A stretch of DNA of 43,049 nt from NCBI GenBank assembly GCA_013373085.1, contig JABXIM010000042.1, positions 1 through 43,049 of the forward strand, in the 5' to 3' direction. The first letter of the stretch is position 1. Each line of letters begins with the position of its first letter. Below the pieces are notes generated by a model. That model did not search any database, was not told the origin of the DNA, and worked only from the letters and a program-made list of their open reading frames with translations. Shown here in pieces: positions 1 to 43,049 of the stretch. This DNA comes from Oceanospirillaceae bacterium. GTDB taxonomy: Bacteria > Pseudomonadota > Gammaproteobacteria > Pseudomonadales > Balneatricaceae. The position numbers and the translations under genes were made by a program.

Positions 1-177
1 CCCCCCGGTGCCGCAACCGATATCGGCAATGCGAGAGGTCTGCGTAAGCCCCTCGATAAGGCTCAGCGCCTTGGCCGTCACCGCGGGACTCCCGGGCCCC
101 TGCCCGTCCAGCAACGCGAAATATTCACAGATCAGGCTATAGTCGAAATCGTGAATGGAGTGGCTTTCATTACCCAT
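1..177 (-). CDS. Class I SAM-dependent methyltransferase, N-terminal part (cut by window edge)
   Basis: Reading from the ATG at 177 towards the window edge gives 59 codons without a stop. The last residues visible, ADIGCGTGG, are the glycine-rich motif I that binds S-adenosylmethionine in Rossmann-fold methyltransferases. The segment before it (SIHDFDYSLICEYF, then a helix leading into SRIADIG) resembles small UbiE/YjhP-like methyltransferases. The substrate cannot be told because motifs II to IV and the substrate-binding part lie outside the window. The gene is downstream of the VIT gene on the same strand with about 210 bases between them, so it probably has its own promoter. Confidence 0.8.
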   Translation of the reverse strand, partial: MGNESHSIHDFDYSLICEYFALLDGQGPGSPAVTAKALSLIEGLTQTSRIADIGCGTGG

Positions 178-389
178 TGGAATACCTGTTTGGGTTGACG
201 GGACAGTACTGGAACCTGAAAACAAACCCCAATGATTCGAGCCGTTACGATTTTAAGCTTATCAGGGCCAAGTCTTGACTTTTGCTCTTAAAATGACTGG
301 CATGCGATGTTTTAAATACAGTGCCTGATCTCGCGATTTTTCGTTTTGGCGTGTCGGGGGCAGCCATTTTCGCCCGACAAAGCGCGAGC

Positions 390-1079
390 TCAGGCGGCAA
401 CCCCGAATAATCGTCCCACGCCTGCTGTGACTGCCATCGCCAATGCCCCCCAAAAACATACCCTGACTGATGCTTTAACGATTGAAGCACCACCTGCACG
501 CGCAGCAACGCCGCCCAATAGAGCCAGAAAGACGATTGAAAGACATGAAACCGCGGCTATCAGATGAGAAAAAGGTGCTGTCCATGCCGTCAAGAGCGGC
601 AGGGCAGCGCCAATCGTAAACGTCACGGCAGACGCGAGAGCTGCCTGAATCGGCCGGGCTTTTGCGCCTTCAGTGATGCCAATTTCGTCACGGGCATGTG
701 TTTCCAGCGCATTGTGCGCCATGAGTTGTGCCGCAACCTCGTCTGCAAGCTGTGGCGTCAGACCCCGTTGAATATATATATTCGCAAGTTCATTTCTTTC
801 GTATTCAGGGTGTTCCTCGAGAGAACGTTTTTCAAGCTCAAGATCTGCTTTTTCGGTATCCGATTGGGAACTCACCGATACGTATTCGCCGGCTGCCATC
901 GACATTGCGCCGGCAACCAAACCCGCCACGCCTGCAAGAAGTATATCGTTTTGCGTTGTTTCGGCAGCTGCAACTCCAATGATAAGACTGGCGGTCGATA
1001 CAATTCCGTCGTTTGCACCCAGTACTGCGGCTCGTAACCAACCGACGCGGTGAGATCTGTGTTCTTCGTGGATACTCAT
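390..1079 (-). CDS. VIT1/CCC1-family metal (iron/manganese) transporter
   Basis: A 229-residue membrane protein of the VIT1/CCC1 family, which moves Fe2+ or Mn2+ across membranes. The first membrane segment carries LGANDGIVSTASLIIGV, the family hallmark, and is followed by a second glycine/alanine-rich segment with MSMAAGEYVSV. A charged cytosolic stretch rich in Glu (around residues 75-120) fits the metal-binding hinge of the family, and two to three hydrophobic segments close the protein. The frame opens six codons earlier at 1097, but the ATG at 1079 is preferred: a GGAAAG lies about 10 bases upstream of it and nothing similar precedes 1097. Metal preference cannot be decided from sequence. 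Confidence 0.85.
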   Translation of the reverse strand: MSIHEEHRSHRVGWLRAAVLGANDGIVSTASLIIGVAAAETTQNDILLAGVAGLVAGAMSMAAGEYVSVSSQSDTEKADLELEKRSLEEHPEYERNELANIYIQRGLTPQLADEVAAQLMAHNALETHARDEIGITEGAKARPIQAALASAVTFTIGAALPLLTAWTAPFSHLIAAVSCLSIVFLALLGGVAARAGGASIVKASVRVCFWGALAMAVTAGVGRLFGVAA

Positions 1080-1097
1080 CTTGGTAGGGCTTTCCAT

Positions 1098-1550
1098 TTT
1101 ATCAAGCTAGCGCCCAGGACTGCGGCGAAATGCGGGTGCTGCTGGGCGCAGATTAGTTGAGTATGGCAGAGAGGAAAAGGGCAGCGAGAAGAGAGAAGTC
1201 ACCCGGCCTGGTTTCCGGCCCAGCTGACGTTTGTCGGTGGTACTTACTGCCTGAAGCGTCACTGCCTGATGTTGACGTTGCCCGGGCGGATGGCGTGTTG
1301 TGGGCAGGTTAGGCTTTATGCATCCAGAACATGAGGAGGATCCAAGGATGGACGAGCGGCCGTTCCGGATCGCGAACGTCCAGACGATATGCGGCACCGC
1401 CGAAGCCAAGCGCCGGCCACGCGCTGCGGCGCTCAATACAGAGTGGTGAGCATGTGCTTTGGCGACGGTATAGAGGGGCGGCTGTTGGCACCGGGGGAGG
1501 TGCCCTCTGGGTACGGGCTCCCACGGACAGCCACAGTGCCGACTACGGCA
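1098..1550. other. Intergenic stretch without a convincing gene
   Basis: No open frame here resembles a known protein. The best candidate is a 43-codon frame on the plus strand, 1318-1449, with an internal ATG at 1348 preceded by a good AGGAGG-like sequence (1334-1340). Its product (MDERPFRIANVQTICG...) is not recognised and is probably not real, or is a remnant. The stretch leads into the regulatory region of the CrcZ-like RNA. Confidence 0.4.
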
Positions 1551-1553
1551 GAT

Positions 1554-1675
1554 TGTTACCCATGGATACAGTAACTGCTACCCATGCGTTCCCTAAGGTA
1601 ACACTTATTCCGCAGGACCAGGGTAACACTCTGTAACAAATGAAATAAAAGTCATTAAGAAACAGTTTGTTACAG
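1554..1675 (+). promoter_or_regulatory. Cluster of TGTTAC/GTAACA sites upstream of a sigma-54 promoter (putative CbrB activator sites)
   Basis: TGTTAC occurs at 1554-1559 and 1668-1673, and its complement GTAACA at 1598-1603, 1623-1628 and 1633-1638. A one-mismatch TGCTAC (1576-1581) stands 16 bases before the first GTAACA. The 10-base arms CTGTAACAAA (1631-1640) and TTTGTTACAG (1666-1675) form a perfect inverted repeat. All lie within 130 bases upstream of a -24/-12 promoter, where enhancer-binding proteins act. From memory, the CbrB sites at Pseudomonas crcZ are dyads of the TGTTAC...GTAACA type, so CbrB is the proposed activator. The cbrAB genes are not in the window. Confidence 0.6.
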
Positions 1676-1679
1676 AACC

Positions 1680-1697
1680 TGGCACGGCTGGTGCTTT
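1680..1697 (+). promoter_or_regulatory. Sigma-54 (RpoN) -24/-12 promoter
   Basis: TGGCAC at 1680-1685 followed by GTGCTTT places the invariant GG (1681-1682) and GC (1693-1694) exactly 10 bases apart, the spacing required by sigma-54. With C1694 as -12, transcription would start near G1706, just before the first A-rich motif of the proposed RNA. No protein start codon with a plausible ribosome-binding site follows within the next 200 bases, so the promoter appears to serve a non-coding RNA. Confidence 0.75.
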
Positions 1698-1705
1698 GTA
1701 TTAGC

Positions 1706-1950
1706 GCAAAATAACAACAAGACGTTCGTAAGAACAACAACAACAAGACAACGGCTCCGGCTCTGGGCAAATAAAAATAACAAGCCACATTCCGGACCCA
1801 CATAGCCTCGAACAAAAATAACAACGAGGTTCGTGCTGACCCGCTGGAACGGTGTCACGATGGTCCCCAAACCTTGCCTGACAATAAAAATAATTATCAG
1901 GCCTGAACAGTCGACCAGCGGTCAGCCTACTGCCTTTCCGCCCTCTGGGC
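1706..1950 (+). ncRNA. crcZ: CrcZ-like Hfq/Crc-sequestering small RNA
   Basis: Five A-rich motifs of the AAnAAnAA kind recognised by Hfq/Crc follow the sigma-54 promoter: 1708-1721, 1733-1747, 1769-1784, 1811-1824 and 1882-1896. Two of them fill the loops of perfect hairpins: CCTCG/CGAGG (1806-1810 with 1825-1829) and GCCTGA/TCAGGC (1876-1881 with 1897-1902). The third is flanked by GGC/GCC. In Pseudomonas, CrcZ and CrcY are roughly 350-400 nt RNAs made under CbrB/RpoN that carry several such motifs and titrate Hfq/Crc away from catabolic mRNAs. Promoter type, motif array and hairpin-loop display all match. The 3' end is uncertain: a short GCCC/GGGC hairpin at 1940-1950 is the best visible candidate and lacks a strong T-run. 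Confidence 0.75.
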
Positions 1951-2235
1951 ATCCTTACTCCGCAAATCCTCCAGATATCATGCGCTGGCACTCATCGCCG
2001 GTGTTAGCCACCTCGAGAACGTTTTTCAACACCCGTGCTAAGCCACGAAGCTCCGTTTCGGTGCCGATTGCTGTTCGCGCCCAATGCTGCTCCGGCATAT
2101 CATTCTCCAATCCATCTGCATCATCATATCGACTCCCCCGTCCGCCGATCCGCTCGCGCTGTGCCAGACTTGTCGGTAACGCGGCGGCCAGGGCCGCTGT
2201 ATATCGCGGCTGCACGGACGAGGATGGGAGGCCGG

Positions 2236-3882
2236 ATGAAAACCGCTTTTGATATGGTCGTACGCTACGGCGCTTTTTCGCTGTTGGCGCTGCTGACACT
2301 CGTGGTTTTGCTTGCGGGCCTGGCCGGCGCCGGCTGGAGCGGCTGGTTGCTGGTGCTGCTACCGCTGGCGGGCGTCGGCATCTGGGATCTGGTGCAGGAC
2401 CGCCATACGCTTCTGCGCAACTACCCGCTGACGGGCCACCTGCGCTGGGTTTTCGAACTCTCGAGGCCCTACCTGCGCCAGTACATCGTCGAGGGCGACC
2501 TGAGTGGGCGGCCCTACAACCGCGAGCAGCGCTCGCTGGTGTACGAACGCGCCAAGGATACCCTGGACTCCAAGCCGTTCGGCTCGGATTTCGATTTCTA
2601 CGATGAGCAGTACGAGCTGATGACGCACTCGATCGCGGCGCGCCGGATCGAGAACAGCGATTTTCGCGTCCGGGTTGGCGGGCCCCAGTGCCGGCAGCCC
2701 TGCGACGTGTCACTGCTGAATATCTCGGCGATGAGCTTTGGCGCCCTGGGCGCAAAGGCGGTCGAGGCGCTGAACCGGGGGGCGGCGGCCGGCGGTTTTT
2801 ACCAGGATACCGGGGAGGGCGGCATCAGCCCCTACCACTGCATTCACGACGGCGATCTGGTGTGGGAGATCGGCACCGGCTATTTCGGCTGCCGCGACGC
2901 CGACGGTCGCTTCGATCCGGATCTGTTCGCCCAAGAGGCCCGGCGCGAGCAGGTCAAGATGATCGAAATCAAACTGAGCCAGGGCGCCAAGCCCGGCCAC
3001 GGCGGTGTGTTGCCGGGCAAGAAGGTGACCGCGGAAATCGCCAGCACCCGTCATGTGCCCGAGGGCGTTGAGTGCGTCTCGCCGCCGGGGCACAGCGCCT
3101 TTTCGACACCGCTGGAAATGCTCGAATTCGTCGCCCGCCTGCGCGAGCTGTCCGGCGGCAAGCCGGTGGGCATCAAGCTGTGCGTCGGCCATCCGTGGGA
3201 GCTGTTCGCGATCTGCAAGGCGATGCTCAAGAGCGGCACGCTGGTCGATTTCATCGTTGTCGACGGCGCCGAGGGGGGCACCGGCGCGGCGCCGGAGGAG
3301 TTCTCCGATCACGTCGGCATGGCGCTGCGCGAGGGGCTGGTGATGACGCGCAATGCACTGGTGGGCACGGGACTGCGCGGCGATATCTGCATCGCCGCCA
3401 GCGGCAAGGTCTACAGCGCCTTTTCCATTGCCCGCAACCTGGCGCTTGGCGCCGACTGGTGTAACGCGGCCCGCGCCTTCATGTTCAGCCTGGGCTGCGT
3501 GATGGCGAAGAAGTGTCATACCGACCGCTGCCCCACCGGCGTCACCACTCAGAATCCGAACCGCCAGCGCGGACTGGTGGTGGAAGAGAAATATCTCAGG
3601 GTGGCCAACTTCCATCGCAATACGTTGCAACGGCTGGGTGAGCTCATCGGCGCGGCCGGGCTCGAGCATCCCGGCGACCTGCGGCCGCATCACCTGCATC
3701 ACCGCACCGGGCCCAACAGCGTGGCGACGATGGACCGCATCAAGGAGTTCCTCGAGCCCGATATCCTGCTCACCGATCCGGACTCGACCCCCTACGGCGA
3801 CTGGTGGGCCGTGGCGTCGGCGGACAGTTTTCTGCCGCAGGCCAGGACGGGACCACGCCAGCACCGGGAGTCCCGGGACTGA
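2236..3882 (+). CDS. Membrane-anchored glutamate-synthase-like FMN/Fe-S protein
   Basis: A 548-residue protein with two hydrophobic segments at the N-terminus (about residues 10-50), then the FMN-binding (beta/alpha)8 domain of the glutamate synthase large subunit. Visible hallmarks are LNISAMSFGALG, the glycine-rich DTGEGGISPYH, GTGAAPEEF, and the cysteine cluster C-x5-C-x4-C in GCVMAKKCHTDRCPTGV that binds the [3Fe-4S] cluster in GltB. The glutaminase domain of true GltB is absent, so this is a stand-alone FMN-binding GOGAT-like protein of unknown substrate. The frame opens at 2035, but the upstream part is not protein-like. GGGAGG at 2226-2231 favours the ATG at 2236; ATG 2224 is the alternative. 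Confidence 0.85.
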   Translation: MKTAFDMVVRYGAFSLLALLTLVVLLAGLAGAGWSGWLLVLLPLAGVGIWDLVQDRHTLLRNYPLTGHLRWVFELSRPYLRQYIVEGDLSGRPYNREQRSLVYERAKDTLDSKPFGSDFDFYDEQYELMTHSIAARRIENSDFRVRVGGPQCRQPCDVSLLNISAMSFGALGAKAVEALNRGAAAGGFYQDTGEGGISPYHCIHDGDLVWEIGTGYFGCRDADGRFDPDLFAQEARREQVKMIEIKLSQGAKPGHGGVLPGKKVTAEIASTRHVPEGVECVSPPGHSAFSTPLEMLEFVARLRELSGGKPVGIKLCVGHPWELFAICKAMLKSGTLVDFIVVDGAEGGTGAAPEEFSDHVGMALREGLVMTRNALVGTGLRGDICIAASGKVYSAFSIARNLALGADWCNAARAFMFSLGCVMAKKCHTDRCPTGVTTQNPNRQRGLVVEEKYLRVANFHRNTLQRLGELIGAAGLEHPGDLRPHHLHHRTGPNSVATMDRIKEFLEPDILLTDPDSTPYGDWWAVASADSFLPQARTGPRQHRESRD

Positions 3883-3990
3883 AGCCGTGCCCGCTATGTG
3901 GTAACCACTTCGGTCGCCAGGCCACTCGATGCCCGCGGGATCTTAAGGCGAAGCCGGCGCTTTAGCCTGCACCAAGCGGCTTGGAGTGGC

Positions 3991-4530
3991 TCAGTGAGCG
4001 GTGCCGTGCTCCAGCTGTCCCTCGACGCCAAGGTCCAGTGTCAGCCCCGGCATTAAACGGGTCAGTGCCGTTTCGAGTCGCTGTCGATGAATCGGACGTG
4101 TCGCATGGGCGGTCAGGTGAATCTGCAGCTGTCGGATCGCCTGGTCCTGGCATCCGGAAATCTGCTGATTGAAGTCGTCGGTGGCGATCCCGTGGCTTTC
4201 CAGGATCAGACGAATTTCCAGATCGAGGCCGGAGCGGAAAGGGGCGCAGATATCCAGTGTAATCGACGGCTCCTGTTCCATGACGGGCGTCTGTTGCTGT
4301 CGCGACAGGATACGCAGGCGGTTTCCGGCGACACCTTCCAGGTGCCGCCAAACACAGTCGGCATGGACCTGCGGCAGCTGGAAACGCAGCAGCCCGCTGA
4401 TCATGCCGTCCATTCCGGCCAGTTGTTGATCGAGCAGACGCCCTTCGAAGAGAGCGATGGTATCGGTGAACCGCTGCAGCAGGTCGGGGCAGTCGTCGCC
4501 GGCGATAGCGGTGAGCCAGATGGTATCCAT
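3991..4530 (-). CDS. ACT-domain protein, GcvR-like (glycine cleavage regulator family)
   Basis: A 179-residue soluble protein with two ACT-like halves. The first (about residues 3-80) begins WLTAIAGDDCPDLLQRF, the usual start of GcvR-type ACT domains where a small ligand is sensed. The second (about 88-170) begins ITLDICAPFRSGLDLEIRLIL. The size matches GcvR, which controls the glycine-cleavage activator GcvA in enterobacteria by protein contact. No gcv gene lies nearby, so the partner is unknown. A small hypothetical gene ends 4 bases upstream and may be cotranscribed. Confidence 0.7.
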   Translation of the reverse strand: MDTIWLTAIAGDDCPDLLQRFTDTIALFEGRLLDQQLAGMDGMISGLLRFQLPQVHADCVWRHLEGVAGNRLRILSRQQQTPVMEQEPSITLDICAPFRSGLDLEIRLILESHGIATDDFNQQISGCQDQAIRQLQIHLTAHATRPIHRQRLETALTRLMPGLTLDLGVEGQLEHGTAH

Positions 4531-4534
4531 GAAT

Positions 4535-4786
4535 TCAGGTTCGGTTTCGACGGGGTGCCGTGCGAATCCGGTGCCCGAAGGTGCTTCCGGATTCGTGTAG
4601 CAATAGTTGAAGGCGCTCGCTGCGCAGGCGTTCGGCTGTGCCGTTGACGCAGCAGGTGCCGCGGAAGATGTTTACACCACCGGCCTTTACCGGGCTGTTA
4701 TCACCATCGGCGAATAGCACATTGTCGAGCCTGGTGGCGACGCGTGATTCGCAGGTTTTCCAGTCCAGGTTTGCAGGTCTGGTCAT
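4535..4786 (-). CDS. Small hypothetical protein (83 aa)
   Basis: An open frame that ends 4 bases before the GcvR-like gene on the same strand, which suggests an operon. AGGA lies about 12 bases upstream of the ATG. The product is basic towards its end, has three cysteines (Cys12 and the CC pair of GTCCVNG), no membrane segment and no signal peptide. I do not recognise a family, and the codon pattern does not settle whether it is translated. Confidence 0.35.
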   Translation of the reverse strand: MTRPANLDWKTCESRVATRLDNVLFADGDNSPVKAGGVNIFRGTCCVNGTAERLRSERLQLLLHESGSTFGHRIRTAPRRNRT

Positions 4787-5136
4787 TATGGCGACAATTC
4801 CTGTGTGTTGTTTCGGGCGGCGGGTGCCAGTGTCACCTGTTTATAGTGCTGTTGTACACCCTTGATCAGCGCGGCGCTTATCAAGGTGCGTCAGAATGCC
4901 CATGTCTAACGACGTAATTAAGTATGCAGTCACCAGAAGCACGCCGGCGTTCGACCAGAAGACTATGCCAAAGCGGTCGCAGGCGGGCCAGACGTAGAAG
5001 GGTAGTAACAGCGCTGCCAGTGACCTGTATCAACAGTTGGCGCTGACGATAGTGGTTGATGGTGTGGCAGGAGGGGGTGAGTCGCAGCGGGGTATCCTGC
5101 GGGGTTTTGCTGACGATGGTGCCGACTACCCCTAGG
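4787..5136. other. Intergenic stretch, nothing recognised
   Basis: About 350 bases between the small hypothetical gene and the palindromes downstream of ptsP. No open frame of recognisable kind, no clear terminator. It presumably carries the promoter of the 4786-3991 gene pair. Confidence 0.4.
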
Positions 5137-5199
5137 GCACTTCCCCGCGGCGAAGTGCGGTGGTGCGGGGCTATTCGCGGCGAGGGCGCCGCTCCCACG
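5137..5199. repeat. Hairpin plus Pseudomonas-style REP element downstream of ptsP
   Basis: GCACTTC/GAAGTGC (5137-5143 with 5152-5158) forms a perfect hairpin. It is followed by a REP-like palindrome at 5174-5199, which on the minus strand reads GTGGGAGCGGCGCCCTCGCC and then GCGAA. The GTGGGAGCGGC...GCCGCGAA form is the one typical of REPs in Pseudomonas relatives. Two further copies lie at 39074-39147. REPs sit at gene ends and often protect the 3' end of mRNA; here the element follows the ptsP stop by 13 bases. Confidence 0.65.
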
Positions 5200-5212
5200 G
5201 GCGGAGCGGTCG

Positions 5213-7552
5213 TCAGTTGGAATTGCCGGGGTGTACCAGCGCGCCGAGGCCGGCGTCGACCAGGGCACGAATCAGCATGGCGCGGATGGCGCTGGCCTGT
5301 TCCAGGTTGAGCGCCTGGCCCAGCAGCGCCTCGGCCTGCTGGCGCGTGAAGGTGCGGATCACCCATTTGATCCGCAGCAGATCCCCGGCGCTCAGGCTCA
5401 GGCTGCCGATCCCGAGGCCGAGCAGCAGCAGCGCAACGGCGGGGTCGCCGGCGGCTTCGCCGCAAACGCTGACGGGTTTTCCATGGCGGCGACCGGCGGC
5501 AGCGACCTGAATCAGTGCCCTGATCACCGCCGGGTGCAGGGCGTCGAACCACTTGGCCACGCGTTCGTTGTTGCGGTCGACCGCCAGCAGGTATTGGGTC
5601 AGGTCGTTGGTGCCGACACAGAGGAAGCTGACTCTTCGCGCCAGCTCATCGGCCTGGTAGACGGCCGCAGGCACCTCGATCATGGCGCCGAGGCGCGGCA
5701 TCTGGATGTCGTCGTCCTGCTCCTGCAGCTCGTGACAGGCCCGGTTGATCAGCACGATCGCTTCGTCCAGGTCCTCGACGCGGCTGATCATCGGCAGCAG
5801 CAGGTTGAGGTTGCCGAGGCCGGCGTTGGCACGGAGCATCGCGCGGATCTGGGTGAGGAATATTTCCGGGTGATCGAGGGAAATGCGTATGCCACGCCAG
5901 CCGAGATAGGGGTTCTCTTCCTGCACCGGAAAATAGGTCAGCGCCTTATCGCCGCCGATATCGAGACTGCGCAAAGTGACCGGCCGCGGCTGAAACGCCT
6001 CCAGTACCTGCCGGTAGAGGGCGTACTGCTCCTCCTCGGTGGGGAAGCTGTCGCGAACCATGAACGGAAACTCGGTGCGATAGAGCCCGATACCCTCGGC
6101 GCCCTTGGCGAGCGAATGGTTGAGGTCCGAAAGCAGGCCGGCATTGGTGTAGAGGGGAATGCGAATGCCGTCGGGGGTTTCCGCGGGCAGGTCGAGCAGC
6201 TGCTGCAGGTCCTGGGACAGTTTCTTTTCCTGCTGCTGCATACGGCGGAATTCGTTGCGCAGCGGCTCTCCTGGGTTGAGGTGAACCTGCCCCTGATAGC
6301 CGTCGACGATCAGTGTTTTGCCGTCCAGATCCGATAGCGATATATCGGCGGCGAGACTCATGATGGCGGGCACCTCGAGCGATCTCGCCAGGATCGCCAG
6401 GTGCGACAGACTCGAGCCGTGGCCGGAAATCACCCCCGCCAGTCGGCCAGAGGGGACCGAGGTCAGGTCAACCGGGCTGAGATTTTCGCCAATCAGGATG
6501 CTGTGCTCGGGATACTCCGGCTGTGTCTGCTGCTCTTCGGCCAGCAACCGCGCCATCAGGCGCTTGCCGATGTCGCGGATATCGTGGGCCCGCTCGCGCA
6601 GATAGGGGTCATCCATCGCTTCGAACAGCCGGCTGTGTTCCAGGATGCTGTCGCGCAGTGCCGATGGTGCCCAGTGTCCGGCGCGAATTCGCTGCGTCGA
6701 AGCTTCGAAAAGTTCGCTGCTGCGTGCAATCAGCGCGAAGGCCTTGAACAGAGCGCGGTCTTCGGGTGTGAGCCCGGCATCGTTGCGCTCCGCCAGACGG
6801 TCGAACTCCGCGGCTACATGTTCGATCGCGCTGCGCAGGCAGGCGATTTCGGCCTCGGGGTCGTCGGTCGCCCGGTCCGGAATCTGTTCCAGTTCGGCCG
6901 GCGAGCAGATCACCACCCCGGTCCCCATCGCGATCCCCGGTGCGCCAGCGCCTCCGTCCAGGCGGGTGGGCAGATCGGCGGTTTCGGCGCTCTGCTGCGA
7001 CAGCGCACTGTGCGCCAGCGACAGCGCGATAGCACCGGCCAGCTGCGAGGCCAGGGTCACCAGGAAAGACACCGCCGATTCCCGAAAGCGCTTTTCGGCG
7101 CTTTGCTGTACGACCATTACGCCGAGCAGTTCCCCCTGGTGCAGGATCGGTACGCCGAGGAAACCGTGGTAAGGCTCCTCGCCGGATTCGGGTATCGCCT
7201 GAAAGTGCGGATGGCCGGGCGCATTGCGCAGGTTGACCGGCTTGCGGCGCTGGGCGACCAGGCCAACTAGGCCTTCGTCGAGGTCGAGCTGCAGGTGGCC
7301 AACCACTTCGGGGTTTAGCCCTTCGGCGGCCATCAGAACGTAATGCTGATGGGCCTGGTCGGAAAGGAAGACTGAACAGGCCTCGACCTGCATGGTGGCG
7401 CGGATGCCGCTGACGATCAGGCTCAGCGCCGTGGCCAGATCAGGCGCCTGGCCGACATCCTGGACGATCTGGCGCAGCCGGGCCAGTTTCTTGCCCGGGC
7501 TCAGACCCTTGGCCGCTTCCTGCGGCTTGGGACGGTGTTCGTCGGGATTCAT
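5213..7552 (-). CDS. ptsP: PtsP: phosphoenolpyruvate-protein phosphotransferase of the nitrogen PTS (EI-Ntr)
   Basis: A 779-residue cytosolic enzyme that takes phosphate from PEP and passes it to NPr. An N-terminal GAF domain (about residues 25-185) senses nitrogen status; in EI-Ntr it binds glutamine and 2-oxoglutarate. Then come the EI N-domain (about 200-330), the phosphohistidine domain with the active histidine in SSLSHLAILAR (near residue 383), and the PEP-binding barrel with EGIGLYRTEFPFM, GTNDLTQY and the cysteine of VSVCGEAAGDP near the end. Length is slightly over the usual 750. The tail past CGEAAGDP ends in a short helical stretch. Its phosphoacceptor genes ptsN and ptsO are not in the window. 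It appears monocistronic. Confidence 0.95.
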   Translation of the reverse strand: MNPDEHRPKPQEAAKGLSPGKKLARLRQIVQDVGQAPDLATALSLIVSGIRATMQVEACSVFLSDQAHQHYVLMAAEGLNPEVVGHLQLDLDEGLVGLVAQRRKPVNLRNAPGHPHFQAIPESGEEPYHGFLGVPILHQGELLGVMVVQQSAEKRFRESAVSFLVTLASQLAGAIALSLAHSALSQQSAETADLPTRLDGGAGAPGIAMGTGVVICSPAELEQIPDRATDDPEAEIACLRSAIEHVAAEFDRLAERNDAGLTPEDRALFKAFALIARSSELFEASTQRIRAGHWAPSALRDSILEHSRLFEAMDDPYLRERAHDIRDIGKRLMARLLAEEQQTQPEYPEHSILIGENLSPVDLTSVPSGRLAGVISGHGSSLSHLAILARSLEVPAIMSLAADISLSDLDGKTLIVDGYQGQVHLNPGEPLRNEFRRMQQQEKKLSQDLQQLLDLPAETPDGIRIPLYTNAGLLSDLNHSLAKGAEGIGLYRTEFPFMVRDSFPTEEEQYALYRQVLEAFQPRPVTLRSLDIGGDKALTYFPVQEENPYLGWRGIRISLDHPEIFLTQIRAMLRANAGLGNLNLLLPMISRVEDLDEAIVLINRACHELQEQDDDIQMPRLGAMIEVPAAVYQADELARRVSFLCVGTNDLTQYLLAVDRNNERVAKWFDALHPAVIRALIQVAAAGRRHGKPVSVCGEAAGDPAVALLLLGLGIGSLSLSAGDLLRIKWVIRTFTRQQAEALLGQALNLEQASAIRAMLIRALVDAGLGALVHPGNSN

Positions 7553-7717
7553 GCTGCCATCTCCTGTCGCTCCGGAGACGCTCCGCGATCGGTTCGGGCC
7601 GTATCCGGATCCTGGGCGGCTACCGGCGTTTTGTGCCGCGCGGTATTCGCCGTTGTCGTTATTGTTGCAAACAGCAGGCCCTTTTTACTCTATCCTGCCC
7701 GCACTGAGTTGTCATGC

Positions 7718-9025
7718 CTAAAGCATGCCCGAGAGCAGGGTGGCGATGCCGAGAAAACTGAAAAAGCCGACGATATCGGTGACGGTGGTGAGGAAGATGC
7801 TCGAGGACTGCGCCGGATCCTGTCCCAGTGAGGTCAGCACCATCGGGATGGTGGCGCCGGCCATGCCGGCGATGACCATCGACAGGACCATGGCGAGGCA
7901 GATCACCAGCGCCAGTCCGGTCGAGCCGCTCCAGACCCAGACGCCCAGCGCCGTGACGCCGGCGACCGCCAGGCCGTTGAGAAAACCGACCAGCGCCTCT
8001 TTCAGCACCAGCTGTCCCCAGTGTCCGGCACGCACTTCGCGCAGCGCCAGTCCGCGCATCGTTACCGCCAGCGCCTGGGCGCCGGTATTGCCGGACTGGC
8101 CGGCGACCACCGGCAGCAGCACCGCCAGCGCGGTGTACTGGGCGATGGTGCTTTCGAACAGGCCGACGATACTGGCGGCGAGAAAGGCGGTCAGCAGGTT
8201 GATCTGCAGCCAGGGCAGGCGCTTGAGCACCGCGAAGTGGACGCGGGACAGCGCCCGTTCCTCCTTGCTGGTACCGACCATCGTCTGCAGCGTGGCGATG
8301 GCCTCGTTTTCCGCCGCGGCCATCAATGCCTGCGGCGGCACCACGCCGATCAGGCGGCCGTCCAGGTCGACGACCGGCAAGTCGATGAGTCGGAACTCCT
8401 CCAGCTTGTCGACCACCTCGTCGCGCGGGGTCATCGCCTCGACCCAGGCCGTAACCGGCTGCATCAGCTCGTCGAGCCGGGCCGAGGGGGCGGCCATCGC
8501 CAGCTGCTGGATCGGAATCACGCCGCTGAGGCGGTTTTCGCTGTCGAGCACGAACAGGCTGAGGATGTCCTGCCGCTGGCTGGCACGCAGGCGCTGCAGT
8601 CCTTCGCGCGCCGTCATATCGGGCCGGAACACCAGCACCCGCGGATCCATCAGAGCGCCGGCACAGTCGGTGGGAAAGGACATCAGCATCTGCAGCTCCG
8701 CTGCCCGCCCAGGGTCCAGCAGCGCCAGCCAGCGTTCCCGCAGCCGTGTATCCACGGCCGTCAGCCAGGCGACGCATCGGCCGGGGCTGGCGCGGCTCAG
8801 CAGCACGCGGACATGATCGTCGTCCAGTTCTTCCAGGGCCTCGCCGGCGATATCCGGCACCAGCCGCTCCCAGACCGGCAGCGTCAGCTCGGGCCGTTGG
8901 GCGCCAAGCAGCTGGGCGATTTGCCCGGTCGGGAGTTTTTCCAGCAGTCGCGAAGCTTCCGCCGGGTAGCGGCTGAGACAGGTTTGCTGCAGCAGCTTCA
9001 AGGCGCGCGGCGGGCTAGTGTTCAT
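7718..9025 (-). CDS. mgtE: MgtE magnesium transporter (full length)
   Basis: A 435-residue Mg2+ channel/transporter with the complete MgtE layout: helical N-domain (about 1-125), two CBS domains (about 130-245), then five membrane helices (about 270-435). The pore signature LLPVVAGQSGNTGAQAL, the GMAGATIPMVL helix and the acidic TDIVGFFSFLGIATLL helix are intact. In characterised MgtE, Mg2+ bound between the N and CBS domains closes the pore. The start overlaps the preceding MgtE-N/CBS gene by 11 bases, so the two are translationally coupled in one operon with mscS. Confidence 0.93.
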   Translation of the reverse strand: MNTSPPRALKLLQQTCLSRYPAEASRLLEKLPTGQIAQLLGAQRPELTLPVWERLVPDIAGEALEELDDDHVRVLLSRASPGRCVAWLTAVDTRLRERWLALLDPGRAAELQMLMSFPTDCAGALMDPRVLVFRPDMTAREGLQRLRASQRQDILSLFVLDSENRLSGVIPIQQLAMAAPSARLDELMQPVTAWVEAMTPRDEVVDKLEEFRLIDLPVVDLDGRLIGVVPPQALMAAAENEAIATLQTMVGTSKEERALSRVHFAVLKRLPWLQINLLTAFLAASIVGLFESTIAQYTALAVLLPVVAGQSGNTGAQALAVTMRGLALREVRAGHWGQLVLKEALVGFLNGLAVAGVTALGVWVWSGSTGLALVICLAMVLSMVIAGMAGATIPMVLTSLGQDPAQSSSIFLTTVTDIVGFFSFLGIATLLSGML

Positions 9026-9866
9026 CCCGGGCCTCCCCGGATTGCGTTCGTGTCGCGGTGCCGCTGTCGCGTGACGGAAATAGCAGCGCCGCGGCGGCTG
9101 ACCAGAGCATGTCGGTCAGGTCGAGGAAGGTATCGCGCGAGCCCGGCGCCGGCGCGCCGTCGTCCTGGGCCCGCAGTGCATCGACCATGCGTTGCTGGTG
9201 CAGCACGCCGAGAAAGAGGCCCCTGCGGTCGGTGACCGCGACCAGCGTGTCCCGGGTCCAGGTGGGGTGGTGCTCGACGGCGGCGAGGCGGGTCTTGGCC
9301 GACAGCACCGGCACGTCATGCTGCATCAGGCGCTCGACCCGCTCCTTGGCCCTGGCCGGCAGCAGGTCCTGTACCGCCAGGCTGCCGACCAGGCGATGAT
9401 CGCGGTCGACGACGAATATCCGGTGCAGCGGCGGCAGCGGGTTGTGGCGGATACGCCGCAGCGCGTCCTCGACACGGATATCCGCGGGCAGGGTGAAGGC
9501 CCTCGAATCCATGACCGCACCGACCGAGCCTTCGGGAAAGCTCTGAACCAGCCGCAGCGCGCTGTTGATGCCAAGCGGCAGCCGCGCCAGGATGGAGTGC
9601 CGCCGCGCGGGCTCCAGCAGTTGTAGCAGCGGAACCGCCACCGCGGTCGGCAATCCCGCCAGCAGCGCCGCGGCGCGCGTGTCCGGCAACTGTTCCAGGC
9701 TGTGGGCCACGGTCAGCGGTGGCAGCCGCTGCAATACCCGGATCGCCGGTTTATCGGGCACCCTGGTCAACAGCTCGGCGAGTTCGTCGGCATCGACCTC
9801 CTCCAGCGCGGTGGCGGCCTCGTCCGGGTGGCGGGACATCAGGTGAATCGCCAGCAGGTCAGTCAT
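9015..9866 (-). CDS. MgtE-like N-domain plus CBS pair, no membrane domain
   Basis: A 283-residue protein built like the cytosolic half of MgtE: a helical superfamily N-domain (about 1-115, with repeated LPDTRAAALLAGLP-type helices), SVGAVMDSRAFTLP opening a CBS pair (about 118-235), and a C-terminal tail of mixed composition. The five pore helices are missing; the C-terminal hydrophobic bit (DMLWSAAAALLFP) is too short to replace them. It overlaps mscS by 8 bases and mgtE by 11, so it is an intact, coupled gene and not a broken mgtE. It may be a soluble Mg2+ sensor that associates with the adjacent MgtE. This role is inference. Confidence 0.85.
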   Translation of the reverse strand: MTDLLAIHLMSRHPDEAATALEEVDADELAELLTRVPDKPAIRVLQRLPPLTVAHSLEQLPDTRAAALLAGLPTAVAVPLLQLLEPARRHSILARLPLGINSALRLVQSFPEGSVGAVMDSRAFTLPADIRVEDALRRIRHNPLPPLHRIFVVDRDHRLVGSLAVQDLLPARAKERVERLMQHDVPVLSAKTRLAAVEHHPTWTRDTLVAVTDRRGLFLGVLHQQRMVDALRAQDDGAPAPGSRDTFLDLTDMLWSAAAALLFPSRDSGTATRTQSGEARDEH

Positions 9867-10698
9867 CGGTTTCCCCCCGTCGTTTCAGCACCGAGACGCT
9901 GTCGGCGAAGCGGCGGGCCGGCACCAGGGTGCGCCCCTCGTCGGTATCGAGAATCACCGCGGTCGAGGTCATCTCCAGGATATCGCCTTCGGTTTCGTCC
10001 ACGCGCACCTTCTGGCCGACACGGTAGACCTTGCGCAGCTGGTGGGCGGCCAGGATGTTGCTGACCTGGGCACTGGCGCCGATGCCGAATGCCAGCCCAA
10101 GGCCGCCGAGAATCGCCGCGACGGCGATGGTGACGACGTTGACCAGCAGGCCGACGTTCAGACCCAGGTGACCGATGCCGAGAATGGCGGCGAAGACGAC
10201 GATCAGTACCTTGACGGAGGCGCCGAGCGCATCGCTCGAACTCAGGCCGCGCGCCAGGGCCGCGGCACGCACCAGGTCCTGGACCAGGCCGCCGAGCAGG
10301 TAGCCGCCGAGCAGGATCAGTCCGCCGATGATCAGTTTCGGCAGGTACTGGATCAGCTGGGTGATCCAGTCGGCGAGTCCCGGCAGCCCCATCGACTCGA
10401 CGGCCGCGGCGAGGAAGAACAGGAACACCAGCCAGTAGAGGATGCGGGCGATGACGTTCGAGTCCGGTTTGCGCAGCGGCAGGGCCGCGGGGCCCGAGTG
10501 GCGACGCAGCCGCGCCGTCAGGTGGTCGATGCCGGAGCCGAATCGCAGTACAAGGGCCTGGATCAGGCGGGCGAACAGCCAGCCCAGCAGCAACAGCAGC
10601 AGCGCCGTGATCAGGTTCGGCAGGTAGGCCGCCAGGGTCTGCAGGAACTCGGTGAAGCTGCTGGCGAGTATGTCCCGCAGATTGCTGAAGGTATCCAT
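9859..10698 (-). CDS. MscS-family small mechanosensitive channel
   Basis: A 279-residue inner-membrane protein with four to five hydrophobic helices: about 25-50, 85-105, 120-140, and the pore region around 165-210 with GLGLAFGIGASAQVSNILAAHQL. A short beta domain follows, with VGQKVRVDETEGDILEMTSTAVILDT, typical of the MscS beta domain. It is shorter than E. coli MscS and has the extra conserved-TM arrangement seen in small MscS relatives. It likely opens on hypoosmotic shock. It is first in an operon with the two MgtE-type genes, with overlapping stops and starts. Confidence 0.88.
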   Translation of the reverse strand: MDTFSNLRDILASSFTEFLQTLAAYLPNLITALLLLLLGWLFARLIQALVLRFGSGIDHLTARLRRHSGPAALPLRKPDSNVIARILYWLVFLFFLAAAVESMGLPGLADWITQLIQYLPKLIIGGLILLGGYLLGGLVQDLVRAAALARGLSSSDALGASVKVLIVVFAAILGIGHLGLNVGLLVNVVTIAVAAILGGLGLAFGIGASAQVSNILAAHQLRKVYRVGQKVRVDETEGDILEMTSTAVILDTDEGRTLVPARRFADSVSVLKRRGETDD

Positions 10699-10795
10699 CG
10701 GGCCCGTCGATCCTGTCTGAATGGAGGCAGGCGACTGCCGTTCCTACCGGACCGACACCGCGCTTTCACTATAGACGCAAACGGGATCGCGGGCT

Positions 10796-10916
10796 TCAGT
10801 CGTAAAACGGCAACTGATCGCCGGCCTGCGACGGCGCCTCTCCATCGTCGACGGAATCGAGGTCGGTGCGAAGCGGCAGCGGGGGCCGCGGCCCTTGAAC
10901 GGCCGCGCGGTAACCT
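10796..10916 (-). pseudogene. C-terminal remnant of a PA0069-type radical SAM gene
   Basis: Read on the minus strand, about 40 codons ending at TGA 10796-10798 give RAAVQGPRPPLPLRTDLDS and then APSQAGDQLPFYD. This matches the last residues of the intact radical SAM protein at 21945-23003 (LQPRLGIELRTDLFEV, then PPQAGDQLSLL): the shared blocks are LRTDL and QAGDQL. No start codon or upstream homology remains; the piece begins right where nhaA ends (10918). It is best explained as the tail of a lost paralogue, although a short independent peptide cannot be excluded. Confidence 0.55.
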
Positions 10917-10917
10917 G

Positions 10918-12276
10918 TCAGTCGCGTTCGGCGGCAGGGGGCCGGGTCTGCGCGGGCAGTGGCAGCAGCAGCGCGATACCGGCAATGGCGGAACCCACCG
11001 AGGCCAGCAGGATGCCCAGTTTGGCGCTATCGATCTGGCCCGGGCCGAAGGCCAGGTTGGCAATGAACAGCGCCATCGTGAAACCGATTCCGGCGAGCAA
11101 CGCACCGCCGGCCAGCAATCTCCAGCCGAGGTCCGGCGGCCGGGTCGCGATACCGGTGCGTACGGCCAGCCAGCTGAATGTCAGAACGCCGACGGGTTTG
11201 CCGAGCATGAAGCCGAAGAACACGGCCGCGCTGACGGAACCGTCCAGTTCGTCGAACGCCAGCGGCAGGCCGGCGTTGGCCACAGCAAAAAGCGGCATGA
11301 TGACAAAGCCGACCCAGGGGTGCAGCGCCATTTCCAGCCTTTCGACCGGGGACAGGGTTTCGCGCGCGGCGACTTCCGCCGCCAGCAATGTTTGCCGGTG
11401 CCGGGTGTCGCCGCTTCCCAGCTCATCGGCCGGGTGCGCGACGACCTGGTTCAATATGGCATACAGACGCTCGTCGCTGACCCAGCGGCGGGTCGGTGTC
11501 ATCAGCCCGAGAATCACGCCGGTAATGGTGGCGTGAATACCTGACGCATCCACCAGCAGCCATATCGAGGCACCGCCCAGAAAATAAAGTGGAAAACTAC
11601 GGATGCCCGTGACTGCCATTGCGCGAATGACCGCGACGCCGACAGCCGCCAGCGCCAGTGCGCCCCAGGAGAGGTCGCCGCTGTAGCCGATCGCCACGAC
11701 AAGAATGGCGCCGATATCGTCGACGATCGCCAGCGACAGCATGAACAGGCGCAGGCTTGGCGGAATCCGGCTTCCCAGCAGAGCCAGGCAGCCGATGACA
11801 AAGGCGGTATCCGTCGCCATCACCGTGCCCCAGCCCGTCACCCCGGGCTGGCCCCACTGCAGCGCCAGGTACAGCGCTGCCGGCAGCAGCATGCCACCGG
11901 CGGCGGCCGCGATGGACAGCGCCGCCATGCGCGGCTTCCGCAGTTCTCCCAGCACCAGCTCCCGTTTGAGTTCCAACGCGACGAGGAAAAAAAACAGCGT
12001 CATCAGGCCGCCGTTGATCCACTCTTTGAGCGGGCGGGTGAAATCGAACGCGCCGACCTGAAGTCCGACCCGGGTTTCCCAGATTTCCAGAAAGGGGTGG
12101 GCCCAGGGGGAGTTGGACAGAATCAGGGCCGCGGCCGTGAACAGCAGCAGAACGGCACCGCCTGCGGCCTCGATGTGCAGAAAGCGGGCAAAAGGTTTGG
12201 TCAGCCGATCGACGTAGGCCGACGGCAGTCGGGTATACGGCGGCTCCGCCTGCGGATCATTCGTCATGGAATACAC
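10918..12276 (-). CDS. nhaA: NhaA Na+/H+ antiporter
   Basis: A 452-residue inner-membrane antiporter that expels Na+ (and Li+) in exchange for protons at alkaline pH. About twelve hydrophobic segments are visible. The ion-binding aspartate pair is present in LAIVDDIGAILVVAI (E. coli D163/D164), and the early motif EAAGGAVLLLFTAAALILSN marks the first helix. A longer charged loop, around the DELGSGDTRHRQTLLAAEV stretch, separates the halves, as in the longer NhaA proteins. Upstream lies a palindromic MITE-like element. Confidence 0.95.
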   Translation of the reverse strand: MYSMTNDPQAEPPYTRLPSAYVDRLTKPFARFLHIEAAGGAVLLLFTAAALILSNSPWAHPFLEIWETRVGLQVGAFDFTRPLKEWINGGLMTLFFFLVALELKRELVLGELRKPRMAALSIAAAAGGMLLPAALYLALQWGQPGVTGWGTVMATDTAFVIGCLALLGSRIPPSLRLFMLSLAIVDDIGAILVVAIGYSGDLSWGALALAAVGVAVIRAMAVTGIRSFPLYFLGGASIWLLVDASGIHATITGVILGLMTPTRRWVSDERLYAILNQVVAHPADELGSGDTRHRQTLLAAEVAARETLSPVERLEMALHPWVGFVIMPLFAVANAGLPLAFDELDGSVSAAVFFGFMLGKPVGVLTFSWLAVRTGIATRPPDLGWRLLAGGALLAGIGFTMALFIANLAFGPGQIDSAKLGILLASVGSAIAGIALLLPLPAQTRPPAAERD

Positions 12277-12292
12277 CCAAAAGACTTATCGG

Positions 12293-12516
12293 CCTTAACA
12301 GGCTGTGGAAATTCTATCTGCGTTGCCGAGTGCGTCGTTAAAAACAGGCTCACAGGCCTTGCCTGAACGCACTTCAGTGCGGCCCCGGAGGGGTGAGCGG
12401 AGCGAATAAAAAGCTCATTCAGCCCACTGAACTGCGCTTTTTCGCCTGTTTTTCGTCCGGGCGGCGTTCCGCTTGCCTAGGCCGCCTCGATAACGCTTTT
12501 CAACAGCCTGTTAAGG
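12293..12516. repeat. Imperfect palindromic element with terminal inverted repeats (MITE-like)
   Basis: The left end CCTTAACAGGCTGTGGAAA (12293-12311) is the inverted copy of the right end TTTTCAACAGCCTGTTAAGG (12497-12516), with one mismatch over the shared arm. Pairing resumes further in with AAAAACAGGC on the left and GCCTGTTTTTCG on the right. The element is about 224 bases long and has no coding capacity. Ends of the TTTTCAACAGCCTGTT type are common in intergenic palindromes of gammaproteobacteria. It lies between nhaA and the first CRP/FNR gene. Confidence 0.65.
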
Positions 12517-12571
12517 CTTCTACACGAACGGCTGCGCTGGCGCGCGGCTGGCGAACGTGTCCGCGGCGGGA

Positions 12572-13291
12572 TTATGCAACGCCGCTCTCCGGCAGCAACC
12601 GGTCGTACTCGCGTTTGACCACCTCATAGCACTCGCAGGTCCTGGCCTCCAGTCCGGCCCGGTCCACGACGGTGATGTGGCCGCGGTGGTAGTGGATCAG
12701 GCCTGCCGCCTGCAGCTTGCTGGCGGCCGCGGTGACACCCTCGCGACGCACGCCGAGCATGTTGGCGATCAGCTCCTGGGTCATCAGCAATTCGTCCGAT
12801 GGCAGCCGGTCGTGGCTCAGCAGCAGCCAGCGGCAGAGCTGCTGGTCAAGGGTATGATGCCGGTTGCACACCGCGGTCTGCGCCATCTGGGTCAGCAGCG
12901 CCTGGGTGTAGCGCAGCAGCAGGTGTTGCAGCGCGATCGAGGCCTGGAATTCCAGCTTCAACCGTTCTCCCGGCAGCCGGTAGGCGTGGCCGGCGCTCTG
13001 TACCACGGCGCGATTGGGCATGGTTTCGCCGCCCATGAACAGGGCAATGCCGATGATACCCTCATTGCCGACCACGGCGACTTCGGCGGAAGCGCCATCG
13101 AGCATGACATAGAGCAGGGAGACGATGGAGTCGGTCGGGAAATACACGTGGCGCAACTCGCGACCGGACTCGTAGATCGCCCGGCCGAGCGGCAGCGGGA
13201 CCCTTTCCAGGTACGGACGGAGGCGTGCATATTGATCTGCCGGCAGGGCCGCGAGCAGGTGATTCTGTCGCGGGTCATGAAGGGAAGGCAC
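12572..13291 (-). CDS. CRP/FNR-family transcriptional regulator (copy 1)
   Basis: A 239-residue DNA-binding regulator. The N-terminal cyclic-nucleotide-binding-like beta roll (about 20-125) contains HVYFPTDSIVSLLYVMLDG and VVGNEGIIGIALFMGG. A dimerisation helix follows, then the HTH in TQELIANMLGVRREGVTAAA (about 170-190). FNR-type N-terminal cysteines are absent, so it does not carry an FNR iron-sulphur cluster. A C-x-C motif (RTCECYEVV) follows the HTH and recurs in copy 2. It is transcribed away from the OsmB-like gene at 13589, with a 10-bp tandem repeat in the shared intergenic region. The effector is unknown. Confidence 0.88.
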   Translation of the reverse strand: MPSLHDPRQNHLLAALPADQYARLRPYLERVPLPLGRAIYESGRELRHVYFPTDSIVSLLYVMLDGASAEVAVVGNEGIIGIALFMGGETMPNRAVVQSAGHAYRLPGERLKLEFQASIALQHLLLRYTQALLTQMAQTAVCNRHHTLDQQLCRWLLLSHDRLPSDELLMTQELIANMLGVRREGVTAAASKLQAAGLIHYHRGHITVVDRAGLEARTCECYEVVKREYDRLLPESGVA

Positions 13292-13386
13292 GGTCGAGCT
13301 CCTGTTCCGGTCACCGGGCAGGCACCGAACGGCCTTGCCGGCATGGTTTCATCACTGCTTGACGTCCTGCTAGTATAGACAATGGA

Positions 13387-13426
13387 CGACATATCGCGAC
13401 ATATCGCGACATATCGCGACATATCG
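13387..13426. repeat. Tandem 10-bp repeat (ATATCGCGAC) between divergent genes
   Basis: ATATCGCGAC is repeated three times exactly from 13391 to 13420, preceded by CGAC and followed by a partial fourth copy ATATCG. The 10-bp period puts every copy on the same face of the helix, and each unit contains the palindrome TCGCGA. It lies about 100 bases upstream of the CRP/FNR start and 165 upstream of the OsmB-like start, so it could be a cooperative operator for either gene. Confidence 0.85.
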
Positions 13427-13448
13427 TGGCTGCACCGGCGAGCTATGA

Positions 13449-13530
13449 GCGCTGGCGTACAGAACCGCTCCCGCATTCGCGAGATGATGGGATCAAGGAT
13501 CGGAGTTCGCATGGAAAACTGCCTCGTATC
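13449..13530 (+). repeat. Shared leader element, copy A (upstream of OsmB-like gene)
   Basis: It begins GCGCTGGCGTACAGAACCG (13449-13467) and continues with CTCCCGCATTCGCGAGATGATGG, then an ATGGAAAACTG block near 13511. The same order of blocks appears in longer form at 16334 and 17448, each time upstream of a small envelope-protein gene. This copy is the shortest and lacks the TGATGTACGCGGTA block of the other two. Confidence 0.6.
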
Positions 13531-13588
13531 GGAGCGGTAAAAATCTGAACGGCCCGTCCCGTGCAGCCATTGAGATAGAGGTTATGCC

Positions 13589-13810
13589 ATGAAAACGCTA
13601 CAGAAATTTGCGCTCAGCGCACTGACCGCAGTTATGCTGCTCGGTCTGGCGGGTTGTTCCGGCATGTCGAGGCAGGACACCAATACCGCCATTGGCGCCG
13701 GTGTCGGTGCCGTGGGCGGTGCCATCCTGACCGGTGGCAGCACAACCGGCACCGTGGGCGGTGCCGCCGTCGGCGGCATCATCGGCCATGAAATCGACGA
13801 TTTTAAATAG
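13589..13810 (+). CDS. OsmB-like glycine-zipper lipoprotein
   Basis: A 73-residue lipoprotein. The signal peptide ends in the lipobox LAGC (Cys at about residue 23). The mature part, SGMSRQDTNTAIGAGVG..., is a glycine-zipper with GxxxG repeats (GAGVGAVGGAILTGG, GGAAVGGIIGHE). Size and sequence resemble OsmB, the osmotically inducible lipoprotein of enterobacteria. GAGGTT lies 8-13 bases before the ATG. It is transcribed divergently from CRP/FNR copy 1, which may regulate it. Confidence 0.85.
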   Translation: MKTLQKFALSALTAVMLLGLAGCSGMSRQDTNTAIGAGVGAVGGAILTGGSTTGTVGGAAVGGIIGHEIDDFK

Positions 13811-13888
13811 CGTCGGCGTCGTCCTGAACAATACTGTCGACTTCGGGGGCTGCGTTCCGGCGCTGCCCGTAATCGAATGAACGCGAGA

Positions 13889-13930
13889 ATCCGGTTGACC
13901 GCCAAAGAAAGGGGGCTCCGGATTTTTTTT
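13889..13930 (+). terminator. Probable rho-independent terminator after the OsmB-like gene
   Basis: ATCCGG (13889-13894) pairs with CCGGAT (13918-13923), which runs directly into eight T residues. The loop is long, with a possible internal GCC/GGC pair. It lies about 80 bases after the OsmB-like stop on the same strand. Confidence 0.5.
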
Positions 13931-13965
13931 CGGCTTTTTCAGGCCTTTGGCTCGGGCTCCGGAAT

Positions 13966-14006
13966 GCCGGAACCCCGTGGGTGCCATATGGCACGCCGGT
14001 TCCGGC
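13966..14006. repeat. Strong palindrome at a convergent gene junction
   Basis: GCCGGAACC (13966-13974) pairs with GGTTCCGGC (13998-14006). Inside is the perfect 14-base palindrome GTGCCATATGGCAC (13981-13994). It lies between the ends of the OsmB-like (+) and DUF1328 (-) genes. No T-run follows on either side, so it is a stable hairpin of unclear role, perhaps an mRNA-end protector. Confidence 0.6.
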
Positions 14007-14024
14007 TGTTGCGCGGGTCCGGGG

Positions 14025-14189
14025 TCATCTGCGACGTTTTAGTCCCATGATCAGCGAGACGACAAACAGCACGATAAAAACTACAAACAGGATCCTGATG
14101 ATTTCGACGGCGCCCGCTGCGATACCGGTAAAGCCCAGTAAGCCGGCGATCACGGCAACGACAAAAAACACAAAGGCGTAATAAAGCAT
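14025..14189 (-). CDS. DUF1328 (YtjA-type) small membrane protein
   Basis: A 54-residue protein consisting of two hydrophobic helices: MLYYAFVFFVVAVIAGLLGF, then GIAAGAVEIIRILFVVFIVL, ending in a basic KRRR tail. Length and pattern (GLLGFTGIAAGA in the middle, FVVSLIMG at the end) match DUF1328/YtjA proteins, which are small stress-associated inner-membrane proteins of unknown function. A GGGAGAG sequence lies about 9 bases before the ATG. Its neighbours are other small stress proteins. Confidence 0.85.
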   Translation of the reverse strand: MLYYAFVFFVVAVIAGLLGFTGIAAGAVEIIRILFVVFIVLFVVSLIMGLKRRR

Positions 14190-14234
14190 CTGCTTTTTCT
14201 CTCCCGTTTCGCGGTTAGCGAGGCTGTAAGGCCG

Positions 14235-14546
14235 TCACTTGACCCGCATGTCGTTTCGGACCGCTTTCACGCCCCTGACACTTCGTGCCAGCTCGACGGT
14301 CCTGTTGATATCGGCCTGGGAGCTGACGAAGCCGCCCAGCTGCACCACGCCCTTGAAGGTCTCGACGTTGATCTCGGCGGACTTCAGCGTGGGTTCGTTG
14401 AAGATCGCCGCCTTGACTTTGGTGGTCAGGACAGTGTCGTCAATGTACTCACCGGTCCCTTCCTGCTGCGCAGTGGAGGCGCAGCCGACGAACAGGGCCA
14501 GTATGGCCATCAGGGAAAAAGCGTGGAATTGCTTCACTGATAACAT
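14235..14546 (-). CDS. BON-domain lipoprotein (OsmY-like)
   Basis: A 103-residue lipoprotein. The signal peptide MLSVKQFHAFSLMAILALFVGC has a lipobox ending in Cys22. The single BON domain (about 35-103) has the usual order: DDTVLTTKVKAAIF, INVETFKGVVQLGGFVSS, then VRGVKAVRNDMRVK. BON proteins such as OsmY sit in the periplasm or outer membrane and bind phospholipid. The frame extends further upstream, but the extension is low-complexity and basic. The ATG at 14546 gives a proper signal peptide, with GGGAACC upstream. Confidence 0.88.
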   Translation of the reverse strand: MLSVKQFHAFSLMAILALFVGCASTAQQEGTGEYIDDTVLTTKVKAAIFNEPTLKSAEINVETFKGVVQLGGFVSSQADINRTVELARSVRGVKAVRNDMRVK

Positions 14547-14967
14547 GGTTCGGTTCCCGGATAGGCGGGGGGAGCGCTGTCGGTGGCATCGGCAGTCGCA
14601 CGCGCGTTCGTCATCGTCAATAGGATTGTTCAATCCGGGACTTGCGTCTGTGCGCAAGCGCACATTGCGTCGGTTCGTTGCGGATTCCGGCTCTTGTGTA
14701 TGACAGCGTACCGACGGGACGGGGGGTAAATGGATAGCCTAATACCTGAACTGGGCCCCCCAGACAGGGAGGCCTTCGAGCCCGACAGGCGCAGAGATCC
14801 CCGGCTCCGCACAGGTGCGTGAAGGGTGCGCAAAGGGCAGACCGCGATGAGACGGGACACCGCCATGATTAAATAGGGGATTCACGAAGTCACCGGCTGG
14901 CGATATCCGAAAGGCTGTTGCCCTGGCGCCGGAAGTAACCGGCGACCGCTCGCGCGGTCCTAAGCCG
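14547..14967. other. Intergenic stretch with CGTACCGACGGG motif
   Basis: No gene recognised. CGTACCGACGGG at 14707-14718 is repeated identically at 21625-21636 upstream of the CsbD gene, and resembles the GCGTACAGA core of the three leader elements. The rest shows no convincing open frame. Confidence 0.45.
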
Positions 14968-15225
14968 GCACCAGTGGATGCAGTCGCCGATGCAGGTCTT
15001 CGCCGGGAAGTGCTCGCGAAGTCGGACGGCAGTGCAGGTCTGACCGAGTGGGTCGCGCAACTGTCCGATGGACTTGCGCGGGTGGCCCGGGCCGGGGGTG
15101 AAATACTCATGATCGACCTTACGCTGCCCAGCGTTCAGCGCATAGGGGCCTTCAACAGGCTGTTTCAGGCAGCGCCCGCTGCGCTGGTGCTCATCCATCT
15201 GAATGCCGTCGATCCCGCCATTCGG
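14968..15225 (+). pseudogene. Receiver (CheY-like) domain remnant
   Basis: The plus-strand reading LRREVLAKSDGSAGLTEWVA, then LSDGLARVARAGGEILMIDL, TLPSVQRIGAFNRLFQAAPA and ALVLIH follows the pattern of response-regulator receiver domains. The phosphorylatable Asp would be in the DL-x-LP strand-loop: MIDLTLP corresponds to LLDLSLP, then RLFQAAP. The start of the domain (acidic pocket) and everything after the fourth strand are missing, and the frame degrades into unrelated sequence. It is most likely the leftover of a response regulator or hybrid GGDEF/kinase gene. Confidence 0.5.
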
Positions 15226-15366
15226 TGCCCCTCGTCCGGGCCTGCCCCGTCAGTCTGCCGGTATCGACTCGAGCTGACATGGCTCGATCGCAGTCAGCGG
15301 CAGGCCGTCTCCTCGTTCCCGATACCGGTATGACAAGGTCCAGGAGGCTGTCCGGCAATGCTGTTC

Positions 15367-15476
15367 GTAGCGAGAGCCGACTGGTTTGCGCCTGTTTTTG
15401 GGTGTTTTGCGGCGAATAGTGGTTCTGTTCTACCAAACGCAGTGCAAAAAACAGCCAAATTCAGGCGACTCGCTAT
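15367..15476. repeat. Imperfect palindromic element downstream of CRP/FNR copy 2
   Basis: AGCGAG (15369-15374) pairs with CTCGCT (15469-15474), and GCCTGTTTTTG (15390-15400) with CAAAAAACAGCC (15445-15456); segments between them are partly complementary. The element is about 110 bases long, non-coding, and lies about 30 bases after the stop of the CRP/FNR gene, where it could act as a transcription terminator. It shares the ACAGGC/GCCTGT-plus-T-run style with the 12293-12516 element. Confidence 0.55.
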
Positions 15477-15504
15477 AAGTGCCTTTCAAGGGTGAAACAG
15501 TACA

Positions 15505-16212
15505 CTAGTCCATGATCCGGGCGTAGAGCGACTTGTCGAGCTGGAAACAGCTGCAGGCCGATGCTTCCAGGCCGCCGCGGTCGAGGATTCTGACATCTCC
15601 GCGGTGGTAACGGATCAGTTTGCGGTGCTGCAGCGCGCTGGCCGCCTTGGTGATGCCGACACGACGTACGCCCAGCATCCGGGCCAGGTATTCGTGGGTG
15701 ACATGAAAGCCGTCCCTGTGCGCCCGGTCCTGCGCCATCAGGAGCCATCGGGCGAGGCGTGCCTCCAGCAGATGGAAGCGGTTGCAGACGCCGGTTTGCG
15801 CCAACTGGCCCATCATCACATAGAGATAGCGTTTCAGCTGGGTGGGCAATGCGCCACCACACTCGAGTGCGCGGCAAAACTGTGCGGCTTCCATGCGCAG
15901 CGCCTGGCCGGGCCCCTGCACGCTGGCGTGCAGGGGAGACCGGTCCTGGCCGAGTATCAGCGAGATGCCCAGCATCCCTTCATCCCCGACCAGCAGCAGC
16001 CCCAGACGGGCGGGCCCGTTCATCGTTGTCGTCAGGGATATGAAGCTTTCCGTGGGGAAGTAGACATGGGTAATGGGGGCGCCGGGTTCGGCGAGAATCT
16101 CGCCGAAGGCCAACGTCACCCGCTTGCAACCCGCCAGAAAGCGCTGCCGTTCCGGGTGTGGCAAGGCCGCGATCAGTCGATTGACGGCAGGGGCAGGTTT
16201 CGTAGCCGGCAC
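15505..16212 (-). CDS. CRP/FNR-family transcriptional regulator (copy 2)
   Basis: A 235-residue paralogue of the regulator at 12572-13291. The beta-roll contains HVYFPTESFISLTTTMNG and LVGDEGMLGISLILG, aligning position by position with copy 1. The HTH is THEYLARMLGVRRVGITKAA (about 165-185), and a C-x-C motif (ASACSCFQL) follows it. The N-terminal FNR cysteines are absent. Like copy 1, it is divergent from a glycine-zipper envelope protein gene. The HTH recognition helix (RRVGITKAA against RREGVTAAA) is similar, so the two may bind related operators. Confidence 0.88.
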   Translation of the reverse strand: MPATKPAPAVNRLIAALPHPERQRFLAGCKRVTLAFGEILAEPGAPITHVYFPTESFISLTTTMNGPARLGLLLVGDEGMLGISLILGQDRSPLHASVQGPGQALRMEAAQFCRALECGGALPTQLKRYLYVMMGQLAQTGVCNRFHLLEARLARWLLMAQDRAHRDGFHVTHEYLARMLGVRRVGITKAASALQHRKLIRYHRGDVRILDRGGLEASACSCFQLDKSLYARIMD

Positions 16213-16333
16213 TATGATCTTCCTGGCGTGGGAAACGGAGCAAGCGGTACCGGTTAAGAAAGTTCAGCCCGATAGCGCTCCTTAACACCGAGGTGTCCAC
16301 TTCATCTTGACGTGTAGGGGGGGGATCGTCTGG

Positions 16334-16480
16334 GCGCTAGCGTACAGAAGTCCGTTCGCAGCTGGGCGATGATGGTCAGGACGGTCGACACAGGCACCCG
16401 GAGCGAACGGTCATGTACGCGGTATCGGGGCATGGAATCTCTGTCCGGTGACCATCATGGGCGCGCAGGCGGAACCGCGG
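16334..16480 (+). repeat. Shared leader element, copy B (upstream of glycine-zipper gene)
   Basis: It starts GCGCTAGCGTACAGAAG (16334-16350) and includes GGGCGATGATGGTCA, TCATGTACGCGGTA and CATGGAATCTCTG, ending in a GCAGGCGGAAC block. The same blocks, in the same order and at nearly the same spacing, make up copy C at 17448-17590. No long open frame is shared between the copies because of a one-base length difference, so conservation seems to be at DNA or RNA level. Confidence 0.75.
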
Positions 16481-16575
16481 GGAACGATTGCGATGCCGGC
16501 GTCCAGGTTACCCGCTTCAGGTTACACGGGAGAGTGGTCATGTAAGCGAGGTATGAATTCGGTTCAGCGCTGGCG

Positions 16576-17043
16576 TTGACAACGGTTTTGATGCTGGGTG
16601 GCTGTGAAACCCTGAACACCCCCTCCTACCGGTCCGATTCCGGCACATCCGGCTACAGGTCATCCGATTACGGCCGCGGCAATCAAACCATCAACTATTC
16701 GGGTTACGGAGTCATCCAGTCCATCGAAGGGGAGCGGCAGGTCGGCGGGGGCAGCGGTGTCGGTATGGGCACCATCGCCGGAGCCGTTGTCGGGGGCGTG
16801 GTCGGAAGTCAGGTGGGGTCCGGCCGCGGCAGTACGGCGGCGACGATCGTCGGTGCGGCCGGCGGCGCCTATATCGGCCACGAGCTGGAAAACCGGCAGC
16901 GACAGCAGACCGCCGAGGTGTACAGAATCCGGGTGCGCATGGAGAACGGTTCCACACAAACGCTGCTGCTGAGCGACAACAATCCCGGCTTTCGGGTGGG
17001 CGACCGGGTCAGAATCAGTAACGGCGTCATGGAGCGCTACTGA
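16576..17043 (+). CDS. Glycine-zipper 2TM (17 kDa surface antigen type) envelope protein
   Basis: A 155-residue protein. LMLGGC is a lipobox-like end of a signal peptide. A Ser/Tyr/Gly-rich linker follows, then the glycine zipper (about 58-100: GTIAGAVVGGVVGSQVGSG and GAAGGAYIGHELE), and a C-terminal beta region with YRIRVRMENGSTQTLLL and GFRVGDRVRI. This is the layout of outer-membrane 17 kDa antigen/SlyB-like lipoproteins. In this frame the only usable starts are TTG 16576 or ATG 16591, which leave almost no signal peptide. The ATG at 16554 would give MNSVQR plus the hydrophobic stretch only after a one-base frameshift. Divergent from CRP/FNR copy 2. Confidence 0.75.
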   Translation: MTTVLMLGGCETLNTPSYRSDSGTSGYRSSDYGRGNQTINYSGYGVIQSIEGERQVGGGSGVGMGTIAGAVVGGVVGSQVGSGRGSTAATIVGAAGGAYIGHELENRQRQQTAEVYRIRVRMENGSTQTLLLSDNNPGFRVGDRVRISNGVMERY

Positions 17044-17102
17044 CCACAGGCGGTGAGGGTCGAACACCTCCACGACTGACCCTGCTGGACAGCTGCACTC
17101 AT

Positions 17103-17429
17103 TTGCCAACGAGGATCGCCAGCTTGCTTTTCAACATCCAACATCGCACCCGATACGACTATTCGCAATCCGTGCGGCTGAGCCCGCAGCAGCTGCGCTT
17201 TTACCTGCGCAGCGACGGCTCGCAGCGCGTCATCGCGCATCGGCTCAACATCAGTCCCGCACCGCAGGGGCAGAATGAACATCTCGATCTGGAAGGCAAT
17301 CGCGTCACTCAAGTCTGGTTTGAGGGCGAAACCCGGCATTTCGAGATCGAGGTCGACATGCAGGTCGAAACACGGCGTGCCGGAGCCGTCGGCGATGCAA
17401 GGTTCGAGTTTCTTTTATTCAGTTGGTGA
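17103..17429 (+). pseudogene. Transglutaminase-like protein, N-terminal region only
   Basis: Up to 108 codons that match the N-terminal beta domain of bacterial transglutaminase-like proteins: FNIQHRTRYDYSQSVRLSPQ, a HRLNISPAP strand, LDLEGNRVTQVWFEG, then EIEVDMQVET. Complete members run on for about 170 more residues with a Cys-His-Asp core, all of which is missing. The frame stops at 17429, about 20 bases before leader copy C begins. It starts with TTG (17103, or 17124 after a GAGG). Probably a deletion remnant and unlikely to be active. Confidence 0.7.
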
Positions 17430-17447
17430 TTCAGTGCGCGCCTATGC

Positions 17448-17590
17448 GTGCTAGCGTACAGAAGCCGCTCCCGAAAGCGGGCGACGATGGTCATGAAGAT
17501 CGACGCAGGCTCCCGGAAGGCGCGGTGATGTACGCGGTACCGGTCATGGAATCTCTGCGCGATCGATATCGTCGTTTCGCAGGCGGAACA
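17448..17590 (+). repeat. Shared leader element, copy C (upstream of small lipoprotein gene)
   Basis: It begins GTGCTAGCGTACAGAAGCCG and carries the same blocks as copy B: GGGCGACGATGGTCATG, GTGATGTACGCGGTA, GGTCATGGAATCTCTG and GCAGGCGGAACA. By eye about three quarters of positions agree with copy B. It starts directly after the truncated transglutaminase frame and ends in a remnant of a glycine-zipper gene tail. Confidence 0.75.
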
Positions 17591-17643
17591 CAGCCCGGCT
17601 TCCGAGTGAGCGGCCGGGTCCGCATCAACGGGAGGTATGGATC
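17588..17643 (+). pseudogene. Tail remnant of a glycine-zipper (17 kDa antigen) gene
   Basis: In one frame this reads PGFRVSGRVRINGRYGS and stops at the TGA overlapping the next start codon. The intact gene at 16576-17043 ends PGFRVGDRVRISNGVMERY, so this looks like the last codons of a second copy whose body has been deleted, leaving leader copy C joined to the tail. The GGGAGG within it now serves as ribosome-binding site for the lipoprotein at 17644. Confidence 0.55.
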
Positions 17644-17838
17644 ATGAAAGGGCTCAAGGCCGTCGGCACATTATTGTTCACGGGGGCGCTATTGGCAGCA
17701 CTGTCCGGCTGCGAGAAAGAGGAAGGACCGGCAGAACATGCCGGTAAGGAGATCGACAAGGCGATGCAGGAGGCCGGCGAGCAGATCGAACAGACCGGCG
17801 AAGATATCCAGGAGGCAACCAATGGCGGCGACAATTAA
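17644..17838 (+). CDS. Small lipoprotein (64 aa), charged helical
   Basis: The signal peptide MKGLKAVGTLLFTGALLAALSGC has a clear lipobox (LSGC, Cys23). The mature 41 residues are almost all helix-forming and charged (KEIDKAMQEAGEQIEQTGED), with a heptad-like pattern suggesting a coiled coil. This resembles small entericidin-like or stress lipoproteins, but no exact family is assigned. A GGGAGG lies 8 bases before the ATG. The gene is followed closely by the DUF2254 gene and may be cotranscribed with it. Confidence 0.8.
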   Translation: MKGLKAVGTLLFTGALLAALSGCEKEEGPAEHAGKEIDKAMQEAGEQIEQTGEDIQEATNGGDN

Positions 17839-17864
17839 AATGCGTGACGGTGGTCAGGCGAGTC

Positions 17865-19148
17865 ATGGGTGATCGACTGAAGTTCCTGGTTCATCGTATC
17901 CGGGAGCGGCTGTGGCTCCGGCCTTTCATGACCGGTGTGCTGTCCGTCGCCATCGTATTTCTTGCAAAGGCGGCGGACGATCAAGACATCGGCCGGCGGG
18001 TCCCGGCGATCACCCAGGCCTCGATCGAGACGCTGCTCGCCATCATATCGGCCAGCATGCTGGTGATTGCCACCTTTGCCGTCGCATCCATGGTCGCCGC
18101 CTATGCATCGGCCAGCAGCACGGCTACGCCGCGCTCCTTTTCGCTGGTCATTTCCGACGATATTTCCCAGAACGCTCTCTCGACCTTTGTCGGGGCCTTT
18201 ATCTTCAGTATCGTCGCGCTGATTGCGTTGCAGAATGACTTTTATGACAGGGCGGGGCGCTTCGCGGTATTCGTTATCACGCTGTTGGTGCTGGCGATGG
18301 TGATCATCACCTTCGTGCGCTGGGTCGACTGCATCGCGCGCCTGGGACGGCTGGGGGGCACCGTCGAGAAGGTCGAAGCCGCAACGGCCGAGGCGCTGCG
18401 GCGGCGGCGGGGCGTGCCGACCCTGCGTGGCGTTCCGATGGGGCGGCAGCCACATCGGGGGCAGGCCATTTACAGCGGGTCGATCGGCTATGTTCAGCGC
18501 ATCGAGATCACGGCATTGCAGACCTGTGCGGAAAAGTTGCGACTGCATATATCGGTGGCCGCCCTGCCGGGAACCTTTGCCACGCCGGGCCGGGCGCTTG
18601 CCTATGTCACGGCGGACGCGGGTGATGCGGCGGATCTCGATCCGACCCTGATAGCACAGGCATTCCTGATTGGTTCGCACCGGGAGTTCGACGAGGATCC
18701 CCGGTTCGGTCTCGTGGTTCTGTCGGAAATCGCCAGTCGGGCGTTATCGCCCGCCGTCAACGATCCCGGCACGGCGATCGGCATTATCGGAAGCTTCGTG
18801 CGACTGTTTGCGCTCTGGGTCGAGCCTGTCGGTGACGACGACCGGGGCTGTTTCGAATGCGATCGCGTGGCGGTGCCCGAACTCTCCCTGCACGACATGT
18901 TCGACGATGCCTTCACCGCGATCGCGCGCGACGGGGCCGGCATCGTTGAAGTCGCGGGCCGGCTGCAGAAGGCGCTTTCATCCCTGGCGTCGATGGACGA
19001 TGCCCTGATGCGGGAGGCGGCGATTCGGCATGCCCGCCAGGCCCTGGCCCGATCGGAACTGGCGCTGGCGCTGCCGGACGAACTGGCGGCGATGCGCCGG
19101 CTGGCGACATTCGTCCATTCGGCTCGACCGGGACTGGTCAAGGGATAA
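17865..19148 (+). CDS. DUF2254 predicted membrane protein
   Basis: A 427-residue protein with four hydrophobic segments in its first 160 residues (around FMTGVLSVAIVFLAKAAD, TLLAIISASMLVIATFAVAS, STFVGAFIFSIVALIAL and FAVFVITLLVLAMVIITFV). A large soluble C-terminal domain follows, with YVQRIEITALQ, PGTFATPGRALAYV, DEDPRFGLVVLSEIASRALS and PAVNDPGTA. These motifs are the hallmark of DUF2254, a family of inner-membrane proteins of unknown function. The frame opens at GTG 17844; ATG 17865 is chosen because it starts the charged pre-helix region normal for the family. It follows the small lipoprotein gene by 26 bases. Confidence 0.85.
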   Translation: MGDRLKFLVHRIRERLWLRPFMTGVLSVAIVFLAKAADDQDIGRRVPAITQASIETLLAIISASMLVIATFAVASMVAAYASASSTATPRSFSLVISDDISQNALSTFVGAFIFSIVALIALQNDFYDRAGRFAVFVITLLVLAMVIITFVRWVDCIARLGRLGGTVEKVEAATAEALRRRRGVPTLRGVPMGRQPHRGQAIYSGSIGYVQRIEITALQTCAEKLRLHISVAALPGTFATPGRALAYVTADAGDAADLDPTLIAQAFLIGSHREFDEDPRFGLVVLSEIASRALSPAVNDPGTAIGIIGSFVRLFALWVEPVGDDDRGCFECDRVAVPELSLHDMFDDAFTAIARDGAGIVEVAGRLQKALSSLASMDDALMREAAIRHARQALARSELALALPDELAAMRRLATFVHSARPGLVKG

Positions 19149-19235
19149 TAGGGAATATTCAGGTGATACCGAGTCGGAATCCGGAGCACAGCAGCGGCCC
19201 CTCGAATACCGGCGTGGTGGTTTCGGTGCGGCATC

Positions 19236-19641
19236 ATGGATGCGCTCGATGCGATCGTTCCGGAGCAACAGCTTCGTGCCGTCGGCACGCAACGGGACCA
19301 CGTCGCACCCTGGCGTTCCCTGTACAAGATCAACCTGCTGACCGACACGGATGTGACTTTCCTGCTGACCAGCGGCGGGCACAATGCCGGAATCGTCAGC
19401 GAGCCGGGACATCCGCATCGTACCTATCAGGTCGCGACCCTGAACAGCATGGACAAATTCGTTTCGCCCGAAGAGTGGTGTGCCCGCACACCGTCCCGGG
19501 AGGGATCCTGGTGGCCGGAATGGAATGCGTGGCTGACACAACATTCAGATGGAAAATCGAAACCGCCGGCAACCGGCGCCCCCCGCAAGGGTTACCCCCA
19601 TCCTGCGCGATGCGCCGGGGGACTATGTATTGATGCAATAG
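19236..19641 (+). pseudogene. phaC (PHA synthase) C-terminal remnant with frameshift
   Basis: The frame reads AVGTQRDHVAPWRSLYKINL, TDTDVTFLLTSGGHNAGIVS and EPGHPHRTYQV, which is the C-terminal part of class I/II poly(3-hydroxyalkanoate) synthases. It includes the catalytic Asp (in DHVAPWRS) and the catalytic His (SGGHNAGI). The nucleophile cysteine half is missing. Near the end, the C-run around 19595 shifts the frame: the expected tail ILRDAPGDYVLMQ ends at TAG 19639-19641 in another frame than the rest. Truncated and frameshifted, so not functional. Confidence 0.8.
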
Positions 19642-19671
19642 CCGGTGAAGGGAAAGGCCAGGTGAGATCGG

Positions 19672-19800
19672 TTACCGACAGGCAGGCGTCGTCGCTTGCC
19701 AAAGACTCTTGGCGACGCCTTCGTCCACCACGACAACCGTTGACCCCCAGCCGCTCGTTGTTTCGAGATTGTGCACGGCCTATTCGCTGATACCTGTATA
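19672..19800 (-). pseudogene. YSC84/SYLF-domain remnant
   Basis: Read on the minus strand: VHNLETTSGWGSTVVVVDEG and then VAKSLWQATT, ending at TAA 19672-19674. The intact SYLF gene at 20768-21328 has VRYLEESNGWELGVGPTVVL and then VDEGVARNLSTSTL at the corresponding place, so this is a decayed copy with a small internal deletion. An in-frame stop lies just before the homologous block. Confidence 0.6.
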
Positions 19801-19924
19801 ACCCCCAAAGGCAACCGAACCGTCAGGTCTTTCCGTTCTGAATACCGTTGTTGATAACGCAACAAGTCAAATATCGACTTCCTTGAGTCGCCGCATGACG
19901 GCAACATCGGCAGATTGTCCGCGA

Positions 19925-20035
19925 CTACAGCTTGCCCAGCAGCAGAATCAGCACCACCAACAGTATCAGGCCAATCCCCCCGCTCGGGGCATATCCCCAT
20001 GAACGGCTATGGGGCCAGGTTTTTATTTCCCCTTG
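19925..20035 (-). pseudogene. DUF3309-type small membrane protein remnant
   Basis: On the minus strand, KTWPHSRSWGYAPSGGIGLI is followed by LLVVLILLLGKL and TAG. This matches the second half of DUF3309 proteins (PTWPYSRGWGYGPSGGLGL... type). The first helix and any start codon are missing: the frame continues upstream into the next gene (76-aa hydrophilic protein) in a different frame without ATG, GTG or TTG nearby. Confidence 0.55.
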
Positions 20036-20253
20036 CCGGGCTTGGAGTCCTGACTGCGGGGTGGTTGCGGTTCCGTTATCAGGGGCTCGGTCTCAAATCC
20101 TTTGCGGGGCTGTTGTGGCCTTGTGCCGGAACCCGGTGCCTCTTTGCGGTGCTGTTGCTGTTGAGTGCTCGCCTGTTGTTTTTCCTGGGGGCGAGGCCTG
20201 TCTTCGCGTTTTATCGGTGCTTTGCCGCCTTGTTCTCTACGGTTCCTGTCCAT
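20023..20253 (-). CDS. Hydrophilic, disordered small protein (76 aa)
   Basis: The ATG at 20253 has AGAGG about 10 bases upstream. The product is almost free of hydrophobic residues and very rich in Gln, Arg, Lys and Pro (MDRNRREQGGKAPIKRED, QQASTQQQQHRKEAP, PPRSQDSKPGKGK), so it should be intrinsically disordered. No family is recognised. Its 3' end overlaps the DUF3309 remnant, suggesting that a deletion joined the two. It could be a real stress protein of the hydrophilin type; this is only a resemblance in composition. Confidence 0.45.
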   Translation of the reverse strand: MDRNRREQGGKAPIKREDRPRPQEKQQASTQQQQHRKEAPGSGTRPQQPRKGFETEPLITEPQPPRSQDSKPGKGK

Positions 20254-20497
20254 TATGAATATCCTCTGAGGGATGCTCGTAGCATGCGAGATTGCAAGCC
20301 AGCGAGGTGTATCAGATTCGCAGATGCAATGTTCCGCGTCGGTGCGTTGTCGCACTTAGGATCTACGGATAACTCCCGATGCGCTGCTGTCGACTCGGCA
20401 CGGGCGAGGTTTGCATCGACACCGCAGCCGGGAGTTCGGCACCAGGTACGGAGCATAGAGTGGCGGGAACACAACTCCGAAGTGCGACACCCGCCCG

Positions 20498-20689
20498 TCA
20501 GTTGCCGATACGTATGCTGTCCAGCGATCCCAGCACGCCGAAGGCCTGCAGCAGCCATAGCACCACAGCGATGACGACGACGATATTCAGGATATTCTTG
20601 ATTTTTCGATCCATGGGTATATAGGCGTTGACGAGCCAGAGCAGTACGCCAACCACGATCAGGACGATGACCAGATTAATCAGGGGCAT
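20498..20689 (-). CDS. Small membrane protein, Thivi_2564-type
   Basis: A 63-residue protein with two membrane helices: LINLVIVLIVVGVLLWLVN and, after the charged turn IPMDRKIKNIL, NIVVVIAVVLWLLQAFGVLG. The pattern MPL-I-L-(I/V)-rich, WL-N-YIPMD-KIK-ILN is that of the Thivi_2564 family of small membrane proteins of unknown function. AGGAGA lies 7 bases before the ATG at 20689; the frame extends ten codons further, but that start has no such signal. Same strand as the neighbouring SYLF gene. Confidence 0.8.
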   Translation of the reverse strand: MPLINLVIVLIVVGVLLWLVNAYIPMDRKIKNILNIVVVIAVVLWLLQAFGVLGSLDSIRIGN

Positions 20690-20767
20690 GTGGACTCTCC
20701 TTTGGATCTTAGCCAGCATATTTCATGAAGACGGACCTAATTCCAAATCCCTCACGAAATATCCGGG

Positions 20768-21328
20768 TTAGCGGTTGATTCGGGAAATTTTCGTGCCCTC
20801 GATGCTGATGCCCGCCATCAATCCCTGCTGGCTGAAAATAAACGCATAGGCGTCGTGTTTCAGCGTGGACGTCGAGAGGTTCCTGGCGACGCCTTCGTCA
20901 ACCAGGACGACGGTGGGGCCGACGCCGAGTTCCCAGCCGTTCGACTCTTCGAGATAGCGAACGGCCTCTTCTGTCATCAGGAAAACGGCATATCCATAGG
21001 ACTGGGCGCCTATTTGCAGGCCCCAGGACCCGGTAACGGAGTTGTAATAATCGGCGACGGTGGAACCCTTGAGCAAGACGCCTTCGCCATAGCTGCCGCC
21101 GAATACCAGGCCGGCCTTAACGATATTTGGAAAAACGAGTATGGCCCTGGCCGACTGCGAAAGTTTTTCCGCAACGGGTTCTGTCCGATAAAGGGTCTGC
21201 AGAGCCTGCAGCGAATCCCTGTCCAAATCCTCGGCGGTTGCCGCCCCGGCATGGCTCATCACTCCCATCGCGACGAGGGTGGCCGTCGCGAGTATGAGCG
21301 CGAGAACATGACGTTGTATGCTGTGCAT
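20768..21328 (-). CDS. SYLF (YSC84-type) lipid-binding domain protein
   Basis: A 186-residue exported protein. The signal peptide (residues 1-30) ends ...MSHAGAATA. The mature part is a single SYLF/Ysc84 domain: SARAILVFPNIVKAGLVFGG, SYGEGVLL, YYNSVTGSWGLQIGAQSYGY, FLMTEEAVRYLE, VGPTVVLVDEGVA, and AYAFIFSQQGLMAGISIEG. SYLF proteins bind phosphoinositides in eukaryotes; bacterial ones are exported, of unknown function and often linked to stress genes. A decayed copy lies at 19672-19800. Confidence 0.88.
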   Translation of the reverse strand: MHSIQRHVLALILATATLVAMGVMSHAGAATAEDLDRDSLQALQTLYRTEPVAEKLSQSARAILVFPNIVKAGLVFGGSYGEGVLLKGSTVADYYNSVTGSWGLQIGAQSYGYAVFLMTEEAVRYLEESNGWELGVGPTVVLVDEGVARNLSTSTLKHDAYAFIFSQQGLMAGISIEGTKISRINR

Positions 21329-21726
21329 GTCAAAACTCCTCCCGGGCTGGGATCTGGTTCATACGCCGGCTGATGGAAAAGTCCATTGCACGTCTTCATG
21401 TCGCAACCGGTCTTTCGCTGCATGGCATCCTGCGCAGCGACAGCCTGGAGCCGTTTGATTGAACTCCGGATGTCAGCACAAGGCTAACCGTTTGAAGGGG
21501 CCTGGTCTGTATGCCAGCGCACACACCGTCACGAGCGCGCTCCTCTTGGGAGAGGGTACCGGCGAGCCGGCCCTGATATCGGGTCCTGCCCCGAAGCGTT
21601 AGTAGCCTCCTCGGTGTGCGTCACCGTACCGACGGGGGGCGGTCATCCGATTAGGCTGGTGTAGCTGTAAATGGAGACATCGATTGGCGATTTCTCCCCT
21701 GAGATCCGGAGCAGGAGGCGTTCGAT
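21329..21726. other. Intergenic region upstream of CsbD with stress-type motifs
   Basis: No gene recognised in about 400 bases. CGTACCGACGGG at 21625-21636 is identical to 14707-14718, and a degenerate relative (TATGCCAGCGCACACACCG) lies near 21509. The motif stands about 90 bases upstream of the CsbD start and may be part of its promoter or operator. Confidence 0.45.
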
Positions 21727-21930
21727 ATGAACTGGGATATCGTTGAAGGTAACTGGAAGCAGTTCAAGGGCAAGGTGAAAGCACAGTGGGGTAAGCTCAC
21801 CGACGATCACCTCGATGAGATTGCCGGCAAGCGTGACGAGCTGGCGGGCAGGATCCAGGAGGCTTACGGCGTATCGAAAGACGAAGTCGAAGAGCAGATC
21901 AGGCGGTTTGAAGATCAAACCAAGGATTAG
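21727..21930 (+). CDS. CsbD-family stress protein
   Basis: A 67-residue soluble, charged helical protein. It starts MNWDIVEGNWKQFKGKVKAQ and continues WGKLTDDHLDEIAGKRDELA, the standard CsbD/YjbJ pattern, ending with a coiled, acidic helix. CsbD was found as a general stress protein in Bacillus and YjbJ is abundant in stressed E. coli; the molecular function is not known. An AGGAGG-like sequence (GGAGCAGGAGGCG) precedes the ATG. It converges with the radical SAM gene, whose end is 14 bases away. Confidence 0.92.
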   Translation: MNWDIVEGNWKQFKGKVKAQWGKLTDDHLDEIAGKRDELAGRIQEAYGVSKDEVEEQIRRFEDQTKD

Positions 21931-21944
21931 CGGTATCGCCGTAC

Positions 21945-23003
21945 CTAAAGCAGCGACAGCTGATCCCCGGCCTGCGGCGGCACCTCGAACAGGTCGGTAC
22001 GCAGTTCGATGCCGAGCCGTGGCTGCAGACCCTGACGCCTGAGTGCGACACGAAAACGCTGGGCGATCATCTCGGCGAACAGGCCTTCGCCGCGCATCCG
22101 GTTGCCGAAGCGGCTGTCGTTTTCCTGACCGTTACGGCTCTGGCGGATCAGGCTCATCACGTGTTCGGCGCGGTCCGGGTAGTGGGCGTCGAGCCACTCG
22201 CGGAACAGGTCCTTCACCTCGTGGGGCAGGCGCACGAAGATGTAGCCCGCGGAGCGGGCGCCGGCCGCGGCGCTGGCCTCGAGGATCGCCTCGAGTTCGC
22301 GGTCGTTGATCATCGGAATCAGCGGCGCGACCAGCACCCCGACCGGCACCCCGGCGGCGGTCAGCTCGCGGATGGCGTTGAGCCTTGTGCGCGGGCCGGC
22401 GGCGCGCGGCTCCAGGGTACGTTTCAGCTCCGGGTCCAGCGTCGTCATGCTGATCATCACCGAACACAGCTGCTGCCGCGCCATCTCGGCGAGGATATCG
22501 AGGTCCCGGGTGACCAGCGCGCCCTTGGTGATGATCGAGAAGGGATGGCGGAAGCGGGCCAGCACTTCGAGCAGCTCGCCGGTAATGTTGCGCTGCTGCT
22601 CAAGCGGCTGGTACGGGTCGGTGTTGGCGCCGAGGGTAATGGGTTTGCAGCGGTAGTTTTTCGCCCGCAGCTCCTGCTCCAACCGCTCGGCCGCACCCTC
22701 CTTGCAGATGATGCGGGTCTCGAAGTCGAGCCCCGGCGACAGGTCCCAGTAGGCATGGCTGGGCCTGGCGTAGCAGTAGATGCAACCGTGCTCGCAGCCT
22801 CGGTAGGGGTTGACCGACTGTTCGAAGGGGACGTCGGGCGACTGGTTGCGACTGATGATGGTCTTCGGCCGTTCGTAGATCAGCCGGGTGTCGATGCGCG
22901 ACGGCAGTTCGCCGTCCTCGACCGGGTCTATGTCGCTGCAGCGCGGGGCGAAGCGGTTGGCTGGATTGGACAGGGCGCCACGGCCCTTCAGGGGCTTGCT
23001 CAT
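21945..23003 (-). CDS. PA0069-family radical SAM protein, SOS-controlled
   Basis: A 352-residue radical SAM enzyme. The cluster-binding motif is GCEHGCIYCYARP (C-x3-C-x2-C, about residues 70-82), preceded by VNPYRG. Later conserved parts include TLGANTDPYQP, ITKGALVTRD and the tail LRTDLFEVPPQ. The family (COG1533) is related to spore photoproduct lyase, so DNA repair has been suspected, but the reaction is unproven. The frame opens at 23117, yet ATG 23003 is the real start: GGAG is placed 8 bases upstream and a LexA box stands just before it, so translation cannot start further up if that box controls the promoter. Confidence 0.9.
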   Translation of the reverse strand: MSKPLKGRGALSNPANRFAPRCSDIDPVEDGELPSRIDTRLIYERPKTIISRNQSPDVPFEQSVNPYRGCEHGCIYCYARPSHAYWDLSPGLDFETRIICKEGAAERLEQELRAKNYRCKPITLGANTDPYQPLEQQRNITGELLEVLARFRHPFSIITKGALVTRDLDILAEMARQQLCSVMISMTTLDPELKRTLEPRAAGPRTRLNAIRELTAAGVPVGVLVAPLIPMINDRELEAILEASAAAGARSAGYIFVRLPHEVKDLFREWLDAHYPDRAEHVMSLIRQSRNGQENDSRFGNRMRGEGLFAEMIAQRFRVALRRQGLQPRLGIELRTDLFEVPPQAGDQLSLL

Positions 23004-23025
23004 TCCGGAGATCTCCGAAAACAAA

Positions 23026-23045
23026 TACTGTTTAAATATACAGTA
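23026..23045 (-). promoter_or_regulatory. LexA (SOS) box upstream of the radical SAM gene
   Basis: The minus strand reads TACTGTATATTTAAACAGTA, with both CTGT and ACAG half-sites intact around an A/T-only centre, which matches the gammaproteobacterial LexA consensus. It ends 22 bases before the ATG at 23003, a position where bound LexA would cover the promoter. From memory, PA0069 of P. aeruginosa belongs to the LexA regulon, which fits. Confidence 0.88.
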
Positions 23046-23197
23046 TTTGCGTCCGGTTGCGAATCTGCACGCCCTATCAATCGAGCCGAGATGGCTTTCC
23101 CGCCCGAGGCCCCGCAAGCCAACCGGCTGTAGGCGACGCCGGGCAAGGGGGTAGAGCCTGTTGCTGCGGCTCCATCGTCCCCTGAGCCCCGATCGGC

Positions 23198-23965
23198 CTA
23201 TCGGGGCTCCATCCTGATGGCGCCGTCGAGGCGGATCACTTCGCCGTTGAGGTAGCGGTTGCCGATGATGTGGGCCGCCAGTGAGGCATACTCCTCCGGA
23301 TCGCCGAAGCGCTTGGGATGCTGCACCATCTGGATCAGCGGGTCGCGCACTTCGTCGGGCATGCCTTTCATCATCGGCGTATCGAAGATTCCCGGCGCGA
23401 TGGTCATCACCCGGATGCCGAGATTCGCCAGGTCGCGGGCGATCGGCAGCGTCATGCCGGCGATGCCTGCCTTGCTGGCGCTGTAGGCGGCCTGGCCCAT
23501 CTGACCGTCGAAGGCGGCGACCGAGGCAGTGTTGATGATCACGCCGCGCTCGCCACCTGTGTCGGGTTCATTTTTCGCCATCTGCTCGGCGGCCAGGCGC
23601 AGCACATTGAAGGTGCCGATCAGGTTGATGTTGATGGTCTGGGCAAATTTCTCCAGCGCCAGGGCGCCGTTGCGGCCGACGGTCTTGCCGGCCGGGGCGA
23701 TGCCGGCGCAGTTGATGCATACGTGCACGGTGCCGAAGCGTTCGACCACCTGTGTCATTGCGGCTTCGACCGAGGCGGCATCGGTCACGTCTACCCGGAC
23801 AAACAGGGCCTGCTGGCCGAGCTCGTCGGCAAGCGCCGCGCCGGCGTCTTCATTGAGATCGAAGGCCGCCACTTTGGCGCCCTGGGCCGCCAGCTGACGG
23901 CAGGTCACCAGGCCGAGGCCAGAGGCGCCGCCGGTAACGATAACGACTTTATTGTTCAGATCCAT
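23198..23965 (-). CDS. SDR-family 3-hydroxyacyl-CoA dehydrogenase (type II, HSD10-like)
   Basis: A 255-residue NAD-dependent short-chain dehydrogenase. The cofactor motif TGGASGLG (residues 12-19), an acidic residue in AAFDLNED that favours NAD, NCAG, and the catalytic Ser (INTASVAAFDGQ) and Tyr-x3-Lys (YSASKAG) are all present. Overall sequence and the GIFDTPMMKGMPDEVRD segment resemble type II 3-hydroxyacyl-CoA dehydrogenase (HSD17B10-like), which oxidises 3-hydroxyacyl-CoA, including 2-methyl-branched forms, in beta-oxidation. It follows the acyl-CoA dehydrogenase on the same strand by 60 bases, so the two probably form a pathway operon. Confidence 0.88.
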   Translation of the reverse strand: MDLNNKVVIVTGGASGLGLVTCRQLAAQGAKVAAFDLNEDAGAALADELGQQALFVRVDVTDAASVEAAMTQVVERFGTVHVCINCAGIAPAGKTVGRNGALALEKFAQTININLIGTFNVLRLAAEQMAKNEPDTGGERGVIINTASVAAFDGQMGQAAYSASKAGIAGMTLPIARDLANLGIRVMTIAPGIFDTPMMKGMPDEVRDPLIQMVQHPKRFGDPEEYASLAAHIIGNRYLNGEVIRLDGAIRMEPR

Positions 23966-24025
23966 GTTGGTTCTCCGTATTCGCTGTGGCGCCGGTACGC
24001 GGCGCCACCGTCTGTGTTGGTCGCT

Positions 24026-25183
24026 TCAGCTGATTTCCCGCAGCAGCTCGCGGGCGATAATGACACGCTGGATTTCGCTGGTGCCTTCATAAATCGAGGT
24101 GATGCGCACGTCGCGGGCGTAACGCTCCAGCGGAAACTCCTTGATATAGCCGTATCCGCCCAATAGCTGCAGCGCCGAATAGCAGGCCTTGTTGGCTTTT
24201 TCCGAGGTAAACAGCTTGGCCATGGAGGCCTCCTTGGAAAACGGCAGCCCCTTTTCTTTGCGGTCGGCGGCGCTCATGAGCAGCAGCCGGGCGGCCTCGA
24301 GATCGGTATAGGCGTCGGCCAGCATCCACTGAAGCCCCTGGAAATCGCTCAGCGGCTGGCCGAACTGCTGGCGTTCGGTCAGGTACGTGCGGGCATAGTC
24401 CATTGCCGCCAGCCCCACGCCGAGGGCCAGCGAGCCGATGCCGATGCGCCCGCCCGCCAGCTCACCGACGGCGATCCTGAAGCCCTGGTTCAGCTCGCCC
24501 ATCAGGGCGTCCCTGGGAATGCGGCAGTTTTCGAACAGCACTTCGTTGGTCGCCGACGCGTGCTGGCCCATTTTCTTCTCGGCCTTGGAAATCGTCAGTC
24601 CCGGCGCATCGCGCTCGACCAGGAAGCAGGAGATGCCCTTGCCCCGGGGCTGGCTCGGGTCGGTGACGGCCCAGACCACGAAAACGCCGGCGTATTCGCC
24701 GCTGGTGATGAACTGCTTGGCGCCGTTCAGCACCCACTCGTCGCCGTCGAGCACAGCGCTGGTGCGCATGCCGGATGGGTCGGAACCGGCGGTGGTTTCG
24801 GTAAGGCAGAAGCCGCCGGCCGGATACTCGCCGCTGCAGATCTTCGGCAGATAACGCTGCTTCTGTTCTTCTGAGCCGATTGCCTGGATGACTTCCGCCA
24901 CCATGTTGGTGACCGAGACGGTGACGGCTGTCGAGGCGCAGGCCCGGGCGATTTCGGTGACCGCCAGGCTGAACACGACGGTGCCGGCTTCGGTACCGCC
25001 GTAGTCGGCGTCGATGTTCAGGCCCATGAAGCCGAGCTCGGCGAGTTGTTTCAGGTTGTCGAGAAAGCGTTCGCGGTCGCCTTCCTGATCCAGCCGTTCG
25101 GCCACCGGCGCAAGCTCGGATTCGGCGAACTTGCGCGCCATATCCTGGATCAGTATCTGGTCTTCGTTCAGGCTCAGGTCCAT
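24026..25183 (-). CDS. Acyl-CoA dehydrogenase (short/branched chain type)
   Basis: A 385-residue FAD enzyme that makes enoyl-CoA. The FAD/substrate motif FCLTETTAGSDPSG (about 125-138), the FAD contact WVLNGAKQFITSG, the helix RQQFGQPLSDFQGLQ, and the catalytic glutamate in IYEGTSEIQRVII near the C-terminus are in place, in the position used by short-chain and short/branched-chain enzymes. The electron acceptor would be ETF. It is first in a probable operon with the SDR gene and divergent from an AraC regulator that likely controls both. Confidence 0.92.
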   Translation of the reverse strand: MDLSLNEDQILIQDMARKFAESELAPVAERLDQEGDRERFLDNLKQLAELGFMGLNIDADYGGTEAGTVVFSLAVTEIARACASTAVTVSVTNMVAEVIQAIGSEEQKQRYLPKICSGEYPAGGFCLTETTAGSDPSGMRTSAVLDGDEWVLNGAKQFITSGEYAGVFVVWAVTDPSQPRGKGISCFLVERDAPGLTISKAEKKMGQHASATNEVLFENCRIPRDALMGELNQGFRIAVGELAGGRIGIGSLALGVGLAAMDYARTYLTERQQFGQPLSDFQGLQWMLADAYTDLEAARLLLMSAADRKEKGLPFSKEASMAKLFTSEKANKACYSALQLLGGYGYIKEFPLERYARDVRITSIYEGTSEIQRVIIARELLREIS

Positions 25184-25318
25184 CGGTTTTCTCCGGACGG
25201 CTGCGAGGTCGCCGGTGGCGTCCTCCGGGCAATGTGCATCTTGTTGTCTGGTCAGACGAGCCGCGGTGTTGGCGTTGTCTGTCTGGCTTTACTATGGCTC
25301 AAGTTAAGGTGGCATAAA

Positions 25319-25355
25319 ATGACATTAGTTGACGTTATTAGTCATAAAAAGTGAC
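25319..25355. promoter_or_regulatory. TGAC-type inverted repeats in the acyl-CoA dehydrogenase/AraC intergenic region
   Basis: ATGAC (25319-25323) and GTCAT (25341-25345) form an inverted pair 17 bases apart, with TTGACG (25329-25334) between them and another GTGAC at 25351. The A/T-rich region between the two divergent genes carries these TGAC units on both strands, a plausible operator for the AraC protein. No experiment or consensus supports it. Confidence 0.35.
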
Positions 25356-25410
25356 ACTTTGCGAGTATTGCAGTGAGGACACCGCTCCAGGTGACCCGGG
25401 GAGGGCAGGT

Positions 25411-26439
25411 ATGGCAACGGTCGATATCCATTATGTGCGGGCGGCGCTTAACTGCGTCGAGCGCAAGGGGCTGGAGACCAGCGCGCTTTTATCGGACTGC
25501 GGCATCGACCCGGCCCTGTTGCAGCGGAACGGCGCCCGGGTTCACGGAGACCAGATGACGCGGCTGGTGCAGCTGATATGGGCGGCCCTGGACGATGAAT
25601 TCATGGGCTGTACCGAGCACCGTTGCAAACAGGGTGTCTTTGCGCTGATGACGCGTCACGTGCTGCACAGTGCATCGCTCGAAGCGGCGTTGCAGCAGGG
25701 CGCGCACTTCTACAACCTGTTCAGCGACGATATCCGCATGCGCCTGTTGCGGCGGGGCGCGCTGGGAGTACTGGAGATCGAATTCGCCAGGCCGGAACTT
25801 GACCCGGATTGCTTCTACCGTGAGTTCTGGATGGTCATCTGGCACCGTTTCGCCAGCTGGCTGATCGGTGAAAAGATTATGCTGGCCAGCGCCGGCTTCG
25901 ATTATCCGGAACCGGCCCATGCCGCCGAGCTGAAGTACCTGTTCCCCTGCACCCACCGCTTCGGCCGCGGCAGGATGGTCCTGAGTTTCAGTGCCGATTA
26001 TCTGGTGATGCCGCCGGTGCGCACCCAGCGCGATCTGTCGCGCTTTCTGCGGCGCTCCCCCGCCGACCTGATCACCATCCCGGGACGGGAAAGCAGCTTC
26101 GAGGCCCGTATCCGCTCCGAATTGCTGCACCAGGGGCAGGAGGTACTGGAGTGCCCGTCATTCGAGCACTTTGCCGCGCATTTCAATATCAGCACGCAGA
26201 CGCTCAGGCGCCGCCTGCGTGCCGAGGGCACGTCGTACCCACGGATCAAGGACGAGGTCAGGCGGGACCTGGCGATCGAAAAGCTGCTGCTGCACCGGCA
26301 CAGCGTCACCGAAGTGGCGAGACAGCTCGGATTCAGCGAGCCGCGCGCCTTCGCCCGCGCGTTTCGCAACTGGACCGGTCTGACGCCGGCGACGTATGTC
26401 GCGCGGAGAAGCGCCCACAGGTCGTCGGACGCCGAGTGA
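25411..26439 (+). CDS. AraC-family transcriptional regulator with N-terminal ligand-binding domain
   Basis: A 342-residue regulator. The N-terminal ~220 residues (IHYVRAALNCVERKGLETSA, later MTRHVLHSASLEAALQQGAH and the FSADYLVMPPVRT segment) are of the arabinose-binding-like type found in OruR/ArgR-like AraC proteins. The C-terminal ~100 residues contain the two HTHs (FAAHFNISTQTLRRRLRAEG; SVTEVARQLGFSEPRAFARA; FRNWTGLTPATY). The frame opens at 25351, but ATG 25411 has GGAGGGCAGG immediately before it. It probably activates the divergent acyl-CoA dehydrogenase-SDR operon in response to its substrate or an intermediate (inference from position). Confidence 0.88.
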   Translation: MATVDIHYVRAALNCVERKGLETSALLSDCGIDPALLQRNGARVHGDQMTRLVQLIWAALDDEFMGCTEHRCKQGVFALMTRHVLHSASLEAALQQGAHFYNLFSDDIRMRLLRRGALGVLEIEFARPELDPDCFYREFWMVIWHRFASWLIGEKIMLASAGFDYPEPAHAAELKYLFPCTHRFGRGRMVLSFSADYLVMPPVRTQRDLSRFLRRSPADLITIPGRESSFEARIRSELLHQGQEVLECPSFEHFAAHFNISTQTLRRRLRAEGTSYPRIKDEVRRDLAIEKLLLHRHSVTEVARQLGFSEPRAFARAFRNWTGLTPATYVARRSAHRSSDAE

Positions 26440-26554
26440 ATGCGCGAACCCGTCGCGCTGCTCGGGTATGACGAGTTCCAGCGTCGGACCGGAACGACCT
26501 GGAAAGGGTCTAACCTGTCAGGGGCATTCCCCCAACGACAACGGAGCGAGACCG

Positions 26555-27022
26555 ATGAGCGTCAAACCGATACCCGATGGCTTCCATACCGCGACGCCTT
26601 ACCTGGCGGTTAGGGGGGCCGAAGAAGCGATCGAATTCTACAAACTGGCGTTCGGCGCTATCGAGCGCTTTCGCCTGGATACGCCCGACGGCAAGGTCGG
26701 CCATGCCGAGATCGAGATCGGCGACAGCCGTATCATGCTGGCCGATGAGTGCCCCGAGAGCGGTTTCAAGAGCCCGTCGGAGCTGGGAGGAACCAGCTTC
26801 GGCTTGAACCTGTACGTCGAGGACGTCGACGAGCGTTTCCAGCGCGCGGTGGATGCGGGCGCGACGGTGCTAAGGCCGGTCAAGGACATGTTCTATGGCG
26901 ACCGGATCGGCAGCCTTCGGGACCCGTACGGTCACATCTGGTTCGTTTCGACCCACCGCGAGGACCTGTCCGAGGATGAAATCTTCGAGCGGGCGAAGAA
27001 AATGTTCGAGCAGCAGCCCTGA
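26555..27022 (+). CDS. VOC (glyoxalase/PhnB-like) superfamily protein
   Basis: A 155-residue soluble protein with the beta-alpha-beta-beta-beta pairs of the vicinal oxygen chelate fold: TATPYLAVRGAEEAIEFYKL, GHAEIEIGDSRIMLADE, FGLNLYVEDVDERFQRAVDA, FYGDRIGSLRDPYGHIWFVS. It resembles PhnB-like and glyoxalase-like proteins acting on small molecules; metal ligands and substrate are not assigned. ATG 26555 is taken as start because of the GGAG about 11 bases upstream and because the upstream part of the frame is not protein-like. It converges with trkH, 13 bases away. Confidence 0.82.
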   Translation: MSVKPIPDGFHTATPYLAVRGAEEAIEFYKLAFGAIERFRLDTPDGKVGHAEIEIGDSRIMLADECPESGFKSPSELGGTSFGLNLYVEDVDERFQRAVDAGATVLRPVKDMFYGDRIGSLRDPYGHIWFVSTHREDLSEDEIFERAKKMFEQQP

Positions 27023-27035
27023 GGTCGAGGAGCCC

Positions 27036-28484
27036 TTAGCCGCGCCAGAACACCGGCGTGAAGATAACGATCAGGCTCAGCAGTTCAAGACGCCCGAGCA
27101 GCATCGCGAAGCAGAGGATCCACTTGGCGCTGTCGGTGAGCGAGGCGAAGTTGCCGGCCGGGCCGATGATCTCGCCAAGGCCCGGGCCGACGTTGGTCAG
27201 CGCGGTCGCGGCGCCGGTGAGACTGGTGAGCATGTCGAGGCCGGTCAACGACAGCAGCAGCGTGATGACCACCAGGGTCACGAAAAACAGGAACGAGAAG
27301 GCCACCGCCGAAGAAATGATATCGTCGCTGACCTCCTTGCCGTTGTAGCGGATCGAGAAGAGTCCGCGCGGGTGTACCAGCTGGCGGATTTGCTTGGCCA
27401 GAAACAGGTACGACAGCTGAAAGCGGAAGATCTTCATGCCGCCCGAGGTGGAGCCGGAGCAGCCGCCGATGAAGGTCACGAAGAAGAACAGCGCGACGCT
27501 GAAGCTGCCCCACTGGGTGTAGTCGGCCGAAGCGAAGCCGGTGGTGGTGATCACCGAGGTGATGTTGAAGGCGGCCTGTGTCAGGGCATCGAAGGGGGCG
27601 TATACACCGTCGGCAATAAGGTCGAGGGTCAGGATCAGCGTCAGGCCGGCTACGATCATCAGAAAGCCAATGACCTGGTCGTCGCGCAGTATCTTCAGCG
27701 AAGGGCTGGCGAAAAAGCGGATATAGAGCACGAAGGGCAGACCGCCGAGCAGCATGAACACCACCGAGATCCACAGCATGCCGTTGTCGAAACGTCCCAT
27801 CGAGCGGTCGTCGGTGGCGTAGCCGCCGGTGGAGACAGTGGCCATGGCGTGGGTGACTGCGTCAAACAGGTTCATGCCCCAGGCCCAGTAGCTCAATACG
27901 CAGGCGAGCGAGATGACGGTATAGCTGATGAACAATAGCCGGGCGAGGTGGCCGAGTCGGGGCAGCGACTTGTCGGACCAGTCCGAGGATTCAGTCTGGA
28001 ACAGCCGCATGCCGCCGACGCGCAGAAACGGCAGGATCGATACTGCCATGCCGATCACGCCGAGCCCCCCGATCCACTGCAGCAGCGCACGCCACAGCAG
28101 CAGGCTGTGGGGCAGGTCTTCGATATCCGACAGCACGGTCGAACCGGTAGTGGTGATGCCCGATACCGCCTCGAACACGGCATTGGTGAAATTGAGGTGG
28201 GCGTGGCCGAAGGTCAGCGGCAGGGCGCCGGCGACCGACAGCAAACCCCAACTGCAGCAGGTCAGTAGATAGAGCTGGCGCGGGCGCAGCGAGAAGTCGC
28301 CGCCGCGGCAGGTGGCGACGAGCAGCAGGCCGAGCGAGCCGGTCACCGCGGCGGATATGGCAAAGGCATAGGTTTCGGAATCGCCCTTGACCAAGCCGAT
28401 CAACGCTGGAAAGACCATCAGCAGCGCCATGGCCAGGGCAATCAGGCCGCAGACGAAGAGTACCGGACGAAAAAGCTTGAACAT
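27036..28484 (-). CDS. TrkH-family potassium uptake channel subunit
   Basis: A 482-residue inner-membrane K+ channel of the Trk/Ktr superfamily. Four pore-loop repeats can be seen: GITTTGSTVLSDIEDLP, MATVSTGGYATDD, VITTTGFASADYTQWG, and ALTNVGPGLGEIIGP, each with the T-x-G or NVGP filter residues of TrkH. Eight to ten helices surround them. TrkH works with the NAD-binding TrkA, which is not in the window. It ends 13 bases from the VOC gene (convergent). Confidence 0.93.
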   Translation of the reverse strand: MFKLFRPVLFVCGLIALAMALLMVFPALIGLVKGDSETYAFAISAAVTGSLGLLLVATCRGGDFSLRPRQLYLLTCCSWGLLSVAGALPLTFGHAHLNFTNAVFEAVSGITTTGSTVLSDIEDLPHSLLLWRALLQWIGGLGVIGMAVSILPFLRVGGMRLFQTESSDWSDKSLPRLGHLARLLFISYTVISLACVLSYWAWGMNLFDAVTHAMATVSTGGYATDDRSMGRFDNGMLWISVVFMLLGGLPFVLYIRFFASPSLKILRDDQVIGFLMIVAGLTLILTLDLIADGVYAPFDALTQAAFNITSVITTTGFASADYTQWGSFSVALFFFVTFIGGCSGSTSGGMKIFRFQLSYLFLAKQIRQLVHPRGLFSIRYNGKEVSDDIISSAVAFSFLFFVTLVVITLLLSLTGLDMLTSLTGAATALTNVGPGLGEIIGPAGNFASLTDSAKWILCFAMLLGRLELLSLIVIFTPVFWRG

Positions 28485-28598
28485 CTATCGATTCCCTTTA
28501 GTGCACGCCTTATCTGCCGCGTGCCGATCCTGTCAAACAGTGGCGCTGTTGCCGGGGGCTTAAGATCGGGGCTAGATGATAGCCACAGGCATCATGGA

Positions 28599-29672
28599 TC
28601 ACCACCAGTTTCGGCGCTTGAACTGGATCGCCATACCTATTGCGATCAGGATCATCAGGCCCCATACGATAAAATAGCCCCAGCGCCACTGTAGCTCCGG
28701 CATATACGCAAAGTTCATCCCGTAGACGCCGACGATGAAGGTCAGTGGAATGAAGATGGTTGCGATTATCGTGAGCAGTTTCATCACTTCGTTGAGCCGC
28801 TGGCTCACGCTTGACAGGCAGGTGTCGTGCAGGCTGCCAAGAATGTCGCGGTAGCCCTCGACCATTTCGATCACCTGGATGATATGGTCGTAGAGGTCGC
28901 GCAGGTAGATCCGGGTTTCGGGCTCTATCAGCGCTGAATCGGCCTTGTTAAGCAGGCCTATCCCCTCCCGCAATGGCCAGATGGCCCTGCGCACTTCGAT
29001 CATTTCGCGTTTGAGACGGTGTACTTCCTGGATCTGGGCTGTCTGTGGCCGGTCGAGTATCGCCTCGTCGAGTGTCTCGATGTGGTCGTCAAACTGCTCC
29101 AGCGCCAGGAAGTAGTGATCGACCACCGCATCGGCCAGGGCATAACAGAGATAGTCGGGTCCGCGAGCGCGAATCTGCCCCCGGCTATGGACAATGCGCT
29201 TGCGCACGTTGTCGAACAGGCCGGCGTTTTCTTCGGTGAAGGTCAGCACGAAACCCTGACCCAGAATCAGACTGAGGTGCCCGGTCTCGATAGCATCGGT
29301 GCCGGGCCGGTAGCGCAGAGTCTTGAGTGCGATGAACAAATAGTCCTCGTACTCTTCGGCCTTGGGCCTCTGGGTGCTGTTGGCGATATCTTCCAGGGTC
29401 AGAGGATGCAGGTCGAAGGTGTTTGCTACGGCACTGATCAGTTCGATATCGTGCAGGCCGCTGATGTTGATCCAGCAGACGCTGTCGCGTTGCCGAAGCT
29501 GGCGACACTCCTCGATCGAGACGGGGTCGTATTCGTCGAGCCGGTCCCGGGTGTATTCCATCGCATGCATCCGGGCCCGTTCGAGTTTGCGCTCACCGAC
29601 GAATACAGGGGTACCGGGAGAGAGGCCGGGCTGAATCGACCGGCTGGCGGTAGTGCTAACGGGATCGCTCAT
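28599..29672 (-). CDS. corA: CorA-family Mg2+/Co2+ transporter
   Basis: A 357-residue inner-membrane channel. The long soluble N-terminal part (to about residue 290) has the CorA funnel pattern, with VCWINISGLHD and long helices with DRPQTAQIQEVHRLKREMIE. The C-terminus has two membrane helices with the diagnostic pore motif YGMNFAYMPEL between them and ends with basic KRRNWW. GMN is the selectivity filter of CorA. With mgtE at 7718, this is the second Mg2+ transport gene here. Confidence 0.94.
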   Translation of the reverse strand: MSDPVSTTASRSIQPGLSPGTPVFVGERKLERARMHAMEYTRDRLDEYDPVSIEECRQLRQRDSVCWINISGLHDIELISAVANTFDLHPLTLEDIANSTQRPKAEEYEDYLFIALKTLRYRPGTDAIETGHLSLILGQGFVLTFTEENAGLFDNVRKRIVHSRGQIRARGPDYLCYALADAVVDHYFLALEQFDDHIETLDEAILDRPQTAQIQEVHRLKREMIEVRRAIWPLREGIGLLNKADSALIEPETRIYLRDLYDHIIQVIEMVEGYRDILGSLHDTCLSSVSQRLNEVMKLLTIIATIFIPLTFIVGVYGMNFAYMPELQWRWGYFIVWGLMILIAIGMAIQFKRRNWW

Positions 29673-29996
29673 GGGGCTGAACTCCTATGAAATGCGCGAG
29701 GCGCCTGTAAACACGCCACATCGAGGCCCACAGAGACTGAAGAGCGAAACGAAAACCTGTGCGCGGGCTCTCTACATTGAAGCCAAGAGCACGATTATTG
29801 CCAGCAGACGGCCCGCCGGATGCGGTTCAGATGCCGTGAGGAGCACCTCGGGGGAAGAAACAAGCGATGGTTGCAGACGCGCTCGCCCGGCGCAGGCAGC
29901 CGCCGGGCGTTAGTTTCCACACGGACGCCAGGGCAAACGACGCCAGGCCCGAACCGGGCGGCTGCTGAGCCTGTGCGGTCGGGTTTCGGATGTCTG
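29673..29996. other. Intergenic stretch, nothing recognised
   Basis: About 320 bases between the corA start and the end of the hypothetical gene at 29997. Open frames here are shadows with no protein-like features, and no terminator with a T-run is visible. It presumably contains the corA promoter. Confidence 0.4.
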
Positions 29997-30332
29997 TCAG
30001 CGGCGGCTAAAGGCGCGGAATTCCTTCTCGACGATTTGTTCCAGCGCCTGGCTGCGGGTCGAATGCGACAGGTAGGCGAGGGTGTCGGGACGGGTCGGCT
30101 CGAGACGGTAGAAGCCACCGTGGGTCGACAGTTCCGGCAGGGCGCCGAGGATGCGGTAACTGCCCATCGGGGTCAGCGCCAGCGTCTTGTTGGCACCATA
30201 GGCAAAACCGACCAGCGGGTGCTGGGTAATACCGCCAATCTCCCCGTAATCGTTGTCCCAGGAATATTCGATGACCCAGAACTCCAGGCCTGGGTTGCTG
30301 ATCACTGCGTAACTGGAATCAATTCCACTCAT
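29997..30332 (-). CDS. Hypothetical protein (111 aa)
   Basis: A soluble, acidic-to-neutral protein with mixed alpha/beta pattern (YAVISNPGLEFWVIEYSW, GEIGGITQHPLVGFAYG, GSYRILGALPELSTHGGFYR) and a charged C-terminal helix ending FRAFSRR. No membrane segment and no signal peptide. AGAGG lies about 11 bases before the ATG. The family is not recognised; the balanced codon use and the W/Y/G-rich strands suggest a real folded protein. Confidence 0.55.
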   Translation of the reverse strand: MSGIDSSYAVISNPGLEFWVIEYSWDNDYGEIGGITQHPLVGFAYGANKTLALTPMGSYRILGALPELSTHGGFYRLEPTRPDTLAYLSHSTRSQALEQIVEKEFRAFSRR

Positions 30333-30547
30333 GACCGGAGGGTCCTCTTACTGTCCTTATTGACGGTCCGGCGCCGGGCACCTGATGGCTGAATCATAAC
30401 CCAAAATAGGCGTCGATGTTTAGCCGGATAGTCGCGCGCGGGTCGATTCAGATCGTCGTCAATTGGCGACATGTCCAGGGGGATTCCGGGATTAACGCTT
30501 GATTTTCAAGGGGGAGGCGGTTTTCTTCGGGACTGTGCGGAGGGACA

Positions 30548-30579
30548 CCGCTCTCGCCGGCGAGGGAGCCCGAGAGCGG
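30548..30579. repeat. Hairpin downstream of the formate dehydrogenase operon
   Basis: CCGCTCTC (30548-30555) pairs with GAGAGCGG (30572-30579), with further G/C in the loop. It lies about 30 bases after the fdsD stop on the operon's downstream side. There is no T-run, so it could be a weak or protein-dependent terminator. Confidence 0.4.
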
Positions 30580-30605
30580 CGGTCAATCGAGGTTCGGTGG
30601 GCGCT

Positions 30606-30845
30606 TCAACCACGCTCCTGAAGCGGCCGAATCTGAAGCTGGCTGATGGCATCGCGCGCCAGCGGCGACAGCTCGCTGCCATCGTTTTGCAGATAGTCGA
30701 TGATCTGCTGCTTCATGCTGCGTGCCCAGAACTTGGTCAAGTGGCTGTGCACGCGCGCGGTGGCTTCGGCCTCGCTGCCGTAATGGCTGTTGTTGGCGGC
30801 GATCTGGTTCGCCATGTGGATCAGGGTATCGAGTTGATTGCTCAT
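30606..30845 (-). CDS. fdsD: Formate dehydrogenase delta subunit (FdsD)
   Basis: A 79-residue soluble protein: LIHMANQIAANNSHYG, VHSHLTKFWARSMKQQIIDY, LSPLARDAISQL. This is the FdsD pattern found at the end of fdsGBA-fdhD-fdsD operons, a small subunit needed for a fully active NAD-dependent formate dehydrogenase. It follows fdhD by 22 bases in the same direction. Confidence 0.9.
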   Translation of the reverse strand: MSNQLDTLIHMANQIAANNSHYGSEAEATARVHSHLTKFWARSMKQQIIDYLQNDGSELSPLARDAISQLQIRPLQERG

Positions 30846-30867
30846 CTGCGTTTCTCTTTAGCGGTCA

Positions 30868-31719
30868 TCAGCCGGCGTGGCGGGCCGGCGCGGCCCCTTC
30901 GGTTAAAGCGGCCGGATTGTTGTAAATCACGTGGCGGCCGCTGCGGGCGAAACCGACCAGCAGCAGACCCGCATCCCGGGCCAGATCGATGGCCAGCGAC
31001 GTCGGTGCCGAAACCGCGATCAGGGCACCGATACCGACACTGCAGCTCTTCTGCACCATTTCGTAGCTGGCGCGGCTCGAGACCAGCGCAAACCCGTCGG
31101 CGAAGGACTCGCCGCTTTTGACGGCGGCGCCGATCAGCTTGTCGAGGGCGTTGTGACGGCCGACGTCCTCCCGTGCCAGACGAACATTGCCCTCGGCATC
31201 GCACCAGGCGGCGCCGTGGGTGGCGCCGGTTTCCTGCTGCAGCGGCTGATGCTGCGACAGTGCCGCCAGCGCATGCTGAATGGCCGTATCCCCGACAACA
31301 GGCGCTGTCACCGGCCTTACCGGGCGGATCGCCTGCTGCAGCGATTCGGTGCCGCACAGACCGCAACCAGTGCGACCGGTGAGGCTGCGCCGGCGCTGCT
31401 TCAGTTCCGTCAGGCGCTGGGCGGCGATCTCCAGGTGCACGGCGATGCCGGCGGCTTCCTCATGCACCTCGAGATCGTAGAGCTCCTGCGCCGACTGCAG
31501 AATCCCTTCGGTCAGGCTGAAGCCGAGGGCGAAATCGTCGAGGTCTCCGGGCGTGGCCATCATCACGGCATGGGAAATGCCGTTGTAGACCAGCGCCACC
31601 GGTACCTCGAGGGCGATACTGTCCTCGGCCGGCGCAGGCGTGCCGCCGCTATCCCGGCGGACATCTACCGGGCGGCGTACCGCCGGGTGGTGGCAGTGGC
31701 CAGTGCGCCGCTCAGCCAT
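30868..31719 (-). CDS. fdhD: FdhD, sulphur carrier needed for formate dehydrogenase activity
   Basis: A 283-residue cytosolic protein. FdhD binds the molybdopterin guanine dinucleotide cofactor and passes sulphur from the cysteine desulphurase IscS to it. The functional cysteine pair is GRTGCGLCG (C-x2-C, about residues 117-122). VYNGISHAVMMATPGDLDDF, LAREDVGRHNALDKLIG and SVGIGALIAVSAPTSLA are family hallmarks. Its ATG starts one base after the fdsA stop, so the two are coupled. The first ~25 residues are poorly conserved and His/Arg-rich. Confidence 0.93.
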   Translation of the reverse strand: MAERRTGHCHHPAVRRPVDVRRDSGGTPAPAEDSIALEVPVALVYNGISHAVMMATPGDLDDFALGFSLTEGILQSAQELYDLEVHEEAAGIAVHLEIAAQRLTELKQRRRSLTGRTGCGLCGTESLQQAIRPVRPVTAPVVGDTAIQHALAALSQHQPLQQETGATHGAAWCDAEGNVRLAREDVGRHNALDKLIGAAVKSGESFADGFALVSSRASYEMVQKSCSVGIGALIAVSAPTSLAIDLARDAGLLLVGFARSGRHVIYNNPAALTEGAAPARHAG

Positions 31720-31720
31720 C

Positions 31721-34582
31721 TCAGCTGGCTCCGCTCTCGGCTTTCTCGCCGCGCAGCAGCTGGTGCTGCAGCTTCTCGAACGTCTGGAACTGGCGCTGCC
31801 ATTCCGACGGCTGGCTGACCTTCTCGACCTGCACCGCGGTCACCTTGTACTCGGGGCAGTTGGTGGCCCAGTCGGAGCTGTCGGTGGTGATCACGTTGGC
31901 GCCGCTGCCCGGGTGGTGGAAGGTGGTGTAGACCACGCCTGGCAGCATGCGGTCGCTGATGCGCGCACGCAGTACCGTCTGCCCGGAGCGGCTGCTGACG
32001 CCGAGCCAGTCGCCGTCCTGGATGCCGCGCAGCTCGGCATCGGACGGATGCACTTCCAGCACGTCCTCGTCGTGCCATACCTGGTTGTCGGTACGACGGG
32101 TCTGGGCGCCGACGTTGTACTGCGACAGGATGCGGCCGGTGGTCAGCAGCAGCGGGAAGCGGCTGTTGGTGCGCTCCTCGGTGGCGACATACTCGGTGAT
32201 CGCGAACTGGCCGCGGCCGATCGGGAAGTCCTCGACGTGCATCGTCGGCATGCCTTCCGGGTACTGCTCGTTGCACGGCCACTGGATGCTGCCGAGCTGA
32301 TCCAGCCGGTCGTAGCTGACGCCGGTGAAGGTCGGGGTCAGGCGCGCGATCTCGTCCATGATTTCGGACGGGTGGCCGTAATTCATCGGGTAGCCGAGGG
32401 CGTTGGCCAGATCCTGGGTGACTTCCCAGTCTTCCTTGCCGGCGACCGGCGGCATCACCTTGCGCACGCGGTTGATGCGCCGCTCGGCGTTGGTGAAGGT
32501 GCCGTTCTTCTCGAGGAAGGTCGAGCCCGGCAGCAGCACGTGGGCGAACTTTGCCGTTTCGTTGAGGAAGATGTCCTGCACGATCAGGCACTCGAGCGAC
32601 TTCAGTGCCGCCTCGACGTGCTGGGTGTTCGGGTCGGACTGGGCGATGTCCTCGCCCTGCACGTACAGCGCCTTGAAGGTGCCGGCGATGGCCGAGTCGA
32701 ACATGTTGGGGATACGCAGGCCCGGCTCGTCGTCGAGCTTGACGCCCCAGACGTCCTCGAAGCGGGCGCGGGCGGCATCGTCAGCGACGTGCTGGTAGCC
32801 CGGCAGCTCGTGCGGGAAGGAGCCCATGTCGCAGGAGCCCTGAACGTTGTTCTGGCCGCGCAGCGGGTTGACGCCAACACCTTCACGGCCGATGTTGCCG
32901 GTGGCCATCGCCAGGTTGGCGATGCCCATGACCATGCTTGATCCCTGGCTGTGTTCGGTGACGCCGAGACCATAGTAGATGGCGCCGTTCGGAGCCTGGG
33001 CGTAGGTGCGCGCGGCACGGCGTACCTTCTCTGCCGGCACGCCGGTGATCGCTTCTACGTTCTCCGGCGCGTGGCGCTCTTCCTGAATGAAGGTGCGCCA
33101 GGCCTGGTATGCCTTGTCGTCGCAGCGGTTGGCGATGAAGTCCTTGTCTTCCAGACCTTCGGTCACGATGACGTGCGCCAGCGCGTTGATGATGGCGACG
33201 TTGGTGCCCGGACGCAGCGGCAGATGCTGGGCATCTTTCAGGTGCGGCGTCTTCAGCAGGTCGATGCGGCGCGGGTCGATGACGATCAGCTCGGCGCCCT
33301 GGCGCAGACGCTTGCGCATCAGCGAGCCGAACACCGGGTGGGCGTCGGTCGGGTTGGCGCCGATGACGACGATAACGTCGGACTGCATCACCGAGTCAAA
33401 AGTCTGGGTGCCGGCGGACTCGCCCAGCGTGGTCTTGAGGCCGTAGCCGGTCGGCGAGTGGCAGACGCGGGCGCAGGTATCGGTGTTGTTGTTGCCGAAG
33501 GCAGCGCGCACCAGTTTCTGCACCAGGTAGGTTTCCTCGTTGGTGCAGCGGGATGAGGTGATGCCGCCGATGCTTTCGCGGCCGTACTTGCCCTGAACTT
33601 CTGTCAGGCGACGGGCGGCAAAGGCGATCGCCTCTTCCCAGCTGACCTCGCGCCACGGATCGGTGATCGCGTCGCGGATCATCGGGGTCTGCAGGCGATC
33701 CTTGTGGGTGGCGTAGCCGAAGGCGAAGCGGCCCTTGACGCAGGAGTGGCCGTGGTTGGCGTCACCGCCCTTGTACGGCACCATACGCACGACCTGATCG
33801 CCCTTCATCTCGGCCTTGAAGGCGCAGCCGACACCGCAGTAGGCGCAGGTGGTCACCACGCTGTGCTCCGGCTGACCCATGTCGATGACGCTTTTCTCCA
33901 TCAGCGTCGAGGTCGGGCAGGCCTGGACACAGGCGCCGCAGGAGACGCACTCGGAGTCCATGAAGTCCTGGTTCTGCCCCGGCGAGACCTTGGAGTCGAA
34001 GCCGCGGCCGTCGATGGTCAGCGCGAAGGTGCCCTGGACTTCCTCACAGGCGCGGACGCAGCGGGAGCAGACGATGCACTTGCTCGGATCGAAGCTGAAG
34101 TAGGGGTTGGAGTGGTCCTTTTCGGCGTCGAGATGGTTCTCGCCGTCGAAACCGTAGCGCACCTCGCGCAGGCCCACGGCACCGGCCATGTCCTGCAGCT
34201 CGCAGTTGCCGTTGGCCGGGCAGGTCAGGCAGTCCAGCGGGTGGTCGGAGATGTACAGCTCCATGATGTTGCGGCGCAGCTTGGCAAGCTTCTCGTTTTG
34301 CGTCCACACCTTCATGCCAGCCTCGGCCGGGGTGGTGCAGGACGCGGGCAGGCCGCGCCGGTTTTCGATCTGCACCGCGCACAGGCGGCAGGAGCCGAAC
34401 GCCTCGAGATTGTCCGAGGCGCAGAGCTTGGGAATGTTGATGTCGGCCAGCGCGGCGGCGCGCATCACCGAGGTGCCTTCCGGCACGGTGACTTCAACGC
34501 CGTCGATTTCCAGCGTGACGAGCTTTTCGGACAGGCTGGCCGGAGTGCCGTAGTCTTTGTTGGGGTCGAAATATTGCAGCAT
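31721..34582 (-). CDS. fdsA: NAD-dependent formate dehydrogenase alpha subunit (FdsA, Mo-bisPGD)
   Basis: A 953-residue catalytic subunit that oxidises formate to CO2. It starts with a NuoG-like [2Fe-2S] domain (ASDNLEAFGSCRLCAVQIEN and Cys of PASCTTPAE), then a His/Cys cluster (HPLDCLTCPANGNCELQ), two [4Fe-4S] clusters (CIVCSRCVRACEE, CVSCGACVQACP), and the cluster next to the molybdopterin domain (CAYCGVGCAFKAE, GHSCVKGRF). The active-site Mo ligand is a cysteine in CARVCHSPTGYGL (about residue 375), so it is the Cys and not the selenocysteine type. GANPTDAHPVFGS and the C-terminal YTTFHHPGSGANVITTDSSD bind the cofactor. Confidence 0.95.
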   Translation of the reverse strand: MLQYFDPNKDYGTPASLSEKLVTLEIDGVEVTVPEGTSVMRAAALADINIPKLCASDNLEAFGSCRLCAVQIENRRGLPASCTTPAEAGMKVWTQNEKLAKLRRNIMELYISDHPLDCLTCPANGNCELQDMAGAVGLREVRYGFDGENHLDAEKDHSNPYFSFDPSKCIVCSRCVRACEEVQGTFALTIDGRGFDSKVSPGQNQDFMDSECVSCGACVQACPTSTLMEKSVIDMGQPEHSVVTTCAYCGVGCAFKAEMKGDQVVRMVPYKGGDANHGHSCVKGRFAFGYATHKDRLQTPMIRDAITDPWREVSWEEAIAFAARRLTEVQGKYGRESIGGITSSRCTNEETYLVQKLVRAAFGNNNTDTCARVCHSPTGYGLKTTLGESAGTQTFDSVMQSDVIVVIGANPTDAHPVFGSLMRKRLRQGAELIVIDPRRIDLLKTPHLKDAQHLPLRPGTNVAIINALAHVIVTEGLEDKDFIANRCDDKAYQAWRTFIQEERHAPENVEAITGVPAEKVRRAARTYAQAPNGAIYYGLGVTEHSQGSSMVMGIANLAMATGNIGREGVGVNPLRGQNNVQGSCDMGSFPHELPGYQHVADDAARARFEDVWGVKLDDEPGLRIPNMFDSAIAGTFKALYVQGEDIAQSDPNTQHVEAALKSLECLIVQDIFLNETAKFAHVLLPGSTFLEKNGTFTNAERRINRVRKVMPPVAGKEDWEVTQDLANALGYPMNYGHPSEIMDEIARLTPTFTGVSYDRLDQLGSIQWPCNEQYPEGMPTMHVEDFPIGRGQFAITEYVATEERTNSRFPLLLTTGRILSQYNVGAQTRRTDNQVWHDEDVLEVHPSDAELRGIQDGDWLGVSSRSGQTVLRARISDRMLPGVVYTTFHHPGSGANVITTDSSDWATNCPEYKVTAVQVEKVSQPSEWQRQFQTFEKLQHQLLRGEKAESGAS

Positions 34583-34597
34583 GGGTTTGGCCTCCGC

Positions 34598-36133
34598 TTA
34601 GCGCTTGAAGTCGTCGGAAAAATGTTTCATCGCGCTCTGTACCGGGAACGGCGTCATGCCGCCCATGGCGCAGAGGGAGCCGTCCAGCATGGTTTCGCAC
34701 AGGTCCGTGAGCAGCTCGAGGTTGGCCTCACGGTTTTCACCGGCGCGGATACGGTCGATGACTTCGACACCGCGGGTCGAGCCGATGCGGCAGGGGGTGC
34801 ACTTGCCGCAAGATTCGACGGTGCAGAACTCCATCGAGAAACGTGCCTGTTCGGCCATATCTACAGTATCGTCGAACATCACCACACCGCCATGTCCAAG
34901 CACGGCGCCGACGGCGGCGAAGGACTCGTAGTCGAGCGGCAGGTCCCACTGGCTTTCCGGAAGGTAGGCGCCGAGCGGGCCGCCGACCTGGACGGCGCGC
35001 AGTGGGCGATCCGAAAAGGTGCCGCCGCCGAAATCCTCCATCAGTTCGCGCAGGCTGGCGCCGAAGGCCAGCTCGATCAGGCCGCCACGCTTGACGTTAC
35101 CCGCCAGCTGCATCGGCAGGGTGCCGCGAGAGCGGCCCATGCCGTAATCGGCGTAGGCCTGGCCACCCTTGTCGAGGATGAACGGCACGGCCGCCAGCGA
35201 CAGTACGTTGTTGACCACGGTCGGCTTGCCGAACAAACCGACGATGGCCGGCAGCGGCGGCTTGGCGCGAACCAGGCCACGCTTGCCTTCGAGACTCTCG
35301 AGCAGCGAGGTTTCCTCGCCGCAGATGTAGGCGCCGGCGCCGAGGCGCACTTCCAGATCGAAGCGCTTGCCGCTGCCGAGGATATCGTCGCCGAGATAGC
35401 CGGCGGCTTCGGCACGGGCAATGGCCTCATCGAAGATGCGGTGCGCCACCGGGTATTCGGAGCGCAGGTAGATGTAACCCTGGGTCGCGCCGACGGCGAG
35501 ACCCGCGATGGTCATGCCTTCGATCAGCATGTACGGGTCGCATTCCATTACCAGACGGTCGGCGAAGGTGCCGGAATCGCCTTCGTCGGCGTTGCAGACG
35601 ATGTATTTCTGCTCGGCCGGGGCGTCCAGAACGGTCTGCCACTTGATGCCGGTGGGGAAGGCGGCGCCGCCACGGCCGCGCAGGCCGGAGGCCTTGACCT
35701 CGTCGACGATGGCCTGGGCGTCCAGTTTGAGGGCGTTCTCGAGTCCCTTGAAACCGTCGTGGGCGCGGTAGTCGTCGATCGACAGCGGATCGGTGATACC
35801 GGCGCGGGCGAAGGTCAGGCGCTGCTGCTTCTTCAGGAACGGAATCTCTTCGGTCAGTCCCTGGCACAGCGGGTGGCCGGTTTCGCCATCCAGCAGGCCG
35901 GCGTCGAACAGAGCTTCAACGTCATCTTCCTCGACCGGGCCGAAGGCGATGCGACCGGCCGGGGTCTCGACTTCGACCATCGGTTCGAGCCAGAACAGGC
36001 CGCGGGAGCCGTTGCGCACCAGTTCGATTTCGGCGCCGCGGGCGCTTGCAGTCGCCTCGATGCGCGCGGCGACTTCATCGGCACCCATTGCCAGTGCGGT
36101 GGTGTCGCAGGGAACGAAAATCTTCGTGCTCAT
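34598..36133 (-). CDS. fdsB: NAD-dependent formate dehydrogenase beta subunit (FdsB, NuoF-like)
   Basis: A 511-residue flavoprotein that takes electrons from FdsA and reduces NAD+. The N-terminal ~100 residues are thioredoxin-like (as in fused NuoE-F proteins). The FMN/NADH domain shows GLRGRGGAAFPTGIKW and NADEGDSGTFADRLVME, with GAGAYICGEETSLLESLEGK. The C-terminal [4Fe-4S] cluster is ESCGKCTPCRIGS. It starts in a one-base overlap (TAATG) with the fdsG stop and ends 15 bases before fdsA, so the three subunits are coupled. Confidence 0.94.
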   Translation of the reverse strand: MSTKIFVPCDTTALAMGADEVAARIEATASARGAEIELVRNGSRGLFWLEPMVEVETPAGRIAFGPVEEDDVEALFDAGLLDGETGHPLCQGLTEEIPFLKKQQRLTFARAGITDPLSIDDYRAHDGFKGLENALKLDAQAIVDEVKASGLRGRGGAAFPTGIKWQTVLDAPAEQKYIVCNADEGDSGTFADRLVMECDPYMLIEGMTIAGLAVGATQGYIYLRSEYPVAHRIFDEAIARAEAAGYLGDDILGSGKRFDLEVRLGAGAYICGEETSLLESLEGKRGLVRAKPPLPAIVGLFGKPTVVNNVLSLAAVPFILDKGGQAYADYGMGRSRGTLPMQLAGNVKRGGLIELAFGASLRELMEDFGGGTFSDRPLRAVQVGGPLGAYLPESQWDLPLDYESFAAVGAVLGHGGVVMFDDTVDMAEQARFSMEFCTVESCGKCTPCRIGSTRGVEVIDRIRAGENREANLELLTDLCETMLDGSLCAMGGMTPFPVQSAMKHFSDDFKR

Positions 36134-36633
36134 TACTTCACCTCCAGCGCGCGGGTGGTCAGGGTATCGACCAGCTTGTCGAACTTCTCGGGCGTTACCC
36201 GGCCGTGGATACGGTCGCCGATGCGGACCGAAGGCGCGCAGGAGCAGTTGCCGAGGCAGTAAACAGCTTCCAGGGTGATCTCGCGGTCAGAGGTGGTCTG
36301 GTGGTAGTCGACGCCAAGCTTTTCCTTGGCGTGGGCCTCCAGTGAGCGTGCCCCCATCGACTGGCAGGCTTCGGCGCGGCAGATCTGCACCGTGTGGCTG
36401 CCGGGCGCGGAGGTACGGAAGTGATGGTAAAAGCTGATCACGCCGTGCACTTCGGCACGGGTCTGCTGCAGCGATTCGGCGATAATCGCCACTGCCTCGG
36501 ACGGGATATAGCCGAAACGGTTCTGGATGGCGTGCAGGATCGGCAGCAGGGCACCGGGCTTGTGTTTCAGGGCGTCGATTTCGTCCTGAATCAGCTGCGG
36601 GGTCCACTCGGAGAAACCACTCATTGAGATCAC
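36133..36633 (-). CDS. fdsG: NAD-dependent formate dehydrogenase gamma subunit (FdsG, NuoE-like)
   Basis: A 166-residue [2Fe-2S] protein of the NuoE family. The four cluster cysteines are in ICRAEACQSMGA and YCLGNCSCAP. The N-terminal helical bundle (residues 10-65) with LLPILHAIQNRFGYIPSEA is standard. It is the first gene of the operon; AGGTGA precedes the start. An AATAATAA stretch in the leader on this strand resembles the A-rich motifs bound by Hfq/Crc, but it is too far from the ribosome-binding site to call. Confidence 0.93.
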   Translation of the reverse strand: MISMSGFSEWTPQLIQDEIDALKHKPGALLPILHAIQNRFGYIPSEAVAIIAESLQQTRAEVHGVISFYHHFRTSAPGSHTVQICRAEACQSMGARSLEAHAKEKLGVDYHQTTSDREITLEAVYCLGNCSCAPSVRIGDRIHGRVTPEKFDKLVDTLTTRALEVK

Positions 36634-36665
36634 CTGGGCTCTAGATTGTGCTTTTATTATTTATA

Positions 36666-36768
36666 TATGCACTTGATTGCATATTTATGGTTTTATAACC
36701 ACGTTTATTGGGGGCAAAAGTAGCACCTGTGGTCCAGATTACAAATATGAAATAAACTTCATATGAAG
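36666..36768. promoter_or_regulatory. Palindromes between fdsG and the divergent regulator
   Basis: Three inverted repeats lie in the A/T-rich intergenic region: TATGCA-N6-TGCATA (36666-36683), GGTTTTATAACC (36689-36700) and CTTCATATGAAG (36757-36768). The last contains the start codon of the regulator (ATG 36763). They are candidate operators for the ModE-like regulator, at both ends of the shared region. Confidence 0.5.
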
Positions 36769-37833
36769 AGAATTCAGATTGAACCGGCCTGGTCCTTTAC
36801 CGATGAAGCGGGCAATCGCCTAGATCCTCAGTTATTCGTGCTGCTGCAGGCCGTGCATCAGAACGGCAAGCTGACTGCTGCGGCGGCTGAGGCCGGCATT
36901 TCGTATCGTCATGCCTGGAATTTGCTCAACAAGTGGGCGGATTTTTTTGGCGTGGAGTTGGTGGAGATGCAGAAGGGCCGGGGGGCGCGGCTCTCGCCGC
37001 TGGGCGACAAGCTGCTCTGGGCGGAGCAGCGGGTTGCTGCGCGGCTCGGGCCGCAGCTCGAAAGCCTGGGGTCGGAGCTGAACCTCGAAATCCAGCAGTT
37101 GCTGGAAGGGGTCAAGCCGGTGCTGCGTATGTACGCCAGTCATGGTTACGCAGTGGCATTGCTGCCGAAGTTCGCCACCGAGTTTCAGCTCGACCTGCAA
37201 TACTGCAGTCCCCAGGAGGCGCTGGCCGCGCTGAACCGGGGCAGTTGCGATATCGCCGGCTTTCATATGCCGACTGTCGCGGCAAACGGTTCCCTGATGA
37301 AAAGCTATCAGCGCCTGCTGAAACCGCGCAGCCACCGTATCATCCGCTTCATTACCCGCAGGCAGGGTCTTATGGTCAAGCCGGACAATCCCAAGGGCAT
37401 CACGCAGCTGTCCGATCTGGTGCGAGCCGATGTGCGCTTCATTAACCGGCAGAAAGATTCCGGCACCCGGGCGCTGCTGGACAGCCTGTTGCGGGCCGCG
37501 GGATTTTCGGGACGCAAGATCCGGGGCTACGAACTCGAGGAATTCACCCATTCGGCAGTGGCGGCCTATATCGCCGCCGGCATGGCGGACGTCGGCTTTG
37601 GTGTGGAGGCCGCGGCGCACCAGTTCGGTCTCGAATTCACGCCGCTGGCCACCGATCATTATCTGATGGTGTGTCATCGCCAGACGTTGAACGACCCCAA
37701 AGTGCAGCGCCTGATCGACATGATCAAAAGCGATGCCTTCCATCAGGCGGTATCCCAACTGTCGGGCTATTCACCGATCCGCTGCGGCGAGGTCTGCGGT
37801 GTCGATGAGCTGTTCGCGGCAGAGGGTGGCTGA
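36763..37833 (+). CDS. ModE-type winged-HTH plus substrate-binding-domain regulator of formate dehydrogenase
   Basis: A 356-residue regulator. The N-terminal ~105 residues are a ModE/LysR-like winged helix (LLQAVHQNGKLTAAAAEAGI, SYRHAWNLLNKWADFFGVEL). The rest is a two-lobed periplasmic-binding-like domain (VLRMYASHGYAVALLPKFAT, LNRGSCDIAGFHMP, RFINRQKDSGTRALLDSLL, HSAVAAYIAAGMADVGFGVE), as in COG1910-type molybdate/substrate sensors. Divergence from fdsGBA suggests it controls the operon in response to molybdate or formate. No Shine-Dalgarno is visible before ATG 36763, which sits inside a 12-base palindrome, so it may be leaderless or autoregulated at the start site. Confidence 0.85.
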   Translation: MKRIQIEPAWSFTDEAGNRLDPQLFVLLQAVHQNGKLTAAAAEAGISYRHAWNLLNKWADFFGVELVEMQKGRGARLSPLGDKLLWAEQRVAARLGPQLESLGSELNLEIQQLLEGVKPVLRMYASHGYAVALLPKFATEFQLDLQYCSPQEALAALNRGSCDIAGFHMPTVAANGSLMKSYQRLLKPRSHRIIRFITRRQGLMVKPDNPKGITQLSDLVRADVRFINRQKDSGTRALLDSLLRAAGFSGRKIRGYELEEFTHSAVAAYIAAGMADVGFGVEAAAHQFGLEFTPLATDHYLMVCHRQTLNDPKVQRLIDMIKSDAFHQAVSQLSGYSPIRCGEVCGVDELFAAEGG

Positions 37834-38005
37834 CCGTTAGTGTCAAGAAATTGGCCGCAACAGTCATTGAGGTGGAATGGGGGGGAGCGGAAAGTGGTAA
37901 TAAGTGAGGCGTGAGGTATTTGTTCTTCGCTGACGCTTGCGGGCATCTTCCCCGTAATATTGCTTAACGCTTCACCTTTCACTCTCTCCACTTACCGGGC
38001 CTTCA

Positions 38006-39028
38006 ATGAACAGCATTCGCGCAGCCTTTACCGATATTCCCGCCTCCGGCGCCGTGCAGGAAGTCGCCGACGGGGTGCTCTGGCTGCGCATGCCGCTGCC
38101 GTTCGCGCTCGATCATATCAACCTCTATCTGGTCGACGACGGCGATGGCTGGGTCGCGATCGACAGCGGCCTGGTCGGTGAATCCACCCGCGAGCACTGG
38201 CGCAGGGTCATCGATCAGTCGCTGGACGGACGTCCGCTCAAGGCCTTGCTGGTGACCCATTATCATCCCGATCACCTCGGATCTGCGGGCTGGTTGTGCG
38301 AAGCCTTTGGTATACCGCTGTGGATCACCGCGCCGGAATACCAGGCCGCCGAGTTTCTGTTGTGCGAGCGTTCTGAAACCGTCCGTGCGACGCAGTGCGC
38401 CTACTACCGCTCGCTGGGCATGAGTGCGGAGCAGCTCGATACGGTTCGTGCACAGCTGCAGCGCATGGCGTCGGCCTATGATCCCCTGCCGCCGCTCGGG
38501 CAGGTGCTCGACGCCGGCGATGAGCTTCACCTCGGGGGCCGGCACTGGCAGGTGCGGCTGGCGACCGGGCATTCGCCGGCGCATGCGGTGCTGTATTCAC
38601 CGGAGCTTGGCGTGATGCTGGCGGGCGATCAGGTACTGCCGCGCATCAGTTCCAACGTCGGTATCTACCCGGAACGCCTCGATACCGACCCGCTGGGGCA
38701 CTGGCTGGAGAGTCTCGAACGGCTGCAGCAATGGCCCGACGATACCCTGGTGTTGCCGGCGCACAACGAGCCGTTTTACGGGCTGCACCGCCGTTTGCAG
38801 GAGCTTCGCGACGACCATGCCGGCAAACTGAAGCAGCTGGAGTCCTTTTGTCTCGAGCCCAGGACAGTGATGGAACTGGTGCCACTGCTGTATCCGCGTC
38901 CTCTCGGCGGCATGGACCTGATGCTCGCCGCCGGCGAGTGTCTGGCACATCTGGAGTACCTGGTGCAGCGGAATGGGCTGGTGCGCGAAACCGACGCAGA
39001 AGGAATCTGGCACTTCTGTGTTTTGTAG
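38006..39028 (+). CDS. Metallo-beta-lactamase-fold hydrolase
   Basis: A 340-residue MBL-fold protein. The metal motif is THYHPDHLG (H-x-H-x-D-H, about residues 88-93), with a further His in ATGHSPAHAVLY, Asp in MLAGDQVLP, and His in VLPAHNEPFYG. The N-terminal strands (GVLWLRMPLPFALDHINLYL) and the C-terminal ~90-residue helical domain are typical of glyoxalase II-like and lactonase-like enzymes. The substrate is unknown. The stop codon lies at the base of a TAGGGTGG/CCACCCTA hairpin. Confidence 0.88.
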   Translation: MNSIRAAFTDIPASGAVQEVADGVLWLRMPLPFALDHINLYLVDDGDGWVAIDSGLVGESTREHWRRVIDQSLDGRPLKALLVTHYHPDHLGSAGWLCEAFGIPLWITAPEYQAAEFLLCERSETVRATQCAYYRSLGMSAEQLDTVRAQLQRMASAYDPLPPLGQVLDAGDELHLGGRHWQVRLATGHSPAHAVLYSPELGVMLAGDQVLPRISSNVGIYPERLDTDPLGHWLESLERLQQWPDDTLVLPAHNEPFYGLHRRLQELRDDHAGKLKQLESFCLEPRTVMELVPLLYPRPLGGMDLMLAAGECLAHLEYLVQRNGLVRETDAEGIWHFCVL

Positions 39029-39065
39029 GGTGGAGTTCACGCTTCCGGCGCTCATTGCCACCCTA
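39026..39065. repeat. TAGGGTGG...CCACCCTA hairpin at a gene end
   Basis: TAGGGTGG (39026-39033) pairs perfectly with CCACCCTA (39058-39065). The first TAG is the stop codon of the MBL gene. Hairpins with these arms are common in intergenic DNA of gammaproteobacteria. Confidence 0.6.
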
Positions 39066-39073
39066 CGATTCTC

Positions 39074-39147
39074 TGTGGGAGCCGCGCCCCGCGGCGAACA
39101 GGGCCGGCACTGTGTCACATCATTCGCTGCGGGGCGCCGCTCCTGCA
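39074..39147. repeat. Pair of inverted REP elements (BIME/REPIN-like)
   Basis: TGTGGGAGCCGCGCCCCGCG then GCGAA (39074-39098), and its inverted partner TTCGCTGCGGGGCGCCGCTC then CTGCA (39123-39147), are separated by 24 bases. The GTGGGAGC...GCGAA pattern is that of REPs in Pseudomonas relatives. The pair lies between the convergent MBL and DUF1840 genes. A single copy is found downstream of ptsP (5174-5199). Confidence 0.7.
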
Positions 39148-39148
39148 A

Positions 39149-39478
39149 TCACGTCTCGGCCCACATCACGTCTTTGTGGTCACGTGCGGCGGCCTCGAGC
39201 ATTTCCAGCAGTGGAAAGGCGCGCCTGGCCAGACCGATCGCCGGACCTTCCTCATCCTCGTTATCCTCGTCATTCCTGTCTGCTTTTGCCTTGGCGTCCG
39301 CCGGGGGCGGCGGGTTTTCGAGCGCTTTTCTGAGCTGTGCCAACGCTTCCGGTACATCGTCGGCGAGGATGGCGCCGGGCACCACCACGCTGTGTCCGAG
39401 GAGGCGAATCAGCTGCTTGGCGATATCGCCCAGCATGGTGATGTCGGCGTAGGCGTCTGAACTAAACGTAATCAGCAT
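39149..39478 (-). CDS. DUF1840-family protein
   Basis: A 109-residue soluble protein: MLITFSSDAYADITMLGDIA, HSVVVPGAILADDVPEALAQ, a low-complexity acidic segment (DRNDEDNEDEEGP), and RAFPLLEMLEAAARDHKDVM. The start, the GAI-x-A-x-D-(V/I)-P-x-AL motif and the WE/W-A ending are typical of DUF1840, of unknown function. ATG 39478 has CGGAG about 9 bases upstream, while the longer frame (to 39574) lacks such a signal. Confidence 0.88.
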   Translation of the reverse strand: MLITFSSDAYADITMLGDIAKQLIRLLGHSVVVPGAILADDVPEALAQLRKALENPPPPADAKAKADRNDEDNEDEEGPAIGLARRAFPLLEMLEAAARDHKDVMWAET

Positions 39479-39830
39479 GGTGTGGCTCCGAAGGACTCTG
39501 GCGATGTCCAACAGTGTAGCCGAGTCCGCGGGCTGACCTAAGCGTGTCGGTTGGTCGATGTCCGAATATGTCAAGTATTAGACTTTGTTGGTTATTGTTG
39601 ATCAATGGCGTAACGGCCAAACTGAGCCTCATTACCTTGTCCCTTTCCGAGACAGGGGAAGCGGGCCGCTGCCGTACCAGAAATGGCGCTTTTTTGCCGC
39701 GGCTACACTTTCAGGGACGGCGTATCGAACCGCCAGGGGGCTGCTTCAACAAGGCCCGGCGGATGCGCTGCAACACTGTGTCGATGGCGGTGCCGAATGC
39801 CGCCGGCAATTTATCCAGAGGTGATGTTCA
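39479..39830. other. Intergenic region upstream of the large acyl-CoA dehydrogenase
   Basis: No gene recognised in about 350 bases. It should contain promoters for both DUF1840 (-) and the acyl-CoA dehydrogenase (+). An A/T-rich patch around 39570-39605 (TTGTTGGTTATTGTTGATCA) is the likeliest place. Confidence 0.4.
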
Positions 39831-41627
39831 ATGCCCGAATATAAAGCCCCACTGCGCGATATCCGTTTCGCAATGCAGGAACTGCTGGATTTCGACAAGC
39901 ACTATCAGAATCTGCCCGGGGGCGAGGACGCCAGCCTGGACATGGTCGAGGCCATTCTGGAAGAGGCGGGCAAGTTCGCCGCGCAGGAACTGTCGCCGCT
40001 GAACCAGACCGGTGACAAGGGCTGCACCCTGACCGATGCTGGTGTAATTGCGCCGGAAGGGTTCAAGGAAGCCTACGCCCGCTACATCGAGGGCGGCTGG
40101 TCCGGGCTGGCGCAGGACCCCGAATTCGGCGGTCAGGGGCTGCCGGAGTCACTGGCCACCATCGTAGCTGAAATCAACGGTACCGCGAACTGGTCCTGGA
40201 CCATGTATCCGGGCCTGTCCCATGGCGCCATGGTGACGCTGGAGACCCACGCCACCGAAGCGCTGCGCGATACCTACCTGCCGCCGCTGGTCGAAGGCCG
40301 CTGGACCGGCACCATGTGCCTGACCGAGCCGCAGGCCGGCTCCGATCTGGGGCTGCTGCGCACCAAGGCCGAGCCGAACGATGACGGCAGCTACAGCGTC
40401 ACCGGTACCAAGATCTTCATCTCCGCCGGTGAGCACGACATGTCCGAGAACATCCTGCACATCGTGCTGGCGCGTCTGCCGGATGCGCCGGCCGGTACCA
40501 AGGGTATCTCGCTGTTCCTGGTGCCGCGCTACAACGTCAACGAAGACGGCAGCCTCGGCGAGGCCAACAGCGTCAAGGCCGGCTCCATCGAGCACAAGAT
40601 GGGCATTCACGGCAACGCTACCTGTGTGATGAACTTCGACGGCGCCCGCGGCTTCCTGCTCGGCGAGCCGAACCGCGGTCTGGCCTGCATGTTCACCTTC
40701 ATGAACAACGCCCGCCTGTTCATCGCGCAGCAGGGCATCTGCCATGCCGAACTGTCCTATCAGGGCGCGCTGGCCTACGCCAAGGACCGTCTGCAGATGC
40801 GATCGCTGCGCGGCCCGGCTCAGCCCGAGAAGGGAGCGGATCCGATCATCGTGCACCCTGACGTGCGTCGCATGCTGCTGACGCAAAAGGCCTATGCCGA
40901 AGGTGGTCGTGCCTTCACCTATCTGTGCGCCCAACTGGTGGATCTGGCGCAGAAGGCGGAAGACGAGGCCGAGCGCAAGCGCGCCGAGGATCGCCTGGCG
41001 TTGCTGATTCCGATCGCCAAGGGCTTCCTGACCGAGGCGGGTGTCGAGGCGGCGAGCCTTGGTGTGCAGGTCTTCGGTGGCCACGGTTATATCGCCGAGT
41101 GGGGCATGGAGCAGATCCTGCGCGATTCCCGCATTGCGCCGATCTACGAAGGTACCAACGGTATCCAGGCGCTGGACCTGCTGGGCCGCAAGGTGATGGG
41201 TAGCCAGGGTGAACTGCTCGAGGGCTTTATCGGCGAGGTCATGGGCTTTGTCGATGCCAACCGCGACAACCCGGAAGCCGGCGCGCTGCTGGCCGAGCTC
41301 GAGCGCCAGATCAAGCGCTGGGGCGACCTCACCCGGCAGATCGCCGGCAGTATCCAGCAGGATCCGGCCAGCCTCGGCTCAGCCTGCTTCGATTACCTGA
41401 TGTACAGCGGATACACGGTGCTGGCCTATATCTGGGCGCAGAGCGCGGTCAAGGCGCAGCAGGCGCTGGCCGCCGGCAGCAGCGAAACCGCTTTCTACCA
41501 GTCCAAGCTCGCCACCGCGCGCTTTTACTTCCGCCGCATCCTGCCGCGCAACGAGGGCTTGGCCGTCAGCATGGCTGACTCCGCTGAAACCCTGTTGTCG
41601 CTGGAAGAAGAGGCTTTCTCCTTCTGA
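39831..41627 (+). CDS. Large acyl-CoA dehydrogenase (DmdC/FadE-like, with C-terminal extension)
   Basis: A 598-residue FAD enzyme. It is longer than the usual 380-residue type because of an extended N-terminal helical part and an extra C-terminal domain (about 470-598), as in 3-methylmercaptopropionyl-CoA dehydrogenase (DmdC) and related long FadE proteins. FAD and substrate motifs: CLTEPQAGSDLG, FISAGEHDMSENILHI, GIHGNATCVMNF, HGYIAEWGMEQILRD, and the catalytic glutamate of APIYEGTNGIQALDL. AGAGGTGATG precedes the start. The substrate may be a medium- or branched-chain acyl-CoA or a methylated thio-acyl-CoA. It lies next to a MaoC hydratase gene on the same strand. Confidence 0.92.
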   Translation: MPEYKAPLRDIRFAMQELLDFDKHYQNLPGGEDASLDMVEAILEEAGKFAAQELSPLNQTGDKGCTLTDAGVIAPEGFKEAYARYIEGGWSGLAQDPEFGGQGLPESLATIVAEINGTANWSWTMYPGLSHGAMVTLETHATEALRDTYLPPLVEGRWTGTMCLTEPQAGSDLGLLRTKAEPNDDGSYSVTGTKIFISAGEHDMSENILHIVLARLPDAPAGTKGISLFLVPRYNVNEDGSLGEANSVKAGSIEHKMGIHGNATCVMNFDGARGFLLGEPNRGLACMFTFMNNARLFIAQQGICHAELSYQGALAYAKDRLQMRSLRGPAQPEKGADPIIVHPDVRRMLLTQKAYAEGGRAFTYLCAQLVDLAQKAEDEAERKRAEDRLALLIPIAKGFLTEAGVEAASLGVQVFGGHGYIAEWGMEQILRDSRIAPIYEGTNGIQALDLLGRKVMGSQGELLEGFIGEVMGFVDANRDNPEAGALLAELERQIKRWGDLTRQIAGSIQQDPASLGSACFDYLMYSGYTVLAYIWAQSAVKAQQALAAGSSETAFYQSKLATARFYFRRILPRNEGLAVSMADSAETLLSLEEEAFSF

Positions 41628-41836
41628 TCCGCCATAGCCGATCCGCAGTCACTGTCGACAGGACGATGTGAGCGCGGAAACCGGGTTAAACATTCGACGA
41701 GGCGGGCTGGAGCGTTTGAGAGCGCTGCCCCAAGTCCCGCGGCAGGTCCTTGATGGGCCTGCCGTGTGCCGGGCCACGGCCATTTATCGCTGCGCGGGTT
41801 CTTCTCTTCCGAGCGCGCAAGTACTGGAACAGCTAT

Positions 41837-42268
41837 ATGCAAGACCTACACGGTTACTACCTAGAAGATCTGTCAGTCGGCATGAGTGCCAGCTATGCCA
41901 AGACCATCTCCGAGAGTGATGTATATCTGTTCGCTGGTATCTCCGGCGACAACAACCCGGTACACATCAACGAACAGTACGCCGCTAATACCTCGTTCGG
42001 GAAGCGGATTGTCCATGGGATGTTCAGCGCAGCCCTGATCTCCACCGTGGCGGGGACCCGTCTGCCTGGCCCCGGTGCCATTTATATCGACCAGCAAATC
42101 ACGTTCAGGGCGCCGGTCTATATCGGTGATACCGTCAACGCGAGTCTCACCATTACCGGAATCGACGAGCGACGTGGCCGCGTCCAGACGCAGACCGATG
42201 TGCATGTGGGGGACAGAATCGTCGCGACCGGTAATGCAACCTTCCGAGTTTCCAAACGCCCTTCATAA
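41837..42268 (+). CDS. MaoC-family (R)-specific enoyl-CoA hydratase (PhaJ-like)
   Basis: A 143-residue hot-dog-fold hydratase. The catalytic motif DVYLFAGISGDNNPVHINEQ holds the Asp and His of (R)-specific enoyl-CoA hydratases, and GKRIVHGMFSAALIST is the following hot-dog helix region. PhaJ-type enzymes turn trans-2-enoyl-CoA into (R)-3-hydroxyacyl-CoA, the precursor of polyhydroxyalkanoate. A phaC remnant lies elsewhere in this window. ATG 41837 is chosen since upstream codons are not conserved hot-dog sequence. It follows the acyl-CoA dehydrogenase by 209 bases and ends in a terminator. Confidence 0.88.
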   Translation: MQDLHGYYLEDLSVGMSASYAKTISESDVYLFAGISGDNNPVHINEQYAANTSFGKRIVHGMFSAALISTVAGTRLPGPGAIYIDQQITFRAPVYIGDTVNASLTITGIDERRGRVQTQTDVHVGDRIVATGNATFRVSKRPS

Positions 42269-42386
42269 TCGACAGCGGCAGCGCATTGCAGGCTGCTTGC
42301 TGAAGAGACTAAGACCCTGTTCTCGCGACGAGGACGCCTGCGCGTTCTGATGCGAGACTGAATCAATTAACTGATGGTGCCTTGTG

Positions 42387-42421
42387 CCGGTGCGGTCCCA
42401 GCGGACCCCACCGGTTTTTTT
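42387..42421 (+). terminator. Rho-independent terminator after maoC-like gene
   Basis: CCGGTGCGGTCC pairs with GGACCCCACCGG across a CAGC loop (one G-C/C-C bulge) and is followed by seven T residues. It lies about 120 bases after the MaoC stop on the same strand. Confidence 0.88.
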
Positions 42422-42535
42422 ATGTACAGGATGTACGGTATGCCGCGGTCGCATGGATGCGAAGGAGCGGCGTGTGTCCGCGCGCAGCGGAGTTTGATCA
42501 GACATAGAACAGGGATTATGTACAGGCAGTACGAT
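42421..42535. repeat. Paired TATGTACAGG..GTACG intergenic repeat
   Basis: TATGTACAGGATGTACGG (42421-42438) and TATGTACAGGCAGTACGAT (42517-42535) are near-identical, about 95 bases apart, each with an internal GTAC dyad. The segment between and after carries CATGGATGCGA and CCATCCATGG, motifs typical of widespread non-coding repeats in marine gammaproteobacteria. No reading frame is convincing. Confidence 0.5.
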
Positions 42536-42748
42536 CCCCGATTTTAGCTCCTGCAAAATCGGTATTTCGCCCATCCATGGTGGTCATGCCTCACGCGAAC
42601 AATATGCGCAAAATAGCCGCAAAGCTCTGAAAACTCTTTATCGCCGCAAGCTCCACAGTCACTGAGCTGCTGGTTAATTTGTAATCGTCTGCCTGGTTGT
42701 TTCGGGGTTGCGCAGTCCGGCTGCGGGCTCTCCCGGGCATCTGATTAC

Positions 42749-42756
42749 AACAATAA
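42749..42756 (+). promoter_or_regulatory. AACAATAA (Hfq/Crc-type) motif next to a ribosome-binding site
   Basis: AACAATAA at 42749-42756 fits the AAnAAnAA consensus and is followed after four bases by GGAG (42761-42764), itself about 8 bases before the ATG at 42773. Hfq/Crc bound here would block translation. Such leaders are normal for tctC genes in Pseudomonas relatives. The motif is of the same type as those repeated in the CrcZ-like RNA at 1706. Confidence 0.5.
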
Positions 42757-42772
42757 CGACGGAGATATCGGC

Positions 42773-42892
42773 ATGAGCTTTTCGTCATTCTGTTTACTGT
42801 CGCCGGCAGCTGTTCCTGTGCTGCCGGAAAACCATCCGGCGCCTGACAGGGCGTTGCTCCCGCTGCACGGAGGATACCGCCATGATCGGTGA
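42773..42892 (+). other. 39-codon frame in the place of tctC (leader peptide or remnant)
   Basis: From an ATG with a good ribosome-binding site, 39 codons read MSFSSFCLLSPAAVPVLPEN... and overlap the start of tctB by 11 bases in another frame. In tripartite tricarboxylate transporter operons tctC, for the binding protein, normally precedes tctB. Here only the leader and this short frame are present, and it does not resemble TctC. It may be a leader peptide coupled to tctB translation, or the trace of a deleted tctC. Confidence 0.3.
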
Positions 42893-43049
42893 TCGTATCC
42901 TCGGTGTTCTGCTGCTCCTCCTGGCCGTCGCGTACGGCTGGGAGGCTGCGCACTTTCCCGAGCCCTTTGGCGGCGCCGAGGCCGTCGGGCCGGAGACCTT
43001 CCCGATCCTGCTGTCGGTGATTCTGGGGCTCAGCAGCCTGTACCTCATC
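42882..43049 (+). CDS. tctB: TctB-type small membrane subunit of a tripartite tricarboxylate transporter (cut by window edge)
   Basis: The first 56 codons are visible. They start MIGDRILGVLLLLLAVAYGW, followed by EAAHFPEPF, GPETFPILLSVILGLSSLYL: helix 1, the F-P-x-F/GP-x-x-FP motif region, and the start of helix 2, the standard TctB beginning. TctB is the four-helix membrane subunit that works with TctA and a periplasmic TctC binding protein to import carboxylates. ACGGAGG precedes the ATG. The substrate cannot be inferred; tctA presumably follows outside the window. Confidence 0.85.
   Translation, partial: MIGDRILGVLLLLLAVAYGWEAAHFPEPFGGAEAVGPETFPILLSVILGLSSLYLI

Follow-up and report, generated by a model that had tools for sequence, protein, structure and literature searches.

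A probable free-standing copy of a CrcZ-type RNA gene in a Marinobacterium-clade genome and the probable range of its circuit across the Pseudomonas order

In Pseudomonas aeruginosa, CrcZ is a 407-nt RNA with six A-rich stretches that binds the distal face of Hfq, and the A-rich stretches by themselves also bind Hfq, according to excerpts of PMC4063720. The motif in such stretches, AAnAAnAA, is defined as the CA motif in excerpts of PMC12533007. For crcZ and crcY of P. putida, an excerpt of Barroso et al. 2018 (PMC6296734) describes CbrB subsites F (TGTTAC) and R (GTAACA), arranged as one F followed by two R, with an additional R′ at crcY. The same excerpted article reports CbrAB only in the Pseudomonadaceae, in Pseudomonas and Azotobacter, and an excerpt of a 2022 review (PMC8871633) calls the system unique to that family and described only in those two genera. 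A marine metatranscriptome paper, as excerpted, mentions cbrAB transcripts. The titles and abstract openings of the open-licence literature gave no report of CrcZ in Marinobacterium, Marinobacter or related genera.

The locus considered here lies near the start of a window of 43,049 nt, by which we mean the whole stretch of DNA that was analyzed, from a genome classified in the Oceanospirillaceae, the family in which NCBI places Marinobacterium. We put the probability at roughly 0.88 that this locus, in a genome of the Marinobacterium clade where genes for the whole circuit are present, encodes a CrcZ-type regulatory RNA as a stand-alone copy under its own promoter. The observed basis for this reading is the promoter, the upstream sites, the A-rich runs, a conserved fold, the copy number, the synteny at the cbrB locus and the partner genes; what is new is the taxonomic range and the copy number of CrcZ-type RNA. 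CrcZ of Pseudomonas has the same type of sigma-54 promoter, TGTTAC/GTAACA sites of the CbrB type and several AAnAAnAA runs. At about 220 nt, the RNA described here would be roughly half as long as P. aeruginosa CrcZ, and it differs further in its conserved hairpin-displayed motifs, its conserved closing stem and a body that the Rfam model for CrcZ misses. CrcY of P. putida and CrcX/CrcY of other Pseudomonas are likewise further copies with a similar promoter, and the extra R′ of crcY also occurs here, whereas this genome has four copies, two at cbrB and two dispersed, and a related genome (G005) has five. The crcY gene of P. putida, which we take to lie away from cbrB, presumably has flanking genes different from those of the window copy. 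The principle of titration would be shared with RNAs of the CsrB/RsmY type, in which many loop-borne binding motifs titrate a repressor protein; their partner is CsrA and their motif GGA, which differ from the A-rich runs for Hfq/Crc.

A first-pass annotation of the window had proposed a −24/−12 promoter with GG-N10-GC spacing, and this candidate promoter was confirmed letter for letter, with GG at 1681-1682 and GC at 1693-1694 in exact sigma-54 spacing. All five of the AAnAAnAA-type motifs that it had claimed were also located (Table 1). The promoter form TGGCA[CT]-N6-[CT]GC is present in 29 of 30 copies of the RNA from the family, the remaining copy having CGGCAC, and these 30 copies were themselves selected by a looser form of the same promoter pattern. 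A descriptor consisting of this promoter form, a first A-rich run no more than 35 nt downstream and three or more runs in about 315 nt matches the 43-kb window once, on the plus strand; the same search gave no match in 2000 dinucleotide shuffles of 1550-1960 or in 60 shuffle rounds of the whole window. The descriptor was also applied to 80 named cbrB loci, which are the best 80 of 569 confirmed loci by CbrB likeness and not a random sample; elsewhere than after cbrB, it was found nowhere in the 1,390,816 strand-bases of these loci and in none of 1600 shuffles. A-rich runs as such are common, so an A-rich intergenic stretch could in principle lie by chance beside a chance promoter-like motif. 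This explanation is vanishingly unlikely: it is refuted by the shuffles, by the off-target count in these best 80 of 569 loci, and by the conservation and the two-sided changes in the closing stem described below.

Table 1. Features of the RNA locus, with positions in the 43,049-nt window
Feature	Position	Strand	Basis or remark
TGTTAC, forward-type CbrB-like subsite F	1554..1559	+	match to published F subsite
TGCTAC, degenerate forward subsite	1576..1581	+	22 nt before R1; putative, assigned by spacing
GTAACA, reverse-type CbrB-like subsite R1	1598..1603	+	match to published R
GTAACA, reverse-type subsite R2	1623..1628	+	sequence; 25 nt past R1
GTAACA, extra reverse-type subsite	1633..1638	+	sequence; like R′ of crcY
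Sigma-54 −24/−12 promoter, TGGCACGGCTGGTGCT	1680..1695	+	sequence pattern; candidate
CrcZ-type RNA	1706..1926	+	both ends predicted; homology reaches about 1952
A-rich run 1 (AAnAAnAA type)	1710..1720	+	motif scan
A-rich run 2	1730..1746	+	motif scan
A-rich run 3, weak hairpin	1770..1783	+	motif scan and fold
Hairpin CCTCG...CGAGG around A-rich run 4	1806..1829	+	exact stem, open loop
A-rich run 4, loop of hairpin 1806-1829	1811..1824	+	motif scan
Domain closed by stem GCTGACC/GGTCAGC, enclosing hairpin 1876-1902	1835..1926	+	fold and comparison of copies
Hairpin GCCTGA...TCAGGC around A-rich run 5	1876..1902	+	perfect 6-bp stem
A-rich run 5, within hairpin 1876-1902	1883..1893	+	motif scan

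The Rfam model for CrcZ (RF01675), whose use the annotation had advised, did not recognize the RNA. The gathering cut-off of the model is 95 bits, and the stretch in the window scored 15 bits (E = 0.12). At the cut-off, there was no match in the window or elsewhere in its genome, and none in the control genomes of that scan. Positive controls scored 123 bits (locus L107, from Atopomonas) and 307 bits (L150), and these two were the only ones of 22 descriptor-positive sources (the window and sets of 13 and 8 others) to reach the cut-off. Permissive Rfam matches to the ACA64 snoRNA and to SMAD5 were far below cut-off and were set aside.

Predicted CbrB-binding subsites, in forward and reverse forms that match the published ones, lie upstream of the promoter (Table 1). 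The degenerate forward subsite was assigned by its distance from R1; in the named loci, the commonest distance between the starts of F and R is 20. The 220 nt upstream contain both GTTAC and GTAAC in 29/29 family copies (the count used the stricter promoter form, which retains 29 of the 30), in 68/69 copies at named loci and in 26/27 copies of the family sample. In base-shuffled controls for the same three sets, the corresponding means were 0.9, 2.4 and 1.0, with maxima of 5, 8 and 5.

A DNA search of the genome found four copies of the RNA: the window copy, a copy on contig C42 (80%) and two on contig C223. The two C223 copies follow one another after cbrB and ahead of pcnB, giving the gene order gluQRS-cbrA-cbrB-RNA-pcnB. 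The window copy has no cbrB neighbor, as the annotation had stated, because cbrB is on C223 with two further copies. The position directly 3′ of cbrB, as known for CrcZ of Pseudomonas, is thus held by the two C223 paralogues among the four copies and not by the window copy, which is an off-locus paralogue, like CrcY of P. putida. Comparison of the first 4 kb of the window with a 19-kb stretch of C42 found only 1551-1952 alike, comprising sites, promoter and RNA. The promoter and the RNA do fall inside the interval originally delimited, 1680-1950, but the functional unit is larger, as the homology with the C42 copy indicates. The 5′ end of the RNA was provisionally placed 12 nt past the GC of the −12 element, near 1706, and the 3′ end would lie where the closing stem ends, at 1926.

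The genes gluQRS, cbrA and cbrB are grouped alike in all six other genomes of the genus, as they are in several further genera of the family, and pcnB is found at the cbrB locus in five of these six, not having been detected in the G005 stretch. One genome of the same genus, G004, is Marinobacterium profundum PAMC 27536 (50/50 200-mers of the named record shared), and the same sharing test identified Pontibacterium granulatum as G026 and Marinobacterium jannaschii as G038. At one locus (L038, from G027), A-rich runs are present and the promoter was not found in two scans. A BLAST search of the window RNA against plasmids gave no match.

Among seven genomes of the genus examined, only two, the present one (G000) and G005, have copies at the site occupied in the window. 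Of the five copies of G005, three lie at cbrB and the other two form a tandem ahead of the orthologous glutamate-synthase-like gene. The occurrence at this site in two genomes would fit a decaying, unexpressed duplicate, with the cbrB-locus copies alone functional, but the promoter, sites, A-rich runs and closing stem of the window copy are all intact and G005 retains two copies at the same place, and decay appears quite unlikely. The gene that follows in the window, at 2236-3879, is the glutamate-synthase-like gene, on the same strand and about 300 nt downstream. No clear terminator was found between 1926 and the start of this gene at 2236, so transcription could read through into it. The stretch might then be a long 5′ leader by which CbrB and Hfq/Crc control the gene in cis, and the two G005 copies before the orthologous gene are consistent with such a role. 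However, different genes follow the C42 copy and the copies at the cbrB locus; the homology with the C42 copy ends near 1952; and a third genome of the genus, G003, has the glutamate-synthase-like orthologue (78%), but neither the promoter pattern nor any A-rich run in the 4.6 kb taken around it. A cis leader was rejected as the main role on account of the G003 orthologue and the limits of the C42 homology, and we regard it as highly unlikely.

The surroundings of the two dispersed copies hold other features of note. Close to the RNA gene in the window, 5213-7552 encodes a PtsP-type phosphoenolpyruvate-protein phosphotransferase (NF008283, above cut-off), which we take to be the nitrogen PTS enzyme I. 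The stretch of contig C42 (L029) carries a c-di-GMP-I riboswitch at 14321-14395 (53.9 bits, above the Rfam cut-off), about 5.5 kb from the C42 copy, and, upstream of that copy at 3909-7421, a gene for a 1170-residue protein with an eCIS core domain.

Folding of the RNA 1706-1936 gives an energy of −61.7 kcal/mol (z = −3.9). Two of the A-rich motifs had been described as displayed in perfect hairpin loops. This holds for hairpin 1806-1829, the four outer pairs of which form in 27/27 copies examined, with three variants of the arms. For hairpin 1876-1902, the stem is perfect, but three further pairs close part of the loop in the minimum-energy fold, so A-rich run 5 is less open than had been claimed. 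The surrounding closing stem is fully paired in all 27 copies examined, in 10 combinations of arms, with two-sided changes at all seven positions, the copies being related and several of these changes each present in one sequence only; the same search on shuffled left stretches gave a mean of 0.86 and a maximum of 4. For copies and shuffles alike, the right arm was taken as the last seven bases and the left arm as the best partner in a 26-base stretch. Three of the 30 copies (the L039 copy at 8510, L043 and L045) were dropped from this count, since it was not possible to place where their closing arm ends, and each of three L040/L041 copies was shortened by three bases on visual inspection. 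Pairs were counted copy by copy because the MAFFT alignments A2 (25 of the 30 copies) and A3 shift the left arm in some rows.

Display of the A-rich runs in hairpins was also assessed across larger sets. Stems of at least five pairs flank 44/106 runs in the family (re-dealt flanks: mean 15.7, maximum 24), 43/278 in the named loci (mean 17.7, maximum 25) and 12/99 in the family sample (mean 4.9, maximum 9). These counts suggest that loop display is mainly a feature of this family and is weaker elsewhere. The expectation that sequence outside the motifs would be unconserved did not hold: within the genus and family, identity to the window copy is 47-87%, extending to sequence outside the motifs, and the closing stem carries its two-sided changes.

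Three open frames overlap the stretch, at 1543-1824 and 1701-1991 on the minus strand and at 1833-2252 on the plus strand. Compared with four homologous copies, none of the three has a codon-position pattern of the protein type; for frame 1701-1991, substitutions at codon positions 1/2/3 number 9/14/10, 12/17/8, 10/12/7 and 15/18/15 in the four copies. Single-base insertions and deletions among the homologous copies also break the open frames. For both reasons, the three frames are read as chance and a protein gene in the stretch was rejected, in agreement with the first-pass annotation, for which a coding region here would have spoken against a regulatory RNA.

The genome has cbrAB, hfq and crc, the crc and cbrB genes being named by their neighbors and by solved structures, and it also has rpoN. 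Absence of hfq or crc would have counted against a CrcZ-like RNA; an hfq gene and a crc-like gene are both present. The crc-like gene lies between rph and pyrE (ribonuclease PH and orotate phosphoribosyltransferase by NCBIfam), an interval that we take to be the crc neighborhood in Pseudomonas. Among solved structures, the best match of its product is 2myi, labeled exodeoxyribonuclease III, followed by the Crc entries 4jg3 and 4f1r (263 and 262 bits), and the score against 1ako, labeled exonuclease III, is 64 bits. NCBIfam names the protein exodeoxyribonuclease III, above cut-off. A separate protein, encoded on contig C60, has QE and GD-N motifs where the Crc-like protein has QN and GT-H; these positions are presumably catalytic in exonuclease III, and their replacement fits a Crc that has lost its nuclease residues. 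The transporter half of CbrA matches the solved histidine kinase 10ed (E = 4e-149). CbrB has a receiver, a sigma-54 activator part and a C-terminal part, the last of which is well conserved in the family, and its best NCBIfam match is NtrC, below cut-off. The names CbrB and Crc rest on neighboring genes, solved-structure matches and specific motifs, NCBIfam naming neither.

The single hfq gene encodes a protein identical to P. aeruginosa Hfq at 69/75 aligned residues. Position 25, a distal-face residue, is F here (L130, 1483-1719) and Y in P. aeruginosa; an excerpt of PMC4063720 reports that P. aeruginosa Hfq with the Y25D change is defective in CrcZ-fragment binding. Given that the A-rich stretches of CrcZ bind Hfq unaided, as the same excerpted study describes, the RNA might act as a sponge that takes up only Hfq, or some other A-binding partner, with no tie to Crc or carbon repression. 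The counts across the order could be read likewise: of 155 genomes sampled evenly, 138 have the CbrB C-terminus and 127 have a Crc-like protein at E ≤ 1e-30, some of which may be relatives of exonuclease III. The crc-like gene between rph and pyrE in the same genome and the coupling of the RNA to cbrAB (cbrA and pcnB flank it in 59 of 65 descriptor-positive loci from the best 80 of 569) argue against this explanation, which we consider unlikely.

The range of the RNA was examined first in the named loci. The descriptor is found within 1.7 kb after cbrB in 65/80 of them (the best 80 of 569), and in 59 of these 65 cbrA lies upstream and pcnB downstream. The descriptor-positive loci, some of which are metagenome bins, include Marinobacter, Neptuniibacter, Neptunomonas, Spongiibacter, Zhongshania, Cellvibrio, Halioglobus and Pseudohongiella. 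We take Marinobacterium, Marinobacter, Cellvibrio, Spongiibacter and Halioglobus to belong, in the GTDB sense, to the order that contains Pseudomonas. Of the 15 loci among these best 80 of 569 that fail the descriptor, three (L069, L108 and L119) are on stretches that end within 460 bases of cbrB; six (L067, L072, L076, L077, L080 and L092) have the promoter, but their runs are fewer or lie farther away; three (L063, L094 and L100) have runs without the promoter form; and three (L089, L110 and L117) seemingly lack the descriptor.

Since the named loci are not a random sample, a second set was assembled, to which each of 44 other families contributed the genome with CbrB that stood first in its list. 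The descriptor is present with three or more runs in 25/44, and seven more have it with two runs (32/44 by this looser count); none of the 44 has the three-run descriptor on the other strand. One of the families, f21 (L150), is Pseudomonas-like by its Rfam match. Twelve of the 44 fail the descriptor, one of them on a stretch of only 518 bases. A sample of 143 genomes drawn from the class as a whole yielded 17 from outside the order with a CbrB-like C-terminus, and neither the descriptor nor pcnB follows the CbrB-like gene in any of the 17 (the L194 stretch being only 871 bases long). Within this sample, the RNA of the circuit thus seems bounded by the order. In three of the genomes outside the order (L192, L196 and L198, from G269, G295 and G259), the CbrB-like regulator is followed by an apparent acetyl-CoA synthetase gene. 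One locus of the BD1-7 clade (L098) has three promoter-plus-A-run units after cbrB, at 5531, 6166 and 6701 by a looser scan, two of them strict; the occurrence of multiple units in so distant a lineage suggests that the RNA may have multiplied more than once.

Taken together, the promoter, sites, A-rich runs, conserved fold, paralogues at the cbrB locus and partner genes support the CrcZ/CrcY-like architecture that had been proposed, and the stretch in the window is very likely a CrcZ-type RNA gene. The RNA has a high probability of working like CrcZ. Exhaustion of the preferred carbon source would lead the sensor CbrA to phosphorylate CbrB, which would bind the TGTTAC/GTAACA sites at 1554-1638 and drive sigma-54 RNA polymerase at 1680-1695. 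The resulting CrcZ-type RNA would then soak up the global repressor once good carbon is gone. Transcription from this promoter, its dependence on CbrB, binding of the RNA to Hfq/Crc and an effect on catabolism are accordingly features that we would predict for the window copy.

The CbrAB-CrcZ-Hfq/Crc carbon-repression circuit is very probably ancestral to the whole Pseudomonas order and not a peculiarity of the Pseudomonadaceae. On this account, the position after cbrB, the promoter and the A-rich runs of the RNA were retained, its body drifted out of reach of the Rfam model, and one Marinobacterium lineage came to have four or five copies, each with a promoter. Such RNAs can be found by a promoter, repeated short motifs and a neighboring gene where sequence models fail. 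Should the circuit prove to span the order, one could trace how an Hfq/Crc decoy evolved over dozens of families, and the same RNA sponge likely governs carbon preference in many marine heterotrophs.
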